From NCBI RefSeq assembly GCF_014643835.1, contig NZ_BMKD01000002.1:434001-498000 (forward strand): a stretch of 64,000 nucleotides of DNA, given 5' to 3'. The DNA is from Mucilaginibacter rubeus. GTDB lineage: Bacteria > Bacteroidota > Bacteroidia > Sphingobacteriales > Sphingobacteriaceae. Below the pieces are notes generated by a model. It was not told where the DNA came from and made no database searches. It saw only the letters and a program-made list of their open reading frames with translations. The translations under genes were made by a program, and so were the position numbers. Positions 1 through 64,000 of this stretch are shown here, piece by piece (position 1 is the stretch's first letter; each line of letters starts with the position of its first letter).

Positions 1-995
1 GAGTTTTCTTTATCAGTAACACTTTGTGTGCGGTCGCGTTTCAGGGCGATGGGCACGCTGGCAAAGATATTTACCCTTTTAAATGCATAGCTCAGGGCAG
101 GCTCTGCAGAAATGATATAACCCGGACGGCGGAAAGCATCGCTTTTACCTATCAGGTCATGAACAGGGATCCCTTCAATACGGCCACCTGCAGATATGGT
201 AAACACATGCGCTATGGTATAATTAACACCTAAACGAGCCAGATACTGATCGGGCACACTTGAAATAGCTTCGTTGGCCAGTGATGAGCTCAAAGTTTCA
301 CGATAAGTGCGGGTGCCGTTGGTATTGCGCGGATTACTCATATAGTACAAGTTAGTATACCCGCTAAAGCCGCTGCCAAAACCCAGGTAACCGTTTGCTT
401 CGGCAATGATGCCCAGGCCACCATCGCCTAACTGGATGGATTGATCAACAGGGCGCTCGGAAGGGATGACATTGTAAAAATGTGATTTATAATTAAAATC
501 GCCGGTAGGCAACTTGATACCTAAACCAACCTGGATATTTCCCCTGGTTTTACGGCTATCAAACAACCACCTGTTAACAACGATGCGGGCATCGCCAATA
601 CCCTGCGAGTATGAATTATGGCGCTCTTTACCGCCGTGCTCATATAATGAAGAGCGGGTATTAACAAGATAAGGTACACCAACAGATACTGACCAATACT
701 GGTTAAAATTACGGGTAAGATTTAGATCAAAAGTATGCTGATGGTTGATCACCTCGTTACCTATCACCAGGCGCTGCTTCTGCTCGTCGCTGCCCTTAAA
801 GTGGCGAAACGATTTAAAATAGCGCCATGAAGCGGTGAGCTCCCAACCTTTGTATGAAGTGTCCTGCGTAGTATGTTCCATGTTACTGAACGGGCCATCT
901 CCTTTAATGGCAACGCAGCCTTGCGCGTGTACACCGGTATAGGTAAGCAGCAGGCACGTCGCCGTGCAAAAAAGAAATTGTAAAGTATGTTTCAT
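1..995 (-). CDS. Outer-membrane beta-barrel-like protein, paralog A (partial, runs off the left edge)
   Basis: An open frame starts with ATG at 995 (reads MKHTLQFLFC...) and stays open to base 1, so the C-terminus lies outside the window. A signal peptide ends near HAQGCVAIKG. The rest is rich in alternating polar/aromatic strands, as in an outer-membrane barrel. It is clearly a paralog of the next gene upstream (1087-2193): shared blocks include SLYEHGGKER, NIQVGLG-KLPTG, PVDQSIQLGDGG, SVPDQ, RRPGYIISAEP and the ALKRDRTQSV block just before the window edge. The two genes are 91 bp apart, a tandem duplication. It is the last visible gene of a minus-strand cluster. Function unknown; it may be a channel or a substrate-binding barrel. 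No enzymatic motif is seen. Confidence 0.75.
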   Translation of the reverse strand, partial: MKHTLQFLFCTATCLLLTYTGVHAQGCVAIKGDGPFSNMEHTTQDTSYKGWELTASWRYFKSFRHFKGSDEQKQRLVIGNEVINHQHTFDLNLTRNFNQYWSVSVGVPYLVNTRSSLYEHGGKERHNSYSQGIGDARIVVNRWLFDSRKTRGNIQVGLGIKLPTGDFNYKSHFYNVIPSERPVDQSIQLGDGGLGIIAEANGYLGFGSGFSGYTNLYYMSNPRNTNGTRTYRETLSSSLANEAISSVPDQYLARLGVNYTIAHVFTISAGGRIEGIPVHDLIGKSDAFRRPGYIISAEPALSYAFKRVNIFASVPIALKRDRTQSVTDKEN

Positions 996-1086
996 AATAT
1001 GTTGTTTAAATGTAATTGCACCTTAAGCAGTGGTTAAATAAAGTCGGGGTCTCAATCCCGACTTTAAAATCAACAAAACCAATTTT

Positions 1087-2193
1087 CTATTTAATTCTAA
1101 AAGTTACCCCCACGTTAATGGCATAATCTGCAAATGCAGCATCACCCTGGGCATAAGTTCCTGTTAAGCGGGTTGTAATTTTATCCGGTACGCTTTGCGT
1201 ACGGTCGCGTTTTAAGGCTACAGGTACAAAAGCATAAATTGAAAATGATTTAACACGATAGGTAACGCCAGGCTCGGCAGAGATGATATATCCAGGCCTG
1301 CGGAAGCCATTACTGCCCCCTACCAGGTCATGCACCGGCAGGCATTCGTAACGTATACCGGCTGAAAAATCAAACTTGCTGACGCCGTAGCTTGCACCGC
1401 CGCGGATCATTACCTGGTCGGGCACGCTCATAACATCGCTGCCGTTAGCAACCGCTTTGGCACTTGGTGTACCGCCACGGGCCGATGATACACCATTTTG
1501 CTCCCTTGGACTAATCAGGTAGTAAAAGCCGCCATACAGACCAAAGCTGTGTGTAAAATTGTAATAGGTATTGATCTCGGTGGTGATACCGGTTCCGCCG
1601 TCACCCAACTGAATGGATTGATCAACCGGTCCAAGCGTTTTGCCATCGTTGGCAGCTGTATGATAAAAATAATCCTGATAGTTGTAGTTTCCGGTTGGCA
1701 GTTTTAAACCCAAACCAACCTGGATATTTCCGCGGCGGGCTTTTGCTGGGTTTAGCAACCAGGCGTAAGCGGTTAAACGTACATCGCCCAAACCAAAGGA
1801 ATGTGTTTCCAAACGCTCCTTACCTCCATGCTCATATAATGATGAGCGGCTGTTATCAACTATAGGTAAATCAACAGCAAACGACCAACGGTTATTAAAT
1901 ATGCGGGTTAAAGTAAGATCTTGTGTATATGAATGATTAATTACATTAGTTCCTTGTTGAATTCGTTGTTTTTGCTCCTTGGTACCAACAAAGTGTTTAT
2001 ACGAGCGAAAGTAACGGTTATTGCTGTTTAACAGCCAGCTGCCATTGTTGGAAACACTATCAGGATGTTCATCCATAGTGCATAAGCCGCCTGTGCTCCT
2101 GATGGCAACGCAGCCTTGTGCATTTGCCTTTGCAAAGGTTGCAAATATGATGACCGTTGTAACGCCAATAAATTTCAGTACCAGTTTTTTCAT
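1087..2193 (-). CDS. Outer-membrane beta-barrel-like protein, paralog B
   Basis: The frame extends to 2223, but I prefer the ATG at 2193 because it gives a standard signal peptide (MKKLVLKFIG...ANAQGCVAIR) with cleavage after ANA. The mature protein of about 340 residues has repeated amphipathic strands with Tyr/Phe/Arg and ends with VGVTFRIK, a typical terminal barrel strand. It is a tandem paralog of the gene at 1-995. The N-terminal CVAIR/CVAIK stretch, with a Cys at the start of the mature chain, is conserved between both copies; since the residue before it is Gly of QGC the signal could be SPI or lipoprotein type. The function is not recognised. Its place after a DoxX-like protein and a PAP2-type lipoprotein suggests a role in the cell envelope. 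Confidence 0.75.
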   Translation of the reverse strand: MKKLVLKFIGVTTVIIFATFAKANAQGCVAIRSTGGLCTMDEHPDSVSNNGSWLLNSNNRYFRSYKHFVGTKEQKQRIQQGTNVINHSYTQDLTLTRIFNNRWSFAVDLPIVDNSRSSLYEHGGKERLETHSFGLGDVRLTAYAWLLNPAKARRGNIQVGLGLKLPTGNYNYQDYFYHTAANDGKTLGPVDQSIQLGDGGTGITTEINTYYNFTHSFGLYGGFYYLISPREQNGVSSARGGTPSAKAVANGSDVMSVPDQVMIRGGASYGVSKFDFSAGIRYECLPVHDLVGGSNGFRRPGYIISAEPGVTYRVKSFSIYAFVPVALKRDRTQSVPDKITTRLTGTYAQGDAAFADYAINVGVTFRIK

Positions 2194-2297
2194 AGTATTA
2201 TAAGTATTTGTGTGCATTTGCAATTGTTTAGTTAATATGTTTACAAAGCAGGGTAATTTTTCACCCTGTTCAATAAGCTTTTTTATGTTTTGGTGAT

Positions 2298-3113
2298 TTA
2301 GCTTGCTCTTAAATGTGATGTATGTTTAAAAGGCCAGAGAACATAACCAGCCGGTGCTTTTTTAACCGCAAACCATAAGGCCAGCAATACACCGTAGCTG
2401 CCGCCGCGTTCTATCCACTCAAACATTTCGTATTTTGGATAAAAGAGCTCGCTGGATATTTTCCATATAATAAAAACGAGGAGTATATTTTTAAAAGGAC
2501 GAATAAGCACTGTTAACGCAGCCAGCACTTCAAACAAGCCAACAAACTGAGCCGTTTTAGCCGGTTCAGCAAAACCAAGCGTATGGTATTGACTTAATAA
2601 ACCTTGCTTTTGGATAAGGTTGAGCCAGCCATGGCCTATTAGCAGCAAAAATGCAAATACCCTTAACCAGGTAATAACTTTAGCCAGGGTTTCGGCATTG
2701 ATACTAACATTATCATCCATATGGGCAAACCATTGTTTTTTACCTAATGGGAACCCTCCCTGTACCAACAGTAAAGCAAACGGTGCACCATAGTTGCCGG
2801 CACGTTCAATGAACTCGGCAAAAGGTTCGCCCGACAGTGGGCGCATAGATGCAGTAGCCAGTCCCCAAACCACCAGCCATGCAGCTATGGCACGGGTTGG
2901 ATAAACCAGCATAGAAATGCCCATTAATATATCCACGGTACCTACATAAGGCATCAGTGTATAGGCCATTTCTTTACCGATACCGAAAACACCAAAGTAG
3001 TTACACCAGATTTGTTTGGTAATAATACCAAAGCAACCGTGCCCTATAAAGCACATAACTACAGCCAGGCGAAGCGTGTGATATATTTTCTGATCGTTTG
3101 TTAAGCTGCGCAT
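2298..3113 (-). CDS. DoxX-like integral membrane protein with internal duplication
   Basis: A 271-residue polytopic membrane protein made of two similar halves. Each half starts with a helix containing LR(L/V)...(F/L)IGHG (Gly-His-Gly at residues 24-26 and 160-162), follows with a helix around VG..(D/E).L, and ends with an IER.G.YG loop (103-109 and 235-241). The layout, four or so helices per half, resembles DoxX/DoxD or SURF4-like proteins, some of which act in redox or sulfur chemistry of the membrane; that functional link is inference. It lies 29 bp downstream of the PAP2-type gene and is probably co-transcribed with it. The start at 3113 (MRSLTNDQ) fits the first helix well. Confidence 0.65.
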   Translation of the reverse strand: MRSLTNDQKIYHTLRLAVVMCFIGHGCFGIITKQIWCNYFGVFGIGKEMAYTLMPYVGTVDILMGISMLVYPTRAIAAWLVVWGLATASMRPLSGEPFAEFIERAGNYGAPFALLLVQGGFPLGKKQWFAHMDDNVSINAETLAKVITWLRVFAFLLLIGHGWLNLIQKQGLLSQYHTLGFAEPAKTAQFVGLFEVLAALTVLIRPFKNILLVFIIWKISSELFYPKYEMFEWIERGGSYGVLLALWFAVKKAPAGYVLWPFKHTSHLRAS

Positions 3114-3142
3114 TGTTTATTCGTCCTCAATTCAACATCCTG

Positions 3143-4699
3143 TTATTTTGCGTCTGCCCTATCAGCCTTCCCTCTGTTAACTGCGTACTGGCCAACTTTA
3201 TTTCCGGTTACCAAACCAACTTCGCAGTCGCTACGATAATGAATAGCCCCATACAACCTCGACATAGCCGCCGCATGCGCCATATCGGTAAATTTACTCC
3301 CCCTATCAGGCAGCAAATAGGTTAGCACAGTAGCAGCCGCACCGCTAAAGTTAGAGTGGCCTGATGTATAAGCCGGGAAGTTTGGCACCCCGGTTAAGGT
3401 TTTGATATTTGGATTGGCTTGCGAAGGACGCTGGTTAAAGTAAAAATATTTGGTATCCCAGCATACAATAGCAGCATCCATTTCGGCCATGTTTAACAAG
3501 GCAAAGTTACGAGCCCAGCGTACTTCGCTGTAATTTTGTTTTACAAATTCATCAGCTGCAATAGCATTCCAGTGACCTGTAGGCGTATAAGTACCGGCAC
3601 CATCGGCCCAGAAAGCAACCAGCTCTTCATGATCGCGGCTATGGTCTTTACTGAATGACAATACTTCTTCTGTTTCTTTTTTAAATTCGGCCGAATTTGT
3701 TGCGTACGGAGCCGGGGGCCTGATTGCAGCTACAGTAGTTGAATCGAACAAGAAAGGCGTAACTTTTGAAAACAACGGCAGCATTGGTGGCCTTTTGGGG
3801 GTTTCCAGGCTCACCCAAAATTGCTCGCCTTTTGCAGCGGTGATGGTTTCAAAGTTTTTCCAGATAGCAGGAGAACCGCCGGCCTTGCCTGCACCGTCAT
3901 TACGGGCGCGGGTAGCAAATATGGCGGCTACCTGCCTGCCTAACGATTCGCCGGCAGCAAATTCGCCACGGGTATTAGCTCCTGATGCCATCCTGTATAA
4001 TCTTTCTTCATCAACCTTTTGTTGTATATAGGCTACATCCGCAGGGAATAATAATTTCATGATCTCAGATGTCGCACCAGATACTACCGCGTCCTCGCTT
4101 GGGTACGAGGGCAGTTCGGATGCCGGGATCAGTGCTTTAACACCTGAGTCATTTTTATATGGTGCTGTACGTTTATAAACGTTTTTGAAATGCCATGCAG
4201 CTATCAGCGCATCATATTGTGCAGCACTTACATAAGCGTAGGCACGTGCAGCATAAGGCGGGTTTGAAAACGGAAATTCAGGGTAATTAAAAGGATTGGT
4301 AGAACTTGGAGCCGGATAAGTACCATCAGGGTTTTGGTATGGCGGTATATTATGTTTGGCTACCAGTTCGCGCAAAATCTCATTCCATCTTAATACAGAG
4401 CCCGCGCTCCAATATTGGATCTTTGACTGCTGATCACTGGTTAGATTTTTCTGTAATCCTTTGATCTCGTTCAGATCGGCTACATAGGCCGGTGATGTAA
4501 CAGCATCAGGCGCGCCTACGTTCAACACACTAAAATCTTTAACAAGCACGGGGTTCCAGGTATCGGCAGTAAGGTCAAGATTTGAGGGTTTAAGTGCGGG
4601 ATACAGCGAAGTACGGTCTAAAATATCCTTTCGGCATGAGCTAAAGGTTACCGCCGCCAAAGCTGTGATTGTAAATATATTAAGTATAGTTTTTTTCAT
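3143..4699 (-). CDS. PAP2 / vanadium-dependent haloperoxidase-type lipoprotein
   Basis: The C-terminal part carries the full acid phosphatase/vanadium haloperoxidase signature. Counted from the longer start at 4711, these are K421-x6-R428-P429, then S450-G-H452, then S484-R485-x5-H491-x3-D495. These residues form the phosphate/vanadate pocket with the catalytic His. The N-terminus has a lipoprotein signal (lipobox FSSC), so the enzyme probably sits on a membrane facing the periplasm or outside. I prefer the ATG at 4699 (MKKTILNIFT) over 4711. At about 520 residues it is much longer than small lipid phosphatases and matches the bacterial haloperoxidase-like group. The substrate is unknown: a phosphatase acting on lipid phosphates and a true haloperoxidase are both possible. 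It is followed 29 bp later by the DoxX-like gene and preceded 18 bp away by an outer-membrane protein gene. Confidence 0.75.
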   Translation of the reverse strand: MKKTILNIFTITALAAVTFSSCRKDILDRTSLYPALKPSNLDLTADTWNPVLVKDFSVLNVGAPDAVTSPAYVADLNEIKGLQKNLTSDQQSKIQYWSAGSVLRWNEILRELVAKHNIPPYQNPDGTYPAPSSTNPFNYPEFPFSNPPYAARAYAYVSAAQYDALIAAWHFKNVYKRTAPYKNDSGVKALIPASELPSYPSEDAVVSGATSEIMKLLFPADVAYIQQKVDEERLYRMASGANTRGEFAAGESLGRQVAAIFATRARNDGAGKAGGSPAIWKNFETITAAKGEQFWVSLETPKRPPMLPLFSKVTPFLFDSTTVAAIRPPAPYATNSAEFKKETEEVLSFSKDHSRDHEELVAFWADGAGTYTPTGHWNAIAADEFVKQNYSEVRWARNFALLNMAEMDAAIVCWDTKYFYFNQRPSQANPNIKTLTGVPNFPAYTSGHSNFSGAAATVLTYLLPDRGSKFTDMAHAAAMSRLYGAIHYRSDCEVGLVTGNKVGQYAVNRGKADRADAK

Positions 4700-4729
4700 T
4701 TCATTGATCATTGATTGTCCAACCTGTTA

Positions 4730-5662
4730 TTACTTCTCCTTTTTGGTGCTAAACACATAGTACACACCTGCAAATCCCGACCGGGTTTGGCCTACATTAC
4801 GTCCGTTTAAAACATAGTTACCGCCTGCAGTAAACTCAAGTCCGCTGATAGACTGGAAACTGTATTTCAATATTAAACCAACAGCTGTGCTATTCATGCG
4901 GTTACTTGGAAAAGGCATATCGTTTTTACGGATATCAAAGCCGCTTGTGCTTGTAATCTTTGTAAAAGTGGCCTCGGCATTAAATTTGAGGCTGCGGTAG
5001 CCGCTGCTAAACATAAAGTTGGTAGCGTTTGGTAACTGCACCTCATTGGTGTAATGCATTTCGGTAGTGTAGTATGAATTTCTATCGATAGTAATATTAT
5101 CGCGGCGAATGTACTGACCTGAGCCTGCCACAAAGAATCTGCCTGTTTGATAGTTAAGCAACGCACGGAGCGCTACACTTTTACTATGTAAACCTACAGA
5201 TAGGGGTAAATAATCGGCCTCATAATTGGCTAACGGCAAACTACCTGTAGCAATTGCATGAACGCTGAATAAACCGCGGCCTATCTCTTCTTTTACCGCC
5301 ATCCATTTAAATGAAACCATAAGGTCCTGAAATGACTTTTCGCCCCTTAAAGTACCCGCAGAGGCGTTGGTGGTTACGTAAGGCACCATAAATAGCAGGT
5401 TGATCCGGTTTGAAAGACCATAATTTCCACCCAGACTGTAAACATTGGTACTTACAGTGCCCAAATTTGGATTATCCCTTTTAAAGGTACCCTCCCAGTA
5501 GTGGTCCCAACTCCCATGGGTGTATACTGCGGCAGCACAAAAATAATTTTTAGGGATCATCAATGCGTCAGCATCGGTTTGGGCTTTGGCACATTGTGCA
5601 ACAGCCATTAAAAAAGAAACTACAATACAACATCTGTAAAAATACAGCGACATAAATTTCAT
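4730..5662 (-). CDS. Outer-membrane beta-barrel-like protein
   Basis: A 310-residue protein with an N-terminal signal peptide (ends near QCAKAQ) and a mature chain of alternating strands. Blocks such as YGLSNRINLLFMVPYV and a C-terminal GVYYVFSTKK segment are typical of small barrels in the phenol-degradation-MetA-like or transporter-like outer-membrane families. It is the first gene of the minus-strand cluster that continues with the PAP2-type lipoprotein, the DoxX-like protein and the two tandem barrels. No enzymatic residues are visible. Substrate unknown. Confidence 0.6.
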   Translation of the reverse strand: MKFMSLYFYRCCIVVSFLMAVAQCAKAQTDADALMIPKNYFCAAAVYTHGSWDHYWEGTFKRDNPNLGTVSTNVYSLGGNYGLSNRINLLFMVPYVTTNASAGTLRGEKSFQDLMVSFKWMAVKEEIGRGLFSVHAIATGSLPLANYEADYLPLSVGLHSKSVALRALLNYQTGRFFVAGSGQYIRRDNITIDRNSYYTTEMHYTNEVQLPNATNFMFSSGYRSLKFNAEATFTKITSTSGFDIRKNDMPFPSNRMNSTAVGLILKYSFQSISGLEFTAGGNYVLNGRNVGQTRSGFAGVYYVFSTKKEK

Positions 5663-5918
5663 TACGTTTAAATAAAGGGTATAAAAAAATGGTAAAACAA
5701 AAGCCGGATCAACATTATCAACTGAAATCGCTTAACCACCGATTGTTGATAATATCTCAGCATTAAAGAGCATGATCAAAGCCGTAAAAAAAGAAGCTAT
5801 TGTCCCTAAATAGGGCGCGCAGACAATGTGCAGTCCAAAAAGCCAAATGATAAAAACGGTTTGTATCCTTAAAATACAGGCACACAAATCAATTTAACTC
5901 ATAATTTACAGGCAATAA

Positions 5919-6473
5919 TCAGCAGGCAGAGTTTGGCGGCTTGCCGGGTGACTCGATGAAGGGTGAATTTACATGGTAGGCTATAGGGCGTGGTTTTACC
6001 TTTAATGTCCTTCCGTAAGATAAGAATTGGTAATGCATAATCTGGAAGCTGTATTCGCCTCCAGCGTTTATCTTTTTTTGCGATGAATCATGCCCCTTTT
6101 TACTTAAGGGCACATCGCTTATTTCTTTAGCAATAATGAGGTTTGCATTAACCAAACGGGTTTTAACACTATTGGCTATACAAATAAATGACATGGTATC
6201 CTGTGTAACTTTATAACGCAGGTAGTTGTAGTAAACACCTTTTAATTGTAACTGGCCCTGATCGCGCACGTACCCGTTCCAACTGTGGATTTTTGGAAGA
6301 TGTACAGGAATCTTGATCTCTACAAGTTTGGTAGCGTCAACCTTATTTTCATAGATCTGCTTAACAATTTGCACTTCGGACCGGTGAATAAAATACTCAA
6401 ATACTAAACTGTATCCGCCCAAATTGAACAGATGTACGTTTAATAAAAGTATCGCTATAAGCTTCTTCACCAA
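5919..6473 (-). CDS. Secreted protein of unknown function
   Basis: A 184-residue protein with one N-terminal hydrophobic stretch (MVKKLIAILLLNVHLFNLGGYSL), which could be a signal peptide or an anchor. The rest is mixed alpha/beta without recognised motifs; it ends in a proline-rich PGKPPNSAC tail with a C-terminal Cys. It is separated from the barrel operon downstream by about 256 bp and is divergent from the sulfur transporter genes at 6634. I do not recognise a family. Similar small proteins with a VFEYFIHRSE start are common beside Bacteroidota transporter genes, but the function is unknown. Confidence 0.5.
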   Translation of the reverse strand: MVKKLIAILLLNVHLFNLGGYSLVFEYFIHRSEVQIVKQIYENKVDATKLVEIKIPVHLPKIHSWNGYVRDQGQLQLKGVYYNYLRYKVTQDTMSFICIANSVKTRLVNANLIIAKEISDVPLSKKGHDSSQKKINAGGEYSFQIMHYQFLSYGRTLKVKPRPIAYHVNSPFIESPGKPPNSAC

Positions 6474-6605
6474 AAGAAATTTTTGTTAGGGTATATAATT
6501 GCCAGTAAATATATGTAACAATATTGTTAAAACAAATAAAAAGTAAAATTGTATCAATCACAATTAAACGCCAGCCTAATTAGGATTTTGCCAATCTACA
6601 TTAGA

Positions 6606-6613
6606 TATATTTG
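6606..6613 (+). promoter_or_regulatory. Bacteroidota-type -7 box for the split YeeE genes
   Basis: TATATTTG matches the Bacteroidota -7 consensus TAnnTTTG exactly. A TTTG that could be the -33 element lies at 6587-6590, 15 bp upstream, slightly closer than usual. Transcription would begin about 20 bases before the ATG at 6634; the short leader holds a small CGGGT/ACCCG hairpin. Confidence 0.45.
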
Positions 6614-6633
6614 CGGGTATTAACCCGTAAACT

Positions 6634-7194
6634 ATGGATCTGATAACCCAACCCTGGCCCTGGTATGTAGCCGGCCCGCTGATAGGCCTTATTGTACCTG
6701 CCCTGCTTATTATCGGAAATAAAACTTTTGGTATCTCATCATCACTGAGACATATCTGCGCGGCATGCATTCCGGCTAATATTTCCTTTTTTAAGTACGA
6801 TTGGAAAAAGGAAAGCTGGAACCTGTTTTTTGTTGCCGGCATCGTTTTAGGAGGCTTCATATCCGCGGAATTTTTATCAGCCAATCACCCGGTCGATATT
6901 AATCCGCAAACCCACGCTGTGTTGCGGCAACAGGGCGTTAAGGATTTTAACGGGTTACTGCCAAAAGATGTTTTTAGCTTCGATCAGCTCCTTACCTTAA
7001 GAGGTTTTATTTTTATGGTGATAGGCGGCTTTTTGGTAGGCTTTGGCACCCGGTATGCAGGCGGCTGCACATCAGGCCACGCCATTATGGGCATCTCCAA
7101 CCTGCAGGGGCCATCCCTTGTGGCAACATGCTGTTTTATGGCAGGCGGCTTTATCATGACCTGGTTTATTTTACCCTACCTATTACATTTATAA
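6634..7194 (+). CDS. YeeE/YedE-family membrane protein, N-terminal half type
   Basis: A 186-residue membrane protein with the YeeE/YedE signature [14 protein letters not shown]; the conserved Cys is residue 145. YeeE/YedE proteins take up thiosulfate or related sulfur compounds across the inner membrane, the Cys residues passing the ligand along. Here the protein is half size and is followed one base later by a second half-size partner (7196-7606), the known split two-gene arrangement. Two more Cys lie at 42 and 45 in an ICAACIPAN segment, which is not general for the family. The start at 6634 directly follows a likely promoter. Context with a TlpA-like thioredoxin supports a sulfur or thiol-redox role. 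Confidence 0.8.
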
Positions 7195-7195
7195 T

Positions 7196-7606
7196 ATGCG
7201 CAATATCAAATACCTATTTGCAGGCCTCCTTTTTGGCATAGTGCTGGTGAAATCAGAAGTGATATCGTGGTTCAGGATCCAGGAAATGTTCAGGCTTCAA
7301 TCGTTTCATATGTATGGTATCATTGGCAGCGCTATTATTGTAGGGATGATCTCTGTTATGATCATTAAACGCTATAAGATCAAAACCCTTACCGGCGATG
7401 CCATCGTTATTCCCGACAAAAAATTTAGCTGGGGCAACGTATATGGCGGGTTGATATTTGGTTTAGGCTGGGCAATTACAGGTGCCTGCCCCGGTCCGTT
7501 GTTTGCGCAGATTGGAAGCGGCTTTTTGGTCACTTCGGTTACGCTTTTAAGCGCTATTTTGGGGACATGGGTTTATGGCTTGCTCAGAGAAAAATTACAA
7601 CATTAA
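7196..7606 (+). CDS. YeeE/YedE-family (DUF6691-like) membrane protein, C-terminal half type
   Basis: A 136-residue membrane protein with four predicted helices and the second YeeE motif GWAITGACPGPLFAQ (Cys98). Together with the preceding gene it corresponds to one full-length YeeE/YedE transporter. ATG at 7196 starts one base after the stop codon of the partner, so the pair is surely co-transcribed and probably translationally coupled. The likely ligand is thiosulfate or another small sulfur species, by family knowledge only. Confidence 0.8.
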   Translation: MRNIKYLFAGLLFGIVLVKSEVISWFRIQEMFRLQSFHMYGIIGSAIIVGMISVMIIKRYKIKTLTGDAIVIPDKKFSWGNVYGGLIFGLGWAITGACPGPLFAQIGSGFLVTSVTLLSAILGTWVYGLLREKLQH

Positions 7607-7665
7607 ATTAATTTCATGCAAAGGCGCAAAGCAGCAAAGAATTTACAAGCCCTTAATATCACTTC

Positions 7666-8250
7666 ATGAGCCAACAAAAAAAGATCCCGGTTTCAAATAT
7701 TTTCAGCATCCTCATTATGGCATTGGCGTTGTTGGTAATTTTTAATCCAAATGCAAAAGGCCATCTGATCAGGGGATTGATGTCGCTGGGCTTTTTCCAG
7801 CCCGATCCCGGGGGATACGTTAAGCATCCCGAAAATGTTACCAATGTACCGGATATCCAGTTTAAAGATGCAACCGGTAATACCATATCGTTAAGCACCT
7901 TAAAATCTAAAGTGGTATTTATAAACTATTGGGCTACCTGGTGCCCTCCCTGCATCGCCGAAATGCCCAAAGTAAATGAACTCTACAAAAAATTCAGGAA
8001 CGATCCAAAAGTAGCCTTTCTTTTGGTTGATGTAGATAACGACCTGCCCAAAGCCAAAGCTTTTATGCTTAAAAACAACTACGACCTACCTTTATATATA
8101 CAAATGAGCAATGTACCCGGCACTTTACTGGATGGCACTATCCCTACTACCCTCGTATTTGATAAAGAGGGCATGCTTATTTATAAGCACTCCGGCGCGG
8201 CAGATTATAGCAGCGAAGAATTTGAAAAATTTATGAGGAACCTTGATTAG
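7666..8250 (+). CDS. TlpA/ResA-like membrane-anchored thioredoxin
   Basis: A 194-residue protein with an N-terminal membrane anchor (residues 8-28) and a thioredoxin fold. The redox motif WCPPC is at residues 92-96 and the cis-Pro region follows at GTIPTTLVFD. TlpA/ResA proteins reduce disulfides in the periplasm, for instance in cytochrome c maturation or in reduction of sulfur carrier proteins. It follows the split YeeE pair after 59 bp and may recycle thiols produced by sulfur uptake (inference). Its stop codon lies inside a long inverted repeat (8238-8355). Confidence 0.85.
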   Translation: MSQQKKIPVSNIFSILIMALALLVIFNPNAKGHLIRGLMSLGFFQPDPGGYVKHPENVTNVPDIQFKDATGNTISLSTLKSKVVFINYWATWCPPCIAEMPKVNELYKKFRNDPKVAFLLVDVDNDLPKAKAFMLKNNYDLPLYIQMSNVPGTLLDGTIPTTLVFDKEGMLIYKHSGAADYSSEEFEKFMRNLD

Positions 8251-8355
8251 CTTGATTAAAGGATTCCCTGATAATACTTTTCTTAAAGGCTAACCACCGG
8301 TTTTATTCAATTATGCTTATAATTCAAGGTAATCCTTTAATCAAGCTAATCATGG
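8238..8355. repeat. Long inverted repeat overlapping the tlpA-like stop codon
   Basis: A perfect 21-bp inverted repeat has arms at 8245-8265 (GATTAGCTTGATTAAAGGATT) and 8331-8351, with a 65-base spacer; with one mismatch it extends outward to 25 bp. The left arm includes the stop codon TAG at 8248-8250. The outer end reads GAACCTTGATT and resembles the outer ends of the elements at 15295 and 17660, so these look like members of one repeat family. It could act as a transcript-end stabiliser. No open reading frame lies inside. Confidence 0.75.
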
Positions 8356-8439
8356 TCAATATTTTTTATTGTTCTTTTAACACTTATTCTCATTTTTTTT
8401 CTTTTCTTTACTGCACAATTAGTTAAATCCTAAGTTTCA

Positions 8440-9987
8440 ATGAAAAAGAACCCGTTTTTACACCTCGGCGTTATCGCTTTGTCCTTATTGAGCTCGGCAT
8501 CCTTCGGGCAAACAGGTACACTTAATATCAGTACCGATTCAAAAACAACCATTAGCAAACACATTTATGGTCAATTTGCCGAACACCTTGGCCGTGGTAT
8601 TTATGGAGGTTTTTGGGTTGATAAAACCCTCCCTGTAAAAAAACAGGACCGCATCAGGCTTGATATTGTTGATGCCCTCAAAAAGATAAAGATCCCTAAC
8701 CTGCGCTGGCCCGGCGGATGCTTTGCCGACGAGTATCACTGGCGCGATGGTATTGGTCCGGCTACCGCGCGCCCACGCATGGTAAATACTAATTGGGGCG
8801 GTGTTACCGAAGATAATAGCTTTGGTACGCATGAGTTTTTGGAACTTTGTGATTTACTGGGTTGTGAACCTTATATTGCCGGTAACGTTGGCAGCGGCAC
8901 GGTTGACGAAATGTCGAAATGGATAGAATATCTTAACTCAAACAGCAGCAGTACGGTAGTACAGGAACGCAAAAAGAATGGGCATCCAGCTCCTTATAAA
9001 GTAACATTTTGGGGCGTAGGTAACGAAAGCTGGGGTTGCGGCGGTAATATGACACCTGAATATTACTCCGACCTTTTTAAACGATATGCTTCATTCGCTA
9101 AAGATTACCCCGGCGCTAAATTAAATAAAATAGCCAGCGGACCGAATGCAGATGATTACCGCTGGACGGAGGTTTGCATGAAAAACATCTCGAGCGGTAT
9201 GATGGCAGGTTTATCGTTGCATTATTATACCATACCAACAGGTAATTGGGGCAAAAAAGGTTCGGCAACTAACTTTGACGAAAAAGAATACTTCAGCACT
9301 ATGGTAAATTGCCTTAAAATGGAGGAACTGGTTACCAAACATTCGGCCATTATGGATAAATATGACCCGGATAAAAAAGTGGCCCTCGTTGTTGACGAAT
9401 GGGGCATCTGGACCGATCCGGAACCCGGCAACTGGGGTGTTCTGTATCAACAAAATAGCTTGCGCGATGCTTTAATAGCAGGCACAACGCTTAATATATT
9501 CAATAACCATAGCGACCGCGTTAGAATGGCTGCACTTGCACAAGCCATCAACGTACTGCAGGCGTTGATATTAACTGATAAAGAAAAAATGGTGCTTACG
9601 CCTACCTATCATGTATTTGATATGTATAAAGTACACCAGGATGCCAAATATCTGCCCATTAAGTTGAGCGTACCTGATTACGAAGTTGACGGCAAAAAAA
9701 TTGAAGCTGTAAATGCATCTGCTTCGCAGGATGCGGCCGGCAAGGTACACATCTCATTAGTTAACCTTGATCCGCACAATACCATTACTATTACAACCAA
9801 CCTAAGCGATATAAAATGGCAAACCGTTAGCGGCCAGGTATTAACTTCGGCTAAATTAACAGATATTAATACATTTAAAGATGCCAACAAAATTCACCTT
9901 AACGCTTTTACCGGCGCTAAAAAAGATGGTGACAAATTGGTAGTAAATCTGCCTGCAAAATCAATCGTAACGCTCGAATTGAAATAA
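8440..9987 (+). CDS. Secreted alpha-L-arabinofuranosidase, GH51
   Basis: A 515-residue enzyme with a signal peptide (cleavage near SASFGQ) and the GH51 TIM barrel. The acid/base Glu is E196 in WGVGNESWG and the nucleophile is E320 in VVDEWGIW; the early LRWPGGCFADEYHW block is typical of the family. The C-terminal 130 residues form the usual beta-sandwich. GH51 enzymes release terminal L-arabinofuranose from arabinan or arabinoxylan. No SusC/D pair or regulator lies next to it, so it is not in a classic polysaccharide utilisation locus. A Rho-independent terminator follows at 10013. Confidence 0.92.
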   Translation: MKKNPFLHLGVIALSLLSSASFGQTGTLNISTDSKTTISKHIYGQFAEHLGRGIYGGFWVDKTLPVKKQDRIRLDIVDALKKIKIPNLRWPGGCFADEYHWRDGIGPATARPRMVNTNWGGVTEDNSFGTHEFLELCDLLGCEPYIAGNVGSGTVDEMSKWIEYLNSNSSSTVVQERKKNGHPAPYKVTFWGVGNESWGCGGNMTPEYYSDLFKRYASFAKDYPGAKLNKIASGPNADDYRWTEVCMKNISSGMMAGLSLHYYTIPTGNWGKKGSATNFDEKEYFSTMVNCLKMEELVTKHSAIMDKYDPDKKVALVVDEWGIWTDPEPGNWGVLYQQNSLRDALIAGTTLNIFNNHSDRVRMAALAQAINVLQALILTDKEKMVLTPTYHVFDMYKVHQDAKYLPIKLSVPDYEVDGKKIEAVNASASQDAAGKVHISLVNLDPHNTITITTNLSDIKWQTVSGQVLTSAKLTDINTFKDANKIHLNAFTGAKKDGDKLVVNLPAKSIVTLELK

Positions 9988-10012
9988 AATCCTTTCCCCT
10001 AAATACAAAAGA

Positions 10013-10047
10013 GGCTGCATCATATACAAATGATGCGGTCTTTTTTT
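10013..10047 (+). terminator. Terminator of the GH51 gene
   Basis: An 11-bp stem with two G-U pairs (GGCTGCATCAT at 10013-10023 with ATGATGCGGTC at 10030-10040), a six-base loop and seven T form an intrinsic terminator 26 bp after the stop codon. Confidence 0.85.
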
Positions 10048-10231
10048 GCATATAAAGCAATTGAACAAACACGGATAACCAACTTATTAGTTTTAAGCTT
10101 TACGTATTCTGCTTTTAACTTTATAATGGCTCACGGTTTTTTCTTAAAGTTTGACGGCAGAGGCTTTTCAGACTAAATGTCAAAACCTTTGAAAGCTTTT
10201 GACGCAGCCCATCATGATCATATAATTAAAT

Positions 10232-10268
10232 CAAAAAAAAATCCACCTGCTATTGCTAACAGGTGGAT
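10232..10268 (-). terminator. Terminator of ppc
   Basis: ATCCACCTG at 10241-10249 pairs with CAGGTGGAT at 10260-10268. Read on the minus strand the stem is followed by a run of about nine T. It lies 28 bp after the ppc stop codon. Between this and the GH51 terminator (10048-10231) I see no gene. Confidence 0.85.
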
Positions 10269-10295
10269 GGGGATATAAATTAAAACAATAAACTC

Positions 10296-12872
10296 TTAAG
10301 CCAAATTGCGCCCGGCATTTACAATACCGTAAACCGTACGGATCACCAGCTTGTTATAAACATCATTAAGCTCAGTATCCTTTTCATAATTGATACATTG
10401 CAGGGCGTAGTGCTGAATGATCACCAACGGTAACACTATTTTTTCGCGAATAGCGATAGAACGGCGCTCAACCGGGTATTCTTCCATCAGTACGGTGCTG
10501 CCGGTTAGTTCAAGAAGCATTTCGCGGGTAAGAATAAACTCATCGCGAAGCATTTTCCAGAAGGTGCCAAATTTTTCATCCTGTTCCAGGTACGCTGTAA
10601 CCCTGAAGTCCGACTTCGACATCGACATCATACAGTTATCCAGCATAGTTTTAAAGAAGCCTGAGGTTTGATAAAGCTCTTTAATCTCGTCCCAACCGCC
10701 AGTTTCTTTAACCTGTTTAAGTGCTGTACCCACACCATAAAAACCGGGGATACTTTGCTTTAACTGGCTCCATGAAGTTACAAAACTGATAGCCCTAAGG
10801 TCTTCCAGTTTCAATTGAGCCCCTGCATTACGTTTAGTTGGGCGGCTGCTGATATTAATCCTCGACAATAATTTCAGCGGACTGAATTTTTCAAGGTATT
10901 CAACAAACAGCGGATGTGCGCGCAGATCGATAAACAGCTTGTAGCTCACGTCGGCCATTTGCTGAATGAGTTCCTTGTGACGGCTATCCAGCAGATCGTT
11001 ACGGTTGGGGTGCAATGCTGAAATAATACCTGCATTGATCAGCTGCTCCATATTAAATTGGGCCGTTTCAACCGAACCATATTGCGAACTAACGGTTTGC
11101 CCTTGTATAGTTAACTGGATATGCTCGTTAGCAATCTCTTTACCCATCGATGCATAGAAACGGTGTGTTTTACCACCACCGCGGGCAGGCGGCCCTCCCC
11201 TGCCATCAAAAAACGCCAGCTGGATGCCGTATTTGCGGGCCATCGCGGTAAGCTCAACTTTAGCTTTATATATTGACCAGTTAGCCATCAGGTAACCGCC
11301 ATCTTTAGTACTGTCGGAGAAACCAAGCATGATTGTTTGCTGGCTCCCCCTGTTTTTTAAATGTTCTGCATAAAACGGATGTGTATACAACTGTTCCATG
11401 ATGCCTGCAGCATGTTCCAGATCGTTCACGGTTTCAAACAGCGGCATAAAATCAATGCTTAAGCTGTCTTTTTTCCACCCGCTCCATAAAAACAGGTTAA
11501 TCAACTGCAAAATATCCGAAGCGCGCTGACAGTTACTGATAATGAAGCGCTGGCACGCCCTTTCACCATTACCCTGTTGAATTTGCTTAACCAACCTGAT
11601 GGTATCCAGTGTATCGTGGATCATAGCATCTTTTTCCTCTTTAGGGCAAACAAAATCGGCCTCTTTAAAAGTGATGCTCTTTATTTTATCTTCTTCACTT
11701 AGTTCCGAATAACCTTCCGCTACGCCTGTGTCAATATTTTGGGTTCCATATTCAAACACCTTACGTAAAATACGGCTGTCCTGCCTGATATCAAGTGTTG
11801 CAAAATAACATCCAAAAAGGCGTACCTTCTGGATCATATCCTCAACAATATTCACAAACAAACCATCGTGATCCCGAAGGATAACTTCTTTTATAGAAAG
11901 CAGCAACTCCAGCAGTTCGCCTTGAAGATCAACCGGGGTTAACTGTTCATTAGCGTTTTTGTAAAACAGCGTTTCCAGTTTAGTCATGGCCCCTTCAACA
12001 CCGCGGAAAGTAATTCGGCGTTTAAGTACCCTGAAATCCCGGTAGTAACACCTGAACAGGCGCTGTCTTAAAAAGCTGGCAACTTCTTTAGTGGTTTGGG
12101 TTGTTACGTTAGGGTTACCATCACGGTCGCCACCCGGCCAAAAACCAAGTTCCAGTATCTGACGGCTTGCGGCGTCGATATCAAACTCCTCTTCCAGTTT
12201 TGACTGGATCCCAGATACGGCATGATAAAATATATTTTCCAGGAACCAGGAAAGGCTGATAGCTTCATCAACCGGCGTTGGCGATGTTTTATTAAAGAAT
12301 GGCGTTTTACCTAATTGCTGCAGCAATACATCAATATTATTGATATCATTGGTTTTTACAGCTTCAATTAAATCCGTCATGATGCCAAGCACCGTACCTG
12401 GATAAAACTGCGTGGGGTGAGCAGTAAGCACCAGGCGTAACGAAAAATCTTTTAATTTGTCACTGATATCCTGCCGGCTTTCATCACTGATGGCTGCATG
12501 CTGCAACAAGCTTTGCAGGGTACCACTGTCATCAAACTTACCTATTTTATTAAATGAGGAATCTTCAATGGCGTCAAATAAAACCACCTGCCGTTCAATG
12601 TACTGAATAAACCTAAACATGCGGTTAATCTGCTCGCGATGATCGATATCCGGTACATACTTTTCAAAAAACGACTCGATAATATCTGTCGGCGAATCAT
12701 GGGTGATAGCGCCTTTCTCACAATGTGAACTGAAAAACGGTAATAAGATCCCTGTATCCTTTACCTGGTAAAACGGAAGTGTTTGAAACAAACTGTTATA
12801 TAACTCAAATCGGGTAACAACCTCGTTATTGAAGGCTGCTTCTCTTTGGCTGAGTTTTAACGTTGGCGACAT
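10296..12872 (-). CDS. ppc: Phosphoenolpyruvate carboxylase
   Basis: An 858-residue protein that carboxylates PEP to oxaloacetate, refilling the TCA cycle. The catalytic His lies in LTAHPTQ (H152), the sugar/phosphate loop in FFDGRGGPPARGGGKTHR, and a third motif in LGFSDSTKDGGYLMANW. Compared with the E. coli enzyme the motifs differ (TAHPTQ for TAHPTE, KDGG for KDAG, C-terminus ending in NAGRNLA rather than RNTG). These changes look like the divergent Bacteroidota form rather than loss of function. The full length and intact Arg/His residues support an active enzyme. Monocistronic, divergent from the FUSC gene. Confidence 0.93.
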   Translation of the reverse strand: MSPTLKLSQREAAFNNEVVTRFELYNSLFQTLPFYQVKDTGILLPFFSSHCEKGAITHDSPTDIIESFFEKYVPDIDHREQINRMFRFIQYIERQVVLFDAIEDSSFNKIGKFDDSGTLQSLLQHAAISDESRQDISDKLKDFSLRLVLTAHPTQFYPGTVLGIMTDLIEAVKTNDINNIDVLLQQLGKTPFFNKTSPTPVDEAISLSWFLENIFYHAVSGIQSKLEEEFDIDAASRQILELGFWPGGDRDGNPNVTTQTTKEVASFLRQRLFRCYYRDFRVLKRRITFRGVEGAMTKLETLFYKNANEQLTPVDLQGELLELLLSIKEVILRDHDGLFVNIVEDMIQKVRLFGCYFATLDIRQDSRILRKVFEYGTQNIDTGVAEGYSELSEEDKIKSITFKEADFVCPKEEKDAMIHDTLDTIRLVKQIQQGNGERACQRFIISNCQRASDILQLINLFLWSGWKKDSLSIDFMPLFETVNDLEHAAGIMEQLYTHPFYAEHLKNRGSQQTIMLGFSDSTKDGGYLMANWSIYKAKVELTAMARKYGIQLAFFDGRGGPPARGGGKTHRFYASMGKEIANEHIQLTIQGQTVSSQYGSVETAQFNMEQLINAGIISALHPNRNDLLDSRHKELIQQMADVSYKLFIDLRAHPLFVEYLEKFSPLKLLSRINISSRPTKRNAGAQLKLEDLRAISFVTSWSQLKQSIPGFYGVGTALKQVKETGGWDEIKELYQTSGFFKTMLDNCMMSMSKSDFRVTAYLEQDEKFGTFWKMLRDEFILTREMLLELTGSTVLMEEYPVERRSIAIREKIVLPLVIIQHYALQCINYEKDTELNDVYNKLVIRTVYGIVNAGRNLA

Positions 12873-13040
12873 AGTAAAAAATTAAATTGAGGTAAAATTG
12901 ATTGGTTTAGCTTTTGGCCTTTTCCGGGGGGTGAATTTACTGATCTTTAATTTAATTTCATCAAAAAGTAAATATTTATTAACACAAATCTTCAATTAAT
13001 GCCATTTTTATCAAAAACAGATACATAAATTAAAATTATG

Positions 13041-13048
13041 TAAATTTG
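13041..13048 (+). promoter_or_regulatory. Possible -7 box for the FUSC gene
   Basis: TAAATTTG matches TAnnTTTG about 99 bp before the ATG at 13147. No clear -33 TTTG is seen at the expected distance, so this is a weak call. Confidence 0.25.
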
Positions 13049-13146
13049 AAACGTCATTTTAGGCCAATAAATTATATTTAATAAAAACAGGCCGAACAAA
13101 CAAAATTGCTTATAATAGTTCTGTTATTTACAAAGCTACTGCTACC

Positions 13147-15303
13147 ATGTCTATAAACATCAGGGAGATAAAAAGTTTCTTTTACAGTCAATATTTTTCT
13201 GATGGGATCCGCATTTGTATAGGCATTTTATTGCCCTCACTGCTCCTAATGCAGTTTGATAAGTTTGATCTGGGCCTCACACTTTCACTGGGCGCATTGT
13301 GTATCTGCGTTATAGATACTCCCGGGCCGGTATCGCACAAGCGTAATGCTATGGCGGCCGGCAACCTATGTTTATTTTTGGTTGCCGCTATTACCGGGTT
13401 TGCTCGGCTCAATGTATTTACCCTTGGCTTCGAGATCACCTTCTTCGCTTTTTTGTTTTCCATGTTTACGGTTTATGGCAACAGGGCAGCATCCGTAGGT
13501 ACTTCATCATTATTGATCATGATCTTTATGATGGATAAGGCATTGACAGCTCCCGAGGTATTGGGTTATAGTGCGACTATCTTAGCAGGCGGTGTTTGGT
13601 ATATGATCTTCAGTTTGTTGTTTTTCGGTATCCGCCCTTACCGCGCGGCGCAGCAGGCCCTTGGCGAAAATGTGACCGATATAGCACGTTTTTTACGCAT
13701 CAAAGCCGATTTTTATTTATCGGATACCGATATCGACGAAAACTACCGCAAGCTGGTTTCCAAACAAATTCAGGTGAGCCAGCACCAGGATGCTGTGCGC
13801 GAACTGCTTTTTAAAAGCCGCATCATGGCCCGCGAATCAACAGCACCAAGCAGGATCCTGGTACTCACCTTTGTGGACCTTGTTGATATTTACGAACAGA
13901 TCATGGCCACGCACTATGATTACAACCACATTCGCGAAAAATTCAAAGACACCGGCGTACTAACCGAAATAGCCCGTATTATCCATAATATGGCCGATGA
14001 GCTTGACGATATAGCCTATATTATATTATCCAACACACGCCGCCGCCATCTTACCGATTTTACAATTGAGTTGGAGAAGCTAAAAGTAAAGATCGACTCC
14101 ATCGGAAAAAACAACCAGGAAACCAGCAATCTGGTGCTTAAAAAGGTGCTGGTAAACCTGCGTTCACTTAGCGAGGGGATCAACAATATTTACAAGTACT
14201 ACAGCTCAAAAGCCGCCGAATCATTAAATGAGCCCAAAGGTGATGTGGAGTATTCGGCTTTTGTTACCCACCAGGATTTTGCACCGCATATTTTTTTCGA
14301 CAACTTTACGCTGGCATCCGGCGCATTCAAACATGCCCTGCGTGTAGCGTTGGTATGTTTGGTAGGCTTTATCACAGCTAAATTGGTTTCATTAGGCCAT
14401 CACAGCTATTGGGTACTGCTTACCATCATTGTAATATTGAAGCCCGGGTTTAGTCTTTCAAAACAGCGTAACTACCAGCGTTTAATAGGCACCATTGGCG
14501 GTGGTGTTATAGGTATAGCCATACTTACCTTTATCCCTAATCTTACTGTGCAGTTTATTTTCCTGGTGATATTTATGATGGGCGCCTACAGTTTTCAACG
14601 GCTTAATTATGTAGTGAGCGTAATTTTCATGACCCCGTATGTGCTTATCCTATTCAAGTTTTTAGGTGTGGGACTGTTAAATGTGGCGCAGGAAAGGATC
14701 ATCGATACTATTATTGGCTCAACCATTGCCCTGGTAGCCAGCTACCTCATTTTCCCAACCTGGGAGTTTGAACAGATCCAGGAAACGCTTCGGGACGTCA
14801 TTGTAGCCAACATCAATTACCTGGTTACCATTGCCGAAAGCATTTCGGGCAAAATGATCAGCATTACAACTTATAAGCTGGCGCGTAAAGAGGTTTATGT
14901 AAAATCGGCCAACCTTTCGGCCGCTTTTGAGCGCATGACATCAGAACCTAAAAGCAAACAGCGTAAAATAAAGGATGTACATAAATTTGTGGTGCTTAAC
15001 CATATCCTTTCATCATACATCGCTACCATTGCATCAGCACAAAGCAAAAAGGAAATCCCGGTTGCACACCCCGAAGCCATGAAGCTCATCAAAAAAAGTA
15101 TAACCGTTTTGAACGATACCGGTCAAAAACTGCATGCTCAAAATATTGAATTTAATATAGGTAAAATCCCCCCTGTTAACCCGGAAGCTCTAAAGCCGGT
15201 AGCCCAGGCCGAAGATGCTTTGTTGAAAGAGCAATTGGGCTTTATCAATAAGATCAGCTACGATATTGCAAAGATTACGGATAGTATATTGCTTGAACCA
15301 TGA
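13147..15303 (+). CDS. FUSC-family (YccS/YhfK-like) inner-membrane protein
   Basis: A 718-residue protein with two membrane bundles: one at about residues 20-170 and one at about 395-535, each followed by a soluble helical domain. This is the layout of the fusaric-acid-resistance/YccS superfamily. The second bundle carries the block SYWVLLTIIVILKPGFSLSKQRNYQR, typical of FUSC. Such proteins are thought to move aromatic acids or other small molecules, often as partners of membrane-fusion proteins, none of which is next to this gene. Substrate unknown. The stop codon lies inside a repeat element (15295-15406). Confidence 0.8.
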   Translation: MSINIREIKSFFYSQYFSDGIRICIGILLPSLLLMQFDKFDLGLTLSLGALCICVIDTPGPVSHKRNAMAAGNLCLFLVAAITGFARLNVFTLGFEITFFAFLFSMFTVYGNRAASVGTSSLLIMIFMMDKALTAPEVLGYSATILAGGVWYMIFSLLFFGIRPYRAAQQALGENVTDIARFLRIKADFYLSDTDIDENYRKLVSKQIQVSQHQDAVRELLFKSRIMARESTAPSRILVLTFVDLVDIYEQIMATHYDYNHIREKFKDTGVLTEIARIIHNMADELDDIAYIILSNTRRRHLTDFTIELEKLKVKIDSIGKNNQETSNLVLKKVLVNLRSLSEGINNIYKYYSSKAAESLNEPKGDVEYSAFVTHQDFAPHIFFDNFTLASGAFKHALRVALVCLVGFITAKLVSLGHHSYWVLLTIIVILKPGFSLSKQRNYQRLIGTIGGGVIGIAILTFIPNLTVQFIFLVIFMMGAYSFQRLNYVVSVIFMTPYVLILFKFLGVGLLNVAQERIIDTIIGSTIALVASYLIFPTWEFEQIQETLRDVIVANINYLVTIAESISGKMISITTYKLARKEVYVKSANLSAAFERMTSEPKSKQRKIKDVHKFVVLNHILSSYIATIASAQSKKEIPVAHPEAMKLIKKSITVLNDTGQKLHAQNIEFNIGKIPPVNPEALKPVAQAEDALLKEQLGFINKISYDIAKITDSILLEP

Positions 15304-15406
15304 TTTAGAGGATTTAGGATTGCCCTGACGCCAGGTAATGTAGGGTAAAGACCTATAATCTCCTCTCTATAGTATCAGAATAATCTTCTAATCCTAAAAA
15401 TCATGG
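15295..15406. repeat. Imperfect inverted repeat overlapping the FUSC stop codon
   Basis: The left arm, GAACCATGATTTAGAGGATT from 15295, and the right arm, ending AATCCTAAAAATCATGG at 15406, are imperfect inverted copies. The TGA stop of the FUSC gene (15301-15303) is part of the left arm. The GAACC-TGATT end and GGATT units match the element at 8238. Confidence 0.6.
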
Positions 15407-15509
15407 CACAGCAATATGTTTAAACCTTTAAATTAAAATATTTCCAAATACAAAAAATACCGGGTTATGGGGATACGTTCATAATGATTTTTCCCTACTT
15501 TAGCCATTG

Positions 15510-16655
15510 ATGATACCTGTTGTTTCAAAATTACCCCAAACCGGAACTACCATATTCACCATTATGTCGGCCCTGGCCAACGAACTGGGTGCAATAAATC
15601 TGTCGCAGGGTTTTCCTGATTATGACTGTTCGCCCGACCTGATTGAGCTTGTAAATAAAGCCATGAAAGAAGGGCATAATCAATACGCGCCCATGGCTGG
15701 TGTCATGGCTTTAAGAGAGCGTATTGCCGAAAAAACCGAAAAGCTTTACGGCGCGGTTTATAACCCCGAAACAGAGATTACCATCACTGCCGGTGGTACA
15801 CAGGCCATTTTTACAGCTATAAGTGCTGTAATTCACCCCAACGATGAGGTGATCATATTCGAGCCGGCTTTTGACTGCTATGCCCCTGCCATAAAACTGA
15901 TGGGCGGCGTTGTAAAATCGCTTGCCCTTGAGCCGCCTAATTACCGCATTGCATGGGACATGGTTAAGCGGTTGATCAACCAAAAAACAAAAATGATCAT
16001 CCTTAACTCGCCTCATAACCCAACGGCAACTATTTTGCATAAGGAAGATATTGACGAGTTGAGCGCATTGGTAAAAAACCAGGATATCCTGATCCTTAGC
16101 GATGAGGTATATGAACACCTGATCTATGATGGCGAAACCCACCACAGCATGGCCCGCTACCCTGATCTGCAGCAGCGCAGCTTCATCGTAGCATCGTTTG
16201 GCAAGCCTTTTCATGCCACTGGCTGGAAGGTGGGCTATTGCATGGCGCCTGCTTATTTGATGAATGAGTTCAGGAAAATCCACCAGTTTTTGGTATTCGC
16301 CGTAAACACTCCTATTCAGTATGCCATCGCCGAGCATTTAAAAAACGAAGAAACTTATCTCGGCCTGGCCGAATTTTTCAAGGAAAAACGCGACTATTTT
16401 AGAAAAGGCCTTGAACAAAGCCGTTTTAAGCTTTTGCCATGTTCAGGATCATACTTTCAGTCAGTAAGTTACCGCTCTATTACCGACGAAAAAGATGCCG
16501 ACTTTTCTATCCGTGTGGCAAAGGAGTTTGGGGTAGCGTCCATACCTGTTTCGGCCTTTTACAGCAAGGGGATTGATCACCATGTGTTAAGGTTTTGTTT
16601 CGCCAAAAGGCAAGAAACTTTAGATAAAGCCGTTGATAGGTTAATTCGAGTTTAA
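15510..16655 (+). CDS. Methionine/glutamine-type aminotransferase (YbdL-like, class I PLP)
   Basis: A fold-type I aminotransferase of 381 residues. The PLP lysine is about K232 in SFGKPFHATGWKVGY; the Asn of NSPHNPTA and the Asp/Tyr of SDEVYEHL are the expected PLP contacts. The start SKLPQTGTTIFTIMSALA is characteristic of YbdL and kynurenine-aminotransferase-like enzymes, which transaminate methionine, glutamine or aromatic amino acids with 2-oxo acids. I chose the ATG at 15510 over the TTG three bases earlier. It is followed, after a repeat-rich spacer, by an omega-amidase gene; these two enzymes form the glutamine transaminase/omega-amidase pathway, also used in methionine salvage. Confidence 0.88.
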   Translation: MIPVVSKLPQTGTTIFTIMSALANELGAINLSQGFPDYDCSPDLIELVNKAMKEGHNQYAPMAGVMALRERIAEKTEKLYGAVYNPETEITITAGGTQAIFTAISAVIHPNDEVIIFEPAFDCYAPAIKLMGGVVKSLALEPPNYRIAWDMVKRLINQKTKMIILNSPHNPTATILHKEDIDELSALVKNQDILILSDEVYEHLIYDGETHHSMARYPDLQQRSFIVASFGKPFHATGWKVGYCMAPAYLMNEFRKIHQFLVFAVNTPIQYAIAEHLKNEETYLGLAEFFKEKRDYFRKGLEQSRFKLLPCSGSYFQSVSYRSITDEKDADFSIRVAKEFGVASIPVSAFYSKGIDHHVLRFCFAKRQETLDKAVDRLIRV

Positions 16656-16667
16656 TTTTTGGTTAAT

Positions 16668-16825
16668 GATCCATAGTTTATGGATAATAGCCAGATCATA
16701 AGTTTGATTTTGGATCATGGTCCATAGTTCATGGATCATAGCCAAATTGTATAAGTTTTATCCGTATGGGTCAACCAATCATCATGCGTTTTTTGCCGTG
16801 ATCCATGATCCATCAACTATGAACC
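16668..16825. repeat. Short direct and inverted repeats between aminotransferase and omega-amidase
   Basis: A unit like GATCCATAGTTTATGGAT followed by ATAGCCA and ATAAGTTT occurs at 16668-16705 and again, slightly changed, at 16719-16758. A third, inverted copy (GATCCATCAACTATGAACC) lies at 16807-16825. Each unit is itself near-palindromic (CCATAG...ATGG). No ORF is supported here; the omega-amidase starts 7 bp later. Confidence 0.6.
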
Positions 16826-16832
16826 AAATATT

Positions 16833-17618
16833 ATGGAGAATCTTAAAATTACTGTTTTTCAAGGCTACCTTTTTTGGGAAAATACCGATAAAAATCTTCA
16901 GAATATTACCCTCAGGTTATCGGGAGGGATCCGCGAAAAAACAGATCTCATCATACTGCCCGAGATGTTCAGTACGGGTTTTACTATGAACGCTGCCGAA
17001 TTGGCTGAGCCTATGAATGGCAAAACCATGCAATGGATGGAAAAAACAGCCAAACAATATGATTGTGTGATAACCGGGACTATTATTATTAAAGAAGGTG
17101 GCAAGTACTACAACCGGTTAATCTGGATGCGTCCTGACGGCAGTTATGAACATTACGACAAACGTCACCTCTTTGCACTTGGCCAGGAACACAATACCTA
17201 CACCGCCGGCACCAAAAAGCTTTTCGTTGAACTTAACGGCTGGAAAATTTGCCCGGTAATCTGTTATGACCTGCGTTTCCCGGTGTGGCTGCGTAATATA
17301 GAAGCTAATCCTTACGATCTGCTCATCGTGGTTGCTAACTGGCCCGAGCGCAGGGCTGCACACTGGCGTACCCTGATACCTGCCCGTGCGGTTGAAAACC
17401 AGTCGTACGTGATAGCAGTTAACCGCGTAGGCCACGATGGAAACGAAATTTACCATAGCGGGGATTCCACCTGTATCGATCCTAACGGTAAGGTAGTTTA
17501 CTATAAACGTGATGAAGAAGACCTTTATACTTTCAGTATCATAGGTGATGAGGTTGAAAAAGTACGCCGTGCACTACCTTTTTTGAAAGATGCGGATGAT
17601 TTTGAAATAAATATCTGA
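16833..17618 (+). CDS. Omega-amidase (YafV-like), nitrilase superfamily
   Basis: A 261-residue carbon-nitrogen hydrolase with the Glu-Lys-Cys triad: E44 in LPEMFSTGF, K110 in YDKRHLF and C144 in PVICYDLRFP. The MNAAELAEPMNGKT region is typical of YafV/omega-amidase, which hydrolyses 2-oxoglutaramate or 2-oxosuccinamate to the dicarboxylic acid and ammonia. It pairs functionally with the upstream aminotransferase, which would produce these oxo-amides. Full length for the family; start ATG at 16833. Confidence 0.88.
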   Translation: MENLKITVFQGYLFWENTDKNLQNITLRLSGGIREKTDLIILPEMFSTGFTMNAAELAEPMNGKTMQWMEKTAKQYDCVITGTIIIKEGGKYYNRLIWMRPDGSYEHYDKRHLFALGQEHNTYTAGTKKLFVELNGWKICPVICYDLRFPVWLRNIEANPYDLLIVVANWPERRAAHWRTLIPARAVENQSYVIAVNRVGHDGNEIYHSGDSTCIDPNGKVVYYKRDEEDLYTFSIIGDEVEKVRRALPFLKDADDFEINI

Positions 17619-17659
17619 AATAACCCTGATTCATGGGATTTGAAGATTTCTTGATTTTA

Positions 17660-17743
17660 TCTGAACCGGAATTTGAAGAATTTATTGAATTGCCAGAATA
17701 TAGAATTCAATAAATTCTTCAATTCGTTTAATTCGAGTTCAGA
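17660..17743. repeat. Inverted repeat with TCTGAAC ends
   Basis: The 19-bp arm TTGAAGAATTTATTGAATT (about 17673-17691) is inverted at 17703-17722, with outer ends TCTGAAC (17660) and GTTCAGA (17737-17743). The right arm holds an extra CGAATTAAA unit. The GAACC-plus-GAATT/GGATT plan resembles the elements at 8238 and 15295. Confidence 0.65.
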
Positions 17744-17834
17744 CAGTTCCCCTTCTTACCATTAGTTTTCTTTCACTTCATACAAAATTCATAACCGTTT
17801 TGAAATTTTGTACTGTAGAATTGAAGAAGGAAAC

Positions 17835-19109
17835 ATGCGTACTATAAAATCCCTGCTATTTATATCACCGTTATTTTTTAGTTTATTAACACAAAAGGCC
17901 GAAGCACAAACAGATACGTTAAAGATCACTTTCCCTGATGCTGAAAAACAGTTCATTGAAAATAACCTGAGCCTGCTTGCCCAAAAGTATAATGTTGATG
18001 CCTCAAAGGCGCTCATTCAACAAGCTAAACTATGGGATAACCCAACCCTAAGCACCGATCAGAACATTCATGACGGCAGCACCAATAAATTTTTCAACCA
18101 CTCAAACGGAGGCGGACAAATATTTGTCCAGTTAAACCAGGTGTTTGCCACTGCCGGCAAACGCGGCAAACAGGTAAAAGTAGCCGAAGACGATGCTAAA
18201 GTTCAGGAAGCCGCCTTTAATGACTTGATGCGTAACCTGCGTTATAATCTGCAGCTTGATTTTAGCCAGTTGGGCTCCTTGAATGCACAGCAATTAGTTT
18301 ATCAAAACGAAATTAAATCAGCCACTGAACTGGTTAATGCTATTCAAAAATCATTTGATGTAGGTAATACCTCCATGAAGGACCTTATCCGCCTGAAAGC
18401 TCTATTGTTCGGTTTGCAAAATGACATGGTTGAAAATAACCGCCAGATCAATGATCTGCAAACAGAGCTTAAAACATTACTCCAAACCAAGGAAACCACA
18501 TTTGTACAGCCTGTCATAAATGATAAGCCGGTTGAAACCGTTGATCTTGATGTGCAATCGCTCATTAGTCAGGCCATGACCAACAGGCCCGACTACCTGT
18601 CAAACCAATACCAGTTAAGTTCGGCTACCCATAACCTCGCTTATCAGAAAGCACTTGCAGTGCCTGATGTTACCTTAGGTGTATCCTACGATCAACACAG
18701 CAGCTACGCCGCGCACTACTATGGTTTACAAATTGGTTTCCCGATACCGTTGTTTAACCGCAACCAGGGCAATATCAAGTCGGCACAATACAATATCAAA
18801 AGCCAAGAGAGCACCCTGAAACAAAATGAATTCCAGCTTAAAAATGATGTAGTTGCTGCTGTTAATCAATATAAGCTAAACGTGCAGTTGTTCTCAACCC
18901 AGCAAATCTCCTTTAATGAGCAGTACGACAAACTGTTTGGCGCAATGCTCAAGAGCTTCCAGCAGCGCCAGATAAGCCTTGTGGAGTTTGTAGACTTTTT
19001 TGACACCTATAAGGACACCAAATTAAAAATATTGCAACAGCAATTCAACCTGCAAAAAGCAATTGCCGACCTCAATTTTGCCGTTGGCACAACCGTAATA
19101 AAATCCTGA
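17835..19109 (+). CDS. TolC-like outer-membrane efflux protein (CusC/CzcC type)
   Basis: A protein of about 424 residues: signal peptide (MRTIKSLLF...KAEAQ), then two outer-membrane-efflux-protein repeats of long amphipathic helices with many Gln/Asn/Leu. I prefer ATG 17835 over 17808 since it gives a normal signal peptide and follows GAAGGA, one of few SD-like sites here. It exports substrate from the periplasm as the outer channel of the RND pump encoded by the next two genes. The order channel-adaptor-pump is as in cusCBA and czcCBA. Confidence 0.85.
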   Translation: MRTIKSLLFISPLFFSLLTQKAEAQTDTLKITFPDAEKQFIENNLSLLAQKYNVDASKALIQQAKLWDNPTLSTDQNIHDGSTNKFFNHSNGGGQIFVQLNQVFATAGKRGKQVKVAEDDAKVQEAAFNDLMRNLRYNLQLDFSQLGSLNAQQLVYQNEIKSATELVNAIQKSFDVGNTSMKDLIRLKALLFGLQNDMVENNRQINDLQTELKTLLQTKETTFVQPVINDKPVETVDLDVQSLISQAMTNRPDYLSNQYQLSSATHNLAYQKALAVPDVTLGVSYDQHSSYAAHYYGLQIGFPIPLFNRNQGNIKSAQYNIKSQESTLKQNEFQLKNDVVAAVNQYKLNVQLFSTQQISFNEQYDKLFGAMLKSFQQRQISLVEFVDFFDTYKDTKLKILQQQFNLQKAIADLNFAVGTTVIKS

Positions 19110-19129
19110 CTAAACTTTTAAGACTTACT

Positions 19130-20233
19130 ATGATGAAAAGAGAAACGCTGTTTTCCGGCATCTCAGCTTTGCTACTACTTGCCGCTTGCAAAGGCAAGAC
19201 ACCTCCCGCTGTTGAAAACAAACAGGTAACTGTGAGTGATTCGATGGCTAAAATTATCACAATCGATACTGCCAAAATCGCTACCATAAAAAATGAGCTT
19301 ACACTTTCGGGCGAGGTATCATATGATGACAACACTGTTGTTAAAGTATTCCCTTTTTCAAGCGGGCAGGTGTTAGATGTAAAAGTTTCGCTGGGCGATA
19401 AAGTGAGCAAAGGCCAAACCCTCGCCATTGTACGCAGCGCTGATGTTGCAGGTAATTATACCGACCTGAGCTCGTCAAAATCCGACCTTGCTATTTACAA
19501 ACGCCAGCTTGAACAGGCCGAATACCTCTACAAAAACGGCATCTCAAGCGAGCGCGATTATACCGAGGCTAAAGAAAATTTCAACAAAGCCGAAGCCGCC
19601 TACAACAAAGTAAAAGAGCAGATTGCAATCAACGGCGGCGGTAATACCAGCCCCGGCGGTACATTGGTGATCAAAGCGCCTGAAAGCGGTTTTGTGGTTG
19701 AAAAAAATATTACGGCAGGCGGCTATATCCGTCCGGATAATAATAACAGCATGTTCACCATTTCCAACATGAAAGATGTTTGGATTTGGGCAAACGTGTT
19801 TGAATCAGACATTAGCCGTGTTAAAGTTGGTTATACCGCGAAGGTTACCACTATCGCTTATCCGGATAAGGTATTTACCGGCAAGGTAGACGCCGTTAGT
19901 TCTGTACTCGATCCGGACAACAAGGTATTGAAAATCAAAATAGTACTACCTAACGATGGCATGCTGCTTAAGCCGGAGATGTTCACCAGTGTGGTAATAG
20001 CCAACAGCGAAAAAGCGCAGTCGGTTGCTATACCAGCTAAAGCCGTTGTTTATGACAATAGCAAAAACTTTGTAGTGGTTTATAACAATAAAGACGATTT
20101 GAAGGTGCGCCAGGTAGCGGTTATCAAAACCGTTGAAGACACCACCTATATATCATCAGGTTTGCAAGCCGGTGATAAGATCATCTCAAAAAACCAGCTG
20201 CTTTTTTATGATGCCATTGCCGGCAACAACTAA
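19130..20233 (+). CDS. RND efflux periplasmic adaptor (CusB/CzcB type)
   Basis: A 367-residue membrane-fusion protein with a lipoprotein signal (LLAACKG). It has the barrel-sandwich halves (GQVLDVKVSLGDKVSKGQTLA and APESGFVVEKNITAGGYI), a helical hairpin between them (about residues 105-165) and a beta-barrel/MP domain near the C-terminus. It links pump and channel. The gene starts 20 bp after the channel gene; ATG 19130 or 19133 are equally likely. The family includes heavy-metal adaptors, but no Met- or His-rich extension is seen that would name the metal. Confidence 0.88.
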   Translation: MMKRETLFSGISALLLLAACKGKTPPAVENKQVTVSDSMAKIITIDTAKIATIKNELTLSGEVSYDDNTVVKVFPFSSGQVLDVKVSLGDKVSKGQTLAIVRSADVAGNYTDLSSSKSDLAIYKRQLEQAEYLYKNGISSERDYTEAKENFNKAEAAYNKVKEQIAINGGGNTSPGGTLVIKAPESGFVVEKNITAGGYIRPDNNNSMFTISNMKDVWIWANVFESDISRVKVGYTAKVTTIAYPDKVFTGKVDAVSSVLDPDNKVLKIKIVLPNDGMLLKPEMFTSVVIANSEKAQSVAIPAKAVVYDNSKNFVVVYNNKDDLKVRQVAVIKTVEDTTYISSGLQAGDKIISKNQLLFYDAIAGNN

Positions 20234-20254
20234 CAGGTGGATAAACCAAAAATT

Positions 20255-20274
20255 GCCTGGTTTTAAAACCAGGC
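20255..20274. other. Perfect 20-bp palindrome between adaptor and pump genes
   Basis: GCCTGGTTTTAAAACCAGGC forms a perfect hairpin in the 70-bp gap between adaptor and pump. ATTTACGTTTTT follows it. It could be a weak terminator or attenuator that lowers pump expression, or an mRNA stabiliser. Confidence 0.6.
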
Positions 20275-20303
20275 ATTTACGTTTTTAAAATACAAAGACA
20301 ACA

Positions 20304-23300
20304 ATGAACAAGTTCATCAAAAATATTATATACTTCTCGCTCAGGCACCGTTACTTTGTGTTTTTTATGACACTGGTATTGGTAGCTTTGGGTGTGTGGA
20401 GCTATACCAACACTCCTATCGAGACTTTTCCCGACGTTACCAATACGCAGATCATTATTATAGCCCAATGGCCGGGCCGCAGTGCCGAAGAAATGGAAAA
20501 AATGGTTACCATACCAATGGAAACCGTTTTAAACTCGGTGCAAAAAAAGGCTAACCTCCGTACCACATCATCTTTCGGTTTATCATACATCCGTATTATT
20601 TTTGATGATGATGTTGATGATGCGTTTGCCCGCCAACAGGTATTAAGCCGCTTGGGCAACGCTGATTTACCTGATGGTGTTAAACCCGAGGTTGAACCGC
20701 CATACGGCCCAACAGGTGAAATTTTCCGTTACACCCTAAAAAGCCACACCAAATCTTTGCATGACCTTACCGCTATACAGGATTGGGTGCTTGACCGCCA
20801 GTTTAAATCAATCCCCGGCGTAGCTGATGTGAACAGTTTTGGTGGCGAGGAAAAAACTTATGAAGTGAGTGTAAACCCTTCGCTGTTACAAAAATACGGT
20901 CTTACTTCGCTTGATGTTTACACGGCCCTTAATCGTAGTAACATTAACGTAGGTGGTGATATCATCGAAAAAAACGACCAGGCTTATGTAGTGCGTGGTA
21001 TTGGCTTAATTAATAATATCGAAGAAATTCAGAATATTATTATCAAAAACGTTAATAACGTTCCTATCCTGGCCCGTGATATTGCCGAGATTAAAGAGGG
21101 TGGTTTACCGCGTTTAGGCCAGGTGGGCCGGGATAAAAACAACGACGTTATTGAAGGTATTGTGGTAATGCGTAAAGGTGAAAACCCTGCTGAGGTATTA
21201 AAGCTCATTAACCAGAAAGTTGTCGACCTCAACAAAAGCGTGTTACCTGCCGATGTAAAGATCTCCACCTTTTATGATCGTACCAACCTGATGGATTTTT
21301 GTACCGAAACGGTGATCCATAATTTATGCGAGGGTATTATCCTGGTAACCGTTATCGTATTCCTGTTTATGGCCGATTGGCGCACAACGCTCATTGTTGC
21401 TATCATTATACCGCTGGCATTATTGTTTGCTTTCATCTGTTTACGATTAAAGGGAATGAGCGCCAACCTGCTCTCTATGGGTGCAGTCGATTTTGGTATT
21501 ATTATAGATGGCGCGGTGGTGATGGTTGAGGGGATCTTCGTGGCGCTTGATCACCGGGCTAAGGAAGTAGGGATGCAAAAATTCAACGGGTTGGCTAAAC
21601 TTGGCCTATTCAAAAATGTCGGCGCCGAGATGGGTAAAGCGATCTTCTTCTCCAAGCTTATCATCCTTACCTGTTTGGTACCAATTTTCGCTTTCCAAAA
21701 GGTTGAAGGTAAAATGTTCTCTCCGCTGGCTTACACTTTGGGTTTTGCTTTGCTTGGCGCGTTGATCTTTACCCTTACCCTGGTACCAGCTTTGTCAAGT
21801 ATCTTACTTAACAAAAATGTAAGGGAGAAGCATAACCCGGTAGTGATATTCTTTGAAAACGGTATCCGCCGTATGTTTAGCTACACTTACCGTAACCAAA
21901 AACTGAGTCTCATTGTAGCAATAGCCTTTATGTCGGTTACCTTCTTTTCGGCTAAGTTTTTAGGTTCGGAATTCCTTCCGCAGCTTAACGAGGGCGCCCT
22001 GTGGGTAACCGCGCAGCTGCCAATGAGTACCTCGCTGGAAAGTTCGGTTAAGGTAACTGATAAAATGAGGCAGATCCTTTCAACCTTCCCCGAAGTGAAA
22101 CAAACCCTGTCGCAGGTTGGCCGTACCAACGACGGTACCGACCCGAAAGGTTTCTTTAACGTTCAGATCCAGGTTGACCTTCTGCCTAAAAAAGAATGGA
22201 AACGAAGCATCAGCCAAGAAGAGCTGATAGCCGAAATGGATAAAAAACTGAGTCAGTTTCCGGGTATTGTATTTAACTATTCGCAGCCTATTATCGATAA
22301 CGTAGCCGAAGCAGTTGCCGGCGTACCGGCATCTATGGCAGTAAAAATATTCGGGCCTGATTTCCAGGTGCTTGATCAGAAGGCCGACTCGGTAATGGCT
22401 GTGCTCAAGAAGATCCATGGTGTTGAAGACCTTGGTATTTTACGAAACCTCGGTCAGCCGGAGTTTCGTATTGAGCTTGACCAGCGCAAGATGGCACTTT
22501 ACGGTGTGTCTACTGCCGATGCCAACTCGGTTATTGAGATGGCGATAGGCGGTAAAGCAGCCTCGCAGCTTTATGAAGGCGAACGTAAATTTGATATCCG
22601 GATCCGTTATCAAAAACAATTCAGGGATACTCAAAGCAAAATTGAGAACCTGATGGTACCGACACTTAACGGTTCAAAAATTGCAATCAAAGAGATTTCC
22701 AAAATCACCACATTAACCGGCCCTGCATTTATTTACCGCGATAACAACATGCGTTACATCGCTGTGAAATTCTCGGTGCGTGGCCGCGACTTAGGTAGCA
22801 CTATAGCCGAAGCGCAGGAAAAAGTAGGCGCCGCTGTAAAACTTGACCAGGGATATTCATTTACCTGGAACGGTGAGTTTGAAAACCAGATCAGGGCATC
22901 AAATACATTAGCGCACGTAGTGCCTGTATGTTTACTGGTGATATTCCTGATCCTGTTCATCACCTTCGGTAACGCTAAAGATGCAGTGTTGGTTATCCTG
23001 AACGTGCCGTTTGCGTTGATAGGCGGTATTTTAGCATTACATATTACTAATACAAACTTTAGTATATCAGCTGGTATTGGTTTCATTGCCTTGTTTGGCG
23101 TATGTATTCAGAATGGTGTGATTCTGATCTCAGTGTTTAAGAAAAACATTGAAGAAAAAATGCACCTTGATGAGGCCATTATGCAAGGCGTGATATCACG
23201 TGTGCGCCCGGTAGTGATGACCGCGCTGATGGCTGCCATTGGTTTAATGCCAGCGGCTATCTCAACCGGTATTGGTTCGGAAACTCAGAAACCGCTGGCT

Positions 23301-23441
23301 ATAGTAGTTATAGGTGGGCTTGTGACATCTACCATACTAACCTTATTGATATTACCTATTATTTACGCAATCGTGTACCGTTTAATACACCTTCGTGAAA
23401 ACCGTAAGCTGCTGAAAAAAGTAGGTATGATAAAAGGATAA
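20304..23441 (+). CDS. Heavy-metal efflux RND pump (CusA/CzcA type)
   Basis: A 1045-residue inner-membrane proton-driven pump. The HME-RND signature in helix TM4, DFGIIIDGAVVMVE, is present with D396, D402 and E409 for proton relay, which separates metal pumps from drug pumps. Twelve helices and two large periplasmic loops are evident. It exports divalent or monovalent metal ions; which metal is not readable. It completes the three-gene pump operon; no metal regulator or sensor gene lies next to it. A clear terminator follows at 23499. Confidence 0.92.
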   Translation: MNKFIKNIIYFSLRHRYFVFFMTLVLVALGVWSYTNTPIETFPDVTNTQIIIIAQWPGRSAEEMEKMVTIPMETVLNSVQKKANLRTTSSFGLSYIRIIFDDDVDDAFARQQVLSRLGNADLPDGVKPEVEPPYGPTGEIFRYTLKSHTKSLHDLTAIQDWVLDRQFKSIPGVADVNSFGGEEKTYEVSVNPSLLQKYGLTSLDVYTALNRSNINVGGDIIEKNDQAYVVRGIGLINNIEEIQNIIIKNVNNVPILARDIAEIKEGGLPRLGQVGRDKNNDVIEGIVVMRKGENPAEVLKLINQKVVDLNKSVLPADVKISTFYDRTNLMDFCTETVIHNLCEGIILVTVIVFLFMADWRTTLIVAIIIPLALLFAFICLRLKGMSANLLSMGAVDFGIIIDGAVVMVEGIFVALDHRAKEVGMQKFNGLAKLGLFKNVGAEMGKAIFFSKLIILTCLVPIFAFQKVEGKMFSPLAYTLGFALLGALIFTLTLVPALSSILLNKNVREKHNPVVIFFENGIRRMFSYTYRNQKLSLIVAIAFMSVTFFSAKFLGSEFLPQLNEGALWVTAQLPMSTSLESSVKVTDKMRQILSTFPEVKQTLSQVGRTNDGTDPKGFFNVQIQVDLLPKKEWKRSISQEELIAEMDKKLSQFPGIVFNYSQPIIDNVAEAVAGVPASMAVKIFGPDFQVLDQKADSVMAVLKKIHGVEDLGILRNLGQPEFRIELDQRKMALYGVSTADANSVIEMAIGGKAASQLYEGERKFDIRIRYQKQFRDTQSKIENLMVPTLNGSKIAIKEISKITTLTGPAFIYRDNNMRYIAVKFSVRGRDLGSTIAEAQEKVGAAVKLDQGYSFTWNGEFENQIRASNTLAHVVPVCLLVIFLILFITFGNAKDAVLVILNVPFALIGGILALHITNTNFSISAGIGFIALFGVCIQNGVILISVFKKNIEEKMHLDEAIMQGVISRVRPVVMTALMAAIGLMPAAISTGIGSETQKPLAIVVIGGLVTSTILTLLILPIIYAIVYRLIHLRENRKLLKKVGMIKG

Positions 23442-23498
23442 AACTGAACACTAATTATTTCGAATTAAATCGAATTTCACGAATTAGTTATTCTAAAA

Positions 23499-23537
23499 CA
23501 AATAGCGATAGGGATATGCCTGTCGCTATTTGTTTTT
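23499..23537 (+). terminator. Terminator of the RND operon
   Basis: CAAATAGCGA (23499-23508) pairs with TCGCTATTTG (23523-23532) and is followed by five T. It lies 57 bp after the pump stop codon. The interval before it holds a CACTAATT/CGAATT-type short repeat. Confidence 0.85.
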
Positions 23538-23649
23538 AGTGACCATTTATTACACTAATAATAAAATAGGGAACTTTCCTGTTAGTAAATATTCGTGGTA
23601 ATTAGTGTAATTTGTGCACACTCAAATCATATAATTGGTTTTAAATAAT

Positions 23650-26600
23650 ATGTCATTGATCAAACCTGTATTCCGCTCTGCTTTGCCGGTCGCCCTGTTG
23701 CTTGTTCTGCCTTTTTTATCATTGGCACAAAAGAAAAAAGAGAAGGAAAAAGACTACGCCCAACTGGTTGATCCATTTATAGGTACTGGCGGACATGGGC
23801 ATACTTATCCCGGTGCGGTGAGGCCTTTCGGCATGGTACAGCTTAGTCCGGATACCCGGTTGGAGGGTTGGGATGGCTGTTCCGGTTATCATTATACCGA
23901 TAGCCTGGTATATGGTTTCTCGCACACGCACCTGAGCGGTACCGGTGTGCCTGATTACTGTGATGTATTGTTTATGCCAACCACCGGCGATCCTAAATTT
24001 AAAAACACCGAATACCGCTCGCACTTCAGCAAAAAGAATGAGAGTGCCACACCAGGTTATTATAAAACACTGCTCGATAAATATAATATTGGCGTTGAGC
24101 TAACTGCAACTACCCGTGTAGGTATGCATCGCTACACTTACCCTTCAACCGATAAGGCAAATATCATTATCGATTTGCAGCACCGCGATGAGGTTTTGGA
24201 TTCATGGATAGAAGTGGTAAATGATCATGAATTACGTGGTTTCCGTATGTCGAAATCTTGGGCCGATAAACAGCAGGTATATTTTTACGCTAAGTTTTCA
24301 AAGCCTTTTAAAACTTACGGTATTGCTTTAAATAACCAGATACAAAATGGCCAAAGCAAAGCACAGGGCAAGAATGTAAAGCTGTTTTTGCAGTTTGATA
24401 ATCCCGGCGAAGTGATCAGCAAGGTGGGTATCTCGTCGGTAAGCACCGAAGGTGCTTTAAAAAACCTGGATGCAGAAATACCTGATTTCGACTTTAAAAA
24501 AATTCAGAAAGATGCCAAAATAGCCTGGAACCATGAATTGAATAAGATTCAGGTAGAGGGCGGCGCACCGGCCCCGGCAACCCAAACCCAACCCGTAGGC
24601 GGAACCAGCCCCTACAGTTATGCTCCTCCTGCTAAAAAAGTAGTGCAGCCAGACTATGCTAAAATCAAACAAACCGTATTTTATACCGCCTTATACCACA
24701 GCATGGTTGCTCCCAATATTTACAGTGATGTGGATGGGCAATACCGTGGTATGGATCAACAGGTACATACAGCTCAGGGATTTGATTATTACACCGTGTT
24801 TTCCTTATGGGACACCTACCGGGCTGAGAACCCGCTGCTTACGCTGATAGACCGCAAGCGCACGCTCGATTTTATCAAGAGTTTTATGGCGATGTATGAT
24901 CAGGGCGGCTTATTACCGATATGGCCGCTTGCGAGTACCGAAACTTATTGCATGATCGGCAATCATTCTATCCCGGTTATAGTGGATGCTTACGCGAAGG
25001 GCATTCGTGATTTTGATGCCGAGAAAGCTTTCACCGCCATGAAAGCCGCCGTAAACCGTAACCAGTTTGGGCTGGATAATTATCGCCAAAACGGAGCTGT
25101 TCAATCAGACGAAGAAGATGCGTCTGTGTCTAAAACATTGGAGTATGCTTATGACGATTGGTGTATAGCCCAAATGGCAAAAATGCTCAATAAAACCGAC
25201 GATTACACCCAATACATTCAGCGGGCACAATACTGGAAAAACGTCTTCAACAATCAGAATACTTTTATGCAAGCCCGTACCAACGGCGGCTGGCTGGAGC
25301 CTTTCGACCCTGCAGAGATCAACGGCAATTATACCGAGGGCAACTCCTGGCAGTATTCGTTCCTGGTACCCCACGATGTAGGAACCCTGATTGATAAAAT
25401 GGGCGGCAAACAGGCATTTGAAAATAAGCTCAATGAATTGTTTAGCACACAATCAAAACTTAGCGGCAGTGACATTCCCGATGTAAGCGGATTGATAGGC
25501 CAATACGCCCATGGCAACGAACCAAGTCATCACATGGCGTACTTATATAATTTTACCGACTCGCCGGATAAAACCCAGTTTTATGTGAGCCGTATTTTGC
25601 GGGAAGAATACAGCAACAAACCTGATGGTTTAGCCGGTAATGAGGATTGCGGGCAAATGTCGGCCTGGTATGTGATGAGTTCTTTAGGAATTTACAACAT
25701 TGCACCCGGTCAGCAGGATTTTCAGATCGGGATCCCGCAGTTTGATAAGGCAGTGATCAATTTGGAGAACGGCAAAAAATTCAGCATTATTAACCCCGGC
25801 GCCGGCATTACCCGCAGCAATATCTATCTGCAGGGCATGAACCTTGATAAAAAGGTGTACAGTAAGCTTTTTATCAACTACGATGATATTATCAAAGGCG
25901 GGGATTTTGAAGTATTTACCGGCAGGCTGGCTAATAAGATCTTTACCCAGGATCTGGAAAAACCAGTTTCAAAGATTACGGATAACCTTATCGTACCTAA
26001 TCCTTACATTATATCGCCCGCCAGGTCATTCAAGCAGCCGTTCAGCATCCAGATCAAAGATCAGGATACTGATGCAAAAATCTATTACACACTCGATGGC
26101 TCTGCTCCTACTGCATCGTCAACACCTTATACACAGCCAATTACTATTAGCGATGACATCACTGTAAAAGCCATTGCCATAAAGGAGGGCAAAAGCAGCT
26201 TTATTGACGAAGCAAGTTTTATTAAACTCCGCAACGATATTAAGCTAACTATACTGAATAAATACCTGCCTAATTACGCAGCAAAAGGCGATGAAACATT
26301 AATTGATGGACAGCACGGCACTACCAACTGGCGTTTAGGCAATTGGCAGGGTTACCAGGGAAAGGATTTTATAGCCATCGTTGATATGAGCGCGGTTAAA
26401 CCGATCAAACAAATTAGCGTCAGTACCTTGCAGGATAGCCGCGCCTGGATTGTGTTCCCTAAATATGTACAGTTCTGGACATCAAATGATGGCAAAACTT
26501 ACAAACTGGCGACCACCATTAACACCAAAGTTGATATTAAAGATACCAACGTGCAAACGCAGGAATTTACTGCGCCGTTAAACACCAGTGCCCGTTATAT

Positions 26601-26697
26601 TAAACTGATAGCCAAGCAATACGGCCAGCTACCCGACTGGCATGAGAACAAAGGCAATCAATCCTACATTTTTGCCGATGAAATAACAATAGAGTAA
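23650..26697 (+). CDS. Secreted GH92 alpha-mannosidase with C-terminal accessory domains
   Basis: About 1015 residues: signal peptide (ends near LSLAQ), the GH92 catalytic region with DPFIGTGGHGHTYPGAVRPFG and WPLASTETYCMIGNHS blocks, a conserved NEDCGQMSAWYVMSSLG block near the active site, then a CHB_HEX_C-like domain (IYYTLDGSAPT) and a final F5/8 type-C-like domain. GH92 enzymes are calcium-dependent exo-alpha-mannosidases acting on N-glycan or yeast mannan mannose. A low-complexity Pro/Ala/Gln insert (around residues 300-330) lies within the catalytic part, perhaps a linker. ATG 23650 is preferred over TTG 23635. No SusC/D genes are adjacent. Confidence 0.9.
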   Translation: MSLIKPVFRSALPVALLLVLPFLSLAQKKKEKEKDYAQLVDPFIGTGGHGHTYPGAVRPFGMVQLSPDTRLEGWDGCSGYHYTDSLVYGFSHTHLSGTGVPDYCDVLFMPTTGDPKFKNTEYRSHFSKKNESATPGYYKTLLDKYNIGVELTATTRVGMHRYTYPSTDKANIIIDLQHRDEVLDSWIEVVNDHELRGFRMSKSWADKQQVYFYAKFSKPFKTYGIALNNQIQNGQSKAQGKNVKLFLQFDNPGEVISKVGISSVSTEGALKNLDAEIPDFDFKKIQKDAKIAWNHELNKIQVEGGAPAPATQTQPVGGTSPYSYAPPAKKVVQPDYAKIKQTVFYTALYHSMVAPNIYSDVDGQYRGMDQQVHTAQGFDYYTVFSLWDTYRAENPLLTLIDRKRTLDFIKSFMAMYDQGGLLPIWPLASTETYCMIGNHSIPVIVDAYAKGIRDFDAEKAFTAMKAAVNRNQFGLDNYRQNGAVQSDEEDASVSKTLEYAYDDWCIAQMAKMLNKTDDYTQYIQRAQYWKNVFNNQNTFMQARTNGGWLEPFDPAEINGNYTEGNSWQYSFLVPHDVGTLIDKMGGKQAFENKLNELFSTQSKLSGSDIPDVSGLIGQYAHGNEPSHHMAYLYNFTDSPDKTQFYVSRILREEYSNKPDGLAGNEDCGQMSAWYVMSSLGIYNIAPGQQDFQIGIPQFDKAVINLENGKKFSIINPGAGITRSNIYLQGMNLDKKVYSKLFINYDDIIKGGDFEVFTGRLANKIFTQDLEKPVSKITDNLIVPNPYIISPARSFKQPFSIQIKDQDTDAKIYYTLDGSAPTASSTPYTQPITISDDITVKAIAIKEGKSSFIDEASFIKLRNDIKLTILNKYLPNYAAKGDETLIDGQHGTTNWRLGNWQGYQGKDFIAIVDMSAVKPIKQISVSTLQDSRAWIVFPKYVQFWTSNDGKTYKLATTINTKVDIKDTNVQTQEFTAPLNTSARYIKLIAKQYGQLPDWHENKGNQSYIFADEITIE

Positions 26698-26740
26698 TGA
26701 TTTGATGTGCGGATAAATAAAGTCTGCTATGAGATATCAT

Positions 26741-26771
26741 TTAAAAATGAATAAAACTATTTCATTTTTAA
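26741..26771. other. AT-rich perfect hairpin after the GH92 gene
   Basis: TTAAAAATGAA (26741-26751) and TTCATTTTTAA (26761-26771) form an 11-bp stem with a nine-base loop. It may be a weak terminator for the mannosidase gene; no good T tract follows. Confidence 0.4.
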
Positions 26772-26804
26772 ACGGTTAGCTTTATACAAAAAACTTTACC
26801 ACAC

Positions 26805-27173
26805 ATGGAAAATTACAAACCTACCTCTGACGACGGTAAGACCGCCGGCATCATCAGTTATTTTACGCTTATTGGATGGCTTATTGCCTACTTTGCGTTG
26901 TACACTAATAATAAAACACCGCTGGCTGCCTACCAGATGAGACAAACATTATTGTTTCATCTCGTTTCAATCGTAATTTCATGGCTTGCCGGTTTTATTA
27001 TAGGCATGGCCTTTGTAACATCAGGAATATTCATAGGTGCGTCAATCCTTTGGATTATACGTTTAGGCTTACTGATAATATGGGTTATCGGCTTAATTGG
27101 TGCTGTTAATGGCGAAAGAAAACCGATGCCGCTTATTGGAGAGCCCGCACAAAATATGTTTTCGGGCATTTAA
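26805..27173 (+). CDS. DUF4870-like small membrane protein
   Basis: A 122-residue protein with three to four helices and the typical start DDGKTAGIISYFTLIGWLIAY, found in the DUF4870/Tic20-like group. The YQMRQTLLFH motif in the first loop is conserved in this group. Function unknown. It lies between the mannosidase and a bidirectional terminator. Confidence 0.7.
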   Translation: MENYKPTSDDGKTAGIISYFTLIGWLIAYFALYTNNKTPLAAYQMRQTLLFHLVSIVISWLAGFIIGMAFVTSGIFIGASILWIIRLGLLIIWVIGLIGAVNGERKPMPLIGEPAQNMFSGI

Positions 27174-27192
27174 GATTCAGAATACCATCGCA

Positions 27193-27223
27193 GACTTACG
27201 AAATTTTGAAAATTTCGTAAGTC
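27193..27223. terminator. Bidirectional terminator
   Basis: GACTTACGAAATTTT (27193-27207), one base, then its exact reverse complement to 27223. A/T-rich flanks allow termination from both converging genes (26805-27173 and ppk2). Confidence 0.75.
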
Positions 27224-27235
27224 TTAATATTTCCG

Positions 27236-28114
27236 TTATTGCTTTTCTAACAACTGTTTAGCCTCCTGTAGTTTTTCCATTTCGTCTTTAGGCAAAACAG
27301 GGAATTCCAGCTTCAACTTTTTCAAGGTATCTCTGATTATAGTTGATATCGCGATGCGCGTAAACCATTTCTTATCAGCCGGGATAACATACCAGGGGCA
27401 ATCATCTGTAGCGGTTTCGTTAATGGCTTTTTCATAAGCTTTCATATACTCATCCCAATGCTCCCGTTCTGCAATATCGCTGGCCTGGAACTTCCAATTT
27501 TTTTTAGGGTTATCTATTCGCTTTAAAAACCGCTTTTTTTGCTCCTGCTTTGAAACATTAAGGAAAAATTTGATCACAACAGTACCGCTATTACAGATAT
27601 GCTTTTCAAAATTGCGGATGCTCTCATACCGTTGTTCCCAAAACTGTTTATCAATATCTTCTACTTGTTTTATCGCGGGGTTATTTTCTTTTAAAACAAG
27701 CTCCGGATGGACTTTAACGACAAGCACATTTTCATAATGCGACCTGTTATGGATACCAATACGCCCTCTTTCAGGCAGGGCTTTATAATGTCGCCATAAA
27801 AAATCATGGTCATAGTCTTCTGAACTGGGCTGTTTAAAGCTATACACCTGGCAACCCTGCGGGTTTATGCCCGACATGGTGTGCGCTATAGCACTGTCTT
27901 TCCCGGCAGCATCCATCGCCTGAAAAATAATAAGCAATGAATAACTATTTGAGGCATAAAGTTGCGCCTCCAATTTAGAAGTTTCAGCTATCAGTTCATC
28001 CAAAACAGACCGAGCATCTTCTTTTTCATAACCATCACTAAATGCAGGATCATGATCATTCAGTGAAAATTTGCTATTACTTGGTACTTTAAATTGTTCT
28101 GTTAAACTTTTCAT
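27236..28114 (-). CDS. Polyphosphate kinase 2 family protein
   Basis: A protein of about 292 residues with Walker A-like QAMDAAGKDSA and the PPK2 lid NRSHYENVLVVKVHPE. PPK2 enzymes transfer phosphate between polyphosphate and nucleotides (ADP, AMP or GDP). A Lys/Asp-rich middle part (FLKRIDNPKKNWKF) is also typical. I prefer ATG 28114 (MKSLTEQF) over 28150, since the upstream 12 residues look non-coding. Whether it makes NTPs or NDPs cannot be read from the motifs here. Confidence 0.88.
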   Translation of the reverse strand: MKSLTEQFKVPSNSKFSLNDHDPAFSDGYEKEDARSVLDELIAETSKLEAQLYASNSYSLLIIFQAMDAAGKDSAIAHTMSGINPQGCQVYSFKQPSSEDYDHDFLWRHYKALPERGRIGIHNRSHYENVLVVKVHPELVLKENNPAIKQVEDIDKQFWEQRYESIRNFEKHICNSGTVVIKFFLNVSKQEQKKRFLKRIDNPKKNWKFQASDIAEREHWDEYMKAYEKAINETATDDCPWYVIPADKKWFTRIAISTIIRDTLKKLKLEFPVLPKDEMEKLQEAKQLLEKQ

Positions 28115-28310
28115 ATAAATAGATATCCGTACAAAGTACAAAAACCACATTAAAGTTTTAGCAACTTGATTTCAAATACACGCGGCAACTTTCAATAGGC
28201 GATTTTTTATATCCAAACAGCTTTTGATTTATTTATTGTGTACTTTGCACAATATAAATATGTATTATGCCAGTGTTAACCTAAAATTTACCTGTCTATT
28301 TTACGTTGTT

Positions 28311-28318
28311 TATATTTG
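28311..28318 (+). promoter_or_regulatory. -7 box for the PBP1A gene
   Basis: TATATTTG matches TAnnTTTG and lies 46 bp before the ATG at 28365. The -33 element is not clear. Confidence 0.4.
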
Positions 28319-28364
28319 TTAAACTGCACTATGATATAGTGTCATAATTTTACATCTTTACCCA

Positions 28365-30695
28365 ATGTTCAGACGTATACGCAACCGATTTCTGAGATAT
28401 TTTGTCATATTCATTTACTTCGTAATTATATTCTTTTGTTCTATTGAGCTTAACTTCCTTTGGCTTTTCGGATACTCACCTGACATGCAGGATATTAAAA
28501 GCCCCGTACTTTCGGTGGGATCAGAAGTTTACACTGCCGATGGAAAGCTAATAGGCCAATATTACAAGGAGAACCGCTCACCAATTGAATTTAAAGAGAT
28601 CTCCCCCAACCTCATAAACGCCCTTGTGGCAACTGAGGATGTACGGTTTTACAGTCACGGCGGCGTAGATTTTTACTCCTTTTTTACCAGTGTACTCTCA
28701 ACAGCCAAAGGCGACCGCCGCGGCGGCAGTACCATAACCCAGCAGTTAGCCAAAAACCTTTTTGAAACACGTAAAAAGAAATCGCAGGGCGTCATTAAGC
28801 ATATCCCGGTACTGCGTACCATTGTTTATAAATGCAAGGAATGGCTTACCGCTTTTAAAATTGAGCACGTTTACAGCAAGCAGCAAATATTGACGCTGTA
28901 CTTCAATACCGTGCCCTTTGGCAACAATTCATACGGTATTAAAACAGCATCGTTAAAATATTTTAATAAGCAGCCCGGCACCTTAAACCCTGCCGAATCA
29001 GCCTTACTTATCGGCATGCTGAAAGCCACATCGAGCTACAACCCCATTAAAAATCCGCAGCGCGCTACCGAAAGGCGCAATACTGTATTGGGACAAATGG
29101 AAAAATATAAGTTCCTCACTGCCGACCAGTATAAAAGTAACGTCGCATTGCCACTCGGGCTCGACCTGAGTTATGTTGAAGACGACTCCCACGGCGATTC
29201 ATACCTGCGCCGCGCCGTTGAGAAATGGCTGGATAAATGGTGTAAGGAAAATGATTACAACCTTTATGAAGATGGCCTGAAGATCTATACTACCATCGAT
29301 TCAAAAATGCAGCAATATGCCGAAGAAGCTGTTACCGAAAAAATGAAGATGCTGCAAAAACGCTTCTATAACCTTTGGGGGAACAAAAATCCGTGGCGCG
29401 ATTCAAAAGGCGTTGAGATCAAAGATTTCATCCTCAAAAACGAACAAAGGCTCCCTATTTACAAGCTACTTGAAAAAAAATACGGCGGTGATACGATTAA
29501 GATCCAGGATTACTTTAAAACGAAAAAACGGATGACCGTGTTTACCTGGCATGGAGAACAGGACACTACTTTTTCTACTATAGATTCTATAAAATATTAC
29601 GCTAAGATCCTGAACACCGGCATGATGACACTGGAGCCATCAACCGGTAAAATAAAAGTTTGGATTGGTGGTATCGATCATCGTTTCTTTAATTACGATC
29701 ACGTAAACCAAAGCCGCAGACAGGCAGGCTCCACCTTTAAGCCATTTGCCTATTTAACAGCGCTTGATAATGGCTTTACCCCTTGCGATAAGTTTACCGA
29801 CAAGCCGGTATCCATCAAGTACAAAGACAATGGCGAGGACAAAGTTTGGGAGCCTAACAATGCCGACTTCCATTTCTCCTATCGTGAAATGTCACTGCGC
29901 TGGGCTATGGGTAAATCTGTAAATTCCATTACGGCACAACTAACCGAAAAAGTGGGCTGGGATAAAATTGTGGAATATGCTCACCGCTGCGGCATCGAAA
30001 GCCCTTTAAAGTCCGTTCCATCGGTATCATTGGGTTCAAATGATGTTTCGGTTTATGAAATGGTTAGGGCTTATAGCACCTTTCTTAACAAGGGTGAAAA
30101 ATTGGATCCGTTACTGGTCACTAAAATCACTGATCAGCAAGGCAATGTGATACAGGAGTTTAAGCTTAAAACCGAGAAAGTCTTAAGTGAAGAAACTGCC
30201 TGGCTGATGCTTTACATGTTCCGCGGGGGGATGGAAGAACCTGGCGGAACCTCACAGGCGCTTTGGGAATACAACGGCCTTTGGAAAAAAGACAACCAGA
30301 TAGGCGGCAAAACCGGTACATCATCCGATTATGTGGATGGCTGGTATATGGGTATCACCAAAGATCTGGTAACAGGCATTTGGGTTGGTGCTGATGACCG
30401 TTCAGTACACTTTACCACATCCGAAACCGGCGAAGGCTCACATACGGCGTTGCCTATCTTCGGCAGGTTTATGGAAAAAGTATATGCCGATCAGTCGTTA
30501 GGTTATACTTACGGACCATTCCCCAAACCATGGACCAAGATCACCAAAACTTATAATTGCCCATCGCCGCATATTGAAGAAGATACAACTTCAACTGATA
30601 GCATAAGCAACCCTATTGATACAACAGGCGTAACACCTGTACAGGAAAACAATCCGGAAAACCCGGAAAGCACACCGCCTAATAACCAACGGTAA
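28365..30695 (+). CDS. Class A penicillin-binding protein (PBP1A-like)
   Basis: A 776-residue bifunctional peptidoglycan synthase. After one N-terminal membrane helix comes the GT51 glycosyltransferase domain (catalytic Glu91 in ATEDVRFYSH; GGSTITQQLAKNL motif), then the transpeptidase domain with STFK (S456-K459), SVN (518-520) and KTGTS (649-653). It polymerises glycan strands and cross-links peptides in the periplasm. The last 50 residues are a Thr/Pro/Asn-rich low-complexity tail, common in Bacteroidota PBP1A. A terminator follows at 30737. Confidence 0.93.
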   Translation: MFRRIRNRFLRYFVIFIYFVIIFFCSIELNFLWLFGYSPDMQDIKSPVLSVGSEVYTADGKLIGQYYKENRSPIEFKEISPNLINALVATEDVRFYSHGGVDFYSFFTSVLSTAKGDRRGGSTITQQLAKNLFETRKKKSQGVIKHIPVLRTIVYKCKEWLTAFKIEHVYSKQQILTLYFNTVPFGNNSYGIKTASLKYFNKQPGTLNPAESALLIGMLKATSSYNPIKNPQRATERRNTVLGQMEKYKFLTADQYKSNVALPLGLDLSYVEDDSHGDSYLRRAVEKWLDKWCKENDYNLYEDGLKIYTTIDSKMQQYAEEAVTEKMKMLQKRFYNLWGNKNPWRDSKGVEIKDFILKNEQRLPIYKLLEKKYGGDTIKIQDYFKTKKRMTVFTWHGEQDTTFSTIDSIKYYAKILNTGMMTLEPSTGKIKVWIGGIDHRFFNYDHVNQSRRQAGSTFKPFAYLTALDNGFTPCDKFTDKPVSIKYKDNGEDKVWEPNNADFHFSYREMSLRWAMGKSVNSITAQLTEKVGWDKIVEYAHRCGIESPLKSVPSVSLGSNDVSVYEMVRAYSTFLNKGEKLDPLLVTKITDQQGNVIQEFKLKTEKVLSEETAWLMLYMFRGGMEEPGGTSQALWEYNGLWKKDNQIGGKTGTSSDYVDGWYMGITKDLVTGIWVGADDRSVHFTTSETGEGSHTALPIFGRFMEKVYADQSLGYTYGPFPKPWTKITKTYNCPSPHIEEDTTSTDSISNPIDTTGVTPVQENNPENPESTPPNNQR

Positions 30696-30736
30696 ACGGA
30701 TACAGGCGTTTTTTTCCATACTGTGAAGAGAAAATG

Positions 30737-30776
30737 AATAAGGTTGTTTTTTGAACTAAGAACAACCTTATTTTAT
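30737..30776 (+). terminator. Terminator of the PBP1A gene
   Basis: AATAAGGTTGTT (30737-30748) pairs perfectly with AACAACCTTATT (30761-30772), followed by TTATT. Confidence 0.75.
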
Positions 30777-30809
30777 TAAATTAGCCATATCTATTTAGTT
30801 AAATAATAT

Positions 30810-33800
30810 ATGAATAAAGTTTACTCACTTTTCAATAGAGTTAAAAAGCACACCATTATATTCATTTGTTTTGTTGGCTCGCTGTTGATAAGCATCAATG
30901 CCAGGGCACAATATTTTGGCCAAAACAAGGTAAGGTACAAAAACCTTAAGTTTAACGTTTATAAAACCCCTCACTTCGAGATTTACTATTACCTGAAAAA
31001 CGATAGTATGGTAAAACGCTTTGCCCAGGAAAGTGAGCTTTGGTATACCTTGCACCAACAAGTTTTCAGAGATACCTTTAAACACGCCAACCCGATAATC
31101 CTATACGCCAACCATCCCGATTTTCAGCAAACAACCGCTATTGATGGTGAAATTAGCGTTGGCACCGGCGGTGTTACCGAAGGCCTTAAAAACCGTGTGG
31201 TAATGCCGGTGATGGAAACCAACCAAACCACAAGGCACGTAATAGGCCACGAGCTGGTGCATGCGTTTCAGTATCGCCTGCTGATGGGACATGATTCGTC
31301 CGAATATGAAAATATAAACAACATTCCGCTTTGGATGATTGAGGGTATGGCCGAGTACCTGTCCTTAGGTAAGAAGGACAGCTATACAGCCATGTGGATG
31401 CGTGACGCGTATTTGAACCATGATATCCCTACCGTTCGCGATCTTACCGAAAGCAGCAAATACTTCCCTTATCGTTATGGCGAAGCATTCTGGTCATTCA
31501 TAGGTTCAACTTATGGTGATACGGTTGTAGTGCCCTTCTTTAAAAACGCGGCCAAATACGGTTTAGAGTATGGCATCAGGCGTACGTTTGGTTATGATGA
31601 TCGCACCCTCTCCCGACTTTGGAAAAACTCTATCGAGGCTACTTATAAACCCTTTTTAAAGGATACCACTCAAACACCTAAAGGCATCAAACTGGTTGAC
31701 AGTAAAAACGGTGGCGACCTTGTGGTTGCCCCGTCCGTTAGTCCCGATGGTAAATATGTCGCCTTTTTATCAGCCAAAAGTTTATTCAGCATTGATCTTT
31801 ATTTGGCCGATGCTAAAACAGGGCGCATATTACGAAAACTCACGAGTAAGGTATCCAATACCCATATTGATGAGTTTAACTTCATCGAATCGGCGGGTGC
31901 ATGGTCGCCGGATGGAACTAAATTTGCATTTAGCGTATTTAGCAAGGGCCGTAACAGGCTTGATGTAGTTGACCTGAAAAGCGGCAATGTAATTGACGAT
32001 ATTTCGATGGAGCAGGTAGGTCAGTTCAGTAACGTTTCATGGTCGCCCAATGGCAAGGATATTGTTTTCCAGGGATTGGTTGAAGGGCAGAGCGATTTGT
32101 ATTCTTATAACTTCGATACCAAAAAGATTACGCAGCTTACCAACGATAAGTTTTCTGATTACCAGCCAAGCTATTCGCCGGATGGTAAAAAGATCATCTT
32201 TTCAAGCGACAGGACTACGTACGATCAAAGCCTGGAACAGGATATCCCTTTTAACCTTGCCGAACTTGATCTAACAACGGGAAAAGTAACCGATATTAAG
32301 ATCTTCAATGGCGCAAACAATCTGAACCCGCAATATTCGGCTGATGGCAAGCAGATCTACTTCCTGTCAAACCGCGATGGCTTCCGTAACCTTTACCGCT
32401 ATACTATCGCGTCGCGTCAGATAGAACAAATGACCAACCTGTTTACCGGCATCTCCGGCATTACAGAATATTCACCGGCATTAAGTATTTCCAATCACGA
32501 TGATGTGGTTTACTCTTACTATCGCGCGCAAAAATATTCCATTTATAACGCCAAAGCGTCCGACTTTACTCCTGTTGTTGTGCAGCCGGGTGAAGTTAAC
32601 TTTGCAGCAGGCACTCTGCCGCCAAACCGCTCTGTTGGCGTCGACCTGATCAACTCTAACCTGAACAACTTTTTAGCCTACCGTAAAATCCCGACTGATT
32701 CTGTTAAAGCAATCCCATTCCGTTCAAAATTCAAACTTGATTACCTTGCCGGTAGTGGTATAGGTGTTGGTGTAAGTAACTTCTATGGCACGAGTCTTTC
32801 AAGCGGGATCCAGGGTGTATTTAGTGATATTTTAGGCCGCAACCAGATCTTTGCCGCGGCATCGGTAAACGGGCAGATCTATGATTCAGGTGCTGCTGTA
32901 ACCTACGTAAATCAAACCGGCCGCTGGAACCTTGGTGTGGGCGTTTCCCACATCCCTTACCAGTTCGGCTTCAATACAACCACTTACCCGGTAAGGAATG
33001 TGGGCGGTAAAAATCAAACCGTTTATTCTGATAACATTGACATTATCCGCAATTTTGAGGATGCGGGCAGGGTGTTTACCTCATACCCTATTTCCAGGAC
33101 AACACGCTTTGAAGTGAGCGGAGCAGCCTCACACAACTATTACCGTGTTGACCGTTACAGCGATTATTACCTGCTTGATACCGCTATGGTAAATGGCAAA
33201 CCCCAGGTAGGTATTGGTAACTACATCACATCCGACAGGAAAAAAATCCCTAACGAAGAAGAGTCTGCAACCCTTAATCAAAACTACGGTTCCACTTATT
33301 TCTATAACTTAAAATCATATTCCATTTTAACGCTTTCAACCGCGCTAATTGGTGACAACTCATTTTTTGGCGTTACAGCACCGTTGAATGGTTTCAGGTA
33401 CAGGCTGGAAGCCGGTTATAATTTTGGCACCTATAAGTTCTTTGCGCCAACAATTGATGTAAGAAAATATGTACGTACAGCACCGGTTACCTTTGCTGCC
33501 AGGTTTTTTGCAACCGGTCGTTTTGGCGACGATAAAGGGCTTTATCCATTATTTGTGGGCTATCCTTTTTATATCAGGGGTTACGAAGGCCAAACATTTT
33601 ATAACAACGGCAAGGCTTCGACTAATGGCTTTACTATCGATCAATTATCAGGCAGTCGTTTAGCTGTGTTTAACTTTGAGGTGCGCTTGCCATTTACCGG
33701 TCCCGAAAAATTGGCTGCTATTAAATCCAAATTCCTGTTTACCGATCTTAACTTGTTTTTTGATGCGGGATTGGCCTGGAATGCCGGCGATCATATCTAT

Positions 33801-34025
33801 TTTCAGAAAGATCCTCCGGTGATTGGTCAGCAGGATTTTATAAACTCTGATGGTACTACTACAACACAAAACATTTACGGCCGGGTACCTGCATTGAGTG
33901 CAGGTATTTCCCTGCGAATAAACGTTTTTGGTGCCTTTATATTAGAGCCTTACCTGGCTGTTCCATTTAACCGCAGCGATGTTAAAAAACCGTTGTTTGG
34001 TTTAGGTTTTACACCAGGTTGGTAA
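30810..34025 (+). CDS. Surface metallopeptidase-like / TolB beta-propeller / beta-barrel fusion
   Basis: A 1071-residue three-part protein. After a signal peptide (ends near ARAQ), residues 45-290 resemble peptidase MA-type gluzincins: zinc motif HELVH at 147-151 and probable third ligand Glu178 in WMIEGMAEYLS. Residues about 295-620 are a TolB/PD40 beta-propeller, with repeated SPDGKYVAF-like and YSPDGKKIIFSS blocks. The last 400 residues look like a BamA-type beta-barrel, ending with a PLFGLGFTPGW strand. The whole would be an outer-membrane protease platform. Similar long proteins occur in many Bacteroidota as uncharacterised; function and substrate unknown. Confidence 0.8.
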   Translation: MNKVYSLFNRVKKHTIIFICFVGSLLISINARAQYFGQNKVRYKNLKFNVYKTPHFEIYYYLKNDSMVKRFAQESELWYTLHQQVFRDTFKHANPIILYANHPDFQQTTAIDGEISVGTGGVTEGLKNRVVMPVMETNQTTRHVIGHELVHAFQYRLLMGHDSSEYENINNIPLWMIEGMAEYLSLGKKDSYTAMWMRDAYLNHDIPTVRDLTESSKYFPYRYGEAFWSFIGSTYGDTVVVPFFKNAAKYGLEYGIRRTFGYDDRTLSRLWKNSIEATYKPFLKDTTQTPKGIKLVDSKNGGDLVVAPSVSPDGKYVAFLSAKSLFSIDLYLADAKTGRILRKLTSKVSNTHIDEFNFIESAGAWSPDGTKFAFSVFSKGRNRLDVVDLKSGNVIDDISMEQVGQFSNVSWSPNGKDIVFQGLVEGQSDLYSYNFDTKKITQLTNDKFSDYQPSYSPDGKKIIFSSDRTTYDQSLEQDIPFNLAELDLTTGKVTDIKIFNGANNLNPQYSADGKQIYFLSNRDGFRNLYRYTIASRQIEQMTNLFTGISGITEYSPALSISNHDDVVYSYYRAQKYSIYNAKASDFTPVVVQPGEVNFAAGTLPPNRSVGVDLINSNLNNFLAYRKIPTDSVKAIPFRSKFKLDYLAGSGIGVGVSNFYGTSLSSGIQGVFSDILGRNQIFAAASVNGQIYDSGAAVTYVNQTGRWNLGVGVSHIPYQFGFNTTTYPVRNVGGKNQTVYSDNIDIIRNFEDAGRVFTSYPISRTTRFEVSGAASHNYYRVDRYSDYYLLDTAMVNGKPQVGIGNYITSDRKKIPNEEESATLNQNYGSTYFYNLKSYSILTLSTALIGDNSFFGVTAPLNGFRYRLEAGYNFGTYKFFAPTIDVRKYVRTAPVTFAARFFATGRFGDDKGLYPLFVGYPFYIRGYEGQTFYNNGKASTNGFTIDQLSGSRLAVFNFEVRLPFTGPEKLAAIKSKFLFTDLNLFFDAGLAWNAGDHIYFQKDPPVIGQQDFINSDGTTTTQNIYGRVPALSAGISLRINVFGAFILEPYLAVPFNRSDVKKPLFGLGFTPGW

Positions 34026-34050
34026 TATGTAATATCACTTATATGATGAT

Positions 34051-34090
34051 AAAACAGAAAAAGCGGCTGCATGGCCGCTTTTTCTGTTTT
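34051..34090. terminator. Strong bidirectional terminator
   Basis: AAAACAGAAAAAGCGGC (34051-34067) pairs with GCCGCTTTTTCTGTTTT (34074-34090), a 17-bp perfect stem with six-base loop. It serves both the plus gene ending at 34025 and the minus gene ending at 34108. Confidence 0.92.
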
Positions 34091-34107
34091 ATATGCCTAA
34101 CAATAAG

Positions 34108-35109
34108 CTATGACAATAAAAGATGAGCTGTCTCCATCCATTTCTTAATCAATGCGACGCGGTCTTTCATAAACTTAGGCCCCCAGAACAAATTCGACCA
34201 GTCATCAAAGTTTTCATACTGAAAGCCAAAATAAAACACCCAAAATCCAAAACCTAAATATGGTATGGCTGCTATTTCTTCATTTGATAAGGGCCGTACT
34301 TTACAGTAATTATTAACAAAAGTCCGGAAAGCATCACGCGCTTCTTGCTCAGTGATTTTTCCGTAGGTAAACTCTAAAAAATAGTGAATAAAAAAAGATG
34401 TAATATCATAAGCCAACAGACCTTTACCTACGAAATCAAAATCAAAAAAAGTTATTTCACCCGCATCATCGAAATGAAAGTTTTTCGGAAGAAAATCAAA
34501 ATGGCAATAGCCATAGCTAAAACCTTCATCAAACTGATTATACCTCTCCATTACTTCAGCGGCAGTTTGCTTTAAATAGGCATGGTCATCTTCAAGGCCT
34601 GCAAATGCAGGCTCAAGTATTTTAAGTGGATTAACGATAACAGTTTCTATTGAGTACGTATGACGGTGATAGCTAAGTTCAATTGCAGATGTAATATTAT
34701 GTATCACAGCCATCTCCCTTCCAACGGTTTCAATCTGCCGATCATTCATAGTATAAACAACGTTACCTTGTGCCCATGCAAACAAAACACCATACCGGGT
34801 TCCTTCAGCAGCATTGAATACCTGTAACATTTCACCGCTTTTATCAGAGATAGGTCGGGACACTTTTGCACCTCTTTGAAATAGGATAGTTAATAACTCT
34901 ACCTCGCCTTTGATCTCTTCCAGCTTTCGGTGCGCATCCCTGTAAATTTTAAAAATGTACTTTTCGGCTGCATTTTCTATAATATAAGTGTCGCTCACAT
35001 TGCGGATCAATAACCGGCACGTTGTATGACTTAAACCATAACTTTCCTGAAGTTTTATATTCAGTGCTTTTGATGATAAGGTTGAGTATTGCGTAGGGAA
35101 GATTTCCAT
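34108..35109 (-). CDS. Aminoglycoside-phosphotransferase/homoserine-kinase-II-like kinase
   Basis: A 333-residue protein of the APH fold. The Lys of YIFKIYRD is the likely ATP-binding residue, the catalytic loop is YCHFDFLPKNFHF (HxDxxxxN form) and the metal site is FFDFDFVGKG. The C-terminal helices with Trp/Tyr-rich blocks (FGFWVFYFGFQYENFDDW) resemble SrkA/stress-kinase or homoserine-kinase-II-like enzymes more than antibiotic kinases. Substrate unknown. Confidence 0.75.
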   Translation of the reverse strand: MEIFPTQYSTLSSKALNIKLQESYGLSHTTCRLLIRNVSDTYIIENAAEKYIFKIYRDAHRKLEEIKGEVELLTILFQRGAKVSRPISDKSGEMLQVFNAAEGTRYGVLFAWAQGNVVYTMNDRQIETVGREMAVIHNITSAIELSYHRHTYSIETVIVNPLKILEPAFAGLEDDHAYLKQTAAEVMERYNQFDEGFSYGYCHFDFLPKNFHFDDAGEITFFDFDFVGKGLLAYDITSFFIHYFLEFTYGKITEQEARDAFRTFVNNYCKVRPLSNEEIAAIPYLGFGFWVFYFGFQYENFDDWSNLFWGPKFMKDRVALIKKWMETAHLLLS

Positions 35110-35116
35110 AGGTTAA

Positions 35117-35124
35117 CAAAGGTA
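35117..35124 (-). promoter_or_regulatory. -7 box close to the kinase start
   Basis: On the minus strand TACCTTTG (35124-35117) matches TAnnTTTG and ends eight bases before the ATG at 35109. Transcripts would have almost no leader. Confidence 0.35.
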
Positions 35125-35200
35125 GCTTATAATCTACAACCCGGCTATCCATTTTAAAACCTATTTATATTTTGTATGTTTAACCTATAACCTACACACT

Positions 35201-35761
35201 ATGAAAAAGTTACTGCTTTTAATATCCATTGTATTTTGCCCGGCATTATTGCTGGCCCAAACCGACAGCAAAAGCAGTAATACAACAACAATGCTTCCTG
35301 CCAATGATATTGTAAAAAACATATCTGTAGCGCCCAATACGCATACATTTTATATTTTCATTCAAAAAACAAACCTCGCACTCACTTACACAAGCCGCGG
35401 GCCTATCACCGTATTTGTACCGATTGATGGCGGGTTTAGCGACATGCCTACCGGTAAGTTCGACTCCCTTGCCAAACCTGCGCATATTTGGGAACTTACA
35501 GATTTAGTAGCTTATCATGCCATTGCAGGACAGCTAAAGGCAAGAGACATTCAGAAAAAGATCAATAAAGGAAAAGGCATAGCCACATTTACCACACTTT
35601 CGGGTGGTAAATTATTCGCTAAAATAGATAGCAACAGTAATATTGTTTTGATTGACGGCAATGGCGGTAAAAGTACAATCAGTCAGGTTGATATTAAACA
35701 AAACAACGGTATAGTACATCTGGTAAACAAAGTACTGGTACCCAAAAAGAAGCTCATATAA
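35201..35761 (+). CDS. Secreted fasciclin-domain protein
   Basis: A 186-residue protein with a signal peptide (ends near LLLAQ) and one FAS1 domain of about 135 residues; ITVFVPIDGGFSDMP and YHAIAGQLKA are the H1/H2-like fasciclin blocks, and DIKQNNGIVHLVNKVLVPK the conserved end. FAS1 domains mediate adhesion or surface binding. Single-domain, as usual in Bacteroidota. Confidence 0.88.
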   Translation: MKKLLLLISIVFCPALLLAQTDSKSSNTTTMLPANDIVKNISVAPNTHTFYIFIQKTNLALTYTSRGPITVFVPIDGGFSDMPTGKFDSLAKPAHIWELTDLVAYHAIAGQLKARDIQKKINKGKGIATFTTLSGGKLFAKIDSNSNIVLIDGNGGKSTISQVDIKQNNGIVHLVNKVLVPKKKLI

Positions 35762-35883
35762 ACAGACTGCCAAATGACAATCCCCATATAATAAAATTTC
35801 GTATTTGAGTTAAAGCATATAGTAGTTTCCGGCAACGAAAAGGAAGCATCTATAATTAAGATAACATCAAAACATAATGGGTT

Positions 35884-36363
35884 ATGAAAACACTCATCTT
35901 AACAGTGATAGCTTTAAGTATCCTGATAGCATTTGGATGCCAAAATACCAACGGACAGGACGCTAAACGTAAACTGAGCAAACCTGCCGATGAATGGAAA
36001 AAGACGCTTACATCCAATCAATACCATATTATGGTTGAAAGCGGCACCGAGCCTCCCTATCAGAACGAGTATTGGAACAATCATGAAAAAGGTGTTTACG
36101 TAAGCGCCGCAACCGGCGATACGCTATTCACCTCTGATGACAAATTTGATAGCGGTACGGGCTGGCCAAGTTTTGTTAAACCTGTCGACTCGAAAAAAGT
36201 AGCAATAATTACTGATAACAGCTACGGCATGAGCCGTGATGAAGTTATTGAAAAAAGTACAGGCTTACACCTTGGCCACGTATTTGATGACGGACCTGCC
36301 GACCGCGGCGGCAAAAGGTACTGCATGAACTCAGGGGCTTTAAAATTTATTAAAAAGCCATAA
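35884..36363 (+). CDS. msrB: Lipoprotein methionine-(R)-sulfoxide reductase, zinc-less
   Basis: A 159-residue MsrB with a lipoprotein signal (lipobox IAFGC, Cys19). The catalytic Cys is C147 in RYCMNSGAL and the substrate pocket GTGWPSF is intact. The four zinc-binding Cys are absent: the CxxC position in GVYVxxxxG reads S74 and T77, and the second pair before LGHVF is also lost. It repairs oxidised methionine in the envelope. No obvious resolving Cys is seen, so it may rely on an external reductant. Its last 14 bases overlap the converging gene at 36350. Confidence 0.88.
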   Translation: MKTLILTVIALSILIAFGCQNTNGQDAKRKLSKPADEWKKTLTSNQYHIMVESGTEPPYQNEYWNNHEKGVYVSAATGDTLFTSDDKFDSGTGWPSFVKPVDSKKVAIITDNSYGMSRDEVIEKSTGLHLGHVFDDGPADRGGKRYCMNSGALKFIKKP

Positions 36364-36706
36364 CCCTGCGGTTCACATTTAAGGACGGGCGTAGCTGCGG
36401 CCTTACACGTAAGCCCTGCTCATATTTTAACCCAATGGTCAAATCTATCCAGTCGGCATTAACAGATCTGATCATTTTTTCTTTTTGCGGGCGTGTAAAA
36501 GTGCTCACCACTTTAAAACGTTCCATTGCCTGCTCTTCGGTATTGATCTCCTCAAAGTAAACCAAACGGTTAAGCTGCTGCGCATTGTCGAAAAACAAAG
36601 TCGGCATTTCGCTGTAAAACTGGATGGTTTTCATCAGGTCTGAACATAAGCCTACATGCAGATTTTTACGGTTCCTGTCGGTAATGATATAAACAAAACG
36701 TTTCAT
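36350..36706 (-). CDS. GIY-YIG nuclease-fold protein (possibly inactive)
   Basis: A 118-residue protein whose start, FVYIITDRNRKNLHVGLCSDL, follows the GIY-YIG plan (VYI ... HVG). The catalytic Arg expected a few residues after the DL is replaced (MKTIQFYSE), and the Tyr of YIG is His. It may have lost nuclease activity. Small GIY-YIG proteins are common in Bacteroidota without known role. It overlaps the 3' end of msrB by 14 bp and is divergent from the LexA-like regulator. Confidence 0.65.
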   Translation of the reverse strand: MKRFVYIITDRNRKNLHVGLCSDLMKTIQFYSEMPTLFFDNAQQLNRLVYFEEINTEEQAMERFKVVSTFTRPQKEKMIRSVNADWIDLTIGLKYEQGLRVRPQLRPSLNVNRRVMAF

Positions 36707-36792
36707 TTTATGATAAAAAATTTGGTGAACAGATAATTATTACTAACTTTATGAGCATAAAATTACTAATAAATTTAGCAAATCCAAATTTT

Positions 36793-37569
36793 ATGTCAAT
36801 AATTTCACAAAATATTAAGTTTCTCCGCAAAAAGAAGGGTTTAACGCAACAGCAATTTGCGGATGAATTAGGTATAAAACGTTCATTAGTAGGCGCATAC
36901 GAAGAAGACCGGGCCGATCCCAAATACGACTTACTAAAAACATTAGCAACCTATTTTGATGTTACTATTGATGACTTTATCAACGAAACCATCAACGAAA
37001 AATGGCAGCCAAAACCAAAAGGCAACCCCGCCAACCTGCGGATCCTGAGTATTTCTGTTGATAAGGAAGAAAATGAAAATATAGAAATGGTGCCCGTAAA
37101 AGCCAGCGCCGGATACCTTAATGGTTATGCCGATCCTGAATACGTGGCACAGCTTCCGAAGTTTTACCTGCCTATGTTTAAACAGGGCACTTACCGCGCT
37201 TTTGAGATCAAAGGCGACTCCATGCTCCCACTTGTATCAGGCACTATTATAATAGGTGAATATGTAGAAAACTGGGGCGATGTAAAAAGCGGCGAAACTT
37301 ATGTGGTAATATCTAAAAATGACGGCGTGGTTTACAAACGCATTGGCAATAAATTTAAGGAGAACAAAAAGCTAAAGCTTATTTCTGACAACCCGGTTTA
37401 CGAACCTTATGAAATATCGGGCGAGGATGTACTGGAACTGTGGAAAGCAAAAGGTTATATCTCCACCCAATTGCCATCGCCCTCACCGGAGCCAACCATG
37501 GAGAGCCTTACAGCAATGATGGCCCAGATGCAGCGCTCTATATCTAACTTACAGCAAGGCAACAATTAA
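36793..37569 (+). CDS. XRE-HTH, LexA/S24-like transcription regulator
   Basis: A protein of about 259 residues. Residues 5-62 form a Cro/C1-type helix-turn-helix (GLTQQQFADELGIKRSLVGAYE). The C-terminal half is a peptidase S24 domain with the Ser-Lys dyad S143 (GDSM) and K182 (VVYKR), and a possible Ala-Gly self-cleavage site at 106-107 (KASAGY). This is the plan of phage repressors and LexA-like regulators that cleave on DNA damage. Start chosen at 36793 (MSIISQNIKF); an upstream ATG at 36751 is in frame but gives an unusual N-terminus. The tail is Met/Gln rich. Targets unknown. Confidence 0.85.
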   Translation: MSIISQNIKFLRKKKGLTQQQFADELGIKRSLVGAYEEDRADPKYDLLKTLATYFDVTIDDFINETINEKWQPKPKGNPANLRILSISVDKEENENIEMVPVKASAGYLNGYADPEYVAQLPKFYLPMFKQGTYRAFEIKGDSMLPLVSGTIIIGEYVENWGDVKSGETYVVISKNDGVVYKRIGNKFKENKKLKLISDNPVYEPYEISGEDVLELWKAKGYISTQLPSPSPEPTMESLTAMMAQMQRSISNLQQGNN

Positions 37570-37644
37570 GTTACATCGGCTTTTTTAAACTATTACGATA
37601 TATCTTTATCATACTGATAAAACGTAAATTAAATTAAAAAAGCT

Positions 37645-38004
37645 ATGAAAAAATTATTGTTAATGTGCTGCTTCCTTTTAGGAATTTCTGCAGCCAGCTA
37701 CGCGCAGGGCGGCATGAGGAGAAGCCCCGAAGAAAGAGCAAAAGAATTGCAAACCCAGCTTAAATTAACAGACGATCAAACAACCAAGATCACTGCGGTT
37801 TATAAAGAGCAGGCAACCAAAATGGACAGCGTACGCACTGCGGCCAATGGCGACAGGGATGCAATGCGCTCTGCCATGCGCCCAATGATGGAAGCAACTA
37901 ACGCCAAGATCAAAGCTATTTTAACAGCCGAACAAGCTGCGGCTTATGATAAGGCCATGAAAGAAAGAATGGACCGCATGCGCCAGGGCGGCGGTGGCCA
38001 GTAA
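37645..38004 (+). CDS. Small secreted Spy-like helical protein
   Basis: A 119-residue protein with a signal peptide (ends SYAQG) and a charged helical mature part: ELQTQLKLTDDQTTKITAVYKEQ and AILTAEQAAAYDKAMKERM are the LTxxQ-like repeats of the Spy/CpxP and DUF4890-like families. These act as periplasmic chaperones or stress proteins. Gly-rich C-terminus. A terminator follows at 38023. Confidence 0.75.
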   Translation: MKKLLLMCCFLLGISAASYAQGGMRRSPEERAKELQTQLKLTDDQTTKITAVYKEQATKMDSVRTAANGDRDAMRSAMRPMMEATNAKIKAILTAEQAAAYDKAMKERMDRMRQGGGGQ

Positions 38005-38022
38005 ACATTTATAACATACAAG

Positions 38023-38047
38023 AAAGCGACCAATGGTCGCTTTTTTT
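38023..38047 (+). terminator. Terminator of the Spy-like gene
   Basis: AAAGCGACC (38023-38031), AAT loop, GGTCGCTTT (38035-38043) and a run of seven T to 38047. The T run passes directly into the bioF promoter. Confidence 0.9.
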
Positions 38048-38054
38048 ATTTTTG
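38047..38054 (+). promoter_or_regulatory. -7 box of bioF
   Basis: TATTTTTG matches TAnnTTTG exactly and begins at the last T of the preceding terminator. Transcription would start at about 38061, which argues for TTG 38070 rather than TTG 38052 as the bioF start. Confidence 0.5.
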
Positions 38055-38069
38055 CACAAACGAAGCACA

Positions 38070-39203
38070 TTGAAACCTGCCGAAGATTTTTTAAAAAACA
38101 AATTACACGAGCGGCGGCAATCGGGCACCTACCGTGAATTGAGACCCGAAAACGGCTTGACAGACTTTTGCTCAAACGATTACCTGGGCTTTGCGCGGTC
38201 GGCAGTTTTAAAACAAAGCATAATAAATGAGGTGAACACTCATCCGCTTAGCCTCAATGGTGCCGCCGGATCAAGATTGCTATCAGGAAACATACAATAT
38301 GCCGAAGATCTGGAGCAGCAAATAGCCATTTATCATCAAAGTGAAGCCGGCCTGCTTTTTAACTCGGGCTATGATGCTAACCTTGGCCTGCTTTCATCCC
38401 TTGCCCAGCGCGGCGATACCGTTATTTTAGATGAGTTGGTACATGCCTCAATCATCGACGGAGCGAGACTAAGTTATGCCAATCGCTACAGTTTCAGGCA
38501 CAACGATTTGGAAAGTTTAGAAACCAAGTTAAAATTATCCAAAGGTAATTGTTATGTGGTTGTTGAAAGTGTGTATTCCATGGATGGTGATGTTTCTCCC
38601 CTTGTTGAAATCCTCAGCCTCACTGAAAAATATAATGCCGCCCTCATAGTTGATGAAGCACATGCTGTAGGTCTTTATCCCAAAGGGTTGGTTTGCGAGC
38701 TTGGTTTACAGCACAGGATCTTTGCCCGTGTAATAACATTTGGCAAAGCACTGGGCAGCCACGGGGCTATAGTGCTTGGTAGTAATAACTTACGGAAATA
38801 TTTAATCAATTTTGCACGCTCCTTTATTTATACAACAGCAGCACCTTTTCATCAGCTGGCAGCGATCAAAATGGCCTATCAGTTATTGGAAAATTCCCGC
38901 GAGGCCATCTTCTGCCTAAAGAAGAACATTGAACTGTTTAAACAGCAAGTAAGCACAGGCAAAAATTTCATTTTACTAAATAGTGATAGCGCTATTCAAT
39001 GTATCGTACTCAAAAGCAATGAAATGGCAAGAGAAGCAGCTAAACAACTGCAAATGAACAACTTTGATGTGCGGCCTATCCTAAGCCCCACGGTGGCACA
39101 GGGTACCGAGCGGATCAGGATTTGCCTGCATAGCTTTAATACGGAAAATGAGTTAACTTTGCTGGCTGTAACTCTTAACAAATTTATATTACTACATGCC
39201 TGA
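38070..39203 (+). CDS. bioF: 8-amino-7-oxononanoate synthase (biotin synthesis)
   Basis: A PLP enzyme of the alpha-oxoamine synthase family that joins pimeloyl thioester and alanine. About 377 residues; the PLP Lys is in ITFGKALGSHG, with DEAHAVG and NGAAGSRLLSG as expected. There is no ATG at the N-terminus; I chose TTG 38070 (reads MKPAEDFLKN) since TTG 38052 lies within the promoter -7 box. The gene overlaps bioD by 8 bp, which supports a biotin role and argues against the related serine palmitoyltransferase or glycine acetyltransferase. bioA and bioB are not in this window. Confidence 0.85.
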   Translation: MKPAEDFLKNKLHERRQSGTYRELRPENGLTDFCSNDYLGFARSAVLKQSIINEVNTHPLSLNGAAGSRLLSGNIQYAEDLEQQIAIYHQSEAGLLFNSGYDANLGLLSSLAQRGDTVILDELVHASIIDGARLSYANRYSFRHNDLESLETKLKLSKGNCYVVVESVYSMDGDVSPLVEILSLTEKYNAALIVDEAHAVGLYPKGLVCELGLQHRIFARVITFGKALGSHGAIVLGSNNLRKYLINFARSFIYTTAAPFHQLAAIKMAYQLLENSREAIFCLKKNIELFKQQVSTGKNFILLNSDSAIQCIVLKSNEMAREAAKQLQMNNFDVRPILSPTVAQGTERIRICLHSFNTENELTLLAVTLNKFILLHA

Positions 39204-39813
39204 TACGCAACCGATATTTATTACCGGTATTGATACCGGAATAGGTAAAACCCTGGTTTCGGCTATTTTAACTGAAAAACTAAACGCAGACTATTGGAAG
39301 CCCATACAATCGGGCGACCTTGATAACAGCGATACACTGAAAGTTAAAAACCTTATCTCAAATAAGGTCAGCCATTTTTTCCCCGAGGCCTACGCACTCA
39401 CGCAACCCTTTTCGCCTCATAAATCTGCGGCTCTTGATAAAGTGACCATAGAACTTGAAAATATCATTCTGCCAAAAACAGATAACCAGCTAATTATTGA
39501 GGGTGCCGGCGGCCTTATGGTACCATTGAATGATAACTTTCTTATTATCGACCTTATTAAACAGCTTAATGCCCGGGTAATACTGGTAAGCAAACACTAT
39601 TTGGGCAGCATTAACCATACCCTGCTTTCCTTACACGCGTTAAAAAAATATGGCATCCCTGTTATGGGAGTGATTTTTAACGGTGATAAGGATATCTATT
39701 CAAAAAGTTATATTCTTGAATATTCAGAAGCTGCCGATCTCGGACAGATTCCTGAATTTAAAACTATCAACAAAAAAACTGTTAAAGAGGCCGGTAAGTT
39801 TATTACCTTGTAA
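39196..39813 (+). CDS. bioD: Dethiobiotin synthetase
   Basis: A 205-residue ATP-dependent carboxylase that closes the ureido ring of dethiobiotin. The P-loop is ITGIDTGIGKTLVSA; KPIQSGD binds substrate and EGAGGLMVPL is the second conserved block. ATG 39196 overlaps the end of bioF, suggesting translational coupling. Confidence 0.9.
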   Translation: MPDTQPIFITGIDTGIGKTLVSAILTEKLNADYWKPIQSGDLDNSDTLKVKNLISNKVSHFFPEAYALTQPFSPHKSAALDKVTIELENIILPKTDNQLIIEGAGGLMVPLNDNFLIIDLIKQLNARVILVSKHYLGSINHTLLSLHALKKYGIPVMGVIFNGDKDIYSKSYILEYSEAADLGQIPEFKTINKKTVKEAGKFITL

Positions 39814-39864
39814 TACCGGCAGCTTATATAAACCGATATTTTGCCGGTTTCGTAAACATATACT

Positions 39865-40755
39865 ATGAAGAACATTACCGTAATTGGCTCCGGAACGATG
39901 GGCAACGGCATTGCCCATACCTTTGCCCAGCATGGATTTAAGGTATCATTGGTTGATATCAGCGATGATGCATTGAGCAAAGCCCTGCAAACCATTAGCA
40001 ACAACCTGGTGAGGCAGGTAAAAAAAGGCACTATAACAGAAGAGGGTAAAACCGAAACCCTAAGCCGCATACAAGTTTTTACTGATTTGGCTGAAGGAGC
40101 TAAAAATGCAGACCTGGTAATTGAAGCTGCTACCGAAAATCAGGAAATAAAACTAAAACTGTTTAAACAGCTCAGCGAAATTTGCAATGATAAAGTTATC
40201 CTTGCTTCCAATACCTCATCTATCTCCATTACTAAAATTGCTTCGGTTACCAGGCACCCCGGCAATGTAATAGGCATGCATTTCATGAATCCTGTACCGG
40301 TAATGAAACTGGTGGAGGTGATCAGAGGGTACGCCACAACCAATGCTGTTACCGAAGCCATTATGGAGCTTTCGCGTACATTAGGCAAAGATCCGGTTGA
40401 GGTAAACGACTATCCAGGCTTTGTAGCCAACCGCATTTTAATGCCCATGATAAACGAGGCTATTTATACCTTATATGAAGGCGTTGCTGGCGTACAGGAA
40501 ATTGATATGGTGATGAAACTGGGTATGGCCCACCCGATGGGGCCGCTGCAATTAGCCGATTTCATTGGGCTGGATGTTTGCCTTGCTATTTTGAAGGTAT
40601 TGCATGATGGCTTCGGAAACCCTAAATATGCCCCATGCCCGCTGCTGGTAAATATGGTTACGGCTGACCACTTAGGAGCCAAGACAGGCAGTGGATTTTA
40701 TAAATACTCCGCGGGCAGCAAAGATTTGGTTGTGGCCGATAAATTCATAGCCTAA
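39865..40755 (+). CDS. hbd: 3-hydroxybutyryl-CoA dehydrogenase
   Basis: A 296-residue NAD(P)-dependent dehydrogenase acting on 3-hydroxyacyl-CoA/acetoacetyl-CoA. It has the dinucleotide motif GSGTMGNGIAH, the catalytic His-Glu pair in GMHFMNPVPVMKLVEVI, and the C-terminal GPLQLADFIGLD domain. It lies 51 bp after bioD, the gap holding a small AAACCG/CGGTTT hairpin. Its joint transcription with bioF-bioD is possible but not shown; any role in supplying the acyl chain for biotin is speculation. Confidence 0.88.
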   Translation: MKNITVIGSGTMGNGIAHTFAQHGFKVSLVDISDDALSKALQTISNNLVRQVKKGTITEEGKTETLSRIQVFTDLAEGAKNADLVIEAATENQEIKLKLFKQLSEICNDKVILASNTSSISITKIASVTRHPGNVIGMHFMNPVPVMKLVEVIRGYATTNAVTEAIMELSRTLGKDPVEVNDYPGFVANRILMPMINEAIYTLYEGVAGVQEIDMVMKLGMAHPMGPLQLADFIGLDVCLAILKVLHDGFGNPKYAPCPLLVNMVTADHLGAKTGSGFYKYSAGSKDLVVADKFIA

Positions 40756-40823
40756 ACGTCGTTAAACTTTCGATGTTGGATGTTGTCAAAAGTTATTATA
40801 CTGAACAACTAAAAACATCTGAA

Positions 40824-41114
40824 ATGAAAACCATTGCTAAATTAGGAATAGTACTCGCCCTAACAGGCTCATTATTTGCATCATGCTCAAGCCAGGCTTA
40901 CGTAACCGAACGCCCGGTTGAACCGGTTTATGTTCGTCCGGTAGCTCCCTACCCTAATGCGGTTTGGGTACCCGGCGAATGGGTTTGGCGCGGTAACCAT
41001 TACGTTTACCGCCAGGGCTTTTATGCAAGGCCAAGATATAACCGGGTATATGTTCAGGGACATTGGCAACCAACCAATCGGGGATATGTTTGGGTAAGGG
41101 GGTATTGGAGGTAG
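40824..41114 (+). CDS. YXWGXW-repeat lipoprotein
   Basis: A small protein of about 96 residues: lipoprotein signal (LFASCSS), then YXWGXW-type repeats (VWVPGEWVWRGNHYVY, VYVQGHWQPT, VWVRGYWR). The family is wide-spread in Bacteroidota and Proteobacteria; function unknown. ATG 40824 is preferred over 40773 because it gives a proper signal. The stop codon lies at the edge of a C-rich repeat. Confidence 0.8.
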   Translation: MKTIAKLGIVLALTGSLFASCSSQAYVTERPVEPVYVRPVAPYPNAVWVPGEWVWRGNHYVYRQGFYARPRYNRVYVQGHWQPTNRGYVWVRGYWR

Positions 41115-41225
41115 CCCCCCGGCCCCCTAAAGAGGGAGTTATAAAACAGAAAGCCTTTAGCAATTTTTTCTGCTAAAGGCTTTTCTTTTAACCGTGCTCG
41201 TTCCCCTTTCAGGGGGTTAGGGGGC
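41114..41225. repeat. C-rich REP-like inverted repeat flanking a terminator
   Basis: Left arm 41114-41138 (GCCCCCCGGCCCCCTAAAGA...) and right arm 41201-41225 (reverse complement GCCCCCTAACCCCCTGAAAG...) are imperfect inverted copies. Between them at 41151-41182 is a strong hairpin (AAGCCTTTAGCA/TGCTAAAGGCTT). The element fills the space between two converging genes. Such GCCCCCTAACCCCCTAAAGG sequences recur widely in Bacteroidota intergenic DNA (general knowledge). Confidence 0.7.
41151..41190 (+). terminator. Terminator inside the C-rich repeat
   Basis: A 12-bp perfect stem (41151-41162 with 41171-41182), loop ATTTTTTC, followed by TTCTTTT. It can end the YXWGXW transcript and perhaps argS from the other side. 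Confidence 0.8.
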
Positions 41226-41227
41226 AA

Positions 41228-43156
41228 TTACATCCTCTCAGGCACTTCAATCCCCAAAAGTTTCATCCCTTTGCTGATCACCTTGGCTGATGATGCCGAT
41301 AAGGCCAAACGGAATTGTTTTGAATCCTCATCTTCAGCCTGTAAGATCGACTTTTCATGATAGAACTTGTTATATGTTTTAGCAAGCTCATATACATAGT
41401 TGGCTATTACTGCCGGGCTATAACCGTTTGCAGCTTCTTTAACTGTTTCAGGGTATTTATCAAGTAATACAATTAAATCGCGTTCAACGCCTGCCAGTTC
41501 AGTTACAGTCGGTTTAATTCCAACCTGATAATCAGCCCTACTTAATACCGACTTAATCCGGGCGTGGGTATATTGAATAAATGGTCCTGTGTGCCCCTGA
41601 AAATCTACCGATTCGTTAGGGTCAAACAGCAAACGTTTTTTAGGATCAACTTTTAACAGAAAGTATTTAAGCGCGCCCATACCAATAGTATGATATAACG
41701 CAACTTTATCTTCCTTGCTAAACGCGTCAACCTTGCCCATGGCTTCGGTTTGCTCTTTAGCGGTTGTTTCCATCTCGGCCATCAGGTCATCGGCATCCAC
41801 TACCGTCCCCTCGCGCGATTTCATTTTACCTGAAGGCAGGTCAACCATACCATATGACAGATGGAACAATCCATCCGCACCCGTTTTACCTAATTTTTGT
41901 AAGATCAGGAACAGCACCTTAAAATGATAATCCTGCTCGTTGCCCACCACATAAATGGACTTATCCATATGATAATCGTTGTACTTCAATTGTGCGGTAC
42001 CCATGTCCTGGGTAATATAAACTGAAGTACCGTCACCACGAAGTACCAACTTTTCGTCAAGCCCCTCTGAGGTAAGGTCTATCCAAACCGAGTTATCCGC
42101 TTTTTTAAAGAATACGCCTTTTGTAAGCCCTTCTTCAATAATATCTTTACCTAACAGGTAAGTGTTGGATTCGTAATAGTATTTATCAAAATAAACACCC
42201 AGTTGCTTGTAAGTTTCAGCAAAACCGGCGTACACCCAGCCATTCATGGTGCGCCAAAGATTCATTACCTCTTCATCACCGGCTTCCCATTTTTGCAGCA
42301 TCTGCTGGGTTTCGATCATGATAGGAGTGGCATTTTTGGCTATCTCTTTAATCTTGTCTTCTTCGCCGGCAATTTTATCGTCCAGTTCGCCAATAAGCTT
42401 TTGATTTGCTTCGTCGGTTTGAGTAACTTTTTCTTTTACCTTAGCTATGGTAGCTAACGATTCTTCAATCTTTGCTTTTTGGTTTTCTTTAAAGGCCGAA
42501 AGATCATGCTTTTCATAAACATCACTCAAAACAGGTTTAAGCTGCTCCCTCAGTTCTTTATCAAATAGCACATAATATTTACCTACCAGGTGATCGCCCT
42601 TCATGCCCGAAGATTCAGGCGTTTCGCCATTACCGAATTTTTGCCAGGCCAGCATGGATTTACAGATATGGATCCCGCGGTCGTTAACCAGATTGGTTTT
42701 GATCACCTCGTAACCATCAGCAGCCAGTATCTCAGCAACTGAATACCCCAACAGGTTGTTACGGATATGACCAAGGTGCAGCGGTTTGTTGGTATTGGGC
42801 GATGAATACTCTACCATTACCTTTTGTCCGTTAGGCTTTGCTACCGCAAAATCATCGGAAGTAATGTTGTTATATAAACGACCGATCCAGTATTCGTCGG
42901 TTATAGAAAGATTAAGGAAACCTTTAATCACGTTAAAGGAGGCAACTTCCTTTAATTCGTTTTTAAGGAACTCCCCTATTTCGGCACCGGTTTGTTCCGG
43001 GCCTTTGCGCGAAAATTTGGTGAACGGGAAGGTTACTATGGTTACTTGTCCTTCAAACTCCTTACGTGTTTCCTGTATGCTAACGGCAGCCGGTTCAATG
43101 TCAGTCTGGTATAATTGTTTAACTGCTTTTACGGCCGCTTCTATGATAAAATCCAT
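41228..43156 (-). CDS. argS: Arginyl-tRNA synthetase
   Basis: A 642-residue class I synthetase that charges tRNA-Arg. The HIGH motif is PLHLGHIRNN, the KMSK-equivalent region KMKSREGTV, and the C-terminal anticodon-binding helices (ending GMKLLGIEVPERM) are complete. A coiled stretch rich in Lys/Glu (about residues 215-275) is an insert seen in Bacteroidota ArgS. Monocistronic. The 267 bp upstream hold no gene. Confidence 0.95.
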   Translation of the reverse strand: MDFIIEAAVKAVKQLYQTDIEPAAVSIQETRKEFEGQVTIVTFPFTKFSRKGPEQTGAEIGEFLKNELKEVASFNVIKGFLNLSITDEYWIGRLYNNITSDDFAVAKPNGQKVMVEYSSPNTNKPLHLGHIRNNLLGYSVAEILAADGYEVIKTNLVNDRGIHICKSMLAWQKFGNGETPESSGMKGDHLVGKYYVLFDKELREQLKPVLSDVYEKHDLSAFKENQKAKIEESLATIAKVKEKVTQTDEANQKLIGELDDKIAGEEDKIKEIAKNATPIMIETQQMLQKWEAGDEEVMNLWRTMNGWVYAGFAETYKQLGVYFDKYYYESNTYLLGKDIIEEGLTKGVFFKKADNSVWIDLTSEGLDEKLVLRGDGTSVYITQDMGTAQLKYNDYHMDKSIYVVGNEQDYHFKVLFLILQKLGKTGADGLFHLSYGMVDLPSGKMKSREGTVVDADDLMAEMETTAKEQTEAMGKVDAFSKEDKVALYHTIGMGALKYFLLKVDPKKRLLFDPNESVDFQGHTGPFIQYTHARIKSVLSRADYQVGIKPTVTELAGVERDLIVLLDKYPETVKEAANGYSPAVIANYVYELAKTYNKFYHEKSILQAEDEDSKQFRLALSASSAKVISKGMKLLGIEVPERM

Positions 43157-43423
43157 TCGGCAAAATTAAATAAAATGGGCAGATTGCGAATACTAAAATG
43201 GCGATGTTTACATGTAGATTAGGAGCCACCTACAGAATCAACAGCAATTTATAATGGGCGCTACAAACAGGACACAGCTGTGGAGTACTGAGATTCAAAT
43301 ATTGTTATGAGCCACATGCTTAAAAACATGCCTATAATCATTTCTTACCCGATTATAACAATTAAAAAAAGCCCCGGGTCAACACTACTTTTTAGACATT
43401 CATTATAAGAATAATTATTTAAT

Positions 43424-44119
43424 TCAAGAGATAAACAACTTCAAAACCCCGGTCTGATTATTTTGCTCTGCCAATTTCCTGGCTGATATCCCCTGTTTAT
43501 TCTCTATATTAAAGTCGGCGCCATATTTCAGCAACAACCTGATCTGATCCAGTTTATACTTTCGTTTCACCGCATAAAAAAGTGCAGTATTCCCGTCTTT
43601 ATCGGTAAAATTTACATCGGCGCCATTGCTTAAAAACCATTCGGCCACTTCAAAGCGTTTCCAGTTGAATGCGGCCATAAACGGGCTGTCATCTCCAGCA
43701 CCCGGGTCTGTTTGTGCACCATAGCTTTTAAACAGACCGGCGGCTTTCACATCATTATACCAGGTTATGGCATACATGCAATGCTCCGGATTGGCGCCAT
43801 TAGCCAGCAAATATTCATATAACAGCTTATTTCTTCCCCGGGTATAAGCATACCAAAGCGGGGTGGCCGGAAAAAAGCCGCATTCCTCTTTTATCCGGTG
43901 GATTGAATTGATATCCATGCCTTTTGCCAGCAACAGCTTAAGCATGGTCAAACTTTCTTCGGCTTTTGCAGGGCGTTTGGCGATTTCAATGCCACACAGG
44001 TAATGAAGTGCGTTTTTACCGCTGTCTTCAGCCCAGGTAAGCCAGCCGTGGTCTTCTTCGATCATCACTTTAACAGCTCCAACGTTAAGTTCTTTTATGT
44101 GCTGAATAAATTTGATCAT
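43424..44119 (-). CDS. Ankyrin-repeat protein
   Basis: A 231-residue protein of about five ankyrin repeats: GKNALHYLCG, TPLWYAYTRG, SPFMAAFNWKRFEVAEWFLSNGADVN, and GNTALFYAVKRKYKLDQIRLLLKYGADFN are clear. No signal peptide, so cytoplasmic. It lies 12 bp after a DUF1801 gene and is probably co-transcribed. Ankyrin proteins bind partners; the partner is unknown. Confidence 0.85.
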   Translation of the reverse strand: MIKFIQHIKELNVGAVKVMIEEDHGWLTWAEDSGKNALHYLCGIEIAKRPAKAEESLTMLKLLLAKGMDINSIHRIKEECGFFPATPLWYAYTRGRNKLLYEYLLANGANPEHCMYAITWYNDVKAAGLFKSYGAQTDPGAGDDSPFMAAFNWKRFEVAEWFLSNGADVNFTDKDGNTALFYAVKRKYKLDQIRLLLKYGADFNIENKQGISARKLAEQNNQTGVLKLFIS

Positions 44120-44131
44120 AGCTTTCTCCTT

Positions 44132-44560
44132 TTATTTATCCAGCAAAGTCAACCAGGTTTTCACAACATTTCGCAAAGCTTCTTCTTTTGCCTTAACTTC
44201 TTCCATATTGTGAAAAAAAGCCAACCGGCGGCCGTCGGCATAATCGCCGGAAAGCAAACCGGATGTATCATTGATCTTTGCCCCTGAGGGGAATACCAGT
44301 CTGATACAATCTTTTTGGTACACGTTCGAAACGATAATATATCTTTTATACTCTTTAGGATCAAAGGGTTTCATTTCACCGATATATAAAAAGCTCGGTG
44401 CATTCCATTTGATATGCTCGCCAATTTCATCGTCAATAGCCAGGATAATTTTTCTCAGCGCTCCTAACACTTCCTTCAATGGGTGATCAAGCTTTTGCAT
44501 ATAACTGTCTACCCCTGCCGAGTCGGCAAGGACAACTGGTTTGGTACTTTTGGCTTTCAT
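44132..44560 (-). CDS. DUF1801-domain protein
   Basis: A 142-residue protein with the DUF1801/YdhG-like fold: VDSYMQKLDHPLKEVLGALRKII, IKWNAPSFLY, then IIVSNVYQKDCIRLVFPSG. The family has a lipocalin/iron-chaperone-like fold (frataxin-like) but no certain function. Operon with the ankyrin gene. Confidence 0.75.
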   Translation of the reverse strand: MKAKSTKPVVLADSAGVDSYMQKLDHPLKEVLGALRKIILAIDDEIGEHIKWNAPSFLYIGEMKPFDPKEYKRYIIVSNVYQKDCIRLVFPSGAKINDTSGLLSGDYADGRRLAFFHNMEEVKAKEEALRNVVKTWLTLLDK

Positions 44561-44671
44561 GATTAACAGGTAATAAACTGGTTAAGAGGGCCTATCTAAA
44601 TTTAAAAAAAGAAAACATAATACCAAAGGAACGTTGAATAGTACCATTAAATAACCCTGCATCGTCTTAAC

Positions 44672-44685
44672 TTTGATATATCAAA
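44672..44685. promoter_or_regulatory. Perfect 14-bp palindrome (possible operator)
   Basis: TTTGATATATCAAA lies 16 bp before the ATG at 44702. The position and symmetry fit a repressor site for the DUF1348-like gene. Confidence 0.35.
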
Positions 44686-44701
44686 TCAGATTATTACCAT
44701 C

Positions 44702-45112
44702 ATGGAACAAAAGCTGCCATTACCGCCATTTAACTTTGAAACAGCCACCCAAAAAGTGCAATTAGCCGAAGACGCCTGGAACAGCCAGGACCCGGCAAGG
44801 GTTTCTTTAGCTTACACCATTGACACCGAATGGCGCAACCGCTCGGAATTTGTAAACGGGCGCCAACAGGTAGTGGAATTTTTAACCCGCAAATGGGAAA
44901 AAGAATTCGATTATAAATTAAAAAAAGAACTGTGGGCCTTTACAGATAACCGTATTGCAGTACGTTTTGAGTACGAATATCATAATGCCGAAGGCCAATG
45001 GTTTCGTGCTTATGGCAACGAGAACTGGGAGTTTGACGAAAACGGCTTAATGCAAAAGCGCTATGCCAGCATCAATGATCTGCCCATCAAAGAAGAAGAC
45101 AGGCGGCTGTAA
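44702..45112 (+). CDS. DUF1348/NTF2-like (SnoaL-fold) protein
   Basis: A 136-residue cytoplasmic protein that matches the DUF1348 pattern well: [58 protein letters not shown]. The fold is the SnoaL/NTF2 cone. Function unknown; members often occur near stress or catabolic genes. Start ATG 44702 after a palindrome. Confidence 0.85.
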
Positions 45113-45468
45113 AAAGAAATAGCCCATTACGAAAGCCGATGACTCTTATAATGGGCTAAACATCAATATTAAATAATTGAGCAAAAAGGTTTAGGGCTTC
45201 CTTAAATTCAGTTAATATCGTTTCGAGCTGTAATTTCAATATCCCGACGCCTCTTCGCAGCACTTGAATATTTATTTTATCAGGTGTGTAAATTAAAAGT
45301 TGGGTATATTTCTTTCAACAACCCAAATCTCGCTTAACAATTAAGAATTAAAAAGGGTGAAACCACCCTTTTTTGCTTTAAACTGCATGGTAAAATGAAA
45401 TATAAGTTCATTATTTTTTTTACTTTGGCAATATGATTAACATCAGTTAACATATACACCTAATATTA
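45113..45468. other. Intergenic region with two hairpins; possible small RNA
   Basis: The region holds AGCCCATTA/TAATGGGCT (45121-45129 with 45149-45157), a likely end of the DUF1348 transcript, and a second, much stronger terminator 190 bp further on (45351-45374). Between the two is about 190 bases without an ORF, including a TTGGGT/ACCCAA pair (around 45299-45326). A small RNA ending at the second terminator is possible. Confidence 0.35.
45351..45374 (+). terminator. Free-standing strong terminator
   Basis: AAAAGGGTG (45351-45359), AAAC loop, CACCCTTTT (45364-45372) and six T in total. It lies 239 bp after the last stop codon and 95 bp before the response-regulator start. Confidence 0.85.
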
Positions 45469-46134
45469 ATGCACACTTCAACATTTACCGGGCCTGTACA
45501 AATTGCCATAGTTGATAATCATACCTTATTTAGACAGGGAATGATCAGCCTACTGGGCGATTTTAAAGAGATCAATATCCTTTTTGACGCCGAAAATGGA
45601 GAGGATATGATCAGCAAGCTAAAAAAATCCTCCTTACCTGATATTATATTGATGGATATAACCATGCCGGTAATGGATGGTTACGCAGCTACGGCCTGGT
45701 TACGTGAAAATCACCCTACAGTAAAAGTGCTGGCGTTAAGCATGTCTGACGAAGATAAACCGATTATAAACATGCTTAAGAACGGGGCTGTTGGCTATAT
45801 GCTTAAGGAATCGAAGATAAGAGACGTGGTTTATGCGATGCAAACTATCCAAAAGCACGGCTATTATCTAAATGAACTGGTAAGCGGCAAATTGCTTTAT
45901 ACCATGCAAAATAAAAATACACCCGCCGATAAATCCAAAGAGCTTAGCTCCAATGAACTTATATTTCTGAAACTAAGCTGCTCTGAGCTCACCTACAGGC
46001 AAATTGCTGACGAAATGAACCTGAGCCCGCATACTATTGATAATTATCGCGAATCGTTATTTCAAAAGTTTGGGCTTAAATCAAGAACGGGCATGGTACT
46101 TTTTGCCATCAAAAATCAGATCATAACCGTTTAA
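45469..46134 (+). CDS. NarL/LuxR-family response regulator (orphan)
   Basis: A 221-residue regulator: receiver domain with phospho-acceptor D63 (IILMDITMPVMDG) and Lys113, then a LuxR-type helix-turn-helix (about 150-215: LTYRQIADEMNLSPHTIDNYRESLFQKFGLKSR, in parts). No histidine kinase is adjacent. It would bind DNA as a dimer on phosphorylation. The NarL-type pair often controls stress or exopolysaccharide genes; targets here are unknown. Confidence 0.9.
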   Translation: MHTSTFTGPVQIAIVDNHTLFRQGMISLLGDFKEINILFDAENGEDMISKLKKSSLPDIILMDITMPVMDGYAATAWLRENHPTVKVLALSMSDEDKPIINMLKNGAVGYMLKESKIRDVVYAMQTIQKHGYYLNELVSGKLLYTMQNKNTPADKSKELSSNELIFLKLSCSELTYRQIADEMNLSPHTIDNYRESLFQKFGLKSRTGMVLFAIKNQIITV

Positions 46135-46160
46135 AAGATTTTATTAATACAATCCATTTG

Positions 46161-46583
46161 TTAAAAAATCAGCTTAAGCACAAAAGGGATCACTATTATA
46201 CCCAAACTTATTAAAACATAATTACGATAGAGCTTACTATCCTTAGCGGGATATAAGTTCATCAACTTATTATAACGATTGTTGTAAAATATAAGCAGGT
46301 AATTCAATAGCACAAAGGGGATAAAAAACACAAGTAAACCGGCAATGAAAGCATTTATGGCTTTATCCCGGGTTAGGTCGAGCGTAAAAAGAATAGGAAT
46401 ATCAGTAAAAAAACGAAGGAAAAACAATAATGTTAGCAGGTTAACCCCCTGAATCAAAGATATGGGGATAATTGTAAATGCCTTCCAATACTTGCCATCT
46501 TCGCCTTTCTTCGCCCTTTCCTGCGTAATGGCGTCAACCCAGATCTTATAATAAATGCTCAACATTTGTTTCAGATTTAGCAT
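46161..46583 (-). CDS. Small membrane protein of unknown function
   Basis: A 140-residue protein with three hydrophobic segments (near residues 37-60, 75-100 and 120-140) and a charged loop between (YNNRYNKLMNLYPAKDSKLYR). No family recognised. It converges on the response-regulator gene 26 bp away. Confidence 0.5.
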   Translation of the reverse strand: MLNLKQMLSIYYKIWVDAITQERAKKGEDGKYWKAFTIIPISLIQGVNLLTLLFFLRFFTDIPILFTLDLTRDKAINAFIAGLLVFFIPFVLLNYLLIFYNNRYNKLMNLYPAKDSKLYRNYVLISLGIIVIPFVLKLIF

Positions 46584-46822
46584 GCAACTATTTTAACTAA
46601 CCTTAACGCCGCAGATAAGTTTGTTTTACTATTTTATAACTCACAATTGCTATATTCCGTTAGTAATGGCAAATCGTGACGAGATTTCGTCATTTCAAAG
46701 TCAAACAGATTACAAATAACTCATTATCAATAATATAACAAAAAGGCATAAGTATTGATAAAACCTGTTTATTCTTAAGCAAATCACTTTTCAAAATATT
46801 ATTAACCTTAAAAATCACTGTT

Positions 46823-47329
46823 ATGCCAAATCATTTATCAACATTAGGAGTTATTCATACAGCCATAAGTCTTGTGGGAGTTGCCATCGGTTTTATTGCA
46901 TTGTTTCAGGACGGGAAAATCGCCCCTAAAACAAAAAACGGCAGGCTTTACGGTGTTTTTACCGTGCTGGCCTGTTTATCCTCATTTTTGGTTATGAAAA
47001 CCGGTCACCTGAGCAGTGCCCACAACCTTTCGTTTCTTATTTTAATATTATTGCCTGTTGTTTACTATGCCCCCTCCCTGCGCATTTTTGGCAGCAAGGC
47101 CGATTATGTACAAACTATAGGCATGACAGCCACCTTATTTTTCTCATTAGTACCTGCTGTAGTTGAAACGCTCACCAGACTTCCGGTTGAACAACCACTG
47201 GCTGAAGGACCTGGCTCTCCTGTAGTAAAAATGGGACTTTTGATCATGCTGGTGTTATTTATTCTGATTATGATATACCAGGCGATTAAACTAAAGGGCC
47301 AACGCAAAGGGTTTACTCCAGCTATGTGA
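46823..47329 (+). CDS. Polytopic membrane protein of unknown function
   Basis: A 168-residue protein with four to five helices. The first helix (VIHTAISLVGVAIGFIAL), a TGHLSSAHN motif with two His, and the QTIGMTATLFFSLVPAVVETLTRLPV segment look like a DUF2231-like or cytochrome-b-like small membrane protein, but I cannot assign a family. The His pair could hold a metal or heme. Start ATG 46823 is clear. Confidence 0.55.
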   Translation: MPNHLSTLGVIHTAISLVGVAIGFIALFQDGKIAPKTKNGRLYGVFTVLACLSSFLVMKTGHLSSAHNLSFLILILLPVVYYAPSLRIFGSKADYVQTIGMTATLFFSLVPAVVETLTRLPVEQPLAEGPGSPVVKMGLLIMLVLFILIMIYQAIKLKGQRKGFTPAM

Positions 47330-47428
47330 ATTGATATTTCGCCGGCACTTATGCCGATAATTTAAGCAAGGGGAATCATGTATTCGTTAGGCTCAACGTG
47401 TGGCCGGCGGAATTAATAAAGTATAAAC

Positions 47429-47454
47429 AAAAAAGCACCCCGACCGGGGTGCTT
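47429..47454 (-). terminator. Terminator of the lipoprotein gene at 47471
   Basis: AAGCACCCC (47433-47441) pairs with GGGGTGCTT (47446-47454); read on the minus strand it is followed by T6. Confidence 0.85.
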
Positions 47455-47470
47455 AAAAAACAAAACTAAA

Positions 47471-47944
47471 TCAAATAACTTTATCCTGAAGTACCATCGA
47501 AAAAATACTTTTCATAGCAGCCCCGGTATTGTCTTTATAGTTTATGGTCAATTTATAATTGTCGACAACAAACGCCGAATTGGTATAAAATTGAGCGTTA
47601 GAAGGGTCGGTACTGATAACATTACTACCTTCACTTACGATTTTTTTTGCGATAACAATGTTTAATCCATCTCCTTTAGTATGAAATTTCCCGGTGTACT
47701 GAACCGTTGTTGAATTACCATTTTTATAAGTTACATCAGCCAAAATAAAAGTACTATCCGACGAGAATACTAAATAACGCGCTTGTTCCCCCTCTTTAAC
47801 CGGAATATACCACTGGCCAAAAAGGGATGTATTTTTTTTGACGGGTTGCTGCGCCTTGTCTTTTTTACAGGCGCCAAGAGAAAACAAAACCGACAGCAAC
47901 AGGCAAACAGTTAAATTCTTAAATATCAATACAGGCTTAATCAT
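47471..47944 (-). CDS. Lipoprotein of unknown function
   Basis: A 157-residue protein with a lipoprotein signal (LFSLGACKKDK) and a small beta-rich domain: FGQWYIPVKEG, FSSDSTFILADVTY and TYKNGNSTTVQYTGKFHTKG are typical of Bacteroidota lipocalin-like (DUF5004/DUF4923-type) lipoproteins. Function unknown. Confidence 0.65.
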   Translation of the reverse strand: MIKPVLIFKNLTVCLLLSVLFSLGACKKDKAQQPVKKNTSLFGQWYIPVKEGEQARYLVFSSDSTFILADVTYKNGNSTTVQYTGKFHTKGDGLNIVIAKKIVSEGSNVISTDPSNAQFYTNSAFVVDNYKLTINYKDNTGAAMKSIFSMVLQDKVI

Positions 47945-48002
47945 AAAGTGAAGGTTTTACCTATCCGTACGATAGAAACTTTTAATTCGCTACACTAATA
48001 AC

Positions 48003-48032
48003 AAAAAAAGACCGCTCGGAAGAAGCAGTCTT
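48003..48032 (-). terminator. Terminator of the head-GIN gene
   Basis: AAGACCGCT (48008-48016) pairs with AGCAGTCTT (48024-48032) with one G-U pair; on the minus strand T7 follows. It is 25 bp after the stop at 48057. Confidence 0.8.
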
Positions 48033-48056
48033 TCGATATAGTAAGTTAACCAGGTT

Positions 48057-48755
48057 TTAATCAGCTTTGCTAACCCTGCCTGATCCCGCGTAACGGGTTG
48101 TACCAATTGTTGCGGTACCGGAATATACAACACTTCCTGAACCAGAAATACGCGCAGAAACTGTTTTACTGGCAATCAAATTAATATTTCCTGAACCTGC
48201 AATTGAAGCTTCAACAGTTTCAGTTCTTAATGATTTACCGTTGATCTCTCCCGAACCTGAAATACGGCAGTCGGCCATACCTGTACTGCCATTAACATCA
48301 ATTGAGCCCGATCCGCTGATTTTCAGATCCAAAGTACCTGATTTAACAGCAGTTTTAATATTACCAGAACCGCTTAACGCAATTTTGGCATTTTCGGCGG
48401 TCATTGTACCATCAACAGTTGCATTTCCTGAACCGCTGTTAGCAAGGTATCCAAGGCTTTTTGCGGTGATGTAAATGTTGGCGCGTTGCATATTGCGGTG
48501 GTTTTTCCAGTGATCTTTAAATTCAACTTTTAATATGCCGTTTTCTACTTCAGTTTTAATATCATCAACTACATTGGCATCAACATCAAGTTTCAGGCTT
48601 TCGGTTCCATCAATTTTAATAAATACGTTAAATGGGCCACCACAGGCAATACCGTTATAACCCGATACGTTGCGGGTTACAGTTTGCGCGGAAGCATTAA
48701 AGGCTATCGAAACCGTTAGTAACGAAGCCATAAGTGAGAAGATTAGTTTTTTCAT
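48057..48755 (-). CDS. Head-GIN (DUF2807) secreted protein
   Basis: A protein of about 232 residues with a signal peptide (ends FNASAQ) and the DUF2807 beta-helix: repeated GSGN/GSGS steps (ANSGSGNATVDG, ALSGSGNIKT, KISGSGSIDV, ISGSGEI and further copies). The fold is adhesin-like and is thought to sit at the cell surface. ATG 48755 is chosen over 48788. Start of a probable monocistronic unit. Confidence 0.85.
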   Translation of the reverse strand: MKKLIFSLMASLLTVSIAFNASAQTVTRNVSGYNGIACGGPFNVFIKIDGTESLKLDVDANVVDDIKTEVENGILKVEFKDHWKNHRNMQRANIYITAKSLGYLANSGSGNATVDGTMTAENAKIALSGSGNIKTAVKSGTLDLKISGSGSIDVNGSTGMADCRISGSGEINGKSLRTETVEASIAGSGNINLIASKTVSARISGSGSVVYSGTATIGTTRYAGSGRVSKAD

Positions 48756-48845
48756 GATCGCGTGTTTAAGAATATGACGCTTTTTCAAAAAAAACGTTGC
48801 AATTTTTTTGATTTTTTTACCTCTACCAACTTCGGCAAAGATTCA

Positions 48846-51419
48846 CTACAACCTGAAGTTAAGCGATATGTAAGGATACCAGCCCTCACTTGAATGACCG
48901 GCCAGCAATTGCAATACTGTTAAACTTGCCGGTGCAAAATATAACCCGCCGCCGGTACCGGTATGCCACTTATCCGAATGCTCATCTTCTATCCAAACAC
49001 GCCCCGTATCATAAAAGCCTACCAAACCCAACTGGCCAGGTAAAATATAGCTGGCTATATCAGCAAGTTTAACCCTTGCCTGTAAATTATTGAACACGAT
49101 ATGCTTGCCTGCAAACCGGTTTTGCAGATACCCCAATAGGTTGCCTTGTCCGCCCAAAAACATTGATTGATAAAAGGCCGGCTTTCCAAAACTTACACCG
49201 CCACCAACACGATCAGATAATACAATAGCACCGCCAGGGGTTAGTTTTTGATAGAAAGTAAACTCTGGCTTAATCTGTACAAAAGATTTGGAATAACTGT
49301 TAAGTCCTTCATAACCTTGTACCGTTACAGTAAAATAGTAGCCCTTTGTAGGCAGGATGTTATTATCACGTTGATTTGTGATATAATTGATCAGTGCGCC
49401 AAGATGAGCTTTATTTTTCCCAACTGTTAAGCTATCGTAAGAATTGATGAGCGATGTTTGATTGATGAACCGCCCGGTATTGTCATTGAGATTGAGATGA
49501 TAATATTGAAATGACGGACCAGCACTGATATCGCTGTTCTTGCCCGTATGCCAGCGTAAAGCCGGATCAAACTGATAAATATCATACCGTGTACGGTAGT
49601 AAGTACGATAACCAGGAAATTTATTTAACGGGCTTTCATTACCCAGGCCAAAAAAGTTCACCGTATTATCAGGCGACTGGATGTTGGCCTGCATAGTAAA
49701 ATCAGCTTTGCCAACGGCATCTATCCATTCCCCCCGGTATTTGATCCTGAAAGCATCCGTAGCAAACGAATGGGTGATCATTACCTGCTGTAATGTTGAA
49801 TAAGGCAATTTCCTGAAACCATCATGACCGGTATATTGAAAACCCAGGCCAAGTAAAAAGCCATCATCCTTATTTAACGCTGCAGTGGCAAGCGGCATCC
49901 ACACATTGTATAAATTGGTGGGTAAAAACTGAGTATTTGAGGTATCATTTGAAAGATGCTTATTTAATTGGCCGACGTTGCCGGTAAAATTGGTGCTATC
50001 CCGCCGACCATAAAATTTTATTGTTTGTACCGACTGCTTAACCTCAACAGTTTTACTACCTACACTATCAATCAATCTTAACTTAATGGGCGAATTGGCA
50101 TTATTAATAACTATGCGGTCATTTCCGGCAGAAACATACAATCTTATTTCTTTAGTGATTTCGGGCTTGTACACCATATCCATAAACTGATCTTTGGTTT
50201 CGCCATCTTTATTCAGTTTATTAATTGTTATACGCATAGCCTTGTCGGGCGCATCGGCAACGGTGATCAGTTCGCTTTTATCAGTAGCGCGGATATCCAC
50301 TATCCTATTAGTGAATTTATAATACTCACTCATTGCTGCCGGTATATTATCCCGGCGTTGTTTTAATATGGCAAGCAACTCTTTATGCCTCAATTTATAG
50401 CTTTCTGCAGGCAGGCGTTTTAAACTTTCTTCGAGCACAGCATCAGTTTCGGCTTTAACAAATTCATTGGCAATCTGCATCCATCGTTCGTAGCCTATTT
50501 GTGCATCCGGATACTGCTTCATGAACCTTGTTTTAAAAAGAGAATATTTCACATGCGGAATATCCCCTGTAAAATCTTCAAGTAAGGGATCTATCCATGG
50601 CAGGGCTGCAATACTCGGAAACACACCTTGTGTAACGTGAAATACCTGATCACGGTCACGTGGTACAGCAACATAGGTTTTACCTTTACCATTTTTAGTA
50701 TCAGCCCAGCGCCATTGATCTTCGTGCCTGTCCCAATCACCCATTAAAAGATCAAGCATTCGGGCGCGTAAAAAGCCTTCTCCATCCAACCTGTTGTCAT
50801 AGCTTTTAAGCAGTTGCCCTTCCATTTTAAGGGTATTATCTGATGAACCAACAGGCTCCCTTTCCTCTATCAAACATACGGTGCCAACAAACAACTTGCT
50901 GTATTGTCCAAGCGCCGGGTCGTCGGCTACAACACCTATAACCGGGTTGGCGTGCGGTACATGCGCAGCTTCGGCAAGCGGTGGCACAATCAAAGCGGAA
51001 TATGGGTGCTGGCCGCTAAATTCATCACCAACCCAATCAACAGCAAAGGTACCCTGCAAATTTTCAGGCAACAATTTATCCGGTGTTTTTTCAACACTAC
51101 GCAATACCCACTCGCGGCCGGTTTTATCTTCCAAACGTAACGACTTTGATTCCATACCACCACCTTGTTTAATAGGTGATAGTCCGCCATTTATTTGCGA
51201 TAGTTTTATAACGGGAAGCTTCACTTTCATGGCCCAGTCCTTACGATAGTTTTCGCCGAACAGCCAACGGTGAATCCCGCTTACATCATCATATGAGGCG
51301 TGAACACTTACAACAGTGCTATCCGGAAATTTTTGCCAGGCCGATGGCGCTATAGCCTGGGCATTAGCATACACTGCCGAGCCCGTAAGAAATAAAATAG
51401 TAAGTATCCTTTTTGTCAT
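48846..51419 (-). CDS. Kinase-like domain fused to a BamA-type beta-barrel
   Basis: An 857-residue protein with a signal peptide (ends YANAQ). The N-terminal 400 residues have no common annotation, but contain a pattern of atypical kinases of the HipA/FAM20/PI-kinase kind: a strand with WVLRSVEK (104-111), the loop GDWDRHEDQW (227-236) with a candidate catalytic Asp, and VPRDRDQVF (252-260) where the metal-binding Asp is expected. Residues about 500-857 form a BamA/TamA-like barrel, ending WYPYISLNFRL. Similar DWDRH segments occur in Bacteroidota proteins annotated as metallophosphoesterase or surface antigen. The kinase idea is inference; the barrel part is sound. Confidence 0.65.
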   Translation of the reverse strand: MTKRILTILFLTGSAVYANAQAIAPSAWQKFPDSTVVSVHASYDDVSGIHRWLFGENYRKDWAMKVKLPVIKLSQINGGLSPIKQGGGMESKSLRLEDKTGREWVLRSVEKTPDKLLPENLQGTFAVDWVGDEFSGQHPYSALIVPPLAEAAHVPHANPVIGVVADDPALGQYSKLFVGTVCLIEEREPVGSSDNTLKMEGQLLKSYDNRLDGEGFLRARMLDLLMGDWDRHEDQWRWADTKNGKGKTYVAVPRDRDQVFHVTQGVFPSIAALPWIDPLLEDFTGDIPHVKYSLFKTRFMKQYPDAQIGYERWMQIANEFVKAETDAVLEESLKRLPAESYKLRHKELLAILKQRRDNIPAAMSEYYKFTNRIVDIRATDKSELITVADAPDKAMRITINKLNKDGETKDQFMDMVYKPEITKEIRLYVSAGNDRIVINNANSPIKLRLIDSVGSKTVEVKQSVQTIKFYGRRDSTNFTGNVGQLNKHLSNDTSNTQFLPTNLYNVWMPLATAALNKDDGFLLGLGFQYTGHDGFRKLPYSTLQQVMITHSFATDAFRIKYRGEWIDAVGKADFTMQANIQSPDNTVNFFGLGNESPLNKFPGYRTYYRTRYDIYQFDPALRWHTGKNSDISAGPSFQYYHLNLNDNTGRFINQTSLINSYDSLTVGKNKAHLGALINYITNQRDNNILPTKGYYFTVTVQGYEGLNSYSKSFVQIKPEFTFYQKLTPGGAIVLSDRVGGGVSFGKPAFYQSMFLGGQGNLLGYLQNRFAGKHIVFNNLQARVKLADIASYILPGQLGLVGFYDTGRVWIEDEHSDKWHTGTGGGLYFAPASLTVLQLLAGHSSEGWYPYISLNFRL

Positions 51420-51759
51420 GAGGTGATGTGTTTAAGATGCAGGACTTAAAATACAATAAACTAAACTGTTAACAAGAGACATACCAAACACGCAAGCATC
51501 TAAAATACAGATACTTAACAAAAATCAGCACAAAAAAAGTAGCGATATATCGTTATTTTAAAAGGCGATTCTGAATAACACAACAATATCGCTGTTATCT
51601 TAATAGTCTTTTAAACTCTTACACAGGTAAAAATAATCAATCTGTAATCATTTTACACATCAGGCAGGCGGTTATGTTATTACCGTTCTGATATTGACCG
51701 AAAAAGATTTTGAAAGCAAACAGCCTCTAAATACTAAATTTTATTAGTTTTATGATTGT
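51420..51759. other. AT-rich intergenic region, no gene seen
   Basis: 340 bp between two divergent genes. I see neither a TAnnTTTG box at a convincing distance nor a hairpin with a T tract, nor an ORF beyond a few codons. Confidence 0.5.
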
Positions 51760-52059
51760 ATGACCCGCAACGATAAATCGCCACACATCCTTAACGCAGC
51801 ATCAAATTTACTGGGCTTGTGCTTTGTGGTGCTTACCTCATTGAAATTCCTGAAAATGTCCGACCGGACCTATATTGACGAAACAGTAACCATAGCACTT
51901 GTTTTTTTTATGCTAAGCTGTATACTGTCTTTTCTGTCCATCCGGGGAAATATAAAACCCGGCGGACGTTCGGAAGCCGTGGCAGATTACCTTTTCCTTG
52001 GTGGGATGATAGTGCTATTCATAACGGCTATACTGATCTTGTTTAAAATAATGGTTTAG
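51760..52059 (+). CDS. Small three-helix membrane protein
   Basis: A 99-residue protein with three hydrophobic segments and short charged loops (KMSDRTYIDETV, IRGNIKPGGRSE). The family is not recognised; such proteins are common near Bacteroidota cell-surface genes. It could be a helper of the sugar cluster that starts 625 bp later but there is no direct sign of that. Confidence 0.5.
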   Translation: MTRNDKSPHILNAASNLLGLCFVVLTSLKFLKMSDRTYIDETVTIALVFFMLSCILSFLSIRGNIKPGGRSEAVADYLFLGGMIVLFITAILILFKIMV

Positions 52060-52683
52060 CCATACTAAATATACCACTAAATTTTTCAAGATAACCTATT
52101 ATAAAGAGACCTACAACATTAAAAGCATCTACCCCCCCGAGGGCAATATTTACTTTCCCCAACTGATATTCAAACTTCAAAAACCAGTTAAATTAGTCAT
52201 TACATATATCAATTTATTGTTTGTAAAAAAAATTTTGCAATAGTGTAAATTGATTGTAACTTGTATTTCAATTAACCTTACTGCATTTTTTAATTTCTCT
52301 CTCCTGCACTATAATACTCTGTTTAAAGCAATTAACAGAGCGGCGCGTTTGTTAATAAATAATTTACTGAAAATTACGGCTTAACGATTTGATAACTTTG
52401 GGTTTTCATTATTTAAAAACTACCCTCCTACATTTATCAAATCATAAGTTTTAGCCGGATATGGCAACTTCTTATTTAAATTCTGAATCAGGAATTTGTA
52501 AAGAATTGGCCATGCAATATTTTGAAATTTGATATGACAACTACTCAACCTAACAATATTACTATGTCATCCGGCCAATTTCTTTTCACAACGGCTAACT
52601 ACAGAATCTATACAAAATCGGTCTATACCTTAATGCCTTTCACAAACAAAATTTCGGGAATTAAAGCTAATTGAAATAAAAGG
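52060..52683. other. Long AT-rich leader of the sugar cluster
   Basis: 624 bp without a long ORF. A TAACTTTG box (52393-52400) matches TAnnTTTG but lacks a clear -33. A 46-codon ORF lies at 52534-52674. No strong terminator hairpin is seen. Base use is clearly more AT-rich than the flanking genes, which may reflect regulation or a transfer boundary. Confidence 0.45.
52534..52674 (+). CDS. Possible 46-codon leader ORF (uncertain)
   Basis: ATG at 52534 reads MTTTQPNNITMSSGQFLFTT and stops with TGA at 52674, nine bases before the first cluster gene. It is rich in Thr/Asn/Ser/Tyr and not hydrophobic. It could be a translated leader peptide or chance. No known family. Confidence 0.25.
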   Translation: MTTTQPNNITMSSGQFLFTTANYRIYTKSVYTLMPFTNKISGIKAN

Positions 52684-53748
52684 ATGAAGAAAATATTATT
52701 CATTACAGGTTCAATTAACCAAACCACTCAAATGCACCAGATAGCTAATGAGCTGCCTGAGTTTGACTGCTGGTTTAGCCAGTTGTTTACTGATAATACT
52801 ACCTTAAATACCATTATTAATAAAACTACCCTGCTTAGCGGCACAGTGCTTTCTACCAAATTCAGGCTTATTTCTGAAGAGTACCTTCAAAAACATGCTT
52901 TACAAATTGATTTCAGGGCACAAAAAAACAAATATGACCTTGTTGTATTCTGTACCGATTTGATTGTGCCTCCGCGCATGCGCAACATTAAAACCATTTG
53001 GGTGCAAGAGGGTATGATTGATCGTTACACTCCCTGGAGCAGTGTTGTTAAAGCCCTAAAGCTTCCTCCTACACTTTGCGGCAACACCTCGTTAAACGGT
53101 TCGTCAAACATATGTGATGTCTATTGTGCCGCATCAGAAGGTTACAAACAGTACTTTACAGGTAAAGGTACCAGCGAACGCAAAATTGTGGTAACCGGCA
53201 TGCCAAACTATGATAACCTGGTTCAGCACGTTAATAATGATTTTCCGCACCACAACTATGTAATGGTAGCCACTACTGATATGCGCGAAACATTCCGCAT
53301 TGAAAACAGGATTGCCTTTATTAAAAAAGCAGTAAAAATTGCCAATGGCCGTCCATTGCTCTTTAAACTTCATCCGAATGAGAATGTCGGGCGTGCAGAA
53401 AAAGAAATCTACGCCAATACGCCGGCCGGTACATTGGTATACAGTAAAGGCAATACTAACCATATGATAGCTAATTGCTGTGAGCTTATTACACAATACT
53501 CAACTGTAGTTTATACAGGTATTGCTTTAGGCAAAAAAGTTCATTCACTTTTTGATGTCGATGAGCTTAAAAGACTTGCACCGATACAAAACGATGGCGT
53601 ATCAGCAAGAAATATCGCTGCCATTTGCCGCGGTTTTTTAAACCACGATGGCGATAAGAAAAGTTTTGACCCGCACACGGCTATGGATAAATACCAGGTT
53701 AATAAGCCGGAGACGCAATTAACCGAAGAACTAATAGCTAACTGGTAA
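52684..53748 (+). CDS. GT-B-like transferase, CDP-glycerol-phosphotransferase/2-epimerase-like
   Basis: A 354-residue cytoplasmic protein of the GT-B plan: N-terminal Rossmann half (KKILFITGSINQTTQMHQIAN), hinge, and C-terminal half with KIVVTGMPNYDNL and LLFKLHPNE, which resemble capsule polysaccharide transferases and CDP-glycerol glycerophosphotransferases. It is the first gene of a nine-gene cluster that makes an activated ulosonic acid and is the best candidate for its transfer onto an acceptor. A sugar-2-epimerase role is the alternative, but typical NeuC motifs are not apparent. It ends 9 bp before the cytidylyltransferase gene. Confidence 0.55.
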   Translation: MKKILFITGSINQTTQMHQIANELPEFDCWFSQLFTDNTTLNTIINKTTLLSGTVLSTKFRLISEEYLQKHALQIDFRAQKNKYDLVVFCTDLIVPPRMRNIKTIWVQEGMIDRYTPWSSVVKALKLPPTLCGNTSLNGSSNICDVYCAASEGYKQYFTGKGTSERKIVVTGMPNYDNLVQHVNNDFPHHNYVMVATTDMRETFRIENRIAFIKKAVKIANGRPLLFKLHPNENVGRAEKEIYANTPAGTLVYSKGNTNHMIANCCELITQYSTVVYTGIALGKKVHSLFDVDELKRLAPIQNDGVSARNIAAICRGFLNHDGDKKSFDPHTAMDKYQVNKPETQLTEELIANW

Positions 53749-53757
53749 TCATTTACC

Positions 53758-54585
53758 GTGAAACAGAAAATATTAATTGTAGTACAGGCCCGCATGGCTT
53801 CGAGCCGTTTACCGGGTAAGGTAATGCTGCCTATATTGGGTAAAAGCCTGCTGGCAAGGATGATTGAGCGGCTTAAAATGATTAGCCATGAGGCTGAAGT
53901 GATCATTGCCACATCCGAAACGCCGGCTGATGATATCATCATCAATGAAGCTATTAACATAGGTGTCCCTTATTATCGCGGCAGTCTGAATAACCTGCTC
54001 GACAGGCATTACCAGGCAGCGAAATTGCATAATGCAGATGTTGTATTAAAGATCCCCTCTGATTGCCCGCTCATTGATCCGCGTATTGTGGACCATGTAT
54101 TGGATTACTTTTTTGCCAACCAAAACAGCTTTGATTTTGTAAGCAACCTGCACCCGGCTACATATCCCGATGGCAACGATGTGGAGATCATGACCATGGA
54201 TTGCCTCACCAAAGCTTGGGAACAAGCAAGCCGGGAGCTGGAACTGGAGCATACCACTCCTTATATATGGGAAAATCCTCAATTATTCAGGCTTGGTAAC
54301 GTAACCTGGCCTGCCGGTTTGGATTATTCCATGTCGCACCGGTTTACGATTGACTATGCAGAAGACTATTATTTCATAGAACGGGTATTCCGCGAATTAT
54401 ATGCAGATAACAATAATTTCTCGTGCGATGATATTCTTAACCTGCTAACTCAAAAACCCGAGATCTATAATATCAATGCACAATATGCCGGGGTAAACTG
54501 GTACAGGCACCATGTAGATGAGCTAAAAACCATTACATCTGCCCAAACCAAACAGGCACCCTCAAAAAACTTACAGGAATTATAA
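53758..54585 (+). CDS. SpsF/NeuA-type cytidylyltransferase
   Basis: A 275-residue nucleotidyltransferase. The start ILIVVQARMASSRLPGKVMLPILGKSLL is the SpsF/CMP-KDO-synthetase signature, with the Arg-Leu-Pro-Gly-Lys CTP-binding loop. KIPSDCPLIDPRIVD is the typical metal-binding SDxP block. The family activates KDO, sialic acid or other acids as CMP-sugars. The C-terminus has an additional Gln/Lys-rich tail. Initiation is by GTG at 53758. It would activate the product of the downstream synthase. Confidence 0.8.
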   Translation: MKQKILIVVQARMASSRLPGKVMLPILGKSLLARMIERLKMISHEAEVIIATSETPADDIIINEAINIGVPYYRGSLNNLLDRHYQAAKLHNADVVLKIPSDCPLIDPRIVDHVLDYFFANQNSFDFVSNLHPATYPDGNDVEIMTMDCLTKAWEQASRELELEHTTPYIWENPQLFRLGNVTWPAGLDYSMSHRFTIDYAEDYYFIERVFRELYADNNNFSCDDILNLLTQKPEIYNINAQYAGVNWYRHHVDELKTITSAQTKQAPSKNLQEL

Positions 54586-54592
54586 CAAGCGA

Positions 54593-55459
54593 ATGATAAC
54601 AGTGGAGAACAACAATTACCAGGAATTAACAGGCACCGCTCTGAAGGTACGGGAGCACATCATCCGCATGTCTACCGATGGCGGGTGTTTTACAGGTGCA
54701 TCGCTATCGGCGGTGGACCTTATTGTTTATTTATATAGCCGCTTTTTAAACATTAACAAGGATAATCTTGATGATCCAAACCGCGATTACCTTTTTCTGT
54801 CAAAAGGCCACGATGTGCCCGCCCTGTACGGCACCTTTGCCGAGCTGGGTTTATTGGAGAAAGAACGTTTAAAAAACCACCTGCTACTTAATGATCATAT
54901 TTACTGGCACCCAAACACCAAAATTCCAGGCATTGAGTTCCACTCAGGCTCATTAGGTCATTTACCTTCGGTAGCTATTGGCGTTGCTATGGATTTGAAG
55001 ATCAGCGGCGGCACAAACAAAGTTGTTTGCATTTTGGGCGATGGCGAGTTGAACGAAGGCACCTGCTGGGAAGCCATGCTGGTAGCCAACGCTTATAAAC
55101 TGGATAACCTGCTATTCGTGGTTGACCGTAACCACTTCCAGGCCAATGTGCGTACGGAAGACCTGATTCCGCTGGAACCGCTTGCCGATAAGTTTGAAGC
55201 CTTTGGCGCAGCCGTTAAAAGAATAAACGGACACAGTTTTGCTGAGCTTGACGAAGCTTTTGGCGCTTTCCCTTTTCAGGCCGAAAAACTTAATGTCATT
55301 ATTGCCGATACAGTGCGCGGCAAAGGCCTGCCAAGCATACAGGAACGTGCAGATAGGTGGTTTTGTAATTTCAATGCAGACGAGATTCAGCAGCTTTTAT
55401 TAGAGCTGCACGGCGAACATCAAACAACATTAACATCAGAAACTTTAGTGGTGCGATAA
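54593..55459 (+). CDS. Transketolase, N-terminal (TPP-binding) subunit
   Basis: A 288-residue protein equal to the first half of transketolase: KGHD (His73), the TPP/metal motif GDGELNEG (149-156) and the following Asn in VVDRNHF. With the next gene it forms a split transketolase, as in archaeal and several secondary-sugar pathways, rather than the single-chain enzyme of the pentose phosphate route. It would move a two-carbon ketol unit to or from an aldose to build the sugar precursor. It starts 7 bp after the cytidylyltransferase gene. Confidence 0.88.
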   Translation: MITVENNNYQELTGTALKVREHIIRMSTDGGCFTGASLSAVDLIVYLYSRFLNINKDNLDDPNRDYLFLSKGHDVPALYGTFAELGLLEKERLKNHLLLNDHIYWHPNTKIPGIEFHSGSLGHLPSVAIGVAMDLKISGGTNKVVCILGDGELNEGTCWEAMLVANAYKLDNLLFVVDRNHFQANVRTEDLIPLEPLADKFEAFGAAVKRINGHSFAELDEAFGAFPFQAEKLNVIIADTVRGKGLPSIQERADRWFCNFNADEIQQLLLELHGEHQTTLTSETLVVR

Positions 55460-55460
55460 G

Positions 55461-56399
55461 ATGAGTTACGAAGAACTTTTAACCCAAACAGCCCTTGCCA
55501 ACGAGCAAGTGATTGTAATGACCGCCGAAAACCGCGCGCTGGTACGTAACCTGCCCGGTATATTAGGCAAACGTTTTATTGATACCGGTATTACCGAGCA
55601 AACCATGATTGGTGCGGCGGCGGGCCTTGCCCTGCGTGGTCGTACCCCGGTAGTACACGCGCTTGCCGCTTTTTTAACCATGCGTGCGTTTGAGTTTGTA
55701 CGTACCGATGTTGGCATAGCCAATTTGCCGGTTAAGTTGAGCTCATTCATCCCCGGTTTTTTATCAGATGGTAACGGGCCAACCCACCAGGCTGTTGAAG
55801 ATATCTCGATTATGCGTGGCATCCCTAATGTAACCGTATTTGCCCCGGCTGATGAAGATGACCTGGTAAAAATGCTGCCTCAGATCTGGGAAAGCAAAAG
55901 CCCGGCATACACCCGCATCAACACACGCAAAACCACTTACGTACACGAACCTTTTACCCCAGGCAAAGCCGAAGTGATAGCTGAGGGCAGCGATGTAACT
56001 ATTTTAACCTACGGCTTGTTATTTGAGCAGGCGCTCATCGCTGTTGAAATGCTGAAAAGCGAAGGCCTTTCTGTGGGTTTGATCAACATGCGCAGCCTTA
56101 AACCTGTTGATGAGCAGGCTATATTAAAAGCATCGGCACAAAGCAAACTGGTAGTTACGCTTGAAGACCATTTTTTAACCGGTGGTCTTTACGCCATTGT
56201 AGCCGAAGTTTTATTAAAACACCGTACCACAGCTAACGTACTGCCTATGGCGCTGAACGAAAAATGGTTCAGGCCGGCACTGCTTCCTTCTGTATTGGAG
56301 CATGAAGGTTTTACAGGCAAACAGATTGCCGAAAAAATACTGGGCTACCAAACTACCCACAACCAACCACAAATTTTAACACCTGAATTTTCAGAATAA
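55461..56399 (+). CDS. Transketolase, C-terminal (pyrimidine-binding) subunit
   Basis: A 312-residue second half of transketolase: the conserved Glu in FIDTGITEQTMIGAAAGLA activates TPP, followed by the Asp/Phe block (GNGPTHQAVEDISIMRGIPN) and the C-terminal regulatory fold. It starts 1 bp after the first subunit gene, so the two are made in equal amounts. Substrate specificity is not readable; phosphorylated aldoses are usual. Confidence 0.88.
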   Translation: MSYEELLTQTALANEQVIVMTAENRALVRNLPGILGKRFIDTGITEQTMIGAAAGLALRGRTPVVHALAAFLTMRAFEFVRTDVGIANLPVKLSSFIPGFLSDGNGPTHQAVEDISIMRGIPNVTVFAPADEDDLVKMLPQIWESKSPAYTRINTRKTTYVHEPFTPGKAEVIAEGSDVTILTYGLLFEQALIAVEMLKSEGLSVGLINMRSLKPVDEQAILKASAQSKLVVTLEDHFLTGGLYAIVAEVLLKHRTTANVLPMALNEKWFRPALLPSVLEHEGFTGKQIAEKILGYQTTHNQPQILTPEFSE

Positions 56400-56410
56400 A
56401 AATATTGACC

Positions 56411-57751
56411 ATGGCTAATAAAATAGACCTTAACAACGATTATCCAAACATTACCGAGTCAGATAAATTATACGAACGCGCTTTAAAAGTTCAGAAACCG
56501 GTTACTCAAACCCTCGCTAAAGGCCCGGGTCAATTTACCAAAGGTGTAGCGCCAAAATATCTTGTAAAAGGTAAAGGATCGCATGTATGGGATGTAGACG
56601 GTAACGAATATATTGACCTGAACTCGGCTATCGGCCCTATTTCTTTGGGTTATGCCTACCCTGCTGTTGACGAGGCTATTAGTCAGCAATTGAATGATGG
56701 TATTACCTTTTCATTGATGCACCCACTTGAGGTTGAACTTTCAGAACTGGTACAACAGGTTGTACCTAATGCTGAAGCGGTAAAGATCTCTAAAACAGGA
56801 GCTGATGTTTGTTCGGCAGCTATCCGCGTAGCACGTGCATTTACTGGTCGCGATAAGGTATTTTGCTGTGGTTACCATGGCTGGCACGACTGGTATATTG
56901 GTATCACCAGTCGCAACTCGGGTGTGCCTGAAGCTATCCAGGATTTAACTTACACTTTTGAATATAATGACATTGAATCAGTAAAAGCAGCTTTGGATGA
57001 AACAGTTGCTGCCCTTATACTGGAGCCTTTCATTTTTGAGGCACCGAAACCGGGCTATCTGCAGGAACTGGCAGAAGTTTGCAAAGCTAATGGCACCCTG
57101 CTCATTTTTGACGAAATGTGGACAGGCTTCCGTGTAGCAGTTGGTGGCGCGCAGGAGTATTTCAATGTTAAAGCTGATTTGGCTGTGTTTTCAAAAGCAT
57201 GTGCCAACGGTATGCCAATAGCATTGTTAACAGGCCGTGCCGATGTGATGGAGTTGTTCAACTCTGAAGTATTCAGCTATACAACCTTTGGCGGCGAAGC
57301 TTTATCATTAGCGGCTTGCATCGCTACGATCAATGAGCTTCGCGATAAAAAGGTACCACAATACCTTGACGAACATGGTGCACTTTTAAAAGATGGCTAC
57401 AACAGCCTTGCCATTGAGTTGGGCGTTGATAAATACACCCATTGTGTAGGTTTTAACTGCCGCAGCATGGTAACCTTTACTCCTGATGCAGGTAACGGTC
57501 TGGAAGTAAAAACCTTCATGCAGCAGGAAATGATAAAACGCGGCGTGCTTTGGGCTGGCTTCCACAATATGTGCTACAGCCACACCACCGAGGATATCGA
57601 CTACATCCTTGCTGCTTACCGTGATGTATTGCCATTGCTAAAAGCAGCCATCGAAAGCGGTAACATCAAAGGTCAACTAAAAGGTGAAGTGTTAGAGGCC
57701 GTTTTCCGTAAGGTGAGCAATTACAACATCAAACCTAAAAGTATAGCCTAA
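56411..57751 (+). CDS. GSA-aminomutase-like class III aminotransferase
   Basis: A PLP enzyme of about 446 residues. Lys262 (SKACANGMPIALLTGR) is the PLP lysine and DEMWTGFR the glutamate-1-semialdehyde-aminomutase-like block. True HemL is expected as a housekeeping gene elsewhere; this copy sits in a sugar cluster between transketolase and SDR, so it more likely aminates a keto group or aldehyde of the sugar. ATG 56411 is preferred over TTG 56405. The TFGGEALSLAA block places it among sugar-modifying relatives. Confidence 0.82.
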   Translation: MANKIDLNNDYPNITESDKLYERALKVQKPVTQTLAKGPGQFTKGVAPKYLVKGKGSHVWDVDGNEYIDLNSAIGPISLGYAYPAVDEAISQQLNDGITFSLMHPLEVELSELVQQVVPNAEAVKISKTGADVCSAAIRVARAFTGRDKVFCCGYHGWHDWYIGITSRNSGVPEAIQDLTYTFEYNDIESVKAALDETVAALILEPFIFEAPKPGYLQELAEVCKANGTLLIFDEMWTGFRVAVGGAQEYFNVKADLAVFSKACANGMPIALLTGRADVMELFNSEVFSYTTFGGEALSLAACIATINELRDKKVPQYLDEHGALLKDGYNSLAIELGVDKYTHCVGFNCRSMVTFTPDAGNGLEVKTFMQQEMIKRGVLWAGFHNMCYSHTTEDIDYILAAYRDVLPLLKAAIESGNIKGQLKGEVLEAVFRKVSNYNIKPKSIA

Positions 57752-57754
57752 GTC

Positions 57755-58558
57755 ATGGATCTGTTTTCATTAAAAGGGAAAACTGCAGTTGTAACGGGTG
57801 CTTTAGGGCTCATCGGCCGTAAACATTGCGAAGCCCTTGCAGCAGCAGGTGCAAACGTGATAGTTGCCGACATAAACGCCGAAGCGACCAAGGCATTTGC
57901 CGAACAACTGGGGGGTAACCACCTGGGCCTGGGCGTTGACGTAACCAGTAAGGACTCATTAATTGACGCGCTTAACGTAGCGCTTGATAAATATGATTCG
58001 GTTGATGTACTGGTAAATAATGCCGCCATTAACGATAAGTTCGAGAACCCGGCCATGGCTAAGGAGCTATCTGCGTTTGAAAACTATCCGCTGGAAGCTT
58101 TTCAGCAATCGCTTAATGTAAATGTTACCGGCGTATTCTTATGCTCACAGGTATTTGGTACACACATGGCCTTGCAACGCAGCGGTAGTATCATTAATAT
58201 AGCTTCAACCTATGGCATTGTTGGGCCAGATCAAAGCATTTACCGCGATTCGCGCGGTCAGCAGACTTTTTACAAGTCGGCAGCATACCCGGTTACTAAG
58301 GGGGCTATCATCAATTTCACCCGCTTTTTAGCAGCCTATTGGGGCCATACCGGCGTGAGGGTAAATACCCTTTCTCCGGGCGGCGTTGAAGCCGGGCAAA
58401 CCGAAGATTTCATTGGCAACTATTCAGCAAAAACTTTATTAGGGCGCATGGCCCAAGCGTCAGACTATCAGGGCGCGCTTATATTCCTGGCCAGCGAGGC
58501 ATCGGCTTATATGACCGGCGCTAACCTGGTTGTGGACGGGGGGTGGACAGCTATTTAA
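57755..58558 (+). CDS. Short-chain dehydrogenase (PtmA-like)
   Basis: A 267-residue SDR: NAD(P) motif TGALGLIG (14-21), NNAA block, catalytic Ser in INIAST and Tyr178/Lys182 (YPVTK). The FENYPLEAFQQSLNVNVTGVFLCSQ block resembles PtmA-type enzymes found in flagellin-glycan and nonulosonic-acid loci. It would oxidise or reduce a hydroxyl/keto of the sugar intermediate. Starts 3 bp after the aminotransferase. Confidence 0.82.
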   Translation: MDLFSLKGKTAVVTGALGLIGRKHCEALAAAGANVIVADINAEATKAFAEQLGGNHLGLGVDVTSKDSLIDALNVALDKYDSVDVLVNNAAINDKFENPAMAKELSAFENYPLEAFQQSLNVNVTGVFLCSQVFGTHMALQRSGSIINIASTYGIVGPDQSIYRDSRGQQTFYKSAAYPVTKGAIINFTRFLAAYWGHTGVRVNTLSPGGVEAGQTEDFIGNYSAKTLLGRMAQASDYQGALIFLASEASAYMTGANLVVDGGWTAI

Positions 58559-58573
58559 TTTAAACCAACTATT

Positions 58574-60016
58574 ATGAACGAGATTTTAAAACAAAAAGCG
58601 GCCGGCATTAAATTATTGCTTACCGACAACGATGGGGTTTTAACAGATGCCGGAGTATACTACAATCACGACGGCGAGCTTTTAAAAAAATTCAGCATGC
58701 GCGATGGTATGGGGGTTGAACGCCTTCGCAAATTTGCTGATGTAAATACTGGTATTATTACCGGCGAAAACTCGCCGTCATTAATTAAAAGAGCAGAAAA
58801 ATTACACATCACCGAACTGCATTTAGGTACAAAAGATAAAGTAGCTGCTTTTAAAGAAATTTGCGGCCGCTTAGAGCTGCAACCTACCGAAGTTGCTTTT
58901 ATCGGCGATGATTACAACGACCTGGAAGTGATGAAACTGGCCGGCCTTACCGCGTCTCCTGCCGATGCTTTACCGCACGTTAAAGCACAGGTAGACTTCG
59001 TAAGTTCATTAAATGGTGGCGACGGGTGCTTCCGGGAGTTTGCCGAACTGATTATCGAAGCCAAAAACGAAAAATACTTATCGGGTAAAAGAAATGGCAC
59101 CATCACTTTACAAAACGGCCGGATAATTGGCAAAGGCCAACCAAGCTATATCATTGCCGAAATTGGCATCAACCACAATGGTTCACTTGATATTTGTAAG
59201 AAATTAATTGATGAGGCTGTAGCAGCCAAAGCCGATGCGGTTAAATTTCAAAAACGCACACCTGAAATTTGCGTGCCGCGCGATCAGTGGGAAATTATGC
59301 GTGACACCCCATGGGGCCGCATTACCTATATCGACTACAAACGTAAAACCGAATTTGGCATAGCCGAATATGCAACCATCGACCAATATTGCAAAAAAGT
59401 AGGTATCGACTGGTTTGTATCTGCCTGGGACGCACCATCTGTCGATTTTATGGAACAGTTTGATACCATCCTATACAAACTGGCGTCGGCGTCATTAACC
59501 GACTTTGCCCTGATCCAGCGTATCCTTGAAACCGGCAAACCGTTAATGCTTTCAACCGGTATGTCGACCATGAAAGAGATCGAAACAACTATGGATTATA
59601 TCAATGCCTTTGATGAAAACTATCCACTGTTTATTGCTCATTCAACTTCAGCTTATCCATGCCCTCCGCATGAGCTTAACCTTAAAATGATCCAGACGCT
59701 GGAGAATAAATATCCGGGCATCCCTATCGGCTATTCGGGCCACGAAACAGGTTTGGCAACTACCGTGGGTGCAGTAGCTATGGGCGCAACTTTTGTTGAG
59801 CGCCACTTTACGCTCGACCGTGCCATGTGGGGATCTGACCATGCTGCTTCTGTTGAGCCTCAGGGTTTACAACGTTTAGTGCGCGACATCAGGGATGTTG
59901 AAACGGCAGCTGGTGACGGTGAAAAACGTGTTTACGAATCAGAACTTGCACCAATGAAACGTTTAAGGGTAAACATCAGCGACGAATATAAAGAGAAACC
60001 AAGCGTTAAATCATAA
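58574..60016 (+). CDS. KdsC-like HAD phosphatase fused to NeuB-type ulosonic acid synthase
   Basis: A 480-residue two-domain enzyme. Residues 1-165 form a C0-type HAD phosphatase: nucleophile region TDNDGVLTD (D18, D20), GDDYND (111-116) and the KdsC-like GG-GCFREF tail. Residues about 187-455 form a NeuB TIM barrel: AEIGINHNG (195-203), KFQ (224-226), H356, GYSGHETG (386-393), ERHFTLDR (409-416) and GSDHAAS. NeuB condenses PEP with an aldose to give a 3-deoxy-ulosonic acid; here the phosphatase domain suggests a phosphorylated sugar, as for KDN-9-phosphate synthase/phosphatase of Bacteroides. The C-terminal SAF (antifreeze-like) domain of standard NeuB is missing, and GYSDHT is GYSGHE. Ends overlapping the next start by one base. 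Confidence 0.88.
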   Translation: MNEILKQKAAGIKLLLTDNDGVLTDAGVYYNHDGELLKKFSMRDGMGVERLRKFADVNTGIITGENSPSLIKRAEKLHITELHLGTKDKVAAFKEICGRLELQPTEVAFIGDDYNDLEVMKLAGLTASPADALPHVKAQVDFVSSLNGGDGCFREFAELIIEAKNEKYLSGKRNGTITLQNGRIIGKGQPSYIIAEIGINHNGSLDICKKLIDEAVAAKADAVKFQKRTPEICVPRDQWEIMRDTPWGRITYIDYKRKTEFGIAEYATIDQYCKKVGIDWFVSAWDAPSVDFMEQFDTILYKLASASLTDFALIQRILETGKPLMLSTGMSTMKEIETTMDYINAFDENYPLFIAHSTSAYPCPPHELNLKMIQTLENKYPGIPIGYSGHETGLATTVGAVAMGATFVERHFTLDRAMWGSDHAASVEPQGLQRLVRDIRDVETAAGDGEKRVYESELAPMKRLRVNISDEYKEKPSVKS

Positions 60017-60975
60017 TGTCTCCGGAAAAACTAGCCACCATAATTACATCTATTATCCTTTTTTGCTGGATAGGATTCATCATTGCCTGGGAACGAATAT
60101 CGCCTTACAGAAAAGGCTTGAAATTTTTCAGGGAGGGGTTTTGGATTGATTTAGTGTGGTATACACTGATACAAAGTTATTTTTTAAAAATCCTCATTTT
60201 CGATTATATCATTAAGCCTTTAGAGGCGCATTTTGATCTGTCGCATATGCATTTAATAAGTAACTGGCCTGTAGCATTACAAGTTTTGTTTTTCCTGCTT
60301 ACGCATGACCTTTATATTTATTTGTTTCACCGCTTTCAGCACTCCAATAAATTTTTCTGGCGTATTCATGAGGCGCACCACTCGGGCAAGGAGGTTGACT
60401 TTTTAGCCGGTTCGCGTTCGCATATCATGGAGATCATCATTAATCAAACCATTGAGTTTGCACCTATCATTTTGTTAGGTGCCAACCCAATAGTTATACC
60501 GATAAAAGCTATGTTAGATGCCATGTTTGGCATGTTTATACACGGCAATATTAAGGTAAACATGGGCAAGCTTAAGTACATCATTAACTCGCCCCAATTG
60601 CATTTATGGCACCATGCCAATTACCAGGAAGTTTTTCACGCCAACTTCGCAACGAAGTTTTCATTTTGGGATTACCTTTTCGGTACCGTTTATGACCCGG
60701 GCCACACGCCTGGCAACAAGCCCGAAAACTGGGGCCTCTATTATGATTACCCCAAAGATTACTTTTTGCAGCATGCATTCAGCGTAAAACGCTTCGACGA
60801 AAAAACGCTGCTCAAATACCGCTGGTTTAACTGGTATTATCACCTGCGGCCACGGTTTATGAATTGGATGAAAACTTTACTTCCTGTTAAAATAAACAAT
60901 GCACCTAAATTGGAGATTGAGCAGCAACCCGTTACCTTAGTATCCGAACAAGAAAACGTACTACAACAAAACTAA
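60016..60975 (+). CDS. Sterol-desaturase/fatty-acid-hydroxylase family protein
   Basis: A 319-residue membrane di-iron enzyme. The His clusters are H97-x7-H105-x3-H109, H118-x2-H121-H122 and H196-x2-H199-H200 with H208, the full set for iron binding. Three to four membrane helices surround them. It hydroxylates or desaturates an aliphatic chain using oxygen. The start ATG overlaps the stop of the preceding gene (TAATG), so it is translationally coupled to the ulosonic-acid synthase, which suggests that the sugar becomes part of a hydroxylated lipid. Confidence 0.88.
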   Translation: MSPEKLATIITSIILFCWIGFIIAWERISPYRKGLKFFREGFWIDLVWYTLIQSYFLKILIFDYIIKPLEAHFDLSHMHLISNWPVALQVLFFLLTHDLYIYLFHRFQHSNKFFWRIHEAHHSGKEVDFLAGSRSHIMEIIINQTIEFAPIILLGANPIVIPIKAMLDAMFGMFIHGNIKVNMGKLKYIINSPQLHLWHHANYQEVFHANFATKFSFWDYLFGTVYDPGHTPGNKPENWGLYYDYPKDYFLQHAFSVKRFDEKTLLKYRWFNWYYHLRPRFMNWMKTLLPVKINNAPKLEIEQQPVTLVSEQENVLQQN

Positions 60976-60982
60976 AAACATA

Positions 60983-61360
60983 TTGGCCTGGCTATATATT
61001 TTAATCGCAGCCGCATTTGAAGCGGCCTGGACATTCTCGCTAAAATTCATGAAATTCAGCGATTTGAAGGCACTTCGTCTTAATTCTGTTTTAAGCCTGC
61101 AACATGGCCTGCCAGTATGGTTACCTTTTGTTGGCTATATTGTTTTTGGCATCGGCAATATCTACTTTTTTTCGCTGGCAATAAAACTGGTGCCAACAGC
61201 CGTAGCATATGCTGTTTGGACAGCGGTAACCCTCATCCTGATTAAATTAGTAGAAGTTTCGTTTTTAAATCAGCGCCTCTCCTACGTGGAAATATTTTTC
61301 ATGCTACTGATCATGACAGGTGTTTTAGGTTTGAAATTTTATGGACCGGAAATAAAGTAA
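60983..61360 (+). CDS. SMR/EamA-type small membrane transporter (ArnE/ArnF-like)
   Basis: A 125-residue four-helix protein. The start AWLYILIAAAFEAAW with Glu13 is typical of SMR proteins; translation starts at TTG 60983. It is longer than EmrE/SugE (about 105) because of an insert of about 20 residues between helices 1 and 2. In polysaccharide clusters such proteins (ArnE/ArnF-like) flip lipid-linked sugars. Seven bp from the hydroxylase gene. Drug export is the alternative. Confidence 0.75.
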   Translation: MAWLYILIAAAFEAAWTFSLKFMKFSDLKALRLNSVLSLQHGLPVWLPFVGYIVFGIGNIYFFSLAIKLVPTAVAYAVWTAVTLILIKLVEVSFLNQRLSYVEIFFMLLIMTGVLGLKFYGPEIK

Positions 61361-61370
61361 GCCTGGCGAG

Positions 61371-62288
61371 TTATTTACCCAACGCCTCCTTTTTTAGTTT
61401 TGCCTTCAAAGTATCAAACCGTACCCAATAAAGGCAACAATCCTTTTCACTGGTGCCTTTGGTATAAATCAGGTATTTACCATCAGGAGTAACATATTCA
61501 CCCCAGCGGTGGGCATCACCATCATTAATCAGCGGACCAAGGTTTAACGGTGCTGTCCAGCTATGATCGGGCTTACGAAAAGTGATCCCGAGCTCACATT
61601 CGTAATCTGGCTTTTCCTTATAGCTGATGATCATGTATGACTCATCGGACGCTACATAGAAATCGCCGTCGAATGCCGGTGTATTGATAACCGGTCCTAA
61701 GCTTTTAATAACTGTATCTGTTTTGGAGATGGTAAGCGTGCAGAAATCGTAAGTACTATAGTCCCTTACGTTGCCCTTATCACCGTTACTACCTACATAA
61801 AAAGTTCCGCTGTTGGTCGGCATAAAATTGTAAAGGCCATAACCCTTTTTCAGAAATACATATGGATCTGTCCAACCATCTTTGTTGCGATGTGATATCC
61901 AAACATATGAATGTTTACCATCGCCTTTGCCTGCAAAGTACATGCTCCTGCCATCAACAGAAAAAGTTGGTGTGCTATAATCATAGTTAAGTACAAAAGG
62001 GCCTTGCCATCTGTTATCATCATATTTAAAATAACGGATCTTATTACCTTTTGCATTAAACCAGTGTATGGAGTTGCCGTAATAGAACTCCTTGCCATTT
62101 GCAGAAAAGGCCGACCGCCCCATGGCTATGCCACTATCGGGCACCAACATGTGTTGCGCAAAAACACGCGGTGTATCATCAGGGCGCTGCTGTCCAAGAT
62201 AAGCGTCCTTGCTATTGAAAAAATTGCTTTGAGCGCTTACACAGCTATAAAAGCAGCACAACACAAGCAGGAAAATTAAAATTCTCAT
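61371..62288 (-). CDS. PD40/TolB-like beta-propeller protein
   Basis: A 305-residue secreted protein (signal peptide ends CVSAQ) made of PD40-type repeats: FSVDGRSMYFAGKGDG, SDESYMIISYKE and VTPDGKYLIYTKG. Function unknown; propellers bind sugars or proteins. It converges on the sugar cluster, 10 bp from its last stop, with no hairpin between. Confidence 0.8.
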   Translation of the reverse strand: MRILIFLLVLCCFYSCVSAQSNFFNSKDAYLGQQRPDDTPRVFAQHMLVPDSGIAMGRSAFSANGKEFYYGNSIHWFNAKGNKIRYFKYDDNRWQGPFVLNYDYSTPTFSVDGRSMYFAGKGDGKHSYVWISHRNKDGWTDPYVFLKKGYGLYNFMPTNSGTFYVGSNGDKGNVRDYSTYDFCTLTISKTDTVIKSLGPVINTPAFDGDFYVASDESYMIISYKEKPDYECELGITFRKPDHSWTAPLNLGPLINDGDAHRWGEYVTPDGKYLIYTKGTSEKDCCLYWVRFDTLKAKLKKEALGK

Positions 62289-62333
62289 GGTAAAATGGTT
62301 ATGTTTATTTTATTGGATTTACTATCTGCAAAA

Positions 62334-62341
62334 CAAAGTTA
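62334..62341 (-). promoter_or_regulatory. -7 box for the PD40 gene
   Basis: On the minus strand TAACTTTG matches TAnnTTTG and lies 45 bp before the ATG at 62288. The nearest TTTG (62359-62356 on the minus strand) is 14 bp away, a bit short. Confidence 0.4.
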
Positions 62342-62471
62342 GCGGTGGTTAATTACAAACACCGGTTCAAACCCATTCAAGTTTGTTTCAATTAAAATCA
62401 AGTTGTTTTGCCCGTACCATATTCCTCCAGATTGCTCTCTTAAATTAGTGTAAATCAAAATAAAAGCACTT

Positions 62472-62900
62472 ATGAAAAAGGCCATTTTATTAATCATCAC
62501 CGCCGCCCTGCTTGGTACCGGTGCCGTGGTAAAAGCAACCGGCAGTTTAGAAGTACCAGTCGCTGTAAAGCAAAGCCTCGCCAAAAAATATCCAAATGCC
62601 ACAAAAGTTACCTGGGAAAAAGAAAAAGGAAATTATGAAGCCAATTGGGGAGGCAAATCGGGCGAGGATACTTCGGTAACTTTTACCCCCAAAGGCGAAT
62701 TTGTAGAAGAGGGGGATGCCATACCGGTTAACCAACTACCTCCTGCTGTTTTTGAATATGTTAAAACTAATTATAAAGGCACAAAAATTAAAGAAGCCGG
62801 GCGTGTAACCAATGCGGCGGGCAAAAAGATGTTTGAGGCAGAAATAAAAGGGAAAGATCTGTTATTTGACCAAAAAGGAAAGTTCATTAAAATTGATTGA
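62472..62900 (+). CDS. PepSY-like (DUF2874) secreted protein
   Basis: A 142-residue protein with a signal peptide (ends near VVKA) and PepSY-like repeats: VKQSLAKKYPNATKVTWEKEKGNYEANW and a second VKTNYKGTKIKEAGRVTNAAGKKMFEAEIKG, both of the BLIP/putative beta-lactamase-inhibitor-like PepSY form common in Bacteroidota. Function unknown; perhaps a protease inhibitor. Confidence 0.85.
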   Translation: MKKAILLIITAALLGTGAVVKATGSLEVPVAVKQSLAKKYPNATKVTWEKEKGNYEANWGGKSGEDTSVTFTPKGEFVEEGDAIPVNQLPPAVFEYVKTNYKGTKIKEAGRVTNAAGKKMFEAEIKGKDLLFDQKGKFIKID

Positions 62901-62990
62901 ATATAGCCGTCACAATCCTGTTAATCTTAAAATAATACTATCTTTTGTAACAATTCAAATTTAATTTGTACGTTTAAAACAATTGAAAAG

Positions 62991-63018
62991 CATATTCCGG
63001 GCACACGCCCGAAATATG
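62991..63018. other. Hairpin upstream of the DUF5686 gene
   Basis: CATATTCCGGGC (62991-63002), ACAC loop, GCCCGAAATATG (63007-63018): a 12-bp stem with one mismatch. No T tract, so more likely a regulatory or processing hairpin than a terminator. Confidence 0.45.
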
Positions 63019-63059
63019 AATAAAACTGAACACTTTTTGTACCCTTAATCTACCACAAT

Positions 63060-64000
63060 TTGCTATCCTCTTTTGAGATTTATTCCCGAACGTCAAACTC
63101 AACAAGACTGCTATTCTCTAATCTTTTAACTCCATTGCTTATCCTTATGTTGTTTCCGTTGTGCAGCACAGCACAACAACCAGACAGCGTTAAAAAACCA
63201 TCAGCTCAGGTAATAACGAGCATTAAAGGACAAGTGGTAGATGACGCCTCGGGGCAGCCGCTTCCGGGTATTAATGTTAAAGTTGTTGGCGGCAGGTACG
63301 GAACCATTGCAGAACCGGACGGGAAATTTGAGTTAAACGCCCCGGGAGCTTTTACGCATGTTACCTTCTCTTATATTGGCTATCAAACCGTTACAAAAGT
63401 GATTAAACCTGGACAGGTAAACGTTCTGCACATCAGGTTACATGATAGTCAAACCCAGCTTAAAGAGGTTAAGGTTGTTTCCGGAAAGAAACAACGATAC
63501 CGTAATAAAGGCAACCCTGCGGTTGAGCTTATCCAGCAGGTGATCGACCATAAAAAGCAAAACCGCATGGAAAGCGCCGATTACCTGCAATATGACCAAT
63601 ATGAGCGCATCAATCTGTCATTTATCGACGTTCCTTCTAAACTGATGAACAGCCGTTATTTTAAGATGTACCAGTTTATGCTTGATACTGTAAAAGATAA
63701 CGGGCAAACCCAGGTGTTGCTTCCCGCGTATCTTAGCGAAAAGCAATATCAAAATTACTATCGCAAAGATCCGGCTAAATCCATCAGTGTGCTCAAAGCG
63801 CAAAAGGAAGCCAACATCCTTAAATTTATTGATACGGCAGGCCTTGATGTTTATATGAACCGCCTTTACGGTAATGTAATTGATATTTATGATAACAATG
63901 TTTTTATCATTACCAACCAGTTCCTGAGCCCTATTGCAGATCACTCTCCTAATTATTACAAATTTTTTATTACCGATACCATACAGACTGCTAAGGAAAA
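63060..64000 (+). CDS. Carboxypeptidase-regulatory + DUF5686 outer-membrane protein (partial, runs off the right edge)
   Basis: The frame is open from a stop before 63030 to the window edge. A signal-like stretch (RLLFSNLLTPLLILMLFPLCSTAQ) needs a start upstream of the first ATG (63147), so TTG 63060 is my guess. Then comes a CarboxypepD_reg-like domain (IKGQVVDDASGQPLPGINVKV, in parts) and the DUF5686 block YDQYERINLSF ... FLSPIADHSPNYYKFFITDT. DUF5686 proteins are large outer-membrane barrels related to TonB-dependent or surface-antigen families; function unknown. The barrel lies beyond the window. Confidence 0.75.
   Translation, partial: MLSSFEIYSRTSNSTRLLFSNLLTPLLILMLFPLCSTAQQPDSVKKPSAQVITSIKGQVVDDASGQPLPGINVKVVGGRYGTIAEPDGKFELNAPGAFTHVTFSYIGYQTVTKVIKPGQVNVLHIRLHDSQTQLKEVKVVSGKKQRYRNKGNPAVELIQQVIDHKKQNRMESADYLQYDQYERINLSFIDVPSKLMNSRYFKMYQFMLDTVKDNGQTQVLLPAYLSEKQYQNYYRKDPAKSISVLKAQKEANILKFIDTAGLDVYMNRLYGNVIDIYDNNVFIITNQFLSPIADHSPNYYKFFITDTIQTAKE

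Follow-up and report, generated by a model that had tools for sequence, protein, structure and literature searches.

The window analysed here, a 64,000-nucleotide stretch of a Mucilaginibacter rubeus contig (NZ_BMKD01000002.1, positions 434,001 to 498,000), possesses nine open frames on the plus strand between positions 52684 and 61360. They encode the following proteins and domains (loci counted are those of the comparison below):

52684..53748, +, GT-B enzyme, proposed CMP-ulosonate transferase (gene 1; motif argument)
53758..54585, +, SpsF-type CMP-sugar synthetase (CTP_transf_3 PF02348, 99.4 bits; 82/82 loci)
54593..55459, +, split transketolase, N-terminal subunit (Transketolase_N PF00456, 81 bits; GDG..N retained)
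55461..56399, +, split transketolase, C-terminal subunit (Transket_pyr PF02779 and Transketolase_C PF02780)
56405..57751, +, class III (GSA-like) aminotransferase, AT (Aminotran_3 PF00202, 166.6 bits)
57755..58558, +, SDR dehydrogenase (PF13561, 158 bits; YPVTK and TGALGLIG motifs; 82/82 loci)
58574..59110, +, HAD phosphatase domain of KdsC / KDN-9-P phosphatase type (TIGR01670, 144.3 bits; cut-off 106.95)
59111..60016, +, NeuB domain without C-terminal SAF, fused to the HAD (PF03102, 255 bits)
60016..60975, +, membrane FA_hydroxylase-family enzyme (PF04116, 96 bits; 68/82 loci)
60983..61360, +, SMR-family small membrane protein, possible flippase (PF00893, 54.8 bits)

All nine genes and their order, as given in the first-pass annotation, were confirmed by the open frames and the family profile matches. 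The intergenic gaps of 9, 7, 1, 5, 3, 15, -1 and 7 bp hinge on the start codons chosen; the tight spacing holds, within a range of -1 to 15 bp instead of the -1 to 23 bp first claimed. A family scan of ten window proteins outside the operon found none evidently linked to it.

The operon is no local oddity. The order GT, CMP-synthetase, split transketolase, class III AT, SDR, (HAD), NeuB and hydroxylase is kept in 25/27 same-genus carriers, whose flanks differ while the operon order stays, and GT and NeuB are found together in 59 loci outside the genus; the recurrence of the order is therefore beyond chance. Similar operons with some genes absent occur, among the best 80 of at least 534 loci, in Ignavibacteria, Kapabacteria, Chlorobiota, Myxococcota, Nitrospirota and Methylococcaceae. 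Together with 23 genus loci, the 59 form a set of 82. Among the 59, GT, NeuB and AT do not give independent counts, because AT served to find these loci and only those with GT and NeuB side by side were retained. Besides loci that failed this rule, eight duplicates (one contig reached by two routes) and short-flank loci were dropped from the count; ORFs outside length limits were removed from the HAD and GT alignments, where a few duplicate rows remain.

As originally proposed, this operon very probably directs the synthesis of a 3-deoxy-ulosonic acid and its activation with CMP. The usual aldose-supply genes are indeed missing: family scans assigned none of the nine genes to NeuC, NeuD or the Leg and Pse sets, and none encodes a UDP/GDP-sugar dehydratase, DegT aminotransferase or acetyltransferase of the legionaminic/pseudaminic set. 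NeuC encoded elsewhere in the genome, which the first-pass annotation had held to speak against its proposal, was searched for in 24/27 same-genus carriers; it matched in 4 and exceeded the cut-off in 1, leaving 23/24 without a match above the cut-off. The exception, genome G008, possesses its NeuC in a separate NeuC/NeuD/DegT/NeuB cluster (L051). The four nearest genomes encode a single NeuB each (E 1e-20).

The NeuB domain scores below the equivalog cut-offs of NeuB_NnaB (254 of 400 bits) and PseI (201 of 340 bits), and 16/16 aligned operon NeuBs stop after the barrel, lacking the SAF domain, while 5/5 comparators extend further. This uncharacterised family is found in 92/98 genomes of one class and, among the best 80 of at least 534 loci, in several other phyla. 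KdsA is encoded separately in 20/20 carriers, and a role of NeuB as Kdo-8-P synthase was therefore rejected.

The fused HAD domain contains E65 and K76, invariant in 70 alignment rows (66 distinct), a Glu/Lys pair at what we take to be the specificity positions of KDN-9-P phosphatases. The same pair is found in the 3e81 chain; in the four other chains shown, one position is R and the other A, S, T or E. The equivalent positions are S/S in 10 same-genus housekeeping KdsCs, and on these residue differences the domain was rejected as a housekeeping KdsC. Against the KDN-9-P phosphatase equivalog NF058599 it scores 148.2 bits, below the cut-off of 180 and about equal to its KdsC score; a single-sequence search ranks KdsC chains (114.5 bits) above 3e81 (103.4 bits), and a profile search likewise ranks 2p9j above 3e81. 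The residues suggest a KDN-9-phosphate-type intermediate, in which case a hexose-6-phosphate from housekeeping metabolism would serve as the aldose and the operon would require no gene of its own to supply it. The PMI C-terminal domain model PF01238 matched 0/21, but with just 2/14 controls matching, this carries no information on mannose-6-phosphate supply. Among the 59 non-genus loci, 42 possess the HAD only, 7 the metallophosphoesterase MPEa only, 0 both and 10 neither; this hints that HAD and MPEa may be alternative phosphatases, but no more than that, because kinship among the loci makes their counts non-independent.

The split transketolase retains the TPP motif GDGE..N and the catalytic Glu of GITEQ. 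The positions of His30 and His263, which with Asp477 (yeast numbering) are presumably the canonical substrate residues, are Phe and Phe in 15/15 aligned sequences, and that of Asp477 is Asn in 14/14; by our reading of the alignments, three of the four residues we take to be phosphate-binding are missing. The enzyme is present in 69/82 operons and missing in 13/59 non-genus ones, and no orthologue was found elsewhere in the genome in 12/12 transketolase-less genomes searched. A full-length transketolase stands in its place at one locus (L102) and, by best match, at two more (L152, L197); TkFL counts were left out as cross-hits of the split pair. The active site of the split enzyme looks altered, and what it makes or modifies may be optional.

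The AT best matches NCBIfam PRK06209 (357.8 bits, below the cut-off of 486) and belongs to a discrete clade (at least 51% identity) found in 54/394 phylum genomes, the next best match reaching at most 40%. Family f38 (presumed Chlorobiaceae) encodes a NeuB orthologue in 81/86 genomes and the AT clade in 0/86. Its NeuB orthologues are of 66-75% identity and nest among those of AT operons in a careful tree, and its SDR relatives are only 36-39% identical (10 genomes). Reading 20 kb at 10/10 f38 NeuB loci revealed no relative of AT, SDR or TkN; the HAD lies directly 5' of NeuB in all ten. The GT is located apart from NeuB, with a flippase, CMP-synthetase, Fe-ADH and KdnA-like enzyme within 6 kb of it in 10/10 (full gene order read in L260-L263). 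The best solved relative of this DegT aminotransferase is KdnA (5k8b; 260 bits vs 169 for the next), and the Fe-ADH is weakly KdnB-like (5.6e-15), other Fe-ADHs matching better. Across 98 genomes, AT (8 genomes) and the KdnA-like enzyme (80) never occur together: the latter is found in 80/86 f38 genomes and 0/12 others, the former in 0/86 and 8/12, while 6/86 f38 genomes yielded no KdnA match and 4/12 others no AT match. KdnA acts downstream of PEP condensation. Because the transketolase is optional, KdnA and Fe-ADH are swapped in by f38 and the two aminotransferases never co-occur, it is probable that SDR and AT add the amino group once NeuB has formed the ulosonic acid, in the manner of KdnB/KdnA in Kdo8N synthesis. 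However, the substrate of the KdnA-like enzyme in f38 could be Kdo from KdsA, with no relation to NeuB, whose gene lies at another locus.

We hypothesize, with a probability of roughly 45%, that the enzymes of this operon synthesise an amino 3-deoxy-ulosonic acid, likeliest a nine-carbon, KDN-derived one aminated after PEP condensation, and pass it on to an acceptor. NeuB would join PEP to an unacylated aldose phosphate, probably mannose-6-phosphate, giving a KDN-9-phosphate-like product from which the HAD, judging by its family and residues, would strip the phosphate. The SDR would then oxidise one hydroxyl and the class III AT would aminate the oxidised position, comparable to KdnB/KdnA acting on Kdo in Shewanella; both assignments draw on the non-homologous replacement in the Chlorobiaceae-like family. 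SpsF would convert the product to a CMP-sugar, from which the GT-B enzyme would attach the sugar to a molecule of the envelope. This acceptor may be a lipid that receives a hydroxyl from the FA_hydroxylase-family enzyme and is moved by the SMR or an HpnL-like protein. The split transketolase may make or modify something optional. The new ulosonic acid proposed at first pass is still plausible, as an amino-KDN-type sugar with late amination; the less well supported part is the building of the aldose by transketolase, AT and SDR.

The Kdo8N pathway of Shewanella similarly places a dehydrogenase and an aminotransferase beside a CMP-sugar synthetase (KdnB/KdnA), and the Chlorobiaceae-like version employs a KdnA-family enzyme. 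The window differs in carrying a non-homologous SDR and class III AT instead, and its skeleton would be made by NeuB, with KdsA separate. With the KDN pathway, for which we take Bacteroides thetaiotaomicron BT1714/BT1713 to be the KDN-9-P synthase and KDN-9-P phosphatase, the operon shares NeuB and a C0 HAD bearing the E/K pair of 3e81; unlike it, the operon falls below the NF058599 cut-off and has an extra dehydrogenase, aminotransferase and transketolase. Relatives of AT (33%) and SDR (37-39%) also lie near a NeuB in the clusters L050 and L114; however, L050 adds a DegT gene, and L114 adds DegT, NeuD and NeuC to a NeuB with SAF domain. In the Serratia KL1/KL2 capsule, KDN and Neu5Ac are made with neuA-neuB, neuC being unnamed in the available part of the source (PMC9000132). 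In contrast to the operon, that NeuB has an isomerase domain, the locus is a polysaccharide one, and the same part of the text names no amination pair (PMC9000132).

The FA_hydroxylase-family enzyme best matches NCBIfam OlsE (102 bits, below the cut-off of 475). The SMR gene is found in 19/23 genus loci and 7/59 others, the HpnL-like flippase in 11/59 non-genus loci and 10/10 f38 loci; they occur together in 0/59, and as just ~1.3 joint loci are expected by chance (hand calculation), the case for their mutual exclusion is weak. OlsF relatives adjoin the operon in 8/59 non-genus loci. The same amino sugar might instead decorate the LPS inner core, in a Kdo8N-like manner and with no separate lipid: Kdo8N is an LPS sugar, and some Ignavibacterium-type loci have a recurrent set of upstream genes that, read by eye, resemble GT9. 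However, the hydroxylase, OlsF relatives and HpnL-like flippase suit a lipid better, and we consider an LPS acceptor somewhat unlikely.

The route proposed at first pass builds the aldose before NeuB: SDR and AT would yield an amino sugar phosphate, and two-carbon transfer by the transketolase an amino aldose for NeuB and PEP. In AHBA biosynthesis, kanosamine and a split transketolase feed aminoDAHP synthase; that pathway too has a split transketolase beside a PEP-condensing enzyme, whereas here the transketolase is optional and the condensing enzyme NeuB-type. A literature search returned nothing relevant tying transketolase to nonulosonic acid, NeuB or Leptospira. The frequency of the transketolase and its replacement in place argue for this route, and its kept TPP and catalytic residues with changed substrate residues fit an unusual substrate. 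Nevertheless, the transketolase-less operons in genomes without an orthologue, the missing phosphate-binding residues, the HAD residues and the f38 NeuB orthologues without the AT clade or its neighbours speak against it; we rejected it as the best reading and regard it as unlikely.

An aldose supply could also be hidden in gene 1, if this encoded a divergent NeuC-like UDP-sugar 2-epimerase of an ordinary nonulosonic acid pathway. Its fold is closest to epimerases in structure alignment. However, Epimerase_2 scores 22.2 bits against a cut-off of 30.6 and stays under it in all five family members seen, while Glyphos_transf matches 20/26. The family's invariant QEG, HP and S[ST] may correspond to the motifs of bacterial sialyltransferase-like GT-B enzymes ([DE][DE]G, HP, S[ST]), and GTRPE and SGGxQEE, motifs of the epimerases, were not seen by eye in the alignment. 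An epimerase would, moreover, leave the operon without a transferase, which makes this reading very improbable. Gene 1 reaches no Pfam cut-off, and the original GT-B assignment is proposed on the strength of its motifs. Hardly credible is an ordinary O-antigen or capsule cluster of one strain, which we rejected: loci of that kind often carry NeuB/SpsF genes and the GT9-like genes would fit, but content and order are conserved within the genus and over several phyla, and the operon has a single GT.

Extending the preferred post-condensation route, we speculate about an undescribed glycolipid class with a free-amine nonulosonic acid, in which KDN is aminated to neuraminic acid or a 9-amino isomer without NeuC/ManNAc and placed onto a hydroxylated lipid. 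The SDR with class III AT and the Fe-ADH with KdnA-type enzyme would perform the same step, and the transketolase might act on the oxidised sugar, lengthening or otherwise altering it; the full picture is quite unlikely to hold in every part. Jensen et al. in 1991 reportedly described an aminoglycosphingolipid from Chlorobium limicola, whose head group could match. Our literature search for Chlorobium aminolipids found just a citation; Jensen 1991 is mentioned in PMC11762602.

If the proposed pathway is true, it would represent a de novo route to an amino-nonulosonic acid that needs no N-acetylated precursor and brings in the nitrogen at a late stage, with one step solved by two unrelated enzyme pairs. 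It would also give a function to the uncharacterised NeuB family and point to candidate genes behind the aminoglycolipid in green sulfur bacteria.

Family searches confirmed the nine genes in tight order described by the first-pass annotation; neighbouring genes are separated by −1 to 15 bp:

52684..61360, + strand: nine-gene operon encoding a GT-B enzyme (GT), an SpsF-type cytidylyltransferase, transketolase N and C subunits, a class III aminotransferase (AT), an SDR, a HAD-NeuB fusion, an FA_hydroxylase and an SMR protein

Among the NCBIfam matches listed for the nine proteins (the top 25 for AT and SDR), only a KdsC-type HAD subfamily model exceeded its cut-off. A literature search that covered few subscription papers turned up no description of a cluster like this one.

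A HAD-NeuB homologue occurs in 27 of 37 same-genus genomes sampled, fused in 23 (73–96% identity) and split into two genes in four (NeuB 74–81%). When the surroundings of all 27 loci were compared, the GT-to-hydroxylase order was unchanged in 25 and the flanks differed; HAD-NeuB stands alone at locus L025, and L046 is broken off by a contig end. Beyond the genus, the AT sequences make up a clade clearly set apart: in 54 of 394 genomes of the phylum they reach at least 51% identity, the rest lying at or below 40% among the matches listed. No AT match at E 1e-50 was found in five sampled genomes from the family's other genera, and within the class beyond the genus the clade reaches only two genomes (G129 and G203).

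We fetched 35 places around AT matches, 28 from the AT clade and seven (L108–L114) with an AT of 33–39% identity. The operon is absent at all seven; neither GT nor NeuB was seen nearby at three of the 28 clade places (L094, L116, L119), L086 carries GT to AT only, and at L093 the genes from SDR to NeuB lie ~7 kb away. An AT profile scan of one genome per named species (84,980 species) returned at least 534 relatives, the best 80 of which include Ignavibacteria, Kapabacteria, Chlorobiota, Myxococcales, Nitrospirae, Holophagales, Desulfobulbaceae, KSB1 and Methylococcaceae. Neighbours at these best 80 loci, contig fragments included, were SDR (74), NeuB (71), SpsF (68), GT (65), transketolase C (57) and N (53), HAD (52) and hydroxylase (50); no transketolase or hydroxylase was seen at the two Methylococcaceae loci. 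A further set of 82 loci (23 from the genus, window included, and 59 others) was chosen for having GT and NeuB together and enough flank, known duplicates removed. SDR and SpsF were present in 82/82 each (AT, the search key, also 82), the transketolase in 69, hydroxylase in 68 and HAD in 65.

The transketolase is missing from 13 of the 59 non-genus loci. No orthologue was found in any of 12 tested genomes whose operon omits it (relatives of 25–35% identity only), and the same search recovered the copy at 60–98% identity in the four genomes with an operon transketolase. Here and elsewhere, genome-wide statements are drawn from relatives of the window's genome. One full-length transketolase occupies the split pair's position at L102, as does a single-chain one, by best match only, at L152 and L197. 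The operon enzyme, whose closest relative of solved structure is the Carboxydothermus split transketolase, retains the TPP motif and the catalytic Glu, but in the alignments the positions that we take to be His30 and His263 (yeast numbering) are Phe (15/15) and that of Asp477 is Asn (14/14), and three of four phosphate ligands, read by eye, are gone. This pattern suggests that the substrate is unusual and perhaps unphosphorylated.

The SAF domain, which in known NeuBs carries the arginine binding the N-acetyl group, is absent from 16/16 aligned operon NeuBs and present in 5/5 comparators. HAD Glu65 and Lys76 occur in all 70 rows (66 distinct) and, among five solved chains compared, in 3e81, which we take to be the KDN-9-P phosphatase BT1713, its PDB name saying cytidylyltransferase; the corresponding residues are Arg/Glu in 2p9j, Arg/Ala in 3n07, Arg/Ser in 3mn1, Arg/Thr in 3ij5 and Ser/Ser in ten same-genus housekeeping KdsCs. 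Against this, overall HAD similarity does not single out 3e81, and NCBIfam scores for KDN-9-P phosphatase (148 bits) and KdsC (145 bits) are near equal, both under cut-off. On balance, the Glu/Lys pair and the NeuB without SAF lead us to favour a KDN-9-phosphate-like intermediate, which would derive from Man-6-P. NeuC is apparently dispensable for making KDN: in Serratia, the KL1 and KL2 capsules, which contain KDN, require neuB, and the passages cited name just neuA and neuB (PMC9000132).

In the 59 non-genus loci, HAD occurs alone in 42, a metallophosphoesterase alone in seven, neither in 10 and both in none, hinting that a phosphatase step is needed and suggesting that the metallophosphoesterase stands in for HAD. 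At L098, L103–L107, L122, L127 and L128 a metallophosphoesterase lies 3′ of the hydroxylase, which the ORF picker missed at L103 and L105, and no HAD gene was found.

An HpnL-like flippase lies near 11 and OlsF (ornithine-lipid synthase) relatives near eight of the 59 non-genus loci, the one scanned (L092) scoring 717.7 bits against a cut-off of 620; SMR is present in 19 of 23 genus loci, and the operon holds one GT. Together with the frequent hydroxylase, these features suit a lipid acceptor, transfer to the LPS core being a somewhat less likely alternative. OlsF relatives lie directly 3′ of, or near, the operon at L090, L092, L101, L137, L146, L148, L149, L166, L197 and L199, and a link to aminolipids is possible.

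A divergent version occurs in f38, a family presumed to be Chlorobiaceae. NeuB, KdnA-like and AT searches covered the same 98 genomes of its class, that of genome G144. NeuB orthologues (66–75% identity) occur in 92 of the 98, including 81 of 86 in f38; KdnA-like genes in 80/86 f38 and 0/12 other genomes; and the AT clade in 0/86 and 8/12, respectively. The f38 NeuBs are nested among AT-operon NeuBs in a careful tree (89-row clade, support 99/99). In 10/10 f38 loci a HAD gene (49–54% identity) lies directly 5′ of NeuB, and no AT, SDR, SpsF or transketolase N relatives were found in the 20 kb read around it. The same 10 genomes carry a GT orthologue (49–54%), SDR matches of just 36–39% and SpsF matches of 30–37% in two and none in eight. 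Within 6 kb of GT, all ten have an HpnL-like flippase, a PseF-like CMP-synthetase, an Fe-ADH and a DegT aminotransferase (full gene order read in L260–L263, protein families from one member each). The best solved relative of this aminotransferase is KdnA (5k8b; 260 bits vs. 169 for the next), and the KdnB match of the Fe-ADH is weak. The cluster, seen in L255–L264 (stretches of at most 20 kb) of these presumed green sulfur bacteria, offers candidate genes for the Chlorobium aminoglycosphingolipid.

Since f38 keeps NeuB, GT and HAD relatives, lacks the AT clade and has Fe-ADH and KdnA-like genes, we infer that two alternative enzyme pairs, SDR plus AT and Fe-ADH plus a KdnA-type enzyme, serve the same step, in which the ulosonic acid is oxidised and aminated. 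KdnB is described as the Kdo 8-oxidase catalyzing the first step of Kdo8N synthesis (PMC5125639). The f38 KdnA-like enzyme might instead serve KdsA-made Kdo, KdsA being present in 20/20 carriers tested, four f38 among them. Other NeuB clusters, at L050 and L114 (the latter also with NeuC and NeuD), hold distant AT (33%) and SDR (37–39%) relatives, and late amination may occur there as well. Compared with known systems, the scheme proposed for the operon would combine nonulosonic acid synthesis with late amination of the Kdo8N type.
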